Assembly (NCBI GenBank): GCA_001512785.1 | Contig: LFSQ01000086.1 | Location: 1-42,706, forward strand | Direction: 5' to 3' | Origin: Syntrophomonas sp. DTU019 | GTDB lineage: Bacteria > Bacillota > Syntrophomonadia > Syntrophomonadales > Syntrophomonadaceae | DNA: 42,706 bases | Shown here: piece after piece, positions 1 through 42,706 of the stretch | How positions within the stretch are numbered: the first letter of the stretch is position 1 | How the letters are laid out: the number at the start of each line of letters is the position of its first letter | Position numbers and translations under genes: made by a program | Notes under the pieces: generated by a model | What the model saw: only the letters and a program-made list of their open reading frames with translations | Told to the model about the DNA's origin: nothing | The model's database searches: none

Positions 1-344
1 AAATGCTCCTGTTTGATGAAACGGCTGTTTTTGATGTCAAAGGCTTTACGGCCAATATACCTACCTATATAGTAGTTAAGCGTATTGCCGCCCACCGCGG
101 CTACCAGCAGGGTGATGCACACCAATTCCAGGCTGAAAACCCCATTGGCGGCCAGCGACCCGATCACAAACAACAGCGAGTCTCCGGGCAGAAACGGCGT
201 CACTACAAATCCGGTCTCACTGAATATGATGAGGAAGATGAGCAAATACGTCCATTGTCCATAGTCCTGCACGATTTCAGCCAGATGGCTGTCGATGTGC
301 AGCACGAAATCGACCAACTCCAAAGTATTGTCCTCCCAGGCCAT
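1..344 (-). CDS. DedA-family membrane protein (C-terminus cut by window edge)
   Basis: The minus strand reads an uninterrupted frame from ATG at 344 down to base 1, giving the first 114 residues of a DedA (SNARE-associated/VTT) family integral membrane protein. Residues 5-30 contain the typical LxDFxLHID start, followed by the family signature ETGFVVTPFLPGDSLL and a glycine-rich segment ending NYYIGRYIG. DedA proteins are inner-membrane transporters linked to lipid carrier flipping and proton-motive-force maintenance. An in-frame TAG lies 6 bases upstream of the ATG, so this is the earliest ATG start. The ribosome binding site is weak (GAGGG about 15 bases upstream). The rest of the gene lies outside the window. 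The family is confident; the substrate is unknown. Confidence 0.9.
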   Translation of the reverse strand, partial: MAWEDNTLELVDFVLHIDSHLAEIVQDYGQWTYLLIFLIIFSETGFVVTPFLPGDSLLFVIGSLAANGVFSLELVCITLLVAAVGGNTLNYYIGRYIGRKAFDIKNSRFIKQEH

Positions 345-496
345 GTGCTGCTAGACAAAAAGACCCTCAATATAGCCCGGCGGTCAGCCTGGATATATCA
401 AAGGTCTTGCTTTCCCTCAAGGAGTATAAGACCAGGCGTTTTTAATCCGGTTGTTGGCCTTATAACTTGTAAGCTACTCCCCTTCAATCGTAAATA

Positions 497-526
497 ATAT
501 TAACATAACCCCAATCTGAAGGTCAA
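497..526 (-). promoter_or_regulatory. Probable sigma-A promoter of the DedA gene
   Basis: On the minus strand, TTGACC (521-526) is followed 18 bases later by TAATAT (497-502), a good housekeeping promoter. It would give a leader of about 145 nt before the DedA start at 344. Seen by eye only. Confidence 0.5.
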
Positions 527-650
527 TAACACCCTATATCTTAATCATGCCGTTTTCAGGGCCTCCGTAACCGTCAGTTGCAGTCCTGGAATGAATAACC
601 ACAGAATATCCGGATAAACTATGCAAAACCAGGTTTTGACGGAGGATGAA

Positions 651-1751
651 ATGAAAACCCAATATGACCCCAACCTTATGGAAGACAGGGCTATTGCAGC
701 AATCGATAATGTACCGCTTAGTGCCGCGGAGTTAGGCTCGTTGTGGAATACTTATATGCAATACTCTCTATTCGTTTGTGTATTCAAGCATTTCCATAAA
801 ACCACCGAAGATTTTGAGATCAGGCCGCTGGTAGAGGACGCCCTGCAGATATGCAGCCTGAGAGTTAAACAAGCCAGTGATATCCTGCAAAGGGAGGGGT
901 TGCCCATTCCCAAGGGCTTCAAAGACGAAGATGTAGACCTTAAGGCCCCTAAATTGTTTTCAGATCCCTATTACCTCTACTACATCATCAATGCCAACAA
1001 GATCGCACTGGCTATCAACAGCCTGTCCTTGGTCACCTCAGGTCGAGCCGATGTTCGCGATTTCTACGAACATTGCATTAATTCGTCCATGCACCTGTAT
1101 AACAATACGGTAAACCTGTTGCTGTCCAAAGGCCTTTATATAAGGCCTCCTATCGTTACGATTGCTAAAGGGGCGGATTATGTAAAAAGACAAGACTTTT
1201 TGAGCGGATTCCTGGGTGAGAAACGCAGCCTTTTGGCCCAGGAGATATCAAACCTTTTTTACAGCATCACCACCAATAACATTGGCAAAAGGCTGTTGAT
1301 GGGATTTCAACAGACTACTGCATCTGAACAGGTTAGGAACTACATGAGCCGCGGGATCAGCCTGGCTGACGAACTGATAGACGCATTCAGATCGATTATG
1401 CTGCACGAAGACGTTTCTGTTGCAGCACATTGGGATGATATGGTAAATGAATCAACCGTCCCGCCATTTTCCAACAGACTGATGATGTACCATTCCATAC
1501 TGATCTCCTCAGCCAGCATTTCAAGCTATGTCACAGCTTCGATCTACAGCCCGCGCCACGACCTGAACGCCATATATACCTGGGCTGCGGCCAAAATTGC
1601 CACGTTTATCGAGAATGGGATCAATATCATGATTGACAATGGCTGGTATGAAGAACCGTATCGCATGGTTGACAGGAGAAAGCTGGAAAACCAGAGCGAA
1701 ACAGCGCCAACCCCCGGGGAAGCAATTAGCTCCTTAACCCAGGTGTGTTAA
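651..1751 (+). CDS. DUF3231 family protein (spore-coat / ferritin-like fold)
   Basis: A 366-residue protein recognisable as DUF3231, a Firmicutes family related to CotF-like spore-coat proteins and usually made of two copies of a four-helix ferritin-like domain. Here the N-terminal half (about residues 15-170, starting PLSAAELGSLWNTYMQ) and the C-terminal half (about 185-350) look like the two copies. The end carries the family's WYEEPYRMVDRRKL segment. A longer reading could start at 621, but GGAGG at 641-645 sits 5 bases before ATG 651, which decides the start. The gene stands alone. A small GTGCC/GGCAC hairpin lies just after the stop. The role (coat or stress protein) is inferred from the family. 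Confidence 0.8.
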   Translation: MKTQYDPNLMEDRAIAAIDNVPLSAAELGSLWNTYMQYSLFVCVFKHFHKTTEDFEIRPLVEDALQICSLRVKQASDILQREGLPIPKGFKDEDVDLKAPKLFSDPYYLYYIINANKIALAINSLSLVTSGRADVRDFYEHCINSSMHLYNNTVNLLLSKGLYIRPPIVTIAKGADYVKRQDFLSGFLGEKRSLLAQEISNLFYSITTNNIGKRLLMGFQQTTASEQVRNYMSRGISLADELIDAFRSIMLHEDVSVAAHWDDMVNESTVPPFSNRLMMYHSILISSASISSYVTASIYSPRHDLNAIYTWAAAKIATFIENGINIMIDNGWYEEPYRMVDRRKLENQSETAPTPGEAISSLTQVC

Positions 1752-2043
1752 AACCCGTGCCCTCATCGGCACAGCGACAAACAGGTCATTATACCCAACA
1801 TGCCGGTAATCAGGTAACTGGCGGCAGTAAATACATCAGCACAGTGGCCAACTCAGCCGGTTGGTGTAAACTGTGGCTCAAAAGTAGTATTATCTGGCAG
1901 CCATTGATCGGTGTTATGACTGCTGACCAAACAGGAGCCAGCTATGTGCACAGGATCAATCATGGCCTGTTTATATTGACAACCGCAGCAGATGGTTTTA
2001 TGCTGAGTATGGAATAATAAAAAGGTGGCGTGTGGATGTCGGT
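1752..2043 (+). other. Intergenic stretch without a supported gene
   Basis: An open frame of about 90 codons crosses this stretch from inside the preceding gene, but it has no ribosome binding site, no family resemblance and low-complexity composition. I see no gene, only the upstream flank of the folded leader described next. Confidence 0.4.
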
Positions 2044-2147
2044 TCTGTCCGTCACGGTGGAACTCAACTAGATAAGTTGCAAAAGGCGCATTTTCGAGGG
2101 GTACTACCCTGTTTTTGTGATGCCTTTTGAAAGATATACCGGACAGA
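2044..2147 (+). ncRNA. Candidate structured leader upstream of the MutS2-like gene
   Basis: Bases 2044-2051 (TCTGTCCG) pair perfectly with 2140-2147 (CGGACAGA), closing a domain that holds further hairpins: CAACT/AGTTG (about 2064-2078), AAAAGGC/GCCTTTT with mismatches (about 2080-2128), and inside it AGGG/CCCT. The 5' closing strand can instead form a local hairpin (GTTC...GAAC with CCG/CGG, 2042-2063), so two exclusive folds are possible. A terminator-like hairpin follows at 2221. It matches no riboswitch class that I recognise (T-box, SAM, lysine and c-di-GMP consensus elements are absent). Regulatory function is inference. Confidence 0.35.
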
Positions 2148-2220
2148 CTGCTTCAATCCATGCAAATACTGGTGCGTGGCAAGACGTTTTGGCCGCGCAG
2201 TTTTAATTTATAGACAATTG

Positions 2221-2279
2221 TGCCCGCAGGGAGCATTCTGCATATTGAGTTGCGGTATCTCCCACGGGCATTTGTTTTT
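2221..2279 (+). terminator. Terminator-like hairpin directly before the MutS2-like gene (attenuator?)
   Basis: TGCCCG (2221-2226) pairs with CGGGCA (2265-2270) and GGGAG (2229-2233) with CTCCC (2259-2263), an 11-bp stem with one small internal loop, followed by TTTGTTTTT. It ends only a few bases before the ribosome binding site (GAGGAGG, 2282-2288) of the next gene. There is no room for a promoter between them, so transcription of that gene must read through it. That suggests attenuation rather than simple termination. Confidence 0.55.
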
Positions 2280-2293
2280 ATGAGGAGGTTCAT

Positions 2294-4225
2294 ATGGATA
2301 ACTATACCACCCTGGAGTTTGATAAAATACTCGCCCAACTGGCAGAACAGGCCCTGTCTGAGGCCGCGAAAAACCGCAGCCTGGCCCTGGTTCCATCATT
2401 GAGCGAAAGCGAGGTCAGGCGCAGGATAGAGGAAACTACGCAGGCCCGGCGCATTATCGAACAGGTCGGCCTGCCGCCCCTGGCGTCCATGACCGAACTG
2501 GGGCGGGTGATCAACCTGATTGCTGTCGACGCCATGCTCATGCCGGAGCAGATCGAGCAGGTTTCCACATTTCTGGCCTCCTGCCGGAGAATGAAAGCCT
2601 ATCTGCACAAAGCCGAGTCAACCGGTGCAGAGATGGCTTGGATCGGGGCATCGATAGATGAGTTGCCCGATCTGCAATACGAGATCGAGCGCTGTATAAG
2701 GAATGGCACGGTGGATGACAGGGCATCGCCCCGCTTGGCCGATATCAGGCGGCAAATACTCATCACCAATGATCAGATCAAATCCAGGCTTGAAGCCTTG
2801 TTGCGGAAAAACAAAGCCTGGTTCTCGGAGCATTTTATCGCGGTTAGAAGCGGGCGTTATACCCTGCCGGTAAAACGCGAACACAAAAAGGATGTGACCG
2901 GTACTGTTATCGAAATGTCCAACACCGGCAGTACCTGTTTTATCGAGCCGGCATCGGTAGCCCGGCTGCAGGCCGAGCTAAACCAGCTGCAAATCGAAGA
3001 AGACAGCGAGGTCAGGCGTATACTGTACGCCCTGACAGCCTTGATCAGCGATAATCTGCAGGCCATCAAACTTAATATGGAAGCCATGGAAACACTGGAC
3101 TTCCTGTTTGCCAAAGGGAAGCTCAGCATGGCCATGAAAGCTGCTCCGGTCAAAATCAATACAAACAGGCAGATTTGCATAGAAAACGCCAGGCATCCCT
3201 TGCTTGACCAGGATATTGCAGTGCCGCTCGACTTTGTGTGCGGGTATGAATACAAGGGGGTAGTCATAACCGGGCCGAATACCGGCGGCAAAACCGTTGC
3301 CCTCAAAACCGTGGGATTGCTCTCTTTGATGGCGCAGAGCGGGCTGCATGTGCCGGCCGAGGCGAACAGCGACTTTTGCCTGAACAATCTGATCATGTGC
3401 GACATCGGCGACGGGCAGAGCATCACCGAAAACCTGTCCACCTTTTCCTCGCATATGAAAAACATCATCGCGATTTTAAAGCAGGCTGATGAAGAATCCC
3501 TGGTGCTGCTCGATGAACTCGGCTCCGGTACTGATCCTGCGGAGGGCATGGGGCTGGCCGTGGCCATCCTGGATGAGCTGATAGCCAGGGACTGCCTGTT
3601 TGTGGTTACCACCCACTACCCGGAAATAAAGGAATATGCGGCCATGAAGCCCGGACTGGTAAACGCCTGCATGACCTTCGACAAAGAGAGCCTCAAGCCT
3701 CTCTACCGGCTGGAGATCGGGGAGGCCGGTGAAAGCTGTGCACTGCATATCGCGGAAAGGCTGGGCCTGCCCCGGCAAATGCTGCAGCGCGCCTACCAGG
3801 TGGCGTATGGAAATAATTCTCAACCATTTGGGTCCACGGTGCCTCAGGATAGCCCTCCTCCCAGGCAGGCCGGCAGTTCGCCCAAAATCATTAAAGAAGC
3901 AGAGTCAAAACCGGATAAGCCATTGCACCGCGATTCATTCAATATTGGCGACAGCGTGTGGGTTTATCCTCGCAAGGAGATCGGCATCGTTTATGCCCTG
4001 GCCAATGAAAAGGGGGAAATCGGTGTACAGATAAAAGGCCGCAAAAAGCTGGTAAACCACAAACGCATCAAGCTCTTCGTTCCGGCCAGCGAGCTTTATC
4101 CGGAAAACTATGATTTTTCCATCGTATTTGACACTGTGGCCAACCGCAAAGCCAGACACTTAATGGGGAAACGCCATGTGGAAGGCAATATCGTTATTAT
4201 TAAGGAAGATAATCATGAAAAATAA
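2294..4225 (+). CDS. Short MutS2-type ATPase lacking the Smr nuclease domain
   Basis: A 643-residue MutS-superfamily ATPase. The N-terminal core and clamp helices (about 1-290) are followed by the MutS domain V ATPase: Walker A GPNTGGKT at 327-334, Walker B VLLDE with D407-E408, then GSGTDP and the TTHYPEIKEYA segment. Canonical MutS2 has about 780 residues and ends in an Smr endonuclease domain. Here the long coiled coil and Smr are absent, and the last 90 residues form a small KOW-like basic domain (IGDSVWVYPRKEIGIV...). I believe this is a distinct short paralogue found in Firmicutes rather than a truncated gene, because the ending is coherent. A role in suppressing recombination or ribosome rescue, as for MutS2, is inferred only. 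A strong GAGGAGG precedes the ATG. Confidence 0.88.
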   Translation: MDNYTTLEFDKILAQLAEQALSEAAKNRSLALVPSLSESEVRRRIEETTQARRIIEQVGLPPLASMTELGRVINLIAVDAMLMPEQIEQVSTFLASCRRMKAYLHKAESTGAEMAWIGASIDELPDLQYEIERCIRNGTVDDRASPRLADIRRQILITNDQIKSRLEALLRKNKAWFSEHFIAVRSGRYTLPVKREHKKDVTGTVIEMSNTGSTCFIEPASVARLQAELNQLQIEEDSEVRRILYALTALISDNLQAIKLNMEAMETLDFLFAKGKLSMAMKAAPVKINTNRQICIENARHPLLDQDIAVPLDFVCGYEYKGVVITGPNTGGKTVALKTVGLLSLMAQSGLHVPAEANSDFCLNNLIMCDIGDGQSITENLSTFSSHMKNIIAILKQADEESLVLLDELGSGTDPAEGMGLAVAILDELIARDCLFVVTTHYPEIKEYAAMKPGLVNACMTFDKESLKPLYRLEIGEAGESCALHIAERLGLPRQMLQRAYQVAYGNNSQPFGSTVPQDSPPPRQAGSSPKIIKEAESKPDKPLHRDSFNIGDSVWVYPRKEIGIVYALANEKGEIGVQIKGRKKLVNHKRIKLFVPASELYPENYDFSIVFDTVANRKARHLMGKRHVEGNIVIIKEDNHEK

Positions 4226-4302
4226 AGATTTGAACGCTGTTAACGCAAATTGATGCTCCAATCAAATGATCTTTTCATTATCGACACTCGCAAGGAGGCA
4301 CT

Positions 4303-4320
4303 ATGTCTTGTTTGCCATAG
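4303..4320 (+). other. Possible five-codon leader ORF (MSCLP)
   Basis: AAGGAGG at 4292-4298 stands 4 bases before an ATG that opens a five-codon frame ending TAG, about 120 bases upstream of the MFS exporter. The ribosome binding site is better than that of the exporter itself. It could be a translational-attenuation leader peptide or a chance remnant. No clear pairing with the exporter start was found. Confidence 0.2.
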
Positions 4321-4438
4321 CTTAGTCTGAAAGATAAAATAAGAAGGTAAGGCAAGAAGCGTCCCTAATTGACTCTGCCCAATTGTCGCCTCTGTTGAGG
4401 TACTGGCGTTATACTGAAATTTTAAGGATTGATAGATT

Positions 4439-5623
4439 ATGGAAAAAACTGGGCTTGGCAAGCACCTGGTTTTGTTGTTTATTTCAATCTTTCTGGTGGG
4501 GATGGGCTTTAGCATAATAATGCCGGTGCTGCCCTATTACGCTGAATCGATGGGAGCTAACGCTTTTCAGCTGGGTATGCTGATTACCGTTTATGCCATC
4601 TGCCAGTTCATCTTTGCTCCTATCTGGGGGGCTTATTCCGATCGGATGGGCAGAAAACCAGTGCTTCTAATCGGGGTACTGGGATTTGCGGTTACCTTTA
4701 TTCTTTTTGGCTATGCTACACAGTTATGGATGCTGTATCCGATCAGGATTGCCGGAGGCATTCTGTCCTGTGCCACCATGCCTACCGCCATGGCATATGT
4801 GGGCGATTCCACCAGCCTGGAAAAACGAGGCCAGGCAATGGGACTGGTAGGTGCGGCGATGGGAATGGGCATGATCTTTGGTCCTGCCGTCGGCGGGCTG
4901 CTGTCGACCATATCGCTGTCCTTTCCTTTTGTGTTTGCAGGGCTTTTAGCCCTGGCCAATGCTGTGTCCTTGTGGTTGTGGATGCCCGAATCCCTTGCTG
5001 TTGAGCAGCGGGTGGTGCGTAAAATAGAACGGGCTTCGCTTTTGGAAGGTATACACAGCCCGTTTGTGGTGCTGTTTGTGGTGATTCTATTTGCCAGTAT
5101 AGGAGAATCCATACACCATGGCACCTTCGCCCTGTTCACTGAGGCTAAGCTGTCCTTTACAGCGCGGGATATCGGCTGGGCTTTTACCGCTGCCGGAGTG
5201 GGTTCGGTGCTGGTGCAGGGACTGTTGGTGGGCAGAATGATCAATCATTGGGGAGAGGAAAAAACCGCCTCGACCGGGATCATACTGATGGGGTTGAGTT
5301 TCGTGCTGTTCACCTTCACCTTCAATATTCCCAGTTCTATCGCATTCATGGTGGTTTTTTCTGCTGGTGTAGGTTTGATACGCCCTTCCATCTCTGCGGC
5401 CGTATCCAAGCGCACCCAGGGCACACAGGGTTCAGCCATGGGCATATTACAGGGCTATGACAGCCTGGGGCGGTCTATTGGCCCGGCTCTGGGGGGATTC
5501 ATGCTTGATCAAGGTCTGAAGCTAGGCTACTATACCGCTATAGTAGTTTCTTTTATAGCCCTGGCAGTCTTGCTGATAGGCACCCGCCTGGTGGAAAAGC
5601 GCAATCTGCCTGCCGAAACATAA
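4439..5623 (+). CDS. MFS drug:proton antiporter (DHA1, TetA-like)
   Basis: A 394-residue major facilitator with 12 predicted membrane segments. Motif A is at about 64-76 (GAYSDRMGRKP) between segments 2 and 3. The antiporter motif C (GMGMIFGPAVGG) lies in segment 5, which is typical of drug/H+ exporters of the DHA1 group. The substrate cannot be told. The ribosome binding site is modest (TAAGGA about 11 bases before ATG). It stands alone, converging on the phzF-like gene. The last ~35 bases of the gene and ~15 bases beyond the stop recur at 7623-7674, pointing to a past duplication. The cytoplasmic loop after segment 6 is rich in E and R and short. Confidence 0.9.
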   Translation: MEKTGLGKHLVLLFISIFLVGMGFSIIMPVLPYYAESMGANAFQLGMLITVYAICQFIFAPIWGAYSDRMGRKPVLLIGVLGFAVTFILFGYATQLWMLYPIRIAGGILSCATMPTAMAYVGDSTSLEKRGQAMGLVGAAMGMGMIFGPAVGGLLSTISLSFPFVFAGLLALANAVSLWLWMPESLAVEQRVVRKIERASLLEGIHSPFVVLFVVILFASIGESIHHGTFALFTEAKLSFTARDIGWAFTAAGVGSVLVQGLLVGRMINHWGEEKTASTGIILMGLSFVLFTFTFNIPSSIAFMVVFSAGVGLIRPSISAAVSKRTQGTQGSAMGILQGYDSLGRSIGPALGGFMLDQGLKLGYYTAIVVSFIALAVLLIGTRLVEKRNLPAET

Positions 5624-5638
5624 TTATCGTCTATGGCA
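5587..5638 (+). repeat. Direct repeat, copy 1: end of the MFS gene
   Basis: About 52 bases, covering the last codons of the MFS gene and a little beyond its stop, recur at 7623-7674 in the same orientation with only a few substitutions (offset 2036). Confidence 0.85.
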
Positions 5639-5741
5639 TCCACATGGTTTATGTCCTGTTTGTCTGTCATTATATTAGCGCGGATAAGAAAGAGGCCAGC
5701 AAAAAGTATGTCCTATTGTTGGCTTCGGCTTCAAATAAGCT

Positions 5742-6647
5742 TTATGACATAAAATATTGGCCTGCGATGCGGAGGGTGGCACTTCCGCCGAACAGAACCT
5801 TATCCCCGTTTTTCATAAGACGAACCGCATTGAAAACTATGTTGTCCCCGCCCTGCTCAACCTTGGTCGGGGTACCATCCCACAGTTTATATCGCAGCAT
5901 ATAATAAGCAAAAGCGCTGTTGCCGGATCCAGTGGCAGGAGCCTCCAGATAACCAAATTTTGCTGCCAACACCCTGGTATGAGCACAGCAGTCTGGAGAA
6001 CTGGTCTGCATACAGAAAATCAGTATGATGTCTATGCCATGGCCTAGACAGAATTCCTTCACCCGCTCCAGCTCTGGATAAACTGACACTTCGGTGTCAA
6101 ATTCAGCTACAGGGACAATCAGCGTTCTGAGACCTGCGTCTATAAAGGCAAGCGGAAGATCGCTGCAGATCGCCTCGGGGGCAAGTCCCAGCACATCTGC
6201 AATCGCATCCCGTGAAACCGTTATCTGCAGCCACTGTGCCTGGGGGGCTGTGATATAGACGGCATCATCAGTGTTGATACGGTTATAGACGGTAAGCAAG
6301 CCCTTTTTGTTCGTCTCAATAGTAATTTCGCTTTTACTGCGCAGCTTATCATTGCTTCGCATGATATCATACACGGTGGCTACGGTGCCATGACCACAGA
6401 AGTCCACCTCGCATTCAGAAGAAAAATAGGTGAGCTTCAGATCCGCTAGGTCCGAGTTCGAACAGAATACTACCTCGGATACGAAGCCTTTATGTTCCTG
6501 TGCTATGGCAAGCATTTCGTTCTCTGTCAGTTGTAAAGGACCGGTCAGCAAATAGGCAGCAGGATTACCCCGCGATTTTCCTGAAGTAAAAGCGTCAACT
6601 TTTCTATATGTAAACTTTTTCATTATCAACAACATCTCCTGTCTCAT
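5742..6647 (-). CDS. PhzF-family isomerase/epimerase-like enzyme
   Basis: A 301-residue protein of the PhzF/diaminopimelate-epimerase fold. The start (KVDAFTSGKSRGNPAAYLL), the catalytic glutamate (E58 in FVSEVVF), CGHGTVAT (about 84-91) and PATGSGNSAFAYY in the C-terminal half all match the family. The usual GHPT/GHAT is GHGT here. PhzF proteins isomerise trans-2,3-dihydro-3-hydroxyanthranilate in phenazine synthesis, but most genomic members have unknown substrates, and no phenazine genes are nearby. Start 6647 has GAGGT 7 bases upstream. ATG 6623 is an alternative closer to most relatives, with AGGAG about 12 bases upstream. The gene converges with the MFS gene. Confidence 0.88.
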   Translation of the reverse strand: MRQEMLLIMKKFTYRKVDAFTSGKSRGNPAAYLLTGPLQLTENEMLAIAQEHKGFVSEVVFCSNSDLADLKLTYFSSECEVDFCGHGTVATVYDIMRSNDKLRSKSEITIETNKKGLLTVYNRINTDDAVYITAPQAQWLQITVSRDAIADVLGLAPEAICSDLPLAFIDAGLRTLIVPVAEFDTEVSVYPELERVKEFCLGHGIDIILIFCMQTSSPDCCAHTRVLAAKFGYLEAPATGSGNSAFAYYMLRYKLWDGTPTKVEQGGDNIVFNAVRLMKNGDKVLFGGSATLRIAGQYFMS

Positions 6648-6656
6648 TAACGTACC

Positions 6657-6818
6657 TCAACAGGGCAGTTCTGCGAAAACTAGCATGGGTGGAACTGCTC
6701 CCATTACCAGATAGCCCTTGCTGTCCCAGTCATCCAGGGCAAAAGCGATAAACCAGCAACCACCTTCTCCAGCATCTGTGGAGTGGGCTTTTTTGCCGGC
6801 CAGAACAAGAAAAAAGAT
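6657..6818 (-). pseudogene. Possible remnant of a small gene 5' of phzF-like gene
   Basis: The minus strand holds a 53-codon frame between stops, ending 9 bases before the phzF-like start. It reads protein-like sequence (GGCWFIAFALDDWDSKGYLV, then a proline-rich hydrophobic end) but has no ATG start and no ribosome binding site. It looks like the C-terminal end of a degraded gene. The family is not recognised. It could also be a chance frame. Confidence 0.25.
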
Positions 6819-6857
6819 TTAAAACTTATACAGGGCAGAAAAGCAATCCTAGTCCAA

Positions 6858-6907
6858 TATGCAATATATATTTTACATTATGCAATTTATATGTTATAAT
6901 AGGCAAT
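6858..6907 (+). promoter_or_regulatory. Promoter with three 21-bp-spaced operator repeats for the Xre/DUF6773 pair
   Basis: TTTACA (6872-6877) and TATAAT (6895-6900) with a 17-base spacer form a near-consensus sigma-A promoter. Over it lie TATGCAAT at 6858, TATGCAAT at 6879 and TAGGCAAT at 6900, exactly 21 bases (two helical turns) apart. The first two extend to 14-bp near-identical repeats. This is what an operator for the small HTH regulator encoded just downstream would look like, implying autorepression. Confidence 0.7.
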
Positions 6908-6920
6908 GTGGAGGTTGCTT

Positions 6921-7121
6921 ATGAAAAACATAAGGATGAAAGTGGCTCGAATTGAACGGGAAATGAAACAAGAGGATTTAGCCAAATTGGTAGGGGTTAC
7001 CCGTCAAACCATTGGATTGATTGAAGCGGGAAAATATAACCCTTCATTAAAACTTTGCATTGCCATATGCCGCGCGCTGGGCAAAACGTTAGATGAATTA
7101 TTTTGGGAGGAGACGCCATGA
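6921..7121 (+). CDS. Small Xre-family HTH regulator (YozG-like)
   Basis: A 66-residue protein that is essentially one helix-turn-helix Xre domain: [23 protein letters not shown] (broken here only for description: helix 2 around residues 16-23, recognition helix around 27-34), ending in [13 protein letters not shown] at 6910-6914 lies 6 bases before ATG 6921, so the upstream ATG 6906 is not used. The stop overlaps the start of the next gene by 4 bases (ATGA), so the two are translationally coupled. Proteins of this size usually repress their own operon. The 21-bp-spaced repeats over the promoter are the likely binding sites. Confidence 0.9.
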
Positions 7122-7597
7122 AAGACTTAATTGAGGATGAACGAACTATAGCCCAAAAACGCAAAATCGGCAGCGAAACCTGCAACCTGCTGCTATTGGC
7201 ATTGTTGGTTGCCATATTAGTGCAGCAGTTTATATTAAATGTGCCTTTTGCACATTATGCGGCTGAATTTATCTGTTTTTTTGGAGCCTGCTCTTATCTC
7301 CTAATCAGGAACTTAACATCAGGAAACGATTTGTACAGCAGGAAAAACACTGGGTTCAAATTGGTTATAATAAATAGTCTGGTTTGTGGTTTTACCATCT
7401 GTGTAGTGACAGGAATAGCCAATTATGCCCGCTATGGGGAAAATGCCCCTCCTAACCTCTGGCTATTTACTAGCCTAATTACGTTTTTATGCGGAACAGC
7501 TGGAGCGTTTCTGAGTTTTTCTTTGTTGTATTATTTGAATAAAAGAAAGCAGCAAAACATAGAAAACGCCCTAGATGAGGAAGAAGATAAACTATAA
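7118..7597 (+). CDS. DUF6773-type membrane protein paired with Xre regulator
   Basis: A 159-residue protein with four predicted membrane helices (about 20-40, 48-65, 83-105, 118-142), a charged N-terminus ([20 protein letters not shown]) and an acidic tail. This layout and the coupling to a YozG-type regulator match what I know as DUF6773. No biochemical role is established. GGGAGGAG lies 5 bases before the ATG at 7118. The ATGA overlap with the regulator implies equal expression. Such pairs may sense membrane or peptide stress, but this is inference. Confidence 0.75.
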
Positions 7598-7622
7598 TAC
7601 AGTGCACCTCAACAAAAGCGGC

Positions 7623-7674
7623 CCTGGTGGAAAAGCGCAAGCTGCCTGTCGAAACATAATTATCGTCTGTGGCA
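7623..7674 (+). pseudogene. Orphan copy of the MFS gene 3' end
   Basis: Copy 2 of the direct repeat at 5587-5638: the last codons of an MFS gene, its TAA and the first bases after it, without the rest of the gene. It follows directly after the DUF6773 gene and sits between it and the YkvI-type gene. It is either the relic of a tandem MFS duplicate whose body was replaced by the phzF/xre/DUF6773 block, or a footprint of the event that inserted that block. Confidence 0.7.
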
Positions 7675-7762
7675 CGAATTGGTGCAGATACTGAATCGGG
7701 TATTCTCCCCTGATAACGTTCAGTGCGGCAATGCACCCCATCAATTCTCAAAAGTCATTAGT

Positions 7763-8821
7763 TTATGCATTCTGTTGCAACGACAAAAAATGCATGACAA
7801 TACCTATCATAGCAAAGAACCCCAGATAGCCGCAGATTGGCAGGATAATGCCGATGAGCTCTTTAAAGCCGACAATACTCCCCATGAAAGCTGTAGCCAT
7901 CAATGCCGGGATAAGGGTGGTTCCCTTTACATTTTTAATCTTCTTTATGCGGTAAGTCACTCCGAAAAGGCAGGATAATGAACTCCCGAACATTCCGCAA
8001 AACAGTAGCACGGCATAGACCAATCCCCATATGGGATGTATCCTCTCGGCCAGGGTAAGCATGGGGAGTTCTGTCCCTGCCAGGGCAGGTTGATTAAAGA
8101 TCAAAGGGAGCAAAATACACGCGAAAATGATCAACAGTTGTAAGGCCCCCTGAAAAACCCCGCGATGAATGATTCTGTCTCCTGCTACTTCCGGGGCTAT
8201 AGGTACCAGTATGGAGATTATCACCATCATATTGTAGGATACAAATAGAATCGCCGAGAACAGCCAGTTGCCGAGTAAAGGATTTTCTTGGGAAAACGGC
8301 CTGGCAACCATATTGCTGCCGCCAATAAAGACGAATGACAAAATGCCTGAAATTACGGCAACCACAATCAAAACGGGAACTGTGATGCTAAAAGCGGTCA
8401 ATACCCCTCTAGCTTCCCACAGTGCCACCACCCCCAGGAAAACAGTCATCAGCACATTGCCAATGAGCGCAGGAATGCTCAAGACCTGGTTCAGCAGCGC
8501 TCCGGCCCCCGCTATCATAATGACTATCACCCCGAACAAGAAAAAGACAAATACCCCGCCAAATACTGCCCGAAGCCAGGGTATTTCTTTTCTTACAATG
8601 ATTTTGTCAAACTCTGTAATGCCGGTTCGGTTTGCAATCTTCATAACCAGGCAGCTGAGCAGCAACAACATCAGCACTGCCAGAAGCATTCCCATCAATC
8701 CATAACTGCCAAAGACCGCAAAGAACTGCATCAGTTCCTGCCCTGATACAAACCCAGCCCCGAGTATACTCCCGGTAAAAGCCATGGCTATCTGTCGTGA
8801 GGTTATACTATTTATTTGCAC
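7763..8821 (-). CDS. YkvI-family membrane transporter
   Basis: A hydrophobic protein with about ten membrane segments that resembles the YkvI family (APC/LeuT-like fold, annotated as membrane proteins of unknown substrate, distantly related to branched-chain amino-acid symporters). The first helix has TGSILGAGFVSGQEL, a typical substrate/Na+-site start. I place the start at GTG 8821, since AAGGAAG lies 8 bases upstream and the protein then begins MQINSITSRQIAMAF as relatives do. An ATG at 8896 would add 25 basic residues with no good ribosome binding site. The gene is monocistronic. Substrate unknown. Confidence 0.8.
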   Translation of the reverse strand: MQINSITSRQIAMAFTGSILGAGFVSGQELMQFFAVFGSYGLMGMLLAVLMLLLLSCLVMKIANRTGITEFDKIIVRKEIPWLRAVFGGVFVFFLFGVIVIMIAGAGALLNQVLSIPALIGNVLMTVFLGVVALWEARGVLTAFSITVPVLIVVAVISGILSFVFIGGSNMVARPFSQENPLLGNWLFSAILFVSYNMMVIISILVPIAPEVAGDRIIHRGVFQGALQLLIIFACILLPLIFNQPALAGTELPMLTLAERIHPIWGLVYAVLLFCGMFGSSLSCLFGVTYRIKKIKNVKGTTLIPALMATAFMGSIVGFKELIGIILPICGYLGFFAMIGIVMHFLSLQQNA

Positions 8822-9464
8822 ATGAATAACTTCCTTATCTTTTTTTACTCTTCTGGTCAAACTTTTCACTAACTTGCTATTGCATAGGACTGCCATACCT
8901 ACCGCATTAACCTAATAATACCATTAACCGAACCGGGAAAATCTGTCTTTGTTAATTAAACCGGATTGCAAGAAAAACACCCCACAAGTGATACCAACCT
9001 TGCAGGACTAAGCATGCAACACTTCTATACTGGGGCTATAAGCGCAATTAGACCGGTTAACTATAAAATCACCAGGTATTACATGGCACCATGGGCTCAA
9101 TCCGGTAAAATCACTAAACAGCCGGAAATCCGAACCATCGATCAAGGGAATGCCCAGGTGTCATGTGGAAAAATTTTTCCTATTTTAAAAAGCCCATAAT
9201 ATTGGGGTTTGAAGGCTCAGGCAAAGCTCCTCAGCCAGGCTTTGCCACAATTCTGCCACAATTATACTATATGCTTGTTTTTGTAGAGTTCTCGCAGTGC
9301 CGTTTTTACTGCATTAGTCAATCTTGTACCGTAGTTTTCCTTTATACTGCCTTAATAAAGGCTTTTTGCTAAAGGGGGGATGGCCTGACGAAGTAATCGC
9401 GTCCACCTGATGATGCCAAAAGGCATTATCCGCGGATTAATAAGTCACAGTGATCAAAGACAAG
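8822..9464 (+). other. Long intergenic region: no gene, leads into the riboswitch
   Basis: No supported coding frame on either strand. It holds an 8-bp hairpin (GGCAAAGC 9220-9227 with GCTTTGCC 9239-9246) without a strong T-run, a possible -10 TATACT near 9341, and a small AATGCC/GGCATT-type hairpin near 9410-9426 just before the riboswitch core. The promoter of the importer operon is probably between 9320 and 9370. Confidence 0.4.
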
Positions 9465-9592
9465 AATAGGCCGAAGCCTCGGAGTCGAGACGCGGGGGAA
9501 CCAATTAATGGGGCGAGTTTTCAAAAACCCGATAAGCGGTTTTGGAATAGGGCTAACCCTGGCCCGAGCCCGTCAGCTAACCTCGTAGGCAG
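9465..9592 (+). ncRNA. c-di-AMP riboswitch (ydaO/yuaA class)
   Basis: The conserved elements of the ydaO class are present in order: GAGACGCGGGGGAACCAAT (about 9487-9505), a variable arm with GGGGCGAG, AGGGCTAACCCT, and the diagnostic block CCCGTCAGCTAACCTCGTAG (about 9569-9588). This RNA binds two c-di-AMP molecules and normally switches expression off, mostly in front of potassium and osmolyte transport or cell-wall genes. The downstream glycine-betaine importer is a classic target. A terminator follows at 9618, so control is probably transcriptional. The 5' boundary is approximate. Confidence 0.93.
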
Positions 9593-9617
9593 GAATAGGG
9601 ATTTTAGATGTTAAGCA

Positions 9618-9645
9618 GGCTGCCCTCTGCAGCCATCAATTTTTT
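9618..9645 (+). terminator. Riboswitch expression-platform terminator
   Basis: GGCTGC (9618-9623), loop CCTCT and GCAGCC (9629-9634) are followed by ATCAATTTTTT. It lies between the c-di-AMP aptamer and the binding-protein gene, so ligand binding is expected to favour it and stop transcription when c-di-AMP is high. Confidence 0.7.
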
Positions 9646-9743
9646 CATCATACCTTTCTATTCTGTTCTGCTTCATATGCATATTTCTCCTATCTTAAGC
9701 TCTCTCCGGCTGACCGTGGCTTCAGGCCGGTAGGAGGTATTCC

Positions 9744-10805
9744 ATGAACACAATTAAATCATTTTCTGGCCAGAGTACCGTTAGACTTTTGTCGTTTTTT
9801 CTGTTGATCATTTTTGGATTGTTCGCGGCAGGGTGCGGCGGAAGCGGCAGCACCACCGGCGATGGGGAGCAAAAGGAAAAACTGGTAATGGCCGATGTAT
9901 CCTGGGATAGCGTCAAAGTTCACAATCGTATTGTGGGATTTATCCTGCAGCATGGCTATGGCTATCCTGAACCGCAGTACACCTTTGGCGAAACTCTGCC
10001 TCTGCTGCAGGGTATGAGCAGGGGTGACATTGACATAACCATGGAAGTATGGAAGGACAATTACGAAGAGCCCTGGAATGAATTGGTTTCCAGCGGGGCG
10101 ATCCTGGATCTGGGGTCAAATTATCCCGACGCTCCCCAGGGCTGGTATGTACCCACCTATATGATAAAAGGCGACCCTGAGCGGGGTATTGAGCCGATGG
10201 CGCCGGATCTAAAATCGGTTTTTGATCTGCCCCGTTACTGGCAGCTTTTCAAAGACCCGGAAGTACCCACTAAAGGGCGATTGCACAATAGCCCTCCTGG
10301 ATGGGCTGTGACTGGTATCAATGAAGCCAAATTCAAAACTTATGGATTAGACCAGACCTTTAATCTTTTCAGCACCGGTTCCGATACCGCTCTGGCCACT
10401 TCGATGGTTGCAGCCTATGAAAAGGGACAGCCCTGGGTGGGCTATTACTGGGAACCTACCTGGGTTATGGGGCAATTGGATATGACCATGCTGGAAGAAC
10501 CCGAATACAATGCCGAAGTATACAATGATCCCAACAACCGCGGCTGTGCCTTTCCCGCCGCCCAGGTATTAAAAGGGGTTCACTCCAGCCTGAAAGACAG
10601 AGCCCCTGAGGTAGTGGAATTAGTTTCTAAATACCAGACCAGTCTGGAAGAAAATAACGATTTCCTGGCCTACATGCAGGAAAATAACGGTGATGCCCAA
10701 GAAGCCGCCATTTATTTCTTGAAGAAGTACCCGGAGCGATGGAAGAGCTGGATTCCGGAGGAAGTTGCCCAGAAGGTGGAGCAGGCCTTAAACGAGGTGA
10801 ATTAG
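9744..10805 (+). CDS. proX: Glycine betaine/proline-type substrate-binding lipoprotein
   Basis: A 353-residue lipoprotein: positively charged start, hydrophobic stretch and lipobox FAAGC with the acylated cysteine at 31, then a Gly/Ser-rich linker and an OpuAC-type binding domain (KLVMADVSWDSVKVHNRIVGF...). It delivers compatible solutes such as glycine betaine to the ABC permease. The domain keeps several tryptophans and tyrosines (for example WYVPTY, GYYWEPTW) of the kind that form aromatic cages for quaternary amines. TAGGAGG lies 6-7 bases before the ATG. It is the first gene of a three-gene operon under c-di-AMP control. Exact ligand (betaine, proline betaine, carnitine, choline) is not resolved. 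Confidence 0.9.
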   Translation: MNTIKSFSGQSTVRLLSFFLLIIFGLFAAGCGGSGSTTGDGEQKEKLVMADVSWDSVKVHNRIVGFILQHGYGYPEPQYTFGETLPLLQGMSRGDIDITMEVWKDNYEEPWNELVSSGAILDLGSNYPDAPQGWYVPTYMIKGDPERGIEPMAPDLKSVFDLPRYWQLFKDPEVPTKGRLHNSPPGWAVTGINEAKFKTYGLDQTFNLFSTGSDTALATSMVAAYEKGQPWVGYYWEPTWVMGQLDMTMLEEPEYNAEVYNDPNNRGCAFPAAQVLKGVHSSLKDRAPEVVELVSKYQTSLEENNDFLAYMQENNGDAQEAAIYFLKKYPERWKSWIPEEVAQKVEQALNEVN

Positions 10806-10807
10806 TT

Positions 10808-11737
10808 ATGACAGATAATCGCAATCATAGTATCCTTCTGGAAGTCAATAACTTGTGGAAAGTGTTCGGCAAACCGACTACAGATATTGACCTGAATGAT
10901 GCCGATTCATTTGATAGACTGCAAAATGACGGTGTAGTAGCAGCGGTACGCAATGTATCCTTTAAGCTCAAGCGTGGTGAGGTTTTTGTTATCATGGGCC
11001 TATCGGGCAGCGGAAAATCCACCCTGATCCGCTGCATTCCACGGCTTATTGAACCTACCCATGGTGAGATAAAGGTTAATGGTCGCAATGTCTTGGATTT
11101 GGACAAGAAAGAGCTAATCGATTTTCGCCGCCGTGAGACAGCTATGGTGTTTCAGCATTATGGCTTGCTCCCTCATCGTAATGTCATTGAGAATGTGGCC
11201 TTTGGCTTGAAATTATGCGGGGTAGCTCCCCGGGAAAGACAGGAACTGGCCAAGCAGGCCATCGCCCAGGTAGGATTGGAGGGCTGGGAGGATTATTATC
11301 CTGCCCAGCTTTCAGGAGGTATGCGGCAAAGGGTCGGAATCGCCAGGGCCTTGGTCCAGCAGAGCGATCTCCTTTTGATGGATGAGCCCTTCAGCGGCCT
11401 GGATCCTTTGATCCGCCGGGAGATGCAGGATACCCTGATCGATTTGCAAAAGAAACTCAACCGCACTATCCTGTTTGTAACCCACGACCTGAGCGAGGCC
11501 ATTCGCCTGGGTGACACTATGGCGGTGATGCGCGACGGGAAATTCATACAACAAGGAACCCCGGCAGACATAATGAACAACCCCGCTGATGAATATGTGG
11601 AGCGTTTCGTGCAAGACGCCAGATCCCTTGTGCCAGGCAGCAGCAGTCAGGCACTTCGCTGGCCCAGGCGCACCGTCAAGCCTTCTTCCCGGCCAGGTGC
11701 AGCAGCGGTTCCCTTGCCGGTGCCTTCTGGGAGGTGA
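10808..11737 (+). CDS. proV: Glycine betaine ABC importer, ATP-binding subunit
   Basis: A 309-residue ABC ATPase of the ProV/OpuAA group. Walker A GLSGSGKST is at 64-72, followed by the Q-loop (VFQHYGLLPHRNV), signature LSGGMRQRVGIARAL, Walker B LLLMDEPFSGLD and the H-loop FVTHD. The N-terminal 50-residue extension before the core strand is typical of the OpuA group. The paired CBS domains of OpuAA/ProV, which sense ionic strength, are missing: the protein ends in about 50 residues rich in Pro, Arg and Ser. GAGGTGA precedes ATG 10808, 2 bases after the previous stop. It energises osmolyte uptake with the next-gene permease. Confidence 0.92.
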   Translation: MTDNRNHSILLEVNNLWKVFGKPTTDIDLNDADSFDRLQNDGVVAAVRNVSFKLKRGEVFVIMGLSGSGKSTLIRCIPRLIEPTHGEIKVNGRNVLDLDKKELIDFRRRETAMVFQHYGLLPHRNVIENVAFGLKLCGVAPRERQELAKQAIAQVGLEGWEDYYPAQLSGGMRQRVGIARALVQQSDLLLMDEPFSGLDPLIRREMQDTLIDLQKKLNRTILFVTHDLSEAIRLGDTMAVMRDGKFIQQGTPADIMNNPADEYVERFVQDARSLVPGSSSQALRWPRRTVKPSSRPGAAAVPLPVPSGR

Positions 11738-11742
11738 CAACA

Positions 11743-12594
11743 ATGTTTCCAGAAGCATGGGAGTATAGTCTAGCGCCGTACATGGACGCTCTGGTGAAGT
11801 GGATGGTGGCATCGTGGGGGCCATTTTTTGACACCATATCCAACCTGGTGTTAAGTATGCTGATGCAAATTGAATATGTTTTGAAATGGATGCCCTGGTG
11901 GGGTTGGATTTTATTGGTTACATTTATTTCCTGGCGCCTCACCAAAAACCTATACAAAACCCTGCTGCCAGGCATCCTGGTTTTTAGCATTGGTGTCTTC
12001 GGGTTATGGGAAGTGGCTATGGAGACCCTGGGAATTGTGGTGGTGGCAGTGTTGATTTCATTGCTGTTTGGTATTCCCCTGGGCATTGCCATGGCTAGCT
12101 ATGATCGCTTCAATACGTTGATAACTCCGGTCTTGGACGCCATGCAGACCATGCCCAGCCTGGTCTATCTTATTCCCGCTCTGATGTTGTTCGGTCTGGG
12201 CAAGGTGCCTGCGGTCTTCGCCACTGTGGTCTATGCCCTGCCACCGGTTGTAAGGCTTACCAACCTGGGTATCCGTCAGGTATCCATGGATATACAGGAG
12301 GCTGCCCTGGCGTTTGGGGCCTCGACCTGGCAAATGCTTAAAGAGGTGCGCCTGCCTCTGGCCATGCCCAGCATCCTGGCTGGAATCAACCAGACCACCA
12401 TGCTGGCTTTATCCATGGTGGTAATCGCCAGCATGATAGGAGCCGGCGGTCTTGGTGAAGAGGTACTCAAGGCTACCAACCGGGTTGCGGCAGGAAAAGG
12501 CTTTGAAGCCGGATGGGCCATTGTGGTGCTGGCTATAGTAATTGACCGCATATCACAGGCCACCGCCAAGAGCTGGGAACCCCCCCAGAGGTGA
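11743..12594 (+). CDS. proW: Glycine betaine ABC importer, permease subunit
   Basis: A 283-residue permease of the ProW/OpuAB group with about seven membrane segments and the EAA loop typical of importers (residues around 190-215, QEAALAFGASTWQMLKEVRLP). GGGAGG at 11729-11734 stands 8 bases before ATG 11743. A GTG at 11734 is in frame but overlaps that site and is less likely. The gene overlaps none of the ATPase coding region, yet its ribosome binding site lies inside it, so the three genes form one transcript. With the binding protein and ATPase it completes an osmoprotectant importer. Confidence 0.92.
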   Translation: MFPEAWEYSLAPYMDALVKWMVASWGPFFDTISNLVLSMLMQIEYVLKWMPWWGWILLVTFISWRLTKNLYKTLLPGILVFSIGVFGLWEVAMETLGIVVVAVLISLLFGIPLGIAMASYDRFNTLITPVLDAMQTMPSLVYLIPALMLFGLGKVPAVFATVVYALPPVVRLTNLGIRQVSMDIQEAALAFGASTWQMLKEVRLPLAMPSILAGINQTTMLALSMVVIASMIGAGGLGEEVLKATNRVAAGKGFEAGWAIVVLAIVIDRISQATAKSWEPPQR

Positions 12595-12599
12595 CGACT

Positions 12600-12619
12600 C
12601 CCCGGGCTAAAGCCCGGGG
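12600..12619 (+). terminator. GC-rich hairpin after the importer operon
   Basis: CCCCGGGC (12600-12607), loop TAAA, GCCCGGGG (12612-12619): a perfect 8-bp stem starting 5 bases after the permease stop. The following T-run is poor (CTTCTCGG), so it may act as an RNA stabiliser or weak terminator. Confidence 0.5.
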
Positions 12620-12805
12620 CTTCTCGGTTCACCTAACCTGCTACAACTGCGAAACAACCCATAGTATTTACTGTTCTTCTTAGTGACTGTGACAATCTTG
12701 ACTATGCCAGGCAGATCCCGATGAAGTTTAATTTCCGGAATGAATTCCGAGGTTTTTCCTCGCTAATCCGCATAAAAACTATGTCATAAACAGCAGCTGA
12801 CGCTT

Positions 12806-12839
12806 GCAGGGAGATTCGCATGATTCTCCCTGCTTCTTT
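12806..12839 (+). terminator. Intrinsic terminator downstream of the importer operon
   Basis: GCAGGGAGA (12806-12814) pairs perfectly with TCTCCCTGC (12825-12833), followed by TTCTTTA. It points in the plus direction, about 210 bases after the permease stop. The intervening 12620-12805 stretch and 12840-12981 hold no recognisable gene. Confidence 0.6.
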
Positions 12840-12981
12840 ATGGGCTTTACTTACGATGATAGGCCACTGACTCAATCACCTGTACCAGGCCTGGCAGATA
12901 ATTGACTGGCCTTAATAACAGCGGTTATGAGAAGTGTAAAAGGAAGCAAAATGACATTCTGATTTCCTCCTGCCGGCATAC

Positions 12982-14337
12982 TTATACGAACTTAAATATT
13001 ACCGGGAATGCGAAGGCTACGAATGCCGTCCAGATAACATACACATTCAGATAATCAGTCTGCCATTTTTCCAATCTGACAAAGCTTATTCTCCTCTTGA
13101 AATACCTTACATACATCCAGGCCAGACCGGCCAGGTTGCCCAGGAGGATCAGGTTTTCGCCCAGGGCGGCTACTTTGTTGGGGGTGATGCCGAAGGCCTG
13201 GAGCCGGGAAACAATGGCCGACAGGGCCACTGCGTCAATGATCAAGGCAGTTAATATCAGGGCCAGGTTAAGATAGTCGAACAGGTTGACCGGCTGGTTG
13301 ATGTCCCGGGCAGAGATCACATACAGGACCAGGCCCAATATCATGGCCAGCATAAAATCGAAGGCGATCAGGAATTCCCTTTCCGCAAAAGGACTCTGAC
13401 CGGTAGCCACCATCACCGCCAGGAAAACGATCATAGCCAGCAAAAACAGCGGGCTGAATATCTTGGCCAGGATAGGGGCAAAATTCTCGACCACGCTCTT
13501 CTTGGCATCTGCCAGGTAAATGCTGATCAGGGCCGCCGCACATCCTCCATAAATGATCAGGTATTTCTCGAAAAAGCGCTCCGCATCAATGCCGATGGAT
13601 TTGAAAATGGCAATGATGAACCCGCCCAAAACTACCACTCCCGCCATTACCAGCACCGCGTAGATGAAGCTCTCCCCGCTGAAGCGGATGAAATTCATGC
13701 GCCCCTGCCGGCCCTGCCAATCACGGCCAATATACGCTACCCCGGTGAGCAGCCACAAGAACATGGCCAGGTGCATGCCGCTGAGCATTGCGGTATGATG
13801 CGGAGCATAAGAGGGGTATAGATTGATGAGCACCGCCGACAAGGCAAATATGCCGAGAATTCGCCGCCAGGCCGCAGTTTCGGCCCCTCGTTTGACCAGG
13901 AAAAACACCGAGATAAAGGGGAGAATGAATAAGCTCAGATTCCTGACATAGTACAAGTCAGGATTGGCTGTGAACCATTTCAGGCTCAATAGTTCGGGCA
14001 GCTTGATCAGGGTTCCGGCCAAAAGCGAAAACAGCACCACCATAATGATATCGCGCCGGTTCTGCCATCCTGCCTGCGGGTCGACCGGATCGAGCATGAA
14101 ATGCTTCCACAGGTTGGCAGTGTTGACTTTGGCATATTCCCGGGAAATAGCATCAGCATTGCCCAGGCGTTTTACGCTGATCAAAAAGGCCTCGTCAGGG
14201 CTGAGCCCTGAGGTTATCAGATCATCGATTTCATCACGCAGGTGGCTCTCCAGCTCGCTGATGTCGGATTCAGTAAAGTTGCCCCGGGCTCTCAAATGAT
14301 CGCGCCAGGAATTTATCTGGGCTTCCAAGTCAAACAT
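12982..14337 (-). CDS. Permease-prefix-domain membrane protein, PadR partner
   Basis: A 451-residue protein. Residues 1-75 are a helical permease prefix/HAAS-like domain (LEAQINSWRDHLRARGNFT..., with LRDEIDDLITSGLSPDEAF), the soluble module often encoded next to PadR regulators. Residues about 95-450 contain roughly eleven membrane segments in a DUF4153-like arrangement. Such proteins are thought to be co-regulated partners of PadR repressors; the transported or sensed molecule is unknown. AGGAGGG lies 5 bases before ATG 14337, which is preferred over the ATG one codon upstream. The padR gene is 70 bases upstream on the same strand. Confidence 0.8.
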   Translation of the reverse strand: MFDLEAQINSWRDHLRARGNFTESDISELESHLRDEIDDLITSGLSPDEAFLISVKRLGNADAISREYAKVNTANLWKHFMLDPVDPQAGWQNRRDIIMVVLFSLLAGTLIKLPELLSLKWFTANPDLYYVRNLSLFILPFISVFFLVKRGAETAAWRRILGIFALSAVLINLYPSYAPHHTAMLSGMHLAMFLWLLTGVAYIGRDWQGRQGRMNFIRFSGESFIYAVLVMAGVVVLGGFIIAIFKSIGIDAERFFEKYLIIYGGCAAALISIYLADAKKSVVENFAPILAKIFSPLFLLAMIVFLAVMVATGQSPFAEREFLIAFDFMLAMILGLVLYVISARDINQPVNLFDYLNLALILTALIIDAVALSAIVSRLQAFGITPNKVAALGENLILLGNLAGLAWMYVRYFKRRISFVRLEKWQTDYLNVYVIWTAFVAFAFPVIFKFV

Positions 14338-14410
14338 CATAACCCTCCTACTTCCCTATTCCGGGATTTTTATTTGGTGTCAAAACCGCTATACATCATC
14401 ACCTAAATGC

Positions 14411-14749
14411 TTAAGAATCGGTCTGTTCAGACCAGGTTTTGGCCAGGGTCGCTATTACAACTTCCCACTGCTTCTTTTGTATTTCCAACTCCTCCAGTCC
14501 ACGTGGTCTGATACGATAATACTTGCGCTGCCGCCCCGATTCTGACTTCTGCCAGTAGGACTCGATCAAGCCCTGCTCTTCGAGGCGGTGTAAAACCGGG
14601 TAAAGCATCCCCTCGGTCCAAATCAATTCGTTATTGGACATCTCCTTCACCCGCTTGATGATTGCATAGCCATAGTTGTCGCTCTCCTTGAGAATGGCCA
14701 GAATAAGAGGGGTAGCCGATGCGGCCGTCAGGTCTTTGGATACATTCAT
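14411..14749 (-). CDS. PadR-family transcriptional repressor
   Basis: A 112-residue PadR regulator: winged helix with the family's LAILKESDNYGYAIIKRV start, WTEGMLYPVLHRLEEQGLI recognition region and wing (SGRQRKYYRI), then a short C-terminal dimerisation helix. PadR proteins of this size repress their own operon and release it on binding a ligand or on membrane stress. ATG 14749 has GAGGGGG about 6 bases upstream. It lies upstream of, and probably in one operon with, the permease-prefix protein. A palindrome overlapping its promoter is the likely operator. Confidence 0.9.
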   Translation of the reverse strand: MNVSKDLTAASATPLILAILKESDNYGYAIIKRVKEMSNNELIWTEGMLYPVLHRLEEQGLIESYWQKSESGRQRKYYRIRPRGLEELEIQKKQWEVVIATLAKTWSEQTDS

Positions 14750-14762
14750 CAAATACCCCCTC

Positions 14763-14818
14763 TATACCTAGCTGTTCTATGTATTATATTATATACCTAG
14801 CTTCTCTAGGTATGTCAA
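14763..14818 (-). promoter_or_regulatory. PadR promoter with embedded inverted-repeat operator
   Basis: On the minus strand TTGACA (14813-14818) and TATATA (14790-14795) are 17 bases apart, a near-perfect promoter. The spacer contains ATACCTAG (14793-14800) and CTAGGTAT (14806-14813), a perfect 8-bp inverted repeat. A further TATACCTAGCT copy lies at 14763-14773, 29 bases from its twin at 14792-14802. Occupation by the PadR dimer would block polymerase, so autorepression is the natural reading. Confidence 0.7.
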
Positions 14819-14877
14819 AATTTTTTTCAATTATTCAGCCAATTGGACGGCCTGAATCAACAATAAAACCTCCCTTT

Positions 14878-14953
14878 GATGACAGATGGGGACGGTCCTT
14901 TTTTGTCAACTTTGGAAAAAGTTGACAAAAAAGGACCGTCCCCATCTGTCATC
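14878..14953. repeat. 33-bp perfect palindrome of the GGGGACGG family
   Basis: Bases 14878-14910 are the exact reverse complement of 14921-14953, with a 10-base loop. The arm contains GACAGATGGGGACGGTCC and then TTTTTTGTCAAC. The last base of the right arm is the final base of the stop codon (read on the minus strand) of the macrodomain gene. A half copy of the same motif lies at 40826-40850. In the minus direction the hairpin would form right after translation ends and could terminate or stabilise the transcript. Confidence 0.9.
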
Positions 14954-15462
14954 TATTCAGCAAAGGTGGCGAAAATCCTTTCAGCCAGCATCAGAGTCTG
15001 CTCATCATATATTGTCAAGTATACCTCCATTTCATGGGTATCTAGAAATTCGTTGATGGCGGAAATGGCAATGTGGATGGCCGGTTCTTTGGGATAGCCG
15101 AAAATCCCGGTAGAGATCAGGGGAAAAGCGATAGAGCGGCATTCGTGTTTTTTCGCCAGTTCCAGCGAGTTTTTATAACAGTTGTACAACAATTGGGCTT
15201 CATTGTGTGAACCGCCCTGCCATACCGGGCCTACGGTATGTATGATATAGCGCGCCAGCAGGGCGTAGCCTTTGGTTATAACACTTTCGCCAACCGGGCA
15301 TTTGCCGATACGATTGCATTCCTCTTGCAGCTGGTCAGCCCCGGCTGCAGCGAAAATCGCGCCGCATACGCCGCCTCCCATTCTCAAATTAACATTGGCC
15401 GCATTTACAATGGCATCTACCTGCATCTTAGTGATGTCAGCCTGAATAATCTTTAGTGGCAT
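14953..15462 (-). CDS. Macrodomain protein (O-acetyl-ADP-ribose deacetylase type)
   Basis: A 169-residue single macrodomain. It starts with ADITKMQVDAIVNAAN (residues 8-23), followed by the ligand loop LRMGGGVCGAIFAAAG, VITKGYALLARYIIHTVGP and LISTGIFGYP near 115, all matching the MacroD/YmdB branch that hydrolyses O-acetyl-ADP-ribose and mono-ADP-ribose esters. Length is typical. GGAGG lies about 8 bases before the ATG. It is a single gene whose stop codon touches the long palindrome. The hemerythrin gene lies 67 bases upstream on the same strand. Confidence 0.92.
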   Translation of the reverse strand: MPLKIIQADITKMQVDAIVNAANVNLRMGGGVCGAIFAAAGADQLQEECNRIGKCPVGESVITKGYALLARYIIHTVGPVWQGGSHNEAQLLYNCYKNSLELAKKHECRSIAFPLISTGIFGYPKEPAIHIAISAINEFLDTHEMEVYLTIYDEQTLMLAERIFATFAE

Positions 15463-15529
15463 AGCATATCCTCCTTTCGGGGTTTAAACTATGGTGCGGT
15501 GAAGCATACCATCCACTACCCTCAACTCT

Positions 15530-16063
15530 TTATAGGAACTCCCTGGCCCAACTGTCTATCATGGCATGCAGTTCTTCATGCACTCCATGCCCGATAATGC
15601 TCTCCTCGTATTGTTCGAACTTCTCAAACATATCATCCTGCTGGCTTTCGTCCAGCACTTTGTCAGCCATCACAAAAAGCACCTGGTTCTCCTTTTCGAT
15701 GTGCTTTCTCAAGAGGTCGCGGTACAGGCCAGCAGCCTGCTTAAATGCAGGCAGGTCCTGAGCTTCCAGGGCTTCACTCATGGTGGCTATATATTTCCTG
15801 CCCTCTTCATGTTCTTTGAGCATTACCCCTACAGGTCCGCCTTGGTTGGGAATCCCATGAGCTGTCAGGGCAGTGAAAAGATACTGTTCTTCTTTGCCGT
15901 GGTGGCATTTGTCGGCGAATATTTTGAGGAAGTACAGCAGTTCACCGTAAAATTTCAACTTATCCGCTTCCGGCTTGCTGCTGGACATGGCCTGATCCAG
16001 TATTTTCAAAACATGCAGAATGGCTTCATGTTCTTTTCTCAAATCCTGCGTTGCTTTTTCCAC
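15530..16063 (-). CDS. Hemerythrin-like HHE-domain protein
   Basis: A 177-residue four-helix protein with the di-iron ligand pattern of hemerythrin/HHE proteins: H12 (KEHEAIL), H54-H55 with E58 (CHHGKEE), H85 (LKEHEEGR), H121 with E125 (KHIEKENQVLF). It may bind oxygen, NO or handle iron. In anaerobes such proteins are usually linked to oxygen or nitrosative stress. GAGGGG stands 6 bases before GTG 16063, so I prefer this start to ATG 16081, which has no ribosome binding site. Confidence 0.88.
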   Translation of the reverse strand: MEKATQDLRKEHEAILHVLKILDQAMSSSKPEADKLKFYGELLYFLKIFADKCHHGKEEQYLFTALTAHGIPNQGGPVGVMLKEHEEGRKYIATMSEALEAQDLPAFKQAAGLYRDLLRKHIEKENQVLFVMADKVLDESQQDDMFEKFEQYEESIIGHGVHEELHAMIDSWAREFL

Positions 16064-16196
16064 ATAAATCCCCTCTTTCATCGTAATCTTATGGTCGCTT
16101 CCCGCCGACCCGGGTCAAAATGGTTGGCAATCCCTGTTAATTACCGGTATAGTTTACCTCTAGCATGCCGGGCTGTAAAAATCAAGCTGTACAGGT

Positions 16197-18002
16197 CTAT
16201 TCCGCCAGCAGGGGCAGCATTTTAAAGTTAAGGCAATCCACCAGCCCGCGATTGGTAAGCCGCAGTTCAGGCAATACCGGCAGCGATATCAAAGACATGG
16301 TCATAAAAGGCGAAACCAGTTCACAGCCCAGGTCTTTCCAGGCCTGATCCAGCCTGGCCACGTTTTCCGCCACTTCTTCCAGGGTCCGGTCAGACATCAA
16401 ACCAGCGATGGGCAGGGGCAGCAAGGCTATCACCGCACCGTTTTTAACCGCTATCATGCCGCCGCCAACCTCAGCCAGGGTATTCCCCGCCAGAGCCATG
16501 TCTTCATCATTGGTACCAACTATCAAAAGATTATGGCTGTCATGAGCCACAGTTGAGGCTACCGCCCCGGCCTTTAAGCCAAAGCCCTGCACGTATCCCA
16601 AACCGTAAGAACCATCCCCGCCGTGCCTTTCCATCACCATCACTTTGGCAATATCACCGGCTTCCCGGTAGAGGGGCTGCCCGTTTTCCACCTTCATTTC
16701 GATCAGACGGTGATAAGTACCCACATGGGCTTCGCGTATTTCCATGACATGTGCCTTAACCGTGGAAACACCAACCGGCGCCTTAATAACAAAATGCTGA
16801 GGGGACAACTTTTCCGTGAGATGCACGGAATGGCGCGCCTCCCCAGGATAGGTATAGGAAGGCAGTTCCGTGACCATATGGCCGTTTTCCGCCACTATTT
16901 TCCCGTCCACCATCACTTTATCAACCCTGACCTCGGCCAGATCGCTGATAAAGTTGATATCCGCACAGCGTCCCGGCGATATGCTTCCCAAATGCCGGTC
17001 TACCCGAAAGCACTGGGCAGTATTGAGGGTTACCATCTGCACCGCGGTGAGGGGATCGACACCCTGCCTGATGGCCTGGCGCACCACATGATCGAGGTGC
17101 CCCAGTTCCCGCAAGGTATGGGGGTGAACATCGTCTGTAACCAGAATCGCATAGCGGCTATCAATACGATTCTCAGTGATGGCCCGGACGGTCTGCTTCA
17201 CATCATGCCAGGCCGAGCCTTCGCGCATTTTGGCATACATCCCCAGCCTCATCCGGGCCAGGGCATCCTCTTTGGTGGTGCTTTCGTGGCAGGAGGCTAT
17301 TCCGGCCGCAGCATAAGCCGGCAGTCCGATTTCCAGGTCAGGGATGGAATAATGCCCGGTAATCGGTTTGCCCGCATCCAGGGTGGCTTTAAGCTCCCCG
17401 TGAGCATTTTCGTCCCCGTAAATAATGCCGGGGAAATTCATCATTTCCCCCAAACCGATAATGCGGTCATCATTCATGGCCGCTTTGATATCATCCGGAC
17501 CGAAAACCGCCCCGGCATCTTCAAAGCCGGGCGCAGCCGGGACACAAGAAGGCATGGTGGCATAGACTTTCATGGGCATTAGCCGGCCTTCTGCCAGCAT
17601 CATCTGAACCCCCTTCATGCCCAATACATTGGCAATCTCGTGAGGATCCATAAATATCGTGGTGGTTCCCCTGGGCAAGGCTGCCCGGGTGAACTCCCTG
17701 ACCGACAACATGCTGCTTTCAACATGCAGATGCCCGTCCAGGAACCCGGGAACCAGTGTGTATCCAGCAGCATCAATTATTTGCGTGTCTTCCCCGATGG
17801 TATGGTCAACTTTGCCTACAGTGACAATCCGCCCGTGTTTGATAGCAACATCCTTATGCTCCTCGATTTCCCTGGTATTGACATTCACAATGCTCGCGCC
17901 GCGTATCACCACATCGGCTTTTAAAATGCCCATGGCTGTTTGGGCAAGCTCCGCTGTTATTTCATTAAAACTCTTCTCGGTAAGGTTATATGATATGTTC
18001 AT
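16197..18002 (-). CDS. ade: Adenine deaminase
   Basis: A 601-residue amidohydrolase converting adenine to hypoxanthine and ammonia in purine salvage. The metal site motif DGHLHVESS is at about 89-97 (H91, H93), followed by PRGTTTIFMDPHEIANV, GLGEMMNFPG, the HESTTKEDA segment and the C-terminal adenine-deaminase domain (HDSHNLLIVGTNDEDM). Length is typical of AdeC. ATG 18002 follows AAAGGTGA by 5 bases; earlier in-frame starts at 18011 (GTG) and 18008 overlap that site. It stands alone; a 200-base leader lies upstream. Confidence 0.95.
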   Translation of the reverse strand: MNISYNLTEKSFNEITAELAQTAMGILKADVVIRGASIVNVNTREIEEHKDVAIKHGRIVTVGKVDHTIGEDTQIIDAAGYTLVPGFLDGHLHVESSMLSVREFTRAALPRGTTTIFMDPHEIANVLGMKGVQMMLAEGRLMPMKVYATMPSCVPAAPGFEDAGAVFGPDDIKAAMNDDRIIGLGEMMNFPGIIYGDENAHGELKATLDAGKPITGHYSIPDLEIGLPAYAAAGIASCHESTTKEDALARMRLGMYAKMREGSAWHDVKQTVRAITENRIDSRYAILVTDDVHPHTLRELGHLDHVVRQAIRQGVDPLTAVQMVTLNTAQCFRVDRHLGSISPGRCADINFISDLAEVRVDKVMVDGKIVAENGHMVTELPSYTYPGEARHSVHLTEKLSPQHFVIKAPVGVSTVKAHVMEIREAHVGTYHRLIEMKVENGQPLYREAGDIAKVMVMERHGGDGSYGLGYVQGFGLKAGAVASTVAHDSHNLLIVGTNDEDMALAGNTLAEVGGGMIAVKNGAVIALLPLPIAGLMSDRTLEEVAENVARLDQAWKDLGCELVSPFMTMSLISLPVLPELRLTNRGLVDCLNFKMLPLLAE

Positions 18003-18204
18003 GACCATCACCTTTCTGGCTTTAAGCCGGGATGTTACTCGTCAGCACCACTTCAACATCGTTACGCCGCAGCCCTTATTTCCGGGTCATGCCAGGCGTT
18101 GTCAGAAATAGCTTCTCCCCATGTCTCATAAGGATATACCTTCAGGCCTGATTCACAAGCATTCGCCCGGCAAGTATTACTCAACCTTGGTTACTTAAAT
18201 TATA
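18003..18204 (-). promoter_or_regulatory. Long leader of ade with probable -10 box
   Basis: On the minus strand a TATAAT lies at 18199-18204, with only a weak -35, giving an untranslated leader of about 190 bases. It contains several short hairpins (for example AAGG/CCTT around TATA near 18130). It lacks the purine-riboswitch core, so any regulatory role is open. Bases 18205-18367 hold nothing else that I recognise besides the start region of the next gene. Confidence 0.3.
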
Positions 18205-18367
18205 CAGCTTATTAGCAATAACTCCCATTTATACTGCAGGTTGGCTGAAGCAAAGGATTGTCTACGTTTCCGCTTGCAGCCCATGAAAATCCGTTTTTGG
18301 TTTAGTCGGTTTATTCTTTTTCATGGTAGAATGGCCATAATATAGCTAATAAGGAGGAGTTTGGTGT

Positions 18368-18907
18368 ATGTTGGAAATGGACAAAACCGCCTTGCTGATT
18401 GTAGATATTCAAGGGGTCCTGGCCAGGACGGTATATGAGGCCAATCTGATCTATGGCAACTGGCAGAAACTGATTAAGGCTGCCCAGCTTTTCCAACTGC
18501 CTATTGTCCTGATGGAACAGAACCCCCGGGGACTGGGACCGACCATCCCGGAACTGCGCGAATTGCTGGGAGATCTGCCCGCTATAGAAAAGATGACCTT
18601 TAACGCCTGTTTAAATGAGGAGTTTTTGAAAAGACTGAGAGAAATAGGAAGAGAGCAGATTCTTGTGGCTGGTGTTGAGGCCCATGTCTGTGTTTACCAG
18701 ACCGTTTGCGGCCTGCTTAAGGAACCTTACCAGATATATGTGGCATCGGATGCGGTGTCGTCTCGCACCTCCTGGAACCGCATGAGAGCTTTGGAGCGTA
18801 TGCGGGAACTGGGAGCCGTCATCACTACCACCGAGATGGCCCTGTTTGAAATGATGAGGACCTCAGAGGGAGAATTGTTCAGGCAGTTCATTAAAATAGT
18901 GAAATGA
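18368..18907 (+). CDS. Isochorismatase-family cysteine hydrolase
   Basis: A 179-residue cysteine hydrolase with the catalytic triad in place: D13 (LIVDIQG), K75 (IEKMTFNA) and C108 (VEAHVCVYQT), plus the YVASDAVSSR strand-turn typical of YcaC-like members. Members hydrolyse amides or isochorismate; nicotinamidase-specific metal-site residues are not obvious, so it belongs to the uncharacterised YcaC-like branch. AAGGAGGAG precedes the ATG by 8-9 bases. The gene is single and is followed at once by a CCAACAGA palindrome. Confidence 0.88.
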   Translation: MLEMDKTALLIVDIQGVLARTVYEANLIYGNWQKLIKAAQLFQLPIVLMEQNPRGLGPTIPELRELLGDLPAIEKMTFNACLNEEFLKRLREIGREQILVAGVEAHVCVYQTVCGLLKEPYQIYVASDAVSSRTSWNRMRALERMRELGAVITTTEMALFEMMRTSEGELFRQFIKIVK

Positions 18908-18908
18908 G

Positions 18909-18949
18909 GCCAACAGAATAGCCAACAAAAAGAACGTCCCTCTGTTGGC
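18909..18949. repeat. CCAACAGA-type palindromic repeat
   Basis: GCCAACAGA (18909-18917) pairs with TCTGTTGGC (18941-18949). The inside carries a GCCAACAAAAAGAACGTCCC stretch. It belongs to the same family as the elements at 28955, 39014 and 14878. It begins 2 bases after the hydrolase stop and may act as its terminator or stabiliser. Confidence 0.8.
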
Positions 18950-19366
18950 AAATCCCTAAATGCGGTTAATTTATCTTGAATAAACCTGGTTTTCTCGACG
19001 CCATATACTGCTTTGGCAATTTGTAAAGCGACCCTAATTATGCTATTTTGTTATTTAGATTCATCGTGGCGATAAATGTAATAATAGTAAAGTGTCATCA
19101 CATACAGTAACATGATTATTACATGGGACTCGATCAGGCAGGCAATCGCTAAGAGTTTGGTTTGTTCAACAAGGTGAATTACGGGTAATAGAGGAATTGT
19201 ACTTTAGTAGAATACAGATGGGATTAGAAGTGTTGTCCCTTTCCCGTAACGGAAAGGGACAATCTTTTCAAGCTAAAAAGAAGGTTAAGGCTATCAGCGA
19301 GGAAAGACGCAGCACCTGATTAAGAAAATGAAGGTCAGCAGTGAAGCTGTATACTAAACCAATAGG
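18950..19366 (+). other. Intergenic region with one strong terminator
   Basis: No coding frame with a ribosome binding site or family resemblance was found on either strand. The only clear element is the hairpin listed at 19233. A possible remnant gene cannot be excluded. Confidence 0.4.
19233..19268 (+). terminator. Strong intrinsic terminator
   Basis: TTGTCCCTTTCC (19233-19244) pairs perfectly with GGAAAGGGACAA (19251-19262), followed by TCTTTT. The plus direction has the better T-run. It lies between the convergent hydrolase and stress-protein genes. Confidence 0.7.
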
Positions 19367-20053
19367 TTAAACATCTTCGTCCTGGTCCATATTGAGTTCC
19401 ACACAGGTAAAATCTTTGACAATACCCTCTATTACCTCTACCTGTAAGGTTTCATTATCTTTCATGAATTTATAGATGCCGTTATTAAAATCGGTACCGA
19501 TTTCTTTAAAAAAGATGCCTTCACAGACCGCATCTTTGGAGCATTTGAAAACCAAACGAAAGTGGTCGTCTTCCTTTATCAAATAGGAGCGTATGCCTTT
19601 TTCGTAATTGCTATGAGGATCTTTGAGATAACGGGCTACTGATATGATGTGCAAATCTACAAAAGGTATTTCGCGTAATAATAAGTTTACCAGCGATTCT
19701 TTGGTCATTTGTTCCCAGCGGCTCTGGGCGGTTTGGCCGATAATTATCTGAGTTATATTCTTTTGCCGTGCAACTTCGGCAATCACTTTATGGGTGGGCC
19801 GTCTTTCATTATCCTTGAGGATAAAACCATCAGCATTTATCTCAGTCGCCAACTGTTTCCACTTGGTGATATAATTGGACTTTTCAGCGTCCAATTCGTC
19901 AAAAGGTTTGGGGTCTACAGTCAGAATATAAAGCGGGCAATCAAATATTTTGGCGATTGCACAGCCCCGCCGTATGAGCCGTTCACCATTGGGTCCATAA
20001 TAGACACAAACCAGGATACTTTCGTCCAGGCGGGATTTTTTCTTGTTCAGCAT
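19367..20053 (-). CDS. KdpD-type universal stress (USP) domain protein
   Basis: A 228-residue soluble protein. Residues 10-145 form a UspA-like nucleotide-binding domain most similar in style to the USP part of KdpD: ILVCVYYGPNGERLIRRGCAIA at the start and IIIGQTAQSRWEQM for the phosphate loop region. The last 80 residues (KGIRSYLIKEDDHFRLVFKC...) are a separate unrecognised domain. KdpD's USP domain takes part in potassium and c-di-AMP signalling. It is divergent from mrpA, 151 bases apart, suggesting a sensor for the antiporter operon; this is inference. GAGGT lies about 9 bases before the ATG. Confidence 0.75.
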   Translation of the reverse strand: MLNKKKSRLDESILVCVYYGPNGERLIRRGCAIAKIFDCPLYILTVDPKPFDELDAEKSNYITKWKQLATEINADGFILKDNERRPTHKVIAEVARQKNITQIIIGQTAQSRWEQMTKESLVNLLLREIPFVDLHIISVARYLKDPHSNYEKGIRSYLIKEDDHFRLVFKCSKDAVCEGIFFKEIGTDFNNGIYKFMKDNETLQVEVIEGIVKDFTCVELNMDQDEDV

Positions 20054-20109
20054 TTAATATCTACCTCGGAATCGCTGTAAAGTTCGGTTCAACCCAAAGA
20101 CCATACCAT

Positions 20110-20133
20110 TGAGTTAACAATGAATATAACTCA
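20110..20133. promoter_or_regulatory. Inverted repeat between usp and mrpA
   Basis: TGAGTTA (20110-20116) and TAACTCA (20127-20133) form a perfect 7-bp inverted repeat in the divergent control region, with partial outward extension (CCA/TGG). It could be an operator shared by both genes. No promoter boxes are convincing enough to list. Confidence 0.35.
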
Positions 20134-20204
20134 TGGCACATCAACAGTCAATCTATTTTATCTCTCAGCGGTCCCTTAATAAGCACCGATAAGGAGGAGG
20201 ATGG

Positions 20205-22613
20205 ATGGCCTGGTTCTATCCCATAATGTCTACACCATTTTTATCCGCGTTTCTGGTCCCTCTTCTCTACAAGAGGTTTAACACCTGGCTTCACATCGGT
20301 TGGTTCATCCTTCTGGTTCCGTTAGCGGTTTTTTGCCATCTTCTGTCTTATGTACCTATAATTGCTTCCGGAAAGACCATCCATCTGACCCTGCCCTGGA
20401 TCCCCTCCTATGGTATCAACCTAACCGTCAATATCGATGGGCTGTCCTTTATATTTGCCCTCATCATTGCGGGAATGGGCTTTTTGGTGATATTGTATTC
20501 CATCTATTATATGTCTAGAGATAAGGAAGCCCTGGACAATTTTTATATTTATATGCTCTTGTTTATGGGGTCCATGCTGGGCCTGGTTTTTGTTGATAAT
20601 ATATTGGTTTTATACCTTTTCTGGGAGCTGACCAGCATCTCTTCTTTTTTGCTGATTGCCTTCTGGTTTGAACGGCAGAATTCAAGAGCTGCTGCCAGCA
20701 AGTCATTGTTGATTACCATTTTCGGGGGATTATCGATGCTGGCCGGTTTCCTCCTGCTGCACATCATTACAGATACTTATAGTATTGGCGAGATGATGAG
20801 CCAAGCCGCGATGATCCAGTCCCATCCCTTATTTATACCGGCCATGTTTCTGATTCTAATTGGAGCTTTTACAAAATCAGCTCAATTCCCTTTCAGTATC
20901 TGGTTGCCGGCTGCTATGGAAGCACCTACTCCGGTAAGTGCTTACCTGCATTCAGCCACCATGGTTAAAGCAGGGATCTATTTGGTGGCTCGCTGTACTA
21001 TCATTTTTGGCGGAACCCCGGAATGGTTCTGGCTTGTTTCCGGTATCGGCCTGATCACTTTGCTATATGGCTCTATCAACGCATTAAAACAGAATGATTT
21101 AAAAGCACTGTTAGCTTACTCCACCATTAGCCAATTGGGGTTGATTATGACCTTATTGGGGCTGGGATCTGCGGCCTTGCATTTTGTCTCTGCACCACAA
21201 GGGGCCATCTACTCTATAGCCATCTTTGCCGCCATTTTTCACCTGTTTAATCATTCTACATTTAAAGGTTGTTTGTTTATGGTGGTGGGCATTATCGACC
21301 ATGAACTCGGGACTCGAGATATTAGGAGATTAGGGGGCTTACTACATTTAATGCCCGTTTCTTTTGTGCTGACTCTGACCGGAAGCCTGGCAATGGCAGG
21401 CTTGCCGCCTTTCAATGGGTTTTTAAGCAAGGAATTGTTTTTTACGGCATTGATAAACGCTGCCCAAATGCCTGTTTTTAATATGCCTTACTGGGGGACT
21501 ATTGTGGCATTTCTGGCCTGGTTTGCGAGTGTGTTAACCTTTGTTTATTGCCTGACCATCTTGCTCAAGACCTTTATGGGCAGAGCAAAAGGTCACAAAT
21601 TGAAAAAGAAACCCCGTGAAGCCTCGATGGGCATGTTAATCTCCCCGTTTATACTGGCAACTCTGGTCATAGGGATCTTTTTCTATCACCAGGGGTTTTC
21701 CCAACATTTGTTCATTCCTGCCTGGGAGGCGGTTTTGCCCACATTGGCCGGCTCTATGCATGTTGAAGTAAAGGCCTGGCATGGTTTTAGCGCCGAATTA
21801 TTGATGACCCTGGGAGTAATAGGGTTTGGAATAATGCTGTACATAACCAGGAGCAAATGGTTGCGCATTTATAATTACTATCCGCTGGGTTTGACCTTGA
21901 ATAATCTATATGAATTGTTGATGGAAAAGCTGGAGGGGGTTTCTCTGGCCATAATCAAAGGCTTTATGACCGGCTCGGTCAGGCATTATCTGCTCTATAT
22001 ACTGACATTTATTATCCTGGTTATGGGAGCAGCCATGCTATTATTTGAGGGCATGTCGTTTGACCCTTCCCGGGATGCAGTGGTTAGCTTTTATGAACTG
22101 GCCTTGCTGTTGGGAATGATCGCAACCGCTGTAACCGTTCTCCTGGCCAGGACAAGGCTGACCGCCGTTATTGCTACAGGGGCCCTGGGGTTTCTGGTGG
22201 TTTTTGTTTTTGTCCTCTTTCGCGCACCTGATTTGGCCCTCACTCAGCTGGTGGTGGAAACGGTGACCACGGTATTATTTCTGCTCTGTTTTTACCATCT
22301 GCCACAACTGCGTAAGGAGAGCATTCCTACCGGCTCCAGGGTAATAAATGCCGTAGTCTCGGTAGGGGTCGGCATGATTGTGGCTGTTGTAGCCTTTTCA
22401 GCTAATGGCCGGAGATTATTTGCACCCATTTCCAGCTATTATGAAAACGCCTATGAGCTGGCTAAAGCCAAAAATATCGTAAATGCCATCCTGGTTGATT
22501 TTCGGGGATTTGACACCATGCTTGAAATCCTGGTGCTTACCCTGGCCGGGCTTGGGGTATATACACTGATAAAACTTCGCTTGGCAGGAGGGAAAAAAGA
22601 TGAAGCGGCCTAA
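20205..22613 (+). CDS. mrpA: Mrp antiporter subunit A
   Basis: An 802-residue membrane protein, full length for MrpA. The N-terminal ~500 residues are a NuoL-like antiporter module with E141 in YLFWELTS and K224 in FTKSAQFPF, matching the conserved Glu140/Lys223 positions known from Bacillus MrpA. The C-terminal ~200 residues carry the MrpA-specific/DUF4040 part (FYELALLLGMIATAVTVLLA and ALTQLVVETVTTVLFLL with conserved acidic residues). Together with MrpB-G it exchanges cytoplasmic Na+ (or Ca2+/K+) for external H+. AAGGAGGAGG precedes ATG 20205. First gene of the operon. Confidence 0.97.
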   Translation: MAWFYPIMSTPFLSAFLVPLLYKRFNTWLHIGWFILLVPLAVFCHLLSYVPIIASGKTIHLTLPWIPSYGINLTVNIDGLSFIFALIIAGMGFLVILYSIYYMSRDKEALDNFYIYMLLFMGSMLGLVFVDNILVLYLFWELTSISSFLLIAFWFERQNSRAAASKSLLITIFGGLSMLAGFLLLHIITDTYSIGEMMSQAAMIQSHPLFIPAMFLILIGAFTKSAQFPFSIWLPAAMEAPTPVSAYLHSATMVKAGIYLVARCTIIFGGTPEWFWLVSGIGLITLLYGSINALKQNDLKALLAYSTISQLGLIMTLLGLGSAALHFVSAPQGAIYSIAIFAAIFHLFNHSTFKGCLFMVVGIIDHELGTRDIRRLGGLLHLMPVSFVLTLTGSLAMAGLPPFNGFLSKELFFTALINAAQMPVFNMPYWGTIVAFLAWFASVLTFVYCLTILLKTFMGRAKGHKLKKKPREASMGMLISPFILATLVIGIFFYHQGFSQHLFIPAWEAVLPTLAGSMHVEVKAWHGFSAELLMTLGVIGFGIMLYITRSKWLRIYNYYPLGLTLNNLYELLMEKLEGVSLAIIKGFMTGSVRHYLLYILTFIILVMGAAMLLFEGMSFDPSRDAVVSFYELALLLGMIATAVTVLLARTRLTAVIATGALGFLVVFVFVLFRAPDLALTQLVVETVTTVLFLLCFYHLPQLRKESIPTGSRVINAVVSVGVGMIVAVVAFSANGRRLFAPISSYYENAYELAKAKNIVNAILVDFRGFDTMLEILVLTLAGLGVYTLIKLRLAGGKKDEAA

Positions 22614-23025
22614 TGATGTCATTTTACGCACCGTTACCAAAGTAGCGGCAGTGATCATACTCACCTTTTCTATCCATCTCTTTATTTCCGGGCATCATTT
22701 CCCCGGGGGAGGATTTATTGGAGGGCTGACTTTTACCGCAGCTATTACCCTGCTCTTCCTGGTATATGGCATTGACACCATCAGGAAGAATGTCTCCGCC
22801 GATTTTAAGGCGGTGGCTGCAATTGGGGTGTTGATATCGGCTCTTACCGGGGTGGGAGGAATGATGGCCGGGAAACCCTTTTTGTACCAAAGCAGCGGTT
22901 CAGTTAATCTGCCCTTTTTGGGTGACACAATCCTGGCCACTGCCGTTTTGTTTGATGTAGGAGTTGCCCTGGCTGTGATCGGAACAGCTTTGACAATTAT
23001 TACGAGTATAGGTGATGATCGTTAA
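22600..23025 (+). CDS. mrpB: Mrp antiporter subunit B
   Basis: A 141-residue protein with four membrane helices and the MrpB hallmark HHFPGGGFIGGL near residues 32-43. Its start overlaps the end of mrpA by 14 bases, with GGAGGG just upstream, so translation is probably coupled. It is an essential, non-catalytic membrane subunit of the hetero-oligomeric Na+/H+ antiporter. Confidence 0.96.
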   Translation: MKRPNDVILRTVTKVAAVIILTFSIHLFISGHHFPGGGFIGGLTFTAAITLLFLVYGIDTIRKNVSADFKAVAAIGVLISALTGVGGMMAGKPFLYQSSGSVNLPFLGDTILATAVLFDVGVALAVIGTALTIITSIGDDR

Positions 23026-23364
23026 ATGGAAACCATAATGTCAATCATGGTGGGGATTTTATTCGCCATCGGGACTTATTTGATCCTATCTAAAACCTTG
23101 TTGCGGATTATCTTGGGTACCTCGATTATTGGTCATGGGGTGAATCTGCTGATTTTGACCATGGGTGGGCTAAAAAAGGGCGTTCCCCCCATACTCGGTT
23201 TAAATGAGCAATATTTTACCGATCCTCTGCCACAGGCCTTGATATTAACCGCGATTGTCATCAATTTTGCCACTACGGCACTTTTCCTGGTATTGAGTTA
23301 TCGTGCCTATTCAGTAGTGGGAAGCGATGATATCGAGCAACTAAGAGGGTTTGATGATGAATAA
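23026..23364 (+). CDS. mrpC: Mrp antiporter subunit C
   Basis: A 112-residue NuoK-like subunit with three membrane helices, containing GTYLILSKTLLRIILG, GHGVNLLIL and PLPQALILTAIVINFA, all typical of MrpC/MnhC. It starts immediately after the mrpB stop (ATG follows TAA directly), with AGGTGAT inside mrpB as the ribosome binding site. It contributes to the ion pathway between the MrpA and MrpD modules. Confidence 0.96.
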   Translation: METIMSIMVGILFAIGTYLILSKTLLRIILGTSIIGHGVNLLILTMGGLKKGVPPILGLNEQYFTDPLPQALILTAIVINFATTALFLVLSYRAYSVVGSDDIEQLRGFDDE

Positions 23365-24844
23365 TCTAATCATAGGGCCTATTATTATTCCTGTCATTAT
23401 CGGACTGGTTTTAGTAGTTTTCAAAAATAACCTGGGCCTGCATAGATATTTAAGCCTTTTCGCCACTGTGCTAATTGGGCTGCTGGCAGTGTTATTATTG
23501 AAGCAGATTAGTACCGGGGGTATCCAAGTTCTCTATTTGGGGGGATGGGAGGCACCCTTTGGTATTACCCTGGCAGCAGACACATTTGCTGTCCTACTGG
23601 TCTTGACGACAGCTATAGTAACATTTTGTTGCCTGTGGTATGCTTTTTCTTCCATTGGAGCAGAAAGAGAGCAGCACTACTTTTATCCCCTGTGTTTGTT
23701 CCTGATTGCCGGGGTAAATGGTTCTTTTTTGACCGGTGATATTTTTAACCTTTTCGTGTGTTTTGAAGTCATGCTGGTGGCCTCTTATGTGTTGATTTCC
23801 CTGGGGGGCACCAGGATGCAGCTAATAGAGTCAATCAAATATGTTTTGATCAATATGATCTCTTCTTTTTTATTTCTGGTAGCGGTGGCTTACTTATATG
23901 CCATCACCGGAACCCTAAACCTGGCTCACCTGTCCATCCGGGTTGCGCAATCGGGACAAGACGGTTTGTTGACCGTGGTGTCCTTGTTGTTTCTAATCGT
24001 GTTCAGTTTAAAAGCAGCCCTGTTTCTTTTCTATTGGCTGCCTGGTTCTTACAGTGCCCCTCCTACCGCAATAGCAGCCATATTTGCCGCCTTATTGACT
24101 AAGGTAGGAGTCTATGCCATGGTTCGCCTGTTTTCCCTGGTTTTTTATCATGACCCGGGGACAACGCACCTCTTTATCGGGGCTTTGGCAGCAGCATCCA
24201 TGGTGTTGGGTGCCCTGGGCGCTGTGGCTTATGATGATATAAAGAAGATCATCACCTATAATGTGGTGATATCAATTGGATTCGTTTTGGCTGGTTTTGC
24301 CTCTTTTTCATTGGTGGGCATAAGAGGAATGGTCTATTATTTGCTTCATGATATGATTGTAAAGGCTTTACTCTTCCTTTCAGCGGGCACGGTAATTCAT
24401 TTGACCGGTACGGCAAAAATCAGGAAGGTGAGCGGCTTGATCCGCCTGCATCCCCAACTGGGCTGGATGTTTTTTATTGCCGCCCTGTCTGTGTCAGGGA
24501 TACCCCCATTAAGCGGTTTTATCGGCAAGGTTTTCGTCACCGCGGGGGTTTTTCACAGCGCATACTATTGGCTGGGCGGGATCGGTCTGTTTACCAGTCT
24601 TATGGTCTTGTATTCGGTTATGAAAATATTTATGAATGTATTTTGGGGACACACCAATCTTACCGCAGAGACTGAAAAAGGAACAACTCAAGGATTATTG
24701 CCGCCAATTGTCGCCTTGACGGCTTTAACCATAGCGCTTGGCTTAGGAGCAGAAGGCATTCATTCATTTGTGGACCTGGCTGTAGATGGGCTGCTGAATC
24801 CGAACCTCTATATAGACGCGGTTTTAGCCCAAAATGTTAAGTAA
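23357..24844 (+). CDS. mrpD: Mrp antiporter subunit D
   Basis: A 495-residue NuoM/NuoN-like antiporter module with about 14 membrane segments. It contains the conserved glutamate in NLFVCFEVMLVASY, lysines in FSLKAALFLFYWLPGSY and KKIITYNVVISIGF, and HDMIVKALLFL. GAGGG stands 7 bases before ATG 23357; an ATG one codon earlier is possible. The start lies inside the end of mrpC (8-base overlap). With MrpA it forms the proton- and cation-translocating part of the complex. Confidence 0.96.
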   Translation: MNNLIIGPIIIPVIIGLVLVVFKNNLGLHRYLSLFATVLIGLLAVLLLKQISTGGIQVLYLGGWEAPFGITLAADTFAVLLVLTTAIVTFCCLWYAFSSIGAEREQHYFYPLCLFLIAGVNGSFLTGDIFNLFVCFEVMLVASYVLISLGGTRMQLIESIKYVLINMISSFLFLVAVAYLYAITGTLNLAHLSIRVAQSGQDGLLTVVSLLFLIVFSLKAALFLFYWLPGSYSAPPTAIAAIFAALLTKVGVYAMVRLFSLVFYHDPGTTHLFIGALAAASMVLGALGAVAYDDIKKIITYNVVISIGFVLAGFASFSLVGIRGMVYYLLHDMIVKALLFLSAGTVIHLTGTAKIRKVSGLIRLHPQLGWMFFIAALSVSGIPPLSGFIGKVFVTAGVFHSAYYWLGGIGLFTSLMVLYSVMKIFMNVFWGHTNLTAETEKGTTQGLLPPIVALTALTIALGLGAEGIHSFVDLAVDGLLNPNLYIDAVLAQNVK

Positions 24845-24865
24845 GGGAAAGAAGGTGACTTCCCC

Positions 24866-25345
24866 ATTTCTCTGCAAGTATTGATAAATAGTCTAATCGG
24901 CGTTTTATGGATGTTTTTCCTGGATAATTGGAGTGTTTTGAGTTTCACCAGCGGTTATTTGATCGGCTTATTGATCTTATTCGGTTTACAACGCTTTATC
25001 AGCAGCAAGTATTACCTGTTTACTCTACTGGATGTGTTAAAGCTGTTTTTAATCTTTATTGCTGAACTATTTGCATCCAGTATAGTGGTTATAGGTAAGA
25101 TCTTACAGCCCAGGATCACCATCAAACCCGGAATACTGGCTTTGAATACCAGTTTGGAGGGAGAGGTGGAGGTGACTTTACTGGCCTTGCTGATAACTCT
25201 AACCCCGGGTTCGGTAGTAATAGAGATTTCACCCGACAATAAGGTGTTGTACGTACATGCCATGGATATTCCCGAACTGAGCGATGGGGTTCGCCAGTCA
25301 CAAATCAGATTCGAAAAAGCGATAAAAAGGGTGACCAGACCATGA
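24866..25345 (+). CDS. mrpE: Mrp antiporter subunit E, probably starting at ATT
   Basis: A 159-residue MrpE/MnhE subunit (LWMFFLDNWSVLSFTSGYLIG..., then the family's VTLLALLITLTPGSVVIEIS and VLYVHAMDI). No ATG, GTG or CTG gives a family-like start with a ribosome binding site. The best fit is ATT at 24866: AAGGTGA (24852-24858) lies exactly 7 bases upstream, and the translation then begins (M)SLQVLINSLIGVLWMFF, matching the (M)SLQ/AFQ-ILLN start of known MrpE proteins. TTG 24881 would remove this conserved start and has no site. If correct, the rare start would lower MrpE synthesis. Confidence 0.9.
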   Translation: MSLQVLINSLIGVLWMFFLDNWSVLSFTSGYLIGLLILFGLQRFISSKYYLFTLLDVLKLFLIFIAELFASSIVVIGKILQPRITIKPGILALNTSLEGEVEVTLLALLITLTPGSVVIEISPDNKVLYVHAMDIPELSDGVRQSQIRFEKAIKRVTRP

Positions 25346-25626
25346 TACAGTGGATATTGTTTTTTTCCTTAAGTTTTTTGACATTCTCCATATTGGCAAC
25401 CATTTACCGTTTGGTAAAGGGGCCTACCGCTTCCGAGCGGGTTATGGCATTGGATGCCCTGGGGATTTATCTGATTTCAGGGGTAGCGATTTTTTCCATT
25501 TTGCTTAAAAGCAGGGCATTTTTTGAAATAATACTCCTGATTGGCATTCTTTCTTTCGTGGGTACTATCGCTCTGGCAAGATTTCTTGAGAGGGGTGCTG
25601 TCTTTGAGCGAAATCAATCTGATTGA
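25342..25626 (+). CDS. mrpF: Mrp antiporter subunit F
   Basis: A 94-residue subunit with three membrane helices and the MrpF/PhaF signature RLVKGPTASERVMALDALG. ATG overlaps the mrpE stop by 4 bases (ATGA). In related organisms this subunit has been linked to cholate or sodium efflux, but here it is simply part of the complete complex. Confidence 0.95.
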   Translation: MIQWILFFSLSFLTFSILATIYRLVKGPTASERVMALDALGIYLISGVAIFSILLKSRAFFEIILLIGILSFVGTIALARFLERGAVFERNQSD

Positions 25627-25969
25627 ATTGGGTATTGCCATCATGGTGCTGGTGGGGACAATATTCGGCTTTATCAGTTCCATTGGGTTTATCCGCTTGC
25701 CGGATATTTACAACCGCGCCCATGCCCTTTCGAAGAGCTCTACTCTAAGTGTGCTGTTTGTTCTTTTGGGGACTTTCCTTTTCTTTGTGATGGTGGAGGG
25801 TTACTTTAGTATTAAATTGTTTTTGGGGATTTTCTTTGTCTTTTTAACCGCTCCAGTGTCTACCCATGTTATCTGTCGGTCTGCCTATCGTTGCCATGTA
25901 GAACTGGCCCCGGAAAGCGTGCAAGACGATTTAAAAGCTTTTATAGACGAGTATACCTGCCATCCATAA
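25604..25969 (+). CDS. mrpG: Mrp antiporter subunit G, TTG start
   Basis: A 121-residue subunit with the MrpG motif GFISSIGFIRLPDIYNRAHA followed by SKSSTLSV. GAGAGGGG (25588-25595) stands 8 bases before TTG 25604, and this start gives MSEINLIELGIAIM as in relatives. The frame remains open further upstream inside mrpF, but those codons are not homologous. It overlaps mrpF by 23 bases and is the last gene of the seven-gene operon. Confidence 0.93.
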   Translation: MSEINLIELGIAIMVLVGTIFGFISSIGFIRLPDIYNRAHALSKSSTLSVLFVLLGTFLFFVMVEGYFSIKLFLGIFFVFLTAPVSTHVICRSAYRCHVELAPESVQDDLKAFIDEYTCHP

Positions 25970-26587
25970 CGCGCAAGCCCAACATGCTGGTAAAATCCAT
26001 CGTCCTTCAGGCCGGGGGAAGTATTTTTGCCAACCTGGAATGTCCGATGTCAGGTCAAGATGTATTGAATATGAGCGGAGTTAGCGCGAACTCTCAGATA
26101 TGCTGGTTCCATTCAAACGCCAGGTTCGTAAGACATAGAAACCGTTTAAAGGGTGAGAGCCGTATAGGCATGGTTTAAGGGCTAACGCCTTTTAAGACAG
26201 CAAGCTTAAATGCAGCTTGATCAGGCGGCCCCTGCACTAGATCACAAAACGGCTGTAGGTTTACCGATTAAAACAACAGGCTGCAGGAAATCTCAACATC
26301 CTGCAGCCCATTCAAAACCGTCCTTATAGGATTTATCAAGATGTATGCCCTAAAGATCTGTTCCCGTCTTTTGACTGGTGTTCTAAACAGCAACATCGCC
26401 GTAGCCTGTCAGAAGCTGGCAGACTACCTGGCTTTTGGCTGGTTCCCTAAACAGCAGCATTCCAATAATGTTAAAATAAGCAGCATAGCGGTACTGTTCA
26501 ATCCCGGAAACTCGACAATCTAAAAACCTTTCATCTCCATTTTGGGTGTGATAGCCGGGGAATCCTGTCTGCGCAAAGCTTGATGTA
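25970..26587 (+). other. 600-bp non-coding region after mrpG with structured remnants
   Basis: No supported gene. It contains a 10-bp perfect hairpin (listed separately), an imperfect 32-bp direct repeat (26368-26399 and 26432-26463, 25 of 32 identical, offset 64), and at about 26060-26190 a GC-varied stretch (GAGAGCCGTATAGGCATGG and neighbours) that faintly recalls the ribozyme part of a group II intron. No intron-encoded reverse transcriptase is present. Confidence 0.35.
26279..26308 (-). terminator. Hairpin, probable minus-strand terminator
   Basis: GGCTGCAGGA (26279-26288) is the perfect complement of TCCTGCAGCC (26299-26308) with a 10-base loop. Read on the minus strand it is followed by TGTTGTTTT, so it probably ends the histone-deacetylase-like transcript, whose coding region ends at 26588. 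Confidence 0.55.
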
Positions 26588-27334
26588 TTACTTGCCCTTT
26601 AACCCTTCGATGAAGGCCAGGACGTTTTGCCCCAGGACCGAGTGGTTGTAACCGCCTTCCAAAATGCCGAAACAGCCGCCCCGGTTGCGCTGGGCCGCTT
26701 CCCACATCAGCCGACCCATGGTGGTGTAATCCTCCGGTTTTAAAAGCCCACCCCAGTCCTTTTCAGCATTGTCGAACCCGGCTGAAGCGGCGATGATGTC
26801 AGCATCGGTGTCGGCCAGGGCTTTCTCCACCTCTCTTATATAGTCTCTGCGGCTCTGCCGGCTAGGGTTGCGGATGGTGATATAAGCCCGGTTGTTCAGG
26901 ATATTAACAGTACCGTCGCCAAAATGGAGGTCAAAGTCGAGGATAAAAACCTTTTTTATCTGACCCTCGCGCACCAGTTTATCGATGGCAATGGCCATAT
27001 TGTTGAAATAGCAAAACCCCCAGGAATTGTCGGCTGAAGCATGGTGTCCGGGGGGGCGGATCACGGCAAAACAAGGCTCTGTCAAGCCGATCTGAGCAGC
27101 CTTGATGGCCCCACCGGCAGCCAGAGCAGCGATATCGTAGATGCCTTTGCGCTTTACTGAATCTACATGTCTTTGGGTGTGGACCTGAAGGATATCCGAC
27201 TCAGAAGCCGGTTCCGGTGTTACCCAGGTGACCTTCCCTTCCAGGGCATCCACTACTGCCTGAATCCTGCCCCGGGCGGCAGCGGGATCGGATGTATAAA
27301 CCTGGTTATAATCCTCATGATATACGACCTTCAT
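26588..27334 (-). CDS. Histone-deacetylase-like amidohydrolase (short class II/AcuC type)
   Basis: A 248-residue zinc-dependent deacylase of the arginase/deacetylase fold. The histidine pair is in IRPPGHHAS (about 92-99). Metal ligands appear in ILDFDLHFGDG (D135, H137) and ASAGFDNAEKDW (D188), and the transition-state tyrosine is in LEGGYN (Y229), so it should be active. It is shorter than typical AcuC or HDAC-like proteins (300-370 residues). Bacterial members deacetylate acetyl-CoA synthetase or acetylpolyamines. The substrate here is unknown. AGGAGGT lies 9 bases before the ATG. It is a single gene. Confidence 0.9.
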   Translation of the reverse strand: MKVVYHEDYNQVYTSDPAAARGRIQAVVDALEGKVTWVTPEPASESDILQVHTQRHVDSVKRKGIYDIAALAAGGAIKAAQIGLTEPCFAVIRPPGHHASADNSWGFCYFNNMAIAIDKLVREGQIKKVFILDFDLHFGDGTVNILNNRAYITIRNPSRQSRRDYIREVEKALADTDADIIAASAGFDNAEKDWGGLLKPEDYTTMGRLMWEAAQRNRGGCFGILEGGYNHSVLGQNVLAFIEGLKGK

Positions 27335-27604
27335 TGCGCTTCAACCTCCTTATTTCTCTTTCACAAGACCCTCAACAATAACCAGGGAAAAGGATAAAGC
27401 CATGGAACCATGAGATAAAGTGACATGGCAGAGTATAGTCACACCTATGATTCCCTTCAGCAGGTATGCCTCTGTTACTCTCCCCCGTTTCACTTTGATG
27501 GCGTTTTAATTATTTTTATTTCATTGATTTAAACTTGCAGAAATACCGATAAATATATTAGATTACCCCTGCTGTCCGGCGACAAATTATCCAACCGTTT
27601 GAAA
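27335..27604 (+). other. Intergenic, no gene seen
   Basis: Apart from the upstream region of the deacetylase-like gene (ribosome binding site at about 27344-27350 on the minus strand) I see no coding frame or structured element here. The sequence becomes AT-rich around 27500-27570. Confidence 0.4.
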
Positions 27605-27606
27605 AT

Positions 27607-27632
27607 GCCCATCCCCTAAATACAGGATGGGC
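27607..27632 (-). terminator. Terminator of the small membrane-protein gene
   Basis: GCCCATCC (27607-27614) pairs with GGATGGGC (27625-27632). In the minus direction it is followed by ATTTTC. It lies about 50 bases after the stop of the gene ending at 27686. Confidence 0.6.
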
Positions 27633-27685
27633 CCCAATCTATCGTTCCCGGTATCGATGCAATGCAGTCTTAGTTTTTATGGTTT

Positions 27686-28162
27686 TTAATAATTATTTGG
27701 CGGTTGAACCCCTTGTGGGGTTGAACTTATAGGACTATTATTGCGAATGATGAACAGGAAAACCGGGAAAAGGCATAATAGAACCGATAGCACGGTATAG
27801 AGAATGGCCTGAGAAGTGTAGATTTCAAAAAGCCTGTAAGTAAACAATACAGCGAAGACCAGAAGTGCAACACTTATAATAACCCCTAATACGGGAATCG
27901 TTGTCAGAATCGCTCCGCCAACAAATATTACCGGACACCACAGACCCAGGTTATCCAGACGATAACCGAAAACATCCATTTCTTTTACTAACAATCCCAT
28001 GATGTACAGGTCAGCGATTGGAATCCAGCCCAACCAGGGATTCTCTATCCCTCGATTGGCAGCCAGGGTTTGCAAGGCAATCGATTTCAAAACATAGAAG
28101 ACTATTGCGATAAGATAGAATAAGAGGATAGTGGCACCTGCAATAGCAAAGACATTACTCAT
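27686..28162 (-). CDS. Small integral membrane protein (DUF5684-like)
   Basis: A 158-residue protein with four predicted membrane helices (about 5-30, 45-62, 78-105, 112-140) and the segment NPWLGWIPIADLYIMG, typical of a widespread family of small Gram-positive membrane proteins that I associate with DUF5684 (not certain). It ends in a Pro/Asn/Gln tail. GGAG lies about 9 bases before the ATG. No function is known; the context gives none. Confidence 0.65.
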   Translation of the reverse strand: MSNVFAIAGATILLFYLIAIVFYVLKSIALQTLAANRGIENPWLGWIPIADLYIMGLLVKEMDVFGYRLDNLGLWCPVIFVGGAILTTIPVLGVIISVALLVFAVLFTYRLFEIYTSQAILYTVLSVLLCLFPVFLFIIRNNSPISSTPQGVQPPNNY

Positions 28163-28387
28163 ACTGCTCAGCTCCTTTGTTTCTTTATTATTTGAGAAGA
28201 AAATTCATTAATTTACATATTCTCCGCATTTACTCGATTCTCCTGTTAAATCTAGGAAAAGTCAGGGTTATTATATGGCTTAAATTTGGAGCCGCAATAT
28301 CGCAGTCCAGTATCCCTCTATTGGCCTATTTATTTATAAATGATAGATTATTGTCAGTCGATAGTATTTTGTTGATGTGGTGGATTT

Positions 28388-28927
28388 ATGAATATTTCTG
28401 AAAAGTTTGCTAATGTGCCAAAGATCGAAACGGAACGTCTCATTCTGAGAAAAATCACATTAGATGACGCAGAAGATATGTATTTGTATGCTTCGGATGA
28501 AGAAGTTACGAGATATGTAACCTGGGATACTCATTCCTCATTATCTGATACCATTGCATTTATAAATACATTTTTGTCTCAATATCATGTTCCATGGGGC
28601 ATTGAGCTCAAAGAAAATGGTAAATTTATTGGAACCGTTCACTTTGTATGGTGGCAGCCGGAACACCATAGTGCTGAAATTGGATATGTTCTGTCTAAAA
28701 AGTACTGGGGCAAGGGGTTAATCACCGAAGCAGCAAGGGCAATTATTTCCTTTGGCTTCGAAAATATGAACTTGGTGCGTATTCAGGCGAGATGCTTTGT
28801 AAAAAACAAAGCTTCAGAGCGTGTTATGCAAAAGTTGGGTATGTCTTTTGAAGGTATAAGCAGAAAAGCCATGTATGTTAAAGGGGAACATAAAGACTTA
28901 AAGGTATACTCCATATTGAAGTTTTAG
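28388..28927 (+). CDS. GNAT acetyltransferase (RimJ/RimL type)
   Basis: A 179-residue N-acetyltransferase: ETERLILRKITLDDAEDMY start, IGTVHF strand, EIGYVLSKKYWGKGLITEAA with the acetyl-CoA pyrophosphate loop (KKYWGKGL), and RIQARCFVKNKASERVMQKLGM near the end. This matches the RimJ/RimL group, which acetylates ribosomal or other N-terminal amines or small amines. The gene is AT-richer than its neighbours and its ribosome binding site is poor (GGTGG), hinting at acquisition from elsewhere. It is followed closely by a palindromic repeat. Confidence 0.88.
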   Translation: MNISEKFANVPKIETERLILRKITLDDAEDMYLYASDEEVTRYVTWDTHSSLSDTIAFINTFLSQYHVPWGIELKENGKFIGTVHFVWWQPEHHSAEIGYVLSKKYWGKGLITEAARAIISFGFENMNLVRIQARCFVKNKASERVMQKLGMSFEGISRKAMYVKGEHKDLKVYSILKF

Positions 28928-28954
28928 ATGTATTCCCCGGCTGACCTTGAATTA

Positions 28955-28992
28955 TGGCCAACAGAGGGCTCCTGTTGGCCCTCTGTTGGCCA
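28955..28992. repeat. CCAACAGAGGG palindrome downstream of the helicase operon
   Basis: TGGCCAACAGAGGG (28955-28968) pairs perfectly with CCCTCTGTTGGCCA (28979-28992), loop 10 bases containing another TGTTGG. It lies between the convergent GNAT and SNF2-helicase genes and may serve as a bidirectional terminator. Same family as 18909, 39014 and, with a changed terminus, 14878. Confidence 0.85.
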
Positions 28993-29056
28993 AAACTTTA
29001 TTTACACAGAAGCATTTACACTCTCCAAATAGATTTTATAATACGTTTGGATGATA

Positions 29057-31879
29057 TCATCCGGGGAGCCTGTTAAAGACCGACAGGTCCAGCTGCAGTG
29101 ATTTACATATATTCTCGGGCAGAAGTCTATGGTCTTCATCTATGGAGAAGCTTTCCCAGTCAGGTGTGCCGCCCAGAATAAAGCTGAACCACCTTTCCCG
29201 TTGTTTAACCGTACGGAGTATAGACTCATCCACCGTGTCCTGGATATAGGGGTAATAAATCTCCAACTTCGTTCCAGGGCCAGAGTCTCGGTTCAACCGA
29301 GATACCAGGCTGTTTATCCGATCAATCCTGCCTACCCGTTGCTCGAGAGAGGCTGGATTCCATTCCAGGTCATAATGAACTACACGCCTGCATTCCTTTT
29401 GCAGATCGATGCCCTCCTGGGCGAGAGGTAAAGTTATCAAAACCATGGGATAAAACGGTGTATTAAAGCCCTCCTTCATCTTCTCACGGCTATTTTCGGC
29501 TACGCCACCATATAGTATATCCACAATGGAGCTTTCGCGGAGGCCATATAGCATGTTTTCCTTATCTACCTTGGTTGGAGCATTGGCATAGTTTTCTAAA
29601 AAGCGCTGCGTAGCACTATCCCAGTTGAAATCCGCCCCTTTGAAAAAGGCTTCGGGGATGAGTTTGGTGCGTTTTTGCCAGGGTTTCTTTACCTCAAGTT
29701 TCTTTAAGGTAATGAAAAATGATTTGTCGCGTTGCAGGAATTTTTTCAGGCCATCCACCACGTCTTCGCGGTCTTCAGGTTGCAGTTTATTTAATATGTC
29801 GCGATATCTGGTCCAAATACCTTTGTACTCGATAAGGCGATTAATTACCTCATAGGAGATACTCTTAACCCCCGAACTGCTTTCTTCGCCCTCATCCCGC
29901 TCAGTTTCGTCTTCTTTCATGTTAAGACCTAGTTCAATGTATCGGGGATCTAAGATATTTTTGATGGTTGCTCTCATTGAAGGGGCTAAATTATTCCAAT
30001 TGACCTGATGTTTATCGATAGCGCGTTTAAACACAACCTGTTCAACGATTCGTTTGAGATACATCATGTTGGTTTTTTTGCTACGGTTATATTGGGCATA
30101 TAGTGCTGACACCTCATCCGCAATCTGCTCGCCTGCTATGCCCAACCTTTTGCCTGGAAGGACCACATCCAAAACCGTCTGAATATAGTTTTCCTGCAGG
30201 TAGTACCAGGCGCTGTCCTGTTTATTGGTAAATCTCCTCTGGTAGTTGGCAAAAGACTGCTCTGGGTTTTCTGGAAAAAGGGATTCAATAGACCTTTTTT
30301 GCTTTCTCTCATAGTATCTTTCCAGCCTTTCCTTTATGGCGCGGGCACTTTCCACCCTGCCGCAGAACACCAGAGTTTTTTCATTTTTCTCCAGCGCTTC
30401 CGCTATATTAGCTGCAAGTTCCTCCAGTTTGGGATGTTTGCTTCTTTCCGGCAAAATCTTCTTTATGGTGTTTAATGCAGCTAAATTGTCACGCTGGTAC
30501 AGACTGCTGGCTTTTAGCGCTTCATAGGTAGAGGTCATGGACTGTTTGACGGTAGGGATAAAGGTGCGATCCTTAGTTTTAAATAATTCATATATGGTTT
30601 TTTCCCATAATGCAAAAGGAATATAGTGGTCTTCACCGATGGGGATGCCGGCTTTGTTATTGTCATTCATCTTACCGAGAACTTCTTTGCGGTATTTACT
30701 CTTATTTCTTGTGTTGCGTATCACGAAACGGCTCATGATTTCCTGCAGGTTTTCTTTTTTACTCAGCACGTCTTCATATAATCTCAAGGCCTCTTCGACA
30801 TCAACTGAAGCTACATCCCGATTGTCGTTTTCAACCGCCTTGATGAAACTGGCAGTTTCATCAGGTTGCAGGTGATGCCACGCATTCTCAAAGTAAGATA
30901 TACTGGCTTTATATTCCTTGATTGCCGATTTTAATCTATCACAATCAGCGCTGAATTCCTGCCTTGCGGCTTCACCTACAGCAGAGTTTTTAAACAGCTC
31001 CAAGACGGCAAACAGTTCTCCTTCAGACAATTGAAAGGGAGTAGCGGTCAAGAACAAGCCACGATCATACCTATTGGCCAGCATAGTCAGTAGTGCTTGA
31101 TGTCGTTTGGTGGAGGGGTTCTTCACTTTGTGGGCTTCATCCAATATAAACAGAGAAAAGCCGGGCAACCGTGCGTTTAAGGCTTTGTACCTCAATTGAT
31201 CTAATCCGGTATTTATCCGTACCTGGCTCATATCATTGTCATCATATGCCCTGTCGAGTTCTTCGTAGCAGTCCTCAGGAATATCGTAGTATCTGGTCCA
31301 CTTATCGGTAATCCTCAGTGGATCCTCAACCAGCGCGGGATCCCCTAACACTTTTTCCATAATCCTCCCACGAGTGGCGTAACTGAGGCTTCTCTTCCGG
31401 AACCAACAATTCAGGTAAAACGCTTTTTCGTGTTTCCATCCCCCGGAGGTAAAGATATCGATGGGAACAACCACTACCTGCTTATTGTAAGCACCGCTTA
31501 TAAATTGGCGGATATTTTCTACGGTGCCGTTTTTCTCCACATGGAAAATATCTGCTTCGCTCAATAATCCCTGCCGGTCATTGACTTCAACAAACCTTTT
31601 GATGTCATCGACCCACTTCTTCTGCATCATCCAGCTTGGCGCCACAATCAATACCGGTTTACCGGGGTTCTGGGAAAGATAATAGTAGATTGTCGCTATG
31701 GCCATATAGGTTTTGCCCATACCTACATCATCGCCCAGGATCACTCCAGGACGCTGCTCCAGGATTTCAACGATGCGAACCGCCGTAGCCAGCTGCAGAT
31801 CAGCTGTTTTTTCATCGATAACATCGCCCTTACCCTTCATGTCCACCATTCTGTTGAGATTATCATATATGGTATTCAT
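29057..31879 (-). CDS. SNF2-type superfamily 2 helicase/translocase (940 aa)
   Basis: A large DEAH-box SNF2-like ATPase. Motif I is GDDVGMGKT (49-57, K56), followed by LIVAPSWM (Ia), ILDEAH (245-250, II), FLTATPFQ (277-283, III) and, in the second RecA domain, KTLVFCG and EQRVGRIDRI (VI). Between the RecA domains and inside the second one there are long charged insertions (about 300-470 and 540-780), as in RapA/DISARM-type rather than eukaryotic remodellers. It should translocate on duplex DNA. It is the last gene of a three-gene operon; ATG overlaps the PLD stop by 4 bases (ATGA), with AGAGGT upstream. It has no nuclease domain itself. Confidence 0.9.
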   Translation of the reverse strand: MNTIYDNLNRMVDMKGKGDVIDEKTADLQLATAVRIVEILEQRPGVILGDDVGMGKTYMAIATIYYYLSQNPGKPVLIVAPSWMMQKKWVDDIKRFVEVNDRQGLLSEADIFHVEKNGTVENIRQFISGAYNKQVVVVPIDIFTSGGWKHEKAFYLNCWFRKRSLSYATRGRIMEKVLGDPALVEDPLRITDKWTRYYDIPEDCYEELDRAYDDNDMSQVRINTGLDQLRYKALNARLPGFSLFILDEAHKVKNPSTKRHQALLTMLANRYDRGLFLTATPFQLSEGELFAVLELFKNSAVGEAARQEFSADCDRLKSAIKEYKASISYFENAWHHLQPDETASFIKAVENDNRDVASVDVEEALRLYEDVLSKKENLQEIMSRFVIRNTRNKSKYRKEVLGKMNDNNKAGIPIGEDHYIPFALWEKTIYELFKTKDRTFIPTVKQSMTSTYEALKASSLYQRDNLAALNTIKKILPERSKHPKLEELAANIAEALEKNEKTLVFCGRVESARAIKERLERYYERKQKRSIESLFPENPEQSFANYQRRFTNKQDSAWYYLQENYIQTVLDVVLPGKRLGIAGEQIADEVSALYAQYNRSKKTNMMYLKRIVEQVVFKRAIDKHQVNWNNLAPSMRATIKNILDPRYIELGLNMKEDETERDEGEESSSGVKSISYEVINRLIEYKGIWTRYRDILNKLQPEDREDVVDGLKKFLQRDKSFFITLKKLEVKKPWQKRTKLIPEAFFKGADFNWDSATQRFLENYANAPTKVDKENMLYGLRESSIVDILYGGVAENSREKMKEGFNTPFYPMVLITLPLAQEGIDLQKECRRVVHYDLEWNPASLEQRVGRIDRINSLVSRLNRDSGPGTKLEIYYPYIQDTVDESILRTVKQRERWFSFILGGTPDWESFSIDEDHRLLPENICKSLQLDLSVFNRLPG

Positions 31880-33816
31880 ATCGTTAAACCTCTCAATCCA
31901 TAATCCCTAAGCAAGGTTCTATATTGCTCCCTGTTTCTACCCCGTGCTGCCTGGAATATGTCCCTGATCATGTTGCTTAATCGACTACTTATTTCGGCGA
32001 GAATACGCATTTTTTCTTCCGCCGTGAGTTGATCAGGTTCGAAGTTCAACTGCGACAACATATAAGCCATTTCGGCAGCATAGAAAAACGCCTCCTGGGG
32101 TGACATACTGTTATTAATGTACTCCTCTTCAAAAAGCCTGGTGAGCTTATCAAGGCCCCATGGGGCATAGATTTCGTATTTAAAACCCGCTTCGCTCCAG
32201 GCCGGCCTCTCCAGGCATTGTTTTATGCCGTCAAGGGCCTTAAAGAAATTGCCCAGTTTCCTCCTGAAGCCCAACAAGACGGCCTGGTCTTCGGTCAAGC
32301 CCATATTGGCAAGGTTGCGTTTAATCGCCATGATATCTTCTGTGCTCCGGTATTTACCGGCATAATAATCCAGTATATCCTCCAACCCAGGCTCAAAATC
32401 GCCACCGCTTATGTCATCCTGTGATGCTGCATACTTGTCCTTCACACTGATTGGTACTGTAAAAGAAAACTGCCCGCATTTGATTTCGAGATCCTTATCG
32501 TGTCCCAGCGTAAAGTCAGGGATAATAATCTCTAGCTCAGGTTCCTCAGCACGGTATATTACCTCCTGCTGGTAGATTACCTCAAAGGGATATACAGCTT
32601 TATTAACATTGACATAAATCCTGAGCGTGGGGTTATTATCGTCACAACTAAACCAGGCTGAATCGATAAAGATAACCAGTTGCTTTGTATCGGGTGGTTT
32701 CGGTTGGTCGGTTATTAGCTGGTGATAGTCTACCTTGGTCAAGGGTGGAAACCAGAGCCGTTTTTTAGTAAACTCAAATACCCCGATTTCAACATTTTTC
32801 ATCTGGCTTGAGCTGGAATTCATAGCAGCCTTGGTGAAGTTGGGAGATCCCATAACATAGAGCCATTCACCATTTTGAAAACCAACTTCAATAAGCTTGG
32901 CATGCAGAGGGCGTAAACGAGGCTCATCGTCTTCATCTGTCCACTGCTCAGAAATGAGTGCATATGACAGTTTCGGCATGCTCTGGCTTAATTCAGCAAA
33001 CAGGCTGAGCGGCGCATTGACATGCCATTTCCCGGTATCCTCGGTCTTATAGCCAGGGAAACAAAACTCTACTACAGCTTGTTTTTTCATATATTTATAG
33101 AGGCCGGAAAATAGTTCACCCATCATGCTGCTCTCCAGGGTTTGCCCGTATTCCGATTCATAAAAAGGTGACATAACCCGTAAACTTCTTATAACCTGGC
33201 CTTGTTTTTCGATAATTTCATGAAGTTTACCGACAAAGGATTGTTCGTGTAAGCTGGAATGGATTACTACACTATCAGCAGATGTTTCAGTAGCTATATT
33301 GCTGAGGAATCTTATTATCTGCCTGATGGCCGCATTATCCTCCTGGCCCGCATACTCTGCTACCCTTTTGATAATATCTGCAAGAGCCGCCCCGATACCG
33401 GATTTGTCGCCTTTACGAATATCATAATGCCAGATGAGTTCCGCATTGTAACATAGACCAGCTCGAGTGAGATTGCAGGAACCTATGATCACCCGGAGAT
33501 AGTCAGTATACTGTAATAAGAAGCACTTTGGATGAAAGGTACAATCTTTGACATTAAGCAAATCGTAGAGGAAGGTCTTTCCCCCCTTATAGCCAGCAGC
33601 ATCGACCATTACCGTGACCGGCTTTTTTAGCAGGGCATCCGCCACTTGATGGCGAAAACGCCTCTCGTTGTCGGAGATGTCAGTATCAATCTTGAACAAA
33701 GCTGGAAGTACATGCTGTTCGAACAAATCGGCATCAAAGCTGTAGGTCATCAGAAGAGCGGCAACAATCTCGTCAGAGGGGTTCCCCTCAAAAAGCTCAA
33801 ACATACTCTTCATCAT
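31876..33816 (-). CDS. PLD-superfamily phosphodiesterase with Tdp1-like motifs
   Basis: A 646-residue protein with two PLD half-sites: H95-x-K97 ... GSCN (N115) and H305-x-K307 ... GSPN (N326). Both lack the Asp of classic HKD motifs. The first has the 18-residue Lys-to-Asn spacing of Tdp1 (human H263/K265/N283), with Tdp1-like surroundings (LLQYTDYLRVIIGSCNLTRAG region and SPNFTKAAMN). It may cut DNA or resolve DNA-protein links. Residues about 370-450 form a beta-rich insertion and 480-646 a helical C-terminal domain. GTG at 33825 could also start it, but ATG 33816 follows GGGGTGG by 6 bases and overlaps the upstream stop (ATGA). Middle gene of the operon. Confidence 0.82.
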   Translation of the reverse strand: MMKSMFELFEGNPSDEIVAALLMTYSFDADLFEQHVLPALFKIDTDISDNERRFRHQVADALLKKPVTVMVDAAGYKGGKTFLYDLLNVKDCTFHPKCFLLQYTDYLRVIIGSCNLTRAGLCYNAELIWHYDIRKGDKSGIGAALADIIKRVAEYAGQEDNAAIRQIIRFLSNIATETSADSVVIHSSLHEQSFVGKLHEIIEKQGQVIRSLRVMSPFYESEYGQTLESSMMGELFSGLYKYMKKQAVVEFCFPGYKTEDTGKWHVNAPLSLFAELSQSMPKLSYALISEQWTDEDDEPRLRPLHAKLIEVGFQNGEWLYVMGSPNFTKAAMNSSSSQMKNVEIGVFEFTKKRLWFPPLTKVDYHQLITDQPKPPDTKQLVIFIDSAWFSCDDNNPTLRIYVNVNKAVYPFEVIYQQEVIYRAEEPELEIIIPDFTLGHDKDLEIKCGQFSFTVPISVKDKYAASQDDISGGDFEPGLEDILDYYAGKYRSTEDIMAIKRNLANMGLTEDQAVLLGFRRKLGNFFKALDGIKQCLERPAWSEAGFKYEIYAPWGLDKLTRLFEEEYINNSMSPQEAFFYAAEMAYMLSQLNFEPDQLTAEEKMRILAEISSRLSNMIRDIFQAARGRNREQYRTLLRDYGLRGLTI

Positions 33817-35135
33817 ACTGTCCACCCCAAATCGGAGATAATTGAAAACAAGTTAGGCAGCTTATAGGTATGCTGACGCCCCATGTTTTCCTTGCTGTAA
33901 CTATAACCAGTAAAAGCATTAACCTCGTCTCCGGAAATATCGAACCACAGTCCCGATTTTCTTTTTGTCTCGACTGCACTGTGCAGTTTATGAATTGACC
34001 TTATAAACTGTTCAGGATTTACACCAGATTGTAAAGCTGATAGTAAGTTTAGAAATTCCTTACCGTGGTAATATCCGGCCAACTCATGGTATTGCGGTGA
34101 TCGTGTGAGTCTCTCAACCAGTTGATGTTCGTATATGGTCTGCAAGAATGGAGCTACATGCGGTACCAGTTCTTTTACCGTGATCGTGCCGCCTTTGTCA
34201 AAAGCAGCTTTGAGCAGAGCACAGAAGGCATTATTCAACTGTATCGAAAGCAGTTCAAAGCAGTATATGGTTTCGAAGCTGGCTCTGACTATGTTTTCGG
34301 TTGCATCGGTGGTGTGTATATTTGCTAATGTACTAATGCCTTCAAGATAGCTGTTTTGAAACCGGTCCCGATTGGAAACGGCCATCCTGGCAGTAGCATG
34401 GGTGATCTCATCACCTTCGATGATATACTTGATTAACAACCCTCTCTCCTTATCCAATGCCTGTGCGAGGTTATGGTCAGCCTGGGAGAACAAATCCAGG
34501 CGTGCATACCTGCCAAAATTAGATATGGAGGCCTGCCCATGTTTCTCCAAGATTTTTTGTTGGTGAATGCTCTCCGTCAAAAGCTCTTCGTATTGGGTAC
34601 GCATTCTATCCCCAACCGGCATAAAGCTCTCTGCCAATTCATGACCCCTCATGGTAAGAGAGAGGGAAGACGATTTGATTAGACCAAATTTCTCCAGTGA
34701 ACTCCGGTAGGCTCCTAATCCTCCCAGCTCTAGCTGCCGGGAAAGCAACCGGTAGGAATCTCCCAGGGTTTTTAATCCATTGCTTACTGCTTTTATTGCT
34801 CCCCTCTTGCCACGGAGCTCCTTTTCGTTGTCATCCCGCTCTTTTATGTTACCTTCATAAGAAATCACCACAGCATACGCCCAGTACTTCTCATAGAGTT
34901 CGTACAACCGTGAAACGGTCTTGTCATTCATAGAGTAGCCATATTTCTCTATGGCCTTTTCGCAGATCATTAGCCCATAACACACTACCGAATAGTATCT
35001 GGCCCGGGCGGTGCGGGTAGTAAAGTTGGGCAGGGGCAGGTAGCCAAGCTGCTGAGCCATGTAATCAAGCGCCAAGGGATCAGTTGCACTCACATGATTT
35101 TCCAGTGGACTGTACTTGGTCCAGAAAATAGGCAT
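33813..35135 (-). CDS. Unrecognised helical protein, first gene of the SNF2/PLD operon
   Basis: A 440-residue protein that I do not recognise. It looks mostly helical: no signal peptide, no membrane segment, no nucleotide-binding motif. An N-terminal segment (PLALDYMAQQLGYLPLPNF, then TARARYYSVVCYGLMICEKA) is followed by helix-rich middle (130-330) and a C-terminal part ending in KENMGRQHTYKLPNLFSIIS. GGAGG lies 6 bases before ATG 35135; the upstream ATG 35159 has no such site. Its stop overlaps the PLD gene start by 4 bases. By position it may be a sensor, specificity or structural subunit of the putative system. Confidence 0.7.
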   Translation of the reverse strand: MPIFWTKYSPLENHVSATDPLALDYMAQQLGYLPLPNFTTRTARARYYSVVCYGLMICEKAIEKYGYSMNDKTVSRLYELYEKYWAYAVVISYEGNIKERDDNEKELRGKRGAIKAVSNGLKTLGDSYRLLSRQLELGGLGAYRSSLEKFGLIKSSSLSLTMRGHELAESFMPVGDRMRTQYEELLTESIHQQKILEKHGQASISNFGRYARLDLFSQADHNLAQALDKERGLLIKYIIEGDEITHATARMAVSNRDRFQNSYLEGISTLANIHTTDATENIVRASFETIYCFELLSIQLNNAFCALLKAAFDKGGTITVKELVPHVAPFLQTIYEHQLVERLTRSPQYHELAGYYHGKEFLNLLSALQSGVNPEQFIRSIHKLHSAVETKRKSGLWFDISGDEVNAFTGYSYSKENMGRQHTYKLPNLFSIISDLGWTV

Positions 35136-35286
35136 CTCATTCCTCCATTGGTAAACCATTCTATCATTACATTAAGGCTACTCTTTATACAATTAATTCT
35201 AGTATTCTCCACCTGTCAGCAAATTCCTTCGCAAATACCAAAGTGTATTCCTGTTATCGCGGTCAATAAATTATGATTCAATAATA

Positions 35287-35324
35287 GCGAAAACAGATGA
35301 CAATATGCTGCCAGCTGTTTTCGC
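35287..35324. terminator. 10-bp inverted repeat between sigma-module end and helicase operon
   Basis: GCGAAAACAG (35287-35296) is the perfect complement of CTGTTTTCGC (35315-35324). In the minus direction it follows the LiaI-like gene by about 85 bases and has an AT-rich tail, so it probably terminates that operon. The remaining 35136-35408 contains a possible minus-strand -10 TATAAA about 50 bases before the operon's first gene and a degenerate AGAACATCCCTCTGT repeat fragment near 35379-35393. Confidence 0.5.
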
Positions 35325-35408
35325 AAGTGTTATGTTCATTTCTGTATCCTTCTCACTACAAGGCCATTAGAAGGCCGAAGAACATCCCTCTGTCGACACC
35401 CCTGAAAT

Positions 35409-36374
35409 CTATGGCAGCTGGTTGATGGTTATCGTCCCGTGTTGATGGATGATGGTCATTTTGTGCAGGCCATTGCCCATTTTGCTTTCCATGGTCTTGA
35501 TCGCCTCATATCTGTCAATGCCACGAGAAGCGCTGTGTTCCTGGACTGCATCATTATTGGTCGTATCCCTGGCTGCTGTCTGTTCCTCGCGGGTAGTCCA
35601 GTTTAGATTTCCCGCCACATTCTGCTCTTGGGGCAGCAAAACCGACACCAATACATCTGCCGGTGAAGCCAGTGATATGTCAGTCCGCCCACTACCCTTG
35701 ATCAGCCAGTCATTGCCCGGCCTGGCATTGGCAATCTCAAGACTGGCAGTGTCATGCTCTATCTCCACTGCCAACCGCTGCGGGAGCACCAGGCTATACT
35801 TGCCGTCATATGCGCCGCTGTCCGGGCCCAGTCGCAAGTACATGGTGTTACCGCTGGTGCTGCTCTTAACCAGAACCTGATTTGCCAATTCCTGCTCAGC
35901 TTCACTCCTGGATGCTGCCTGTATAGCCACCTGAGTATTGCAGAGTATGGTATCGCTCTGGGCAGTCCTTAAATCCAGTTTAGAACAGCGCTCAGCTTTA
36001 ATCACCAGCCTTTGAATGTGTTTGCCCACCGCTATTTCCTGGTCAGCTTGCAGGTAAAAGCGTTCCGCAATGATATTCTTCTGAACATAGTCAGCCAGTC
36101 CAAGGTGGCTGGCAGTTTGCAGGAAAAGACCTGCCATGACAATGATAAAGACGATGAATATGCTGAAAATATCGTACTTGACTCTGCCATCTTCAACCTT
36201 ATTAAAATAGGCCTGCAGCAGGACCTCCAAGCCCAGCAGTACAAATATCAGCGGCCACCATTGCAACAGGTATTCGGTTGCCGGGTACGGTTGCAATTGG
36301 CCGTACAACAGCAGTATACCGGTAGCCAGCAGGAGTATCCCCATGGAAAAGGTTCCGACCCGCCATTGCCTCAT
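35409..36374 (-). CDS. LiaI/LiaF-like membrane protein of an ECF sigma module
   Basis: A 321-residue protein with three N-terminal membrane helices (about 9-28, 38-57, 70-88; FSMGILLLATGILLLYGQ..., QWWPLIFVLLGLEVLLQ), the LiaI/LiaF-like TM arrangement, and an extracytoplasmic beta-rich adhesin-like domain (about 105-250; VEIEHDTASLEIANARPG, ISLASPADVLVSVLLP). Such proteins sense or buffer envelope stress. AGGAGGT stands 6 bases before the ATG, which overlaps the previous stop (ATGA). Last gene of the sigma/anti-sigma operon. Confidence 0.75.
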   Translation of the reverse strand: MRQWRVGTFSMGILLLATGILLLYGQLQPYPATEYLLQWWPLIFVLLGLEVLLQAYFNKVEDGRVKYDIFSIFIVFIIVMAGLFLQTASHLGLADYVQKNIIAERFYLQADQEIAVGKHIQRLVIKAERCSKLDLRTAQSDTILCNTQVAIQAASRSEAEQELANQVLVKSSTSGNTMYLRLGPDSGAYDGKYSLVLPQRLAVEIEHDTASLEIANARPGNDWLIKGSGRTDISLASPADVLVSVLLPQEQNVAGNLNWTTREEQTAARDTTNNDAVQEHSASRGIDRYEAIKTMESKMGNGLHKMTIIHQHGTITINQLP

Positions 36375-37225
36375 TGCTCTACCTCCTTTGTATCCAGACC
36401 TTCATCTGGACTGTTCTCATCTCTTTGCGGTTCCCGGGCAGGTGGGAACTCATTCTCTTCAACTTTGCTGCCCATTAAGAGCTTGATGCCTCCCGCGATT
36501 AATATTAGGGCTACCAGACTGGTGCCAAGATATGCCTGCAGGCTTGGTCCGATAAACATCCCCAGCAACGGGGTTGCGATACGCTGCAGCAATACAATGA
36601 CACCCAAAGCGATCAGCCCCCACCCCACTGCCCCGGGGTGATTGGAAAACCAGTCGAACAAGCTGGATGAATCCAGATGCAGTTCACGCTCATCCTCCAG
36701 GAGGTGGTAGATATCAAAAACGCTGTAAAACCACAGCACCGGCAGCAAAAAGCTCAACACGCTGACGTTCAACCAGTCAGCCAGAACCAGAATCAGGAAG
36801 AAACCCGCCATCAATTGGGCGCCCTGCTTGATCAGCCCCAGAAACATATGTCCGGCGCCGGGTATGGTGGCCAAAGCCAGGGCGATTATCTTGCGATCGC
36901 TGAGCAACAGCAGGCCTCTTTCCTCCAGACTCTGATAGCTGTCAGGGGTTCCCAGGCTGTCAGGATCTGTTCCCTGACCGGCCAGCCCCATGGCTTCAGC
37001 CAGGGCCAAAAACCACACCAGGGCGATAACAAAAAACATTAAAGGGCCAAAAGTGCTGGAAAGCGAGTAATGATGGCTCATGTTGACGATGGTAATACCG
37101 CTGAAACATAATCCTAAAAAGACCGCAAAGAATACCATAGCTCGCCTGTTCCAACCCAGATAGAGATGGCTCAGTCCGGGCAGCGGTGACAGCAGTAATA
37201 CCAGAAATTTGCTCTTTCTATTCAC
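36371..37225 (-). CDS. Multi-pass membrane protein of the sigma operon (TM2-like pairs)
   Basis: A 284-residue membrane protein with about seven helices. Two segments carry a TM2-domain-like pattern, a proline-glycine turn followed by a long helix (LSPLPGLSHLYLGWNRRAM and TIPGAGHMFLGLIKQGAQLMAG). The C-terminus is a charged tail. Function unknown; it lies between the anti-sigma gene and the LiaI-like gene, so it probably belongs to the envelope-stress response. GTG 37225 follows AGGAGG by 7 bases; GTG 37228 is less well spaced. It overlaps the anti-sigma stop. Confidence 0.7.
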   Translation of the reverse strand: MNRKSKFLVLLLSPLPGLSHLYLGWNRRAMVFFAVFLGLCFSGITIVNMSHHYSLSSTFGPLMFFVIALVWFLALAEAMGLAGQGTDPDSLGTPDSYQSLEERGLLLLSDRKIIALALATIPGAGHMFLGLIKQGAQLMAGFFLILVLADWLNVSVLSFLLPVLWFYSVFDIYHLLEDERELHLDSSSLFDWFSNHPGAVGWGLIALGVIVLLQRIATPLLGMFIGPSLQAYLGTSLVALILIAGGIKLLMGSKVEENEFPPAREPQRDENSPDEGLDTKEVEQ

Positions 37226-37697
37226 CACTATACCTCCTATTGATATTGTCGATATTGTTCAACCAACTGCCTGTCATTTCTTGCAGTTGAGCAGGCCAGT
37301 TCCACAGGATGTTCCCATAGCCGGAATATTTGCTGGAGGGCGCCGCCTGCGGCAAAGTGACCAGTTTTTGATTCACGTTTTGTATGATTCCCCCGCCGGT
37401 CAATACCAGTGTCAATACCGCCGCTGCGGTGTAATACAGCAAGAGACTTCGAGTGTTGGTCCGTCGTGAAGAAGGGCGTTTCTTCGCGACGCTTTTGCGG
37501 ATGAGAGACAGGGTCTGAGCCGTAAAATCAGGCTTAATAACTGCCTGCGCTCTTTTTAGCTCCGCTGCGTGAATAGATTCCAGAAAAACCTGGCGGCATT
37601 GGTCGCAGGCCTTTAAATGGTTTTCCATCATCAGTTCTTGTTCCGGGTTTTCTCCGGCTAAAAACCGCTCCCACTCCGCGGCGCTGAAATGCTGCAT
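37218..37697 (-). CDS. Anti-sigma factor with zf-HC2 domain
   Basis: A 159-residue membrane-anchored anti-sigma factor. The zinc site H27-x3-C31-x2-C34 (ENHLKACDQC) defines the ZAS/zf-HC2 domain, followed by a basic linker and one membrane helix at about 85-104 (LLLYYTAAAVLTLVLTGGGI), then an extracytoplasmic tail of about 55 residues. It should sequester the ECF sigma encoded one base upstream. The ribosome binding site AGGAGGG lies inside the sigma gene's last codons, so the two are coupled. Confidence 0.9.
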   Translation of the reverse strand: MQHFSAAEWERFLAGENPEQELMMENHLKACDQCRQVFLESIHAAELKRAQAVIKPDFTAQTLSLIRKSVAKKRPSSRRTNTRSLLLYYTAAAVLTLVLTGGGIIQNVNQKLVTLPQAAPSSKYSGYGNILWNWPAQLQEMTGSWLNNIDNINRRYSGE

Positions 37698-37698
37698 T

Positions 37699-38253
37699 TT
37701 ACGTTCCCTCCTCCCATCGTTTTCTTAAAATCTTTCGTGCCCGGTACAACCGGGATTCAACGGTCTTTAGGCTGATGCCCTCTTCACGGGCTATCTGCTG
37801 GTATGACTGGTGTTCGAAATAATACCTCATCAAGACCCGACTGTAGCTCGGGGGAAGCTCTCTGCACAAGGCCTTGATGCGCTCCTCTTTTTCCAGCCTG
37901 ATCAGCATCTGGTCCGGGTTCATCTCACTCTGCCGGGGGGCGAACGGTGCTTCCACATTGGACTCCAGCAACTCCCCCTGCCGGGCTCGCCTGCGCTTTG
38001 CGTCGATGGCCTTGTTGGTGGCGATCTTTCCCACCCAGGCCTTCAGGTTCTCGGGGCGATACTGCGGCAGAGAACGATACAGCTGCAGAAAAACCTCTTG
38101 AGCAATATCCTGGGCGTCATCGGGATCGTTCACAAACCGGAGGATGATCGCGAATACATAGGCCTGATACTGCTCGATAAAGCGCTCAAAGGCTTGCAGG
38201 TCACCGTTCATCAGGCGCTTCATATCTATGTCATTTTGCTGAACTGTGACCAC
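37699..38253 (-). CDS. ECF (group 4) RNA polymerase sigma factor
   Basis: A 184-residue ECF sigma factor. Region 2 covers FVNDPDDAQDIAQEVFLQLYRSLPQY, with NLKAWVGKIATNKAIDAKRRRAR as region 2.4. Region 4 contains REEGISLKTVESRLYRARKILRKRW. The frame is open for another 70 codons upstream, but the stretch 38270-38350 is AT-rich like a promoter and the extra residues are not sigma-like; GTG 38253, directly after AGGGGG, is my preferred start though spacing is tight, with ATG 38223 as alternative. It probably drives its own operon and an envelope-stress regulon. Confidence 0.85.
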   Translation of the reverse strand: MVTVQQNDIDMKRLMNGDLQAFERFIEQYQAYVFAIILRFVNDPDDAQDIAQEVFLQLYRSLPQYRPENLKAWVGKIATNKAIDAKRRRARQGELLESNVEAPFAPRQSEMNPDQMLIRLEKEERIKALCRELPPSYSRVLMRYYFEHQSYQQIAREEGISLKTVESRLYRARKILRKRWEEGT

Positions 38254-38770
38254 CCCCCTGATATAATAACGATCTGAAAAAGCAAATCCCTGCAGTAACC
38301 GCTTTATATTTTTATATAAATCAACTTTCACATCATAGAAGCTAATAGAGGGGTCAAATAAGGCTGGTATCGAAGCTAAAGGTGCGGGTATTGGCCTGGG
38401 CCTAACTAGCCTGGATCGCGTCTTATGAGACAAGCAGGCAGCCTCAATCGCTTCAGACCGCATCTACATCTCCTACACCGGCAGGTTAATTTATTATGTT
38501 ATGGTTACGGGGTTGCTAACAACTTTTTGTCAGCAACCCCGCCCCCGTCACAAAGCTGAGATTTGTCAATCATTCCTGCCTACCAGCATTGGGGTTTATG
38601 CTCAATATCCGCTGCTTACACAAGCGGGAACGGCTTATCAATAGTGCTCACCCGCTTCATATCTGAACAGCTTGAGTCCGGGCTGGCCAAGCACCATTAA
38701 AGACGTTTCTCACCGGGCGTGAATCACCAGTAGCGCTCATGAGCATAATAGAAAATGGAGGTGTTATGAT
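38254..38770. other. Control region between sigma operon and DUF2892 gene
   Basis: No further gene. It includes the AT-rich probable sigma promoter (38270-38350) and a perfect 10-bp hairpin, CGGGGTTGCT (38508-38517) with AGCAACCCCG (38532-38541), which has no obvious transcript to terminate. The rest (38545-38755) shows nothing I recognise. Confidence 0.4.
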
Positions 38771-38947
38771 TTGGATTTGTCCTTTCAGCGCAACCTGGGC
38801 ATTTGGGATCGTATCATTAGATTTGTAATTGGGGCCATTTTTCTCTACCTGGTTGTATTTAGTCCCCTGGTTATGAGCAGTTGGGTAAGCATTTTGCTCG
38901 GCTTTCTTGGCCTGGCTATGATCATCGAAGGCATGCTGGCCTACTGA
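38771..38947 (+). CDS. DUF2892 (YgaP-like) small membrane protein, TTG start
   Basis: A 58-residue protein with the DUF2892 pattern: SFQRNLGIWDRIIRFVIG followed by a hydrophobic hairpin of two membrane helices (GAIFLYLVVFSPLVM and SILLGFLGLAMIIEGML). GGAGG at 38757-38761 stands 9 bases before TTG 38771. Proteins of this family are found alone or fused to rhodanese domains; the role is unknown. An out-of-frame ATG at 38766 opens only 20 codons and is not the start. Confidence 0.8.
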   Translation: MDLSFQRNLGIWDRIIRFVIGAIFLYLVVFSPLVMSSWVSILLGFLGLAMIIEGMLAY

Positions 38948-39013
38948 GTGGTATACGACTTATTGGGTTGGTCAACCTACAAAACCTCTACCTATAATAT
39001 CCGATAATACCAA

Positions 39014-39122
39014 CCAACAGAGGGCTAACAAGAAGATGCGTCCCTTTGTTGGTTCGCCCCTTTGTTGGTTCTGGTAAAAAGGCCAACGAAAATAACTGCC
39101 CTCTTGTCCTCCTCTGTTGGCC
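39014..39122. repeat. Cluster of CCAACAGAGGG-type palindromes
   Basis: Two or more elements lie in tandem: CCAACAGAGGG (39014-39024) with CCCTTTGTTGG (39042-39052), then GGCCAAC (39081-39087) with GTTGGCC (39116-39122), plus extra TTTGTTGG half sites at 39060 and beyond. Interior parts carry AAGATGCGTCCC and ACTGCCCTC, degenerate forms of the AGAACGTCCC core. No gene fits in 38948-39218. Confidence 0.75.
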
Positions 39123-39218
39123 CCTTTGTTAGCCTACCTGCTGGCCTGAAAGAATCTCCCATTAACAATGTAAATATAGCAGGGTATTGTAAACCAACAT
39201 GAAAGGCAGAAGCAGAAG

Positions 39219-40826
39219 ATGAAAAAAAGTGTGCTTGGCTTGATCTTAACCGCGCTGCTGGTTATGGGACTGTCGACAGTAGCCTGTGCTTCTCAGGGGG
39301 TGAATGTAACTCTGCCGGAGTTTAAAGTGACCATCAACGGCGAGGAATTTAATAACAGTTACAGTCAATACCCGTTGATTGTTTATAAGGATATCACCTA
39401 TTTCCCCATGACCTATAATGGCTGCCGCTTTTTGGGTTTAGAAACATACTGGAAGGGAAACGCTGAAGGCCTTTTTATAGAAGCCACGGGAGTGACCGTA
39501 GCCTACAATCCCTACCGGACCTCGGCCAAAAACAACCGCCAGCAGGTTGCTACCGTACCTGTCTTTCCCGTTACGGTAAATGGAAAGGCTATTGACAACA
39601 GCGAGCAGGAATATCCCCTGCTGCTTTTCCGCAATATTACCTATTTCCCATTGACCTGGAATTATGGAGTCGAGGCATTCGGGTGGGACTACAGCTTTGA
39701 CAGCAGCAAGGGGTTGGTGATCAATTCAGATAATATTAAGCTTACACAGAAGAAGTTGCCCGAAAACAGGGCCAAATTGGCTGGCGGTGGCTTTAAACAC
39801 AACGTAGCCGTAACCGGAGATTATGTTTATTATGAAGACAGTCAGGGTCAGATCATTCAGTCCCCTTTGTATGATACTTCCGTTGCCAAAGCAGTATACC
39901 AGCTCCCGATCTGGACCTATGGTGACGGGAAAACCCGGGTTAATGCCGAGCTTTATGCCAAAGATGGCCAGGCTTTTTTAAGCTACCACCAGGGTGGAGC
40001 CACCATGGGCACAGACTATCTGATAAAGCTTAACGATGATGGAACCACAACCTTGATCAATAACACCAGGTATAACATTAAGACTTTTGGCGATAAAAGC
40101 TTCAAATACTGGGCCGGACCGGCTCCCGGACCCGGGGAGCTTTTTATCCAGGGGGAAGATGGTGAATGGCATCAGCTGGGGAATCCTGACCTGCTTTACG
40201 GCTGGGCCTGGCGGGTGAGCGAAAACCAGAGCGGCGGCGGACCTTCAGAGGATGTTTATCTGGCAGGTGATGACCTTTATATCCTGGGCTTTGATTTTAT
40301 GCATGAAGATCAAAGCACTACCGGAATCTATAGAATCAATATTAATACCGGCGAAACCGAGCGCATCAGCGAAAAAGAGGTTACCGCCTTTCAAATCGAA
40401 GGGGATCACATCTATTACTCAAGCCAGGGAAATATGTATCAATATTCGCTTATTGACGGCAAAGAAGAAATGCTCAAGGAGCTAGTAAAAGCCCCTAACT
40501 TTATATCAAGATTTGCGGTGTTGAACAGCAATATATTCTGGCAGGATGGGCTGGACCGGAACCTCTATAACCTGCAGGGTGAAGCTTTAAACCCAGGTGC
40601 AGAGCTTGATGGCATAAAATTTGCCGGCGATAATGATGAATACCTGGTGTGTACTTTTACCGAAACTGCCCAGTCAAAATACCGCATCATGGTTCTTGAC
40701 CGCAACGGCAAAGTCGTTTTCAAAACCTCCGACAAAGCCTATAACAACAACATTTATATTACCGGCAACAAAATATATTTTTACAATATTAGCTCAGGGA
40801 CTGTGTGTATAGGTGAGCTTAGGTAA
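39219..40826 (+). CDS. Secreted protein with repeated stalk and DUF5050-like beta-propeller
   Basis: A 535-residue exported protein. Residues 1-25 are a signal peptide (KKSVLGLILTALLVMGLSTVACA). Residues about 30-170 contain two copies of a module (FKVTINGEEFNNSYSQYPL... / FPVTVNGKAIDNSEQEYPL..., each followed by DITYFPMTYN or NITYFPLTWN), similar to copper-amine-oxidase-N-like domains common in Clostridia. Residues about 195-530 show repeating YYxxxxxNxYxYxxxDG strands typical of DUF5050 propellers. Probably an extracellular binding or sensing protein; ligand unknown. The ribosome binding site is weak (AGAAG). The gene converges with rarD. Confidence 0.8.
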   Translation: MKKSVLGLILTALLVMGLSTVACASQGVNVTLPEFKVTINGEEFNNSYSQYPLIVYKDITYFPMTYNGCRFLGLETYWKGNAEGLFIEATGVTVAYNPYRTSAKNNRQQVATVPVFPVTVNGKAIDNSEQEYPLLLFRNITYFPLTWNYGVEAFGWDYSFDSSKGLVINSDNIKLTQKKLPENRAKLAGGGFKHNVAVTGDYVYYEDSQGQIIQSPLYDTSVAKAVYQLPIWTYGDGKTRVNAELYAKDGQAFLSYHQGGATMGTDYLIKLNDDGTTTLINNTRYNIKTFGDKSFKYWAGPAPGPGELFIQGEDGEWHQLGNPDLLYGWAWRVSENQSGGGPSEDVYLAGDDLYILGFDFMHEDQSTTGIYRININTGETERISEKEVTAFQIEGDHIYYSSQGNMYQYSLIDGKEEMLKELVKAPNFISRFAVLNSNIFWQDGLDRNLYNLQGEALNPGAELDGIKFAGDNDEYLVCTFTETAQSKYRIMVLDRNGKVVFKTSDKAYNNNIYITGNKIYFYNISSGTVCIGELR

Positions 40827-40850
40827 CAGATGGGGACGGTTCTCTTGTCA
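40826..40850. repeat. Half copy of the GGGGACGG palindrome family
   Basis: ACAGATGGGGACGGTTCTC and TTGTCA (40826-40850) match the arm of the long palindrome at 14878 with a few changes. The terminal ACA/TGTCA can pair, so it forms a hairpin by itself. It fills the 26 bases between the convergent stop codons of the propeller and rarD genes. Confidence 0.8.
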
Positions 40851-40852
40851 CG

Positions 40853-41785
40853 CTACCCGCTGAACTGGGTTATTTTATCTTCCAGACTTTCAAATACCCT
40901 AGTCTGGGAAAGTGAAAATAGAAGCAAGCCTACCCAAATCAACCCGAATGACAGCAGATGTCCGCGGGTAAAAGGCTCGTGATAAACCATAACCCCAAGC
41001 AGCAACGTCATGGTAGGGCTAATATATTGCAAAAACCCTACCGTCACCAAAGGCAGTCGTTTGGTTCCCGCAGCAAACAGGACCAATGGTATGGCTGTCA
41101 CCGCCCCAGCCCCCATCAGCAGCAAATTGACCGGGGCCAGGCTGAACCCAAAAGAGCTGCTGCCGGTGTGTATAACATAAGCCAGATAGGGCATGGCAAA
41201 AGTGCAGGTCAAGAGTGTTTCCAGGGTAAGACCGGTTATAGAACCGATATTAACCATCTTTTTGAAAAGGCCATAAAGCCCGAAAGTAACCGCCAATACC
41301 ATAGCCACCCAAGGGAAGGCACCATATTGCACGGTCAAGTTTAATACCCCGGCTGCGGCCAGCAGGAAAGCGATCAACTGCCACATGGAGAGGCGCTCCT
41401 TGAGGATGACTACCCCCAGCATAATGCTGACCAGGGGGTTGATATAATAACCCAGACTGGTCTGCACAATGTGGTCGTTATTGACCGCCCAGATGTAGGT
41501 GAGCCAGTTGAGATTGAGTATCACCGCAACGACAAACACCGTAGCCATTTTGCGGGGTTGCCGGGCGATCTGAACGGCTTCATTGCAGAAGGCCACGAAT
41601 TTTCCGGTGACCAGCAAGAGGGCCAGCAAGAAACCGAAAGCCCAGACGATCCGGTGGGCCAGTATCTGAACCGGGGGCACGTTTTGCAGCAGCTTCCAAT
41701 AAACAGGCAGGATTCCCCACAGCAGGTACGCGCCGGTTACATATCCTACCCCTAGCGCACTTTGATTGCTTTTTAAGATCTTCAT
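40853..41785 (-). CDS. rarD: RarD-type EamA permease
   Basis: A 310-residue transporter of the drug/metabolite superfamily with ten membrane segments in two EamA halves. It has the RarD features GVGYVTGAYLLWGILPVYWK, ILAHRIVWAFGFL, NWLTYIWAVNNDHIVQTSLGYYINPL and LQYISPTMTLLLGV. RarD (named from chloramphenicol sensitivity phenotypes) is thought to export metabolites. Length and start (ATG 41785) agree with the family. Single gene. Confidence 0.9.
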   Translation of the reverse strand: MKILKSNQSALGVGYVTGAYLLWGILPVYWKLLQNVPPVQILAHRIVWAFGFLLALLLVTGKFVAFCNEAVQIARQPRKMATVFVVAVILNLNWLTYIWAVNNDHIVQTSLGYYINPLVSIMLGVVILKERLSMWQLIAFLLAAAGVLNLTVQYGAFPWVAMVLAVTFGLYGLFKKMVNIGSITGLTLETLLTCTFAMPYLAYVIHTGSSSFGFSLAPVNLLLMGAGAVTAIPLVLFAAGTKRLPLVTVGFLQYISPTMTLLLGVMVYHEPFTRGHLLSFGLIWVGLLLFSLSQTRVFESLEDKITQFSG

Positions 41786-42189
41786 TGCATTAACTCGCTC
41801 TTACTCCAGACATTTAAGGGCGTAACTGGCTCAGCAGGTTGATTATCTAACATTAACTTGCTTTTACTGCCAAACATACCGCTAATTATAGTTTTCGGAT
41901 GTTGTTTTTACAAGCCGGTTGTTAACACCTCATTTCATTTAACATTTTGTTTACCTCCAGGCTGTAAGACACTATTTTAATGCCCTAGCAGGATTTTCTT
42001 AGGCAATAGAAGAAATCGTATAAAATGGTATTATGAGGAAGTGAGATGAAAAATGGCTTTTTCTTGGCAAAGCAATCGACCGCCTCATAGGTGGTCCGCG
42101 TAAAATAACATCACCAATCTTTGTAAAAGACTTTTCAGCGGAGAACCAGCAAATTCTAGCCTTGTTTGTTGCATAATCAATTTACCAGG
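41786..42189 (+). other. Intergenic region bordering an IS21 element
   Basis: No supported gene. A GAGGAAGTGAG site precedes an ATG at about 42047-42049 that opens a 14-codon frame (MKNGFFLAKQSTAS), with a TATAAA at about 42019 upstream; it may be the beginning of a gene broken up by the insertion or chance. The outer edge of the IS cannot be fixed, since its right end is outside the window. Confidence 0.3.
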
Positions 42190-42257
42190 AATTGCAGAAT
42201 GGAATTCCCTGAAGTTGCAAAGTAAAATTCCCTGTTATTGCAGATAAGCCATTGCAG
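42190..42257 (+). mobile_element. IS21-family left end: three transposase-binding repeats
   Basis: AATTGCAGAATGGAATTCCCTG (split: AATTGCAG + AATGGAATTCCCTG, 42190-42211) and AGTTGCAAAGTAAAATTCCCTG in the same arrangement (42213-42234) are 22-bp near repeats, and a third TATTGCAG starts at 42236, giving an exact 23-base period. Multiple internal repeats at the left end, shortly before istA, are typical of IS21 elements. Confidence 0.75.
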
Positions 42258-42316
42258 CGCTCCCCATACCACCTTACCCTTGTAGTTGACAGACTATAGG
42301 GGAAGGAGATCGGAGG

Positions 42317-42706
42317 ATGCTGACAATGGCTCAAGTAAATCGTATCAGAGAACTGTTCTTTGAAAAAGGGCTGAAATATGCCGAAATATCCAGAGTTACA
42401 GGTTTTGACGTTAAAACCGTGAAAAAGTACATCGAGCAGGAAGACTTTAACCAGGCGCCCAAGATACCAAAGCCGCGTTCTTCGAAGCTGGATCCGTATA
42501 AGAACTACATTGATACGTGGTTGGAAGAGGACAAGGTTGCCCGGAAGAAACAGCGCCATACGGCCCGCCGAATCTATGATCGTTTGGTGGAGAATTATCC
42601 CGAATTTGACTGTTCGTACCGTTTGGTAGCGAGTTACGTGGCCGAAAAGAGACAGGAGCTGTATGGGGAAAGCCGTTTTTACGTGCCGCTAAAACATATC
42701 CCCGGG
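42317..42706 (+). CDS. istA: IS21-family transposase IstA (N-terminal part)
   Basis: The first 130 residues of an IS21 IstA transposase, cut by the window end. The HTH start MAQVNRIRELFFEKG with YAEISRVTGFDVKTVKKYI matches IstA, followed by a basic linker and SKLDPYKNYIDTWLEED, HTARRIYDRLVENYPEF, SYRLVASYV. The catalytic DDE domain and the partner istB lie beyond the window. ATG 42317 with GGAAGGAG 8 bases upstream; ATG 42326 with GGAGG is an alternative. Upstream repeats mark the left end of the element. Confidence 0.9.
   Translation, partial: MLTMAQVNRIRELFFEKGLKYAEISRVTGFDVKTVKKYIEQEDFNQAPKIPKPRSSKLDPYKNYIDTWLEEDKVARKKQRHTARRIYDRLVENYPEFDCSYRLVASYVAEKRQELYGESRFYVPLKHIPG

What the first reader, a model, noticed from the sequence alone, without database searches (positions are those of the whole stretch)
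29057..35135. Candidate defence system: unknown protein + Tdp1-like PLD protein + SNF2 helicase
Three minus-strand genes overlap by 4 bases each (ATGA), so they form one tightly coupled unit of 440, 646 and 940 codons. SNF2-type helicases with PLD-superfamily proteins are a recurring anti-phage theme (DISARM has DrmD and DrmC; Dpd has SNF2 and PLD parts; Azaca may be related, from memory). Here the methylase, DrmA and DrmB of DISARM are missing, the PLD protein has HxK...N motifs in both halves, and the first gene is unrecognised. A translocase feeding a DNA- or DNA-protein-cleaving phosphodiesterase is a reasonable model; defence function is inference.
Basis: partly seen in the sequence, partly recalled or inferred. 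Interest (0 to 1): 0.85.

Follow-up and report, generated by a model that had tools for sequence, protein, structure and literature searches.

The report
Three-gene SNF2–phospholipase D defence operon
Three overlapping genes encode a DNA-tracking motor, a DNA-cutting enzyme built like human Tdp1 and an unknown helical protein; the same trio recurs in distant bacteria, often beside known anti-phage systems, so it is most likely an uncharacterised relative of the Azaca-type anti-phage systems.

Summary
In detail: three minus-strand genes of 440, 646 and 940 codons, each overlapping the next by the four bases ATGA, with intact Walker A, DEAH and two HxK...N motifs. A search with gene A alone over 84,980 bacterial and archaeal genomes found 12 loci in Bacillota, Planctomycetota, Pseudomonadota, Myxococcota and unplaced MAGs. 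All 11 undamaged loci carry A, B and C in the same order with coupled start and stop codons; the twelfth is a deletion remnant joining A to C. A Methylocystis plasmid has the same trio. Several sit against BREX, DISARM, Septu-like or Qat genes.

Profile comparisons place B and C, over nearly full length, with PADLOC's untested candidate PDC-M27 and, more distantly, with Azaca, which also has the order A-B-C. Gene A is a divergent relative of PDC-M27A and, weakly, ZacA. A has no Pfam, PADLOC or PDB match of its own; B folds like Tdp1.

Best reading: a rare, horizontally acquired branch of Azaca/PDC-M27-type defence in which an SNF2 translocase controls a Tdp1-like nuclease, with A as adaptor or sensor. 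Identity and operon structure are shown; anti-phage function and mechanism are inferred. It is a new variant of a known kind.

The parts
33813..35135 (-). Gene A, 440 aa all-helical protein of unknown fold; divergent relative of PDC-M27A and, weakly, ZacA (DUF6361)
31876..33816 (-). Gene B, 646 aa Tdp1-like PLD-superfamily protein: two HxK...N half-sites (H95/K97/N115 and H305/K307/N326), a beta domain (about 384-455) and a helical C-terminal domain (about 461-646)
29057..31879 (-). Gene C, 940 aa SNF2-type SF2 translocase; Walker A K56, DEAH 247-250, motif VI QRVGR 847-851, with a long insert between the two RecA lobes
33813..33816 (-). A/B 4-base ATGA stop-start overlap (translational coupling)
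31876..31879 (-). B/C 4-base ATGA stop-start overlap (translational coupling)

Best explanation
A self-contained three-gene anti-phage (or anti-mobile-element) system of the Azaca/PDC-M27 kind. SNF2 protein C tracks along double-stranded DNA with ATP and, on meeting invading or abnormal DNA, delivers or activates the Tdp1-fold phosphodiesterase B, whose two HxK...N half-sites form one active site that cuts DNA. Helical protein A is made first in the operon and bridges or gates B and C, or recognises the target. Shown here: gene content, order and coupling; conservation of all catalytic motifs; B's Tdp1-like predicted fold; homology to PDC-M27 and Azaca; placement beside known defence systems in several relatives. 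Inferred: that it defends against phage, that B cuts DNA, that the three form a complex, and A's role.
For: Co-occurrence: a gene-A-only search gave 12 loci; 11 of 11 undamaged ones hold A-B-C in order, usually with 4-nt overlaps, and L030 is an A-C deletion remnant. A Methylocystis plasmid carries the same trio. Homology: B vs PDC-M27B E=3e-16 over 582 columns; C vs PDC-M27C E=4e-41 over 803; B vs ZacB 1e-7; C vs ZacC 1e-23; the DISARM helicase DrmD matches C over only 68 columns. A vs PDC-M27A: 7 of 13 members match, best 5.9e-7, and profile-profile E=1e-5. Both comparison systems have the order A-B-C. Context: BREX PglZ/BrxD/BrxHI in L028 and DrmD in L024; PtuA/PtuB-like and LmuA in L026; QatC and RmrA on the Methylocystis plasmid. 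Acquisition: absent from 30 relatives including three congeners, synteny with a congener stops at 35409, and GC3 is 0.49-0.51 against 0.61-0.62 in immediate neighbours except the acetyltransferase gene. Fold of B: the first 34 PDB matches are Tdp1, E=1.7e-10.
Against: The window itself is not a recognisable defence island: the neighbours scanned look housekeeping or unrelated. A's link to ZacA is weak (E 0.002-0.005 over a single motif), and A has no PDB or viral fold match. PDC-M27 is itself only a predicted defence candidate. No phage data exist. The background rate of PADLOC hits around random genes was not measured, and some flank hits (protein kinase, UvrD-like helicase) are generic.
Confidence: 0.72

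Rival explanations
1. A DNA-repair operon: a Tdp1-like enzyme that removes proteins covalently bound to DNA (for example stalled topoisomerases), brought to lesions by an SNF2 translocase.
For: B's closest solved fold is Tdp1, an adduct-repair enzyme, and its HxK...N half-sites lack the classical PLD aspartate; SNF2 motors act in repair generally (family knowledge).
Against: Patchy presence: absent in 30 relatives and rare in phylum samples; plasmid carriage; neighbours such as BREX, DISARM and Qat; relatives of its proteins in Azaca, reported as anti-phage.
Confidence: 0.12
2. A defence system aimed at plasmids or other conjugative DNA, or a suicidal DNA-degrading system triggered by damaged DNA as in Hachiman, rather than direct phage restriction. 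(A sub-case of the best explanation: same parts, different target or outcome.)
For: Helicase-gated nucleases can work this way: in Hachiman, HamB restrains nuclease HamA until it senses DNA damage (PMC12278908). No methylase or other conserved fourth gene was found, so self DNA is probably not protected by modification.
Against: Nothing here separates this from direct restriction; the architecture is shared with Azaca, which was reported as anti-phage.
Confidence: 0.25
3. A decayed or partial DISARM locus that retains only the SNF2 and PLD parts.
For: C matches DrmD models (E about 6e-27 in PADLOC, 3e-33 in NCBIfam) and B weakly matches DrmC.
Against: C scores 115 bits against a DrmD cut-off of 610 and aligns to DrmD over only 68 columns, against 803 for PDC-M27C; the same three genes recur without DrmA, DrmB or a shared methylase; one locus (L024) carries a separate complete DrmD beside the trio.
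Confidence: 0.03

Closest known systems
PDC-M27 (PADLOC phage defence candidate, predicted only)
   Same: Same gene order A-B-C; B and C align over nearly full length (E=3e-16 and 4e-41); A shares the RQ-x-x-LG-x-x-G-x-Y motif and a C-terminal block (E=1e-5).
   Different: Window gene A has no direct PDC-M27A hit; family C proteins fall outside the PDC-M27C pair on the tree, though those branches are long; 1e-44 for C and 1.6e-9 for B are far below scores of true family members (a real PDC-M27A scores 2.6e-174).
Azaca (ZacA-ZacB-ZacC; Millman et al. 2022, cited in PMC10952713)
   Same: Three genes in the same order; PLD-type B and helicase C with both HxK half-sites; a shared FPG-x-(S/T)T-x-x-(T)RA-x-Y(F/Y) motif near the A N-terminus.
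   Different: ZacA is DUF6361, and none of 13 new A proteins matches DUF6361; ZacC is longer, about 1,100 aa; B and C match ZacB and ZacC only in part (217 and 334 columns).
DISARM (DrmD SNF2 helicase, DrmC PLD)
   Same: Combines an SNF2 helicase with a PLD protein.
   Different: No DrmA, DrmB or methylase in the unit; helicase similarity limited to conserved motifs.
SauUSI and single-chain PLD-helicase proteins
   Same: PLD nuclease coupled to an ATP-dependent SF2 motor; SauUSI appears among the fold matches of B (E=2e-4).
   Different: Fused into one chain; no counterpart of A; much weaker fold match than Tdp1.
Tdp1
   Same: Two-lobed fold and HxK...N half-sites without the classical aspartate.
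   Different: B has extra beta and helical C-terminal domains and lies in an operon with an SNF2 motor; no sequence-level PDB match.

Membership tests
PDC-M27 | C protein of PDC-M27C type | tested here: met
   Best PADLOC hit of C, E=1e-44; profile-profile E=4e-41 over 803 columns
PDC-M27 | B protein of PDC-M27B type | tested here: met
   E=1.6e-9; profile-profile E=3e-16 over 582 columns
PDC-M27 | A protein of PDC-M27A type | tested here: inconclusive
   No direct hit of the window protein; 7 of 13 family members hit, best 5.9e-7; profile E=1e-5 over 65 columns
PDC-M27 | Gene order A-B-C on one strand | tested here: met
   L039 and L038 have A-B-C in the same order
Azaca | ZacA (DUF6361) first gene | tested here: not met
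   No DUF6361 hit in 13 members; ZacA hit in only 2 of 13, best 0.0022; profile E=0.002 over one motif, probability 15%
Azaca | ZacB PLD protein | tested here: inconclusive
   Best PADLOC hit of B, E=2.2e-14 over residues 67-349; profile E=1e-7 over 217 columns only
Azaca | ZacC helicase | tested here: inconclusive
   E=1.2e-25 over helicase motifs; profile E=1e-23 over 334 columns; on the tree ZacC forms its own clade without window C
Azaca | Order A-B-C | tested here: met
   L013, L014, L017, L018
Azaca | Protection against phage | not testable with these tools
   Needs plating assays
DISARM | DrmA and DrmB, with a methylase | tested here: not met
   Operon holds three genes; no conserved fourth gene in relatives
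DISARM | DrmD-type helicase | tested here: not met
   115 bits against a curated cut-off of 610
Tdp1 / PLD superfamily | Two HxK...N half-sites in a two-lobed fold | tested here: met
   Invariant residues; fold match of the predicted model to Tdp1 E=1.7e-10
SNF2 translocase | SNF2 N-terminal and helicase C-terminal domains with Walker A, DEAH and motif VI | tested here: met
   PF00176 E=7e-20, PF00271 E=1.5e-14; motifs invariant across 13 proteins

The most novel reading that the evidence does not exclude
The trio is a third distinct branch of tripartite SNF2 / Tdp1-fold / helical-adaptor immunity, and B acts chemically like Tdp1: it attacks protein-linked DNA ends made by phages or conjugative elements (terminal proteins, relaxases), with A as a new kind of sensor for such ends.
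Probability: 0.1. Interest if true: 0.8.

Novelty: new variant of a known kind. Interest (0 to 1): 0.52.

Why it matters
It joins an orphan helical family to the Azaca/PDC-M27 group and shows that one three-gene plan (A helical, B Tdp1-fold PLD, C SNF2) recurs in at least three strongly diverged forms in distant bacteria. It supplies conserved residues to test, and members from named cultured hosts (Sedimentibacter, Calidifontibacillus, Caballeronia, Methylocapsa, Enhygromyxa) for a group of systems with no mechanism found in the papers searched here.

Tried and rejected
Permease hits of gene A in two same-phylum genomes were rejected as chance: they are ABC-transporter permeases matching 83 residues. 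Viral contigs hold no relative of A. PDC-M27A was not found in 299 genomes of the same phylum, so the phylum of Caballeronia was searched instead. Fold search of A gave nothing. An exact empty site was sought through the flanks: right-flank synteny ends at 35409, but the left side is not syntenic, so no clean insertion ends were defined. No paper names PDC-M27 or DUF6361 in the library searched. The C tree leaves the deep order of the new family, PDC-M27C and ZacC unresolved, with long-branch warnings. Promoter-like and terminator-like sites were no more frequent than in shuffles.

Full report
WHAT IS IN THE SEQUENCE. The three minus-strand genes are as described. Gene A spans 33813-35135 (440 aa); a longer start at 35159 is possible, but GGAGG sits just before the 35135 ATG. 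Gene B spans 31876-33816 (646 aa) and gene C 29057-31879 (940 aa). Each stop overlaps the next start in ATGA. C K56 is the Walker A lysine, and H95 and H305 of B are the histidines of its two HxK motifs.

WHAT THE PROTEINS ARE. C carries SNF2 (PF00176, 7e-20) and helicase C-terminal (PF00271, 1.5e-14) domains. B weakly matches PLDc_2 and Tyr-DNA_phospho. An AlphaFold2 model from 11 family members (pLDDT 79.8) matches Tdp1 best: the first 34 PDB hits are Tdp1, E=1.7e-10. Both half-sites (H95, K97, N115, E126; H305, K307, N326, E343) are invariant in 11 aligned B proteins. The position where classical PLD enzymes have aspartate is not aspartate, as in Tdp1 (Tdp1 motif from general knowledge). 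A has no convincing Pfam, NCBIfam, PADLOC or PDB match; its model is all-helical (pLDDT 76.7) and matches no solved or viral structure.

RELATIVES AND CO-OCCURRENCE. A scan of 84,980 genomes with a gene-A alignment gave 12 loci. In all 11 undamaged loci A is followed by B and C on the same strand, in most with a 4-nt stop-start overlap at both junctions; in L022 B is split into two frames. The twelfth, L030, joins the first ~150 codons of A in frame to codons ~644-672 of C, a deletion remnant. A Methylocystis plasmid has A, then B, then C across the record's start. Because the search used A alone, this co-occurrence is not built in. No fourth gene is shared between loci, so no partner methylase is evident. 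The system is rare: only the window's own genome in 398 of its phylum (two further hits were permeases), and only the seed genome in 398 genomes of the phylum of Caballeronia. The 12 loci are a lower bound, since the scan needs two short peptide patterns.

DEFENCE CONTEXT. L028 carries BREX PglZ, BrxD and BrxHI upstream; L024 carries a full DrmD, E=0; L026 carries PtuA/PtuB-like genes and LmuA; the Methylocystis plasmid carries QatC- and RmrA-like genes. L021 (kinase) and L029 (UvrD-like helicase) have weaker, generic hits. BrxL, integrase, HerA and ABC-3C domains also occur among the 69 flank proteins. No matched control set was run. The window itself lacks such neighbours among those scanned.

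MOBILITY. The operon is absent from 30 relatives including three congeners. Similarity to a congener's chromosome ends at 35409, the end of the neighbouring gene. GC3 of the three genes is 0.49-0.51 against 0.61-0.62 in immediate neighbours other than the acetyltransferase gene. This fits horizontal acquisition but is not proof, since some other window genes also have GC3 near 0.5.

WHERE IT BELONGS. Six Azaca loci were found in 299 genomes of the phylum, and those with enough flanking DNA have ZacA (DUF6361), ZacB, ZacC in that order. One strong PDC-M27 locus (L039) and a divergent one in Caballeronia (L038) also have A-B-C order. Profile comparisons: B to PDC-M27B E=3e-16 over 582 columns, to ZacB 1e-7 over 217; C to PDC-M27C 4e-41 over 803, to ZacC 1e-23 over 334, to DrmD 4e-12 over 68. 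A to PDC-M27A 1e-5 and to ZacA 0.002, with 7 of 13 members hitting PDC-M27A, best 5.9e-7. Thus the trio is nearest PDC-M27, then Azaca, and is not DISARM. The A-ZacA link rests on one colinear motif and on shared gene order, so it is suggestive only.

MECHANISM. Shown: catalytic motifs, predicted fold of B, operon coupling, homology. Inferred: C translocates on DNA and controls B; B cuts DNA; A bridges or senses. A precedent for a helicase that restrains a nuclease until it meets abnormal DNA is Hachiman HamAB (PMC12278908); PLD nucleases tied to helicases recur in DISARM, Dpd and BRIGADE (PMC12458937). Rivals are adduct repair, anti-plasmid or suicidal action, and decayed DISARM. That Azaca protects against phage is taken from the literature (Millman et al. 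2022, from memory and as listed in PMC10952713).

VERDICT. A real, coherent, conserved three-gene unit and a new variant of the Azaca/PDC-M27 kind, with function still to be tested.

Noticed in passing
L030:6800-7360: Deletion remnant: the first ~150 codons of gene A are fused in frame to codons ~644-672 of gene C.
   Followed up: partly
L038:4047-15998: The Caballeronia calidae genome holds a second, PDC-M27-like A-B-C set beside an SNF2 gene and another gene that look ZorD- and ZorC-like by eye (not confirmed by HMM).
   Followed up: partly
L013:70-4737: A 1,555-aa helicase resembling the YprA/DUF1998 type (by eye) lies directly upstream of an Azaca operon.
   Followed up: no
window 28388-28927: GNAT-like acetyltransferase with low GC3 (0.37); an 88% identical copy lies at an unrelated place in a congener, suggesting it moves.
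   Followed up: partly
window 28955-28992: A 16-bp hairpin (TGGCCAACAGAGGG...) between the convergent acetyltransferase gene and gene C, probably a shared terminator.
   Followed up: no
window 18922-18949: A 28-bp sequence that occurs several times, also inverted, in a congener's DNA, once just beyond the synteny break next to the operon's right neighbour.
   Followed up: no
L005:3029-6768: Methylocystis plasmid: QatC-like, RmrA-like and PDC-S70-like genes directly upstream of the trio.
   Followed up: partly
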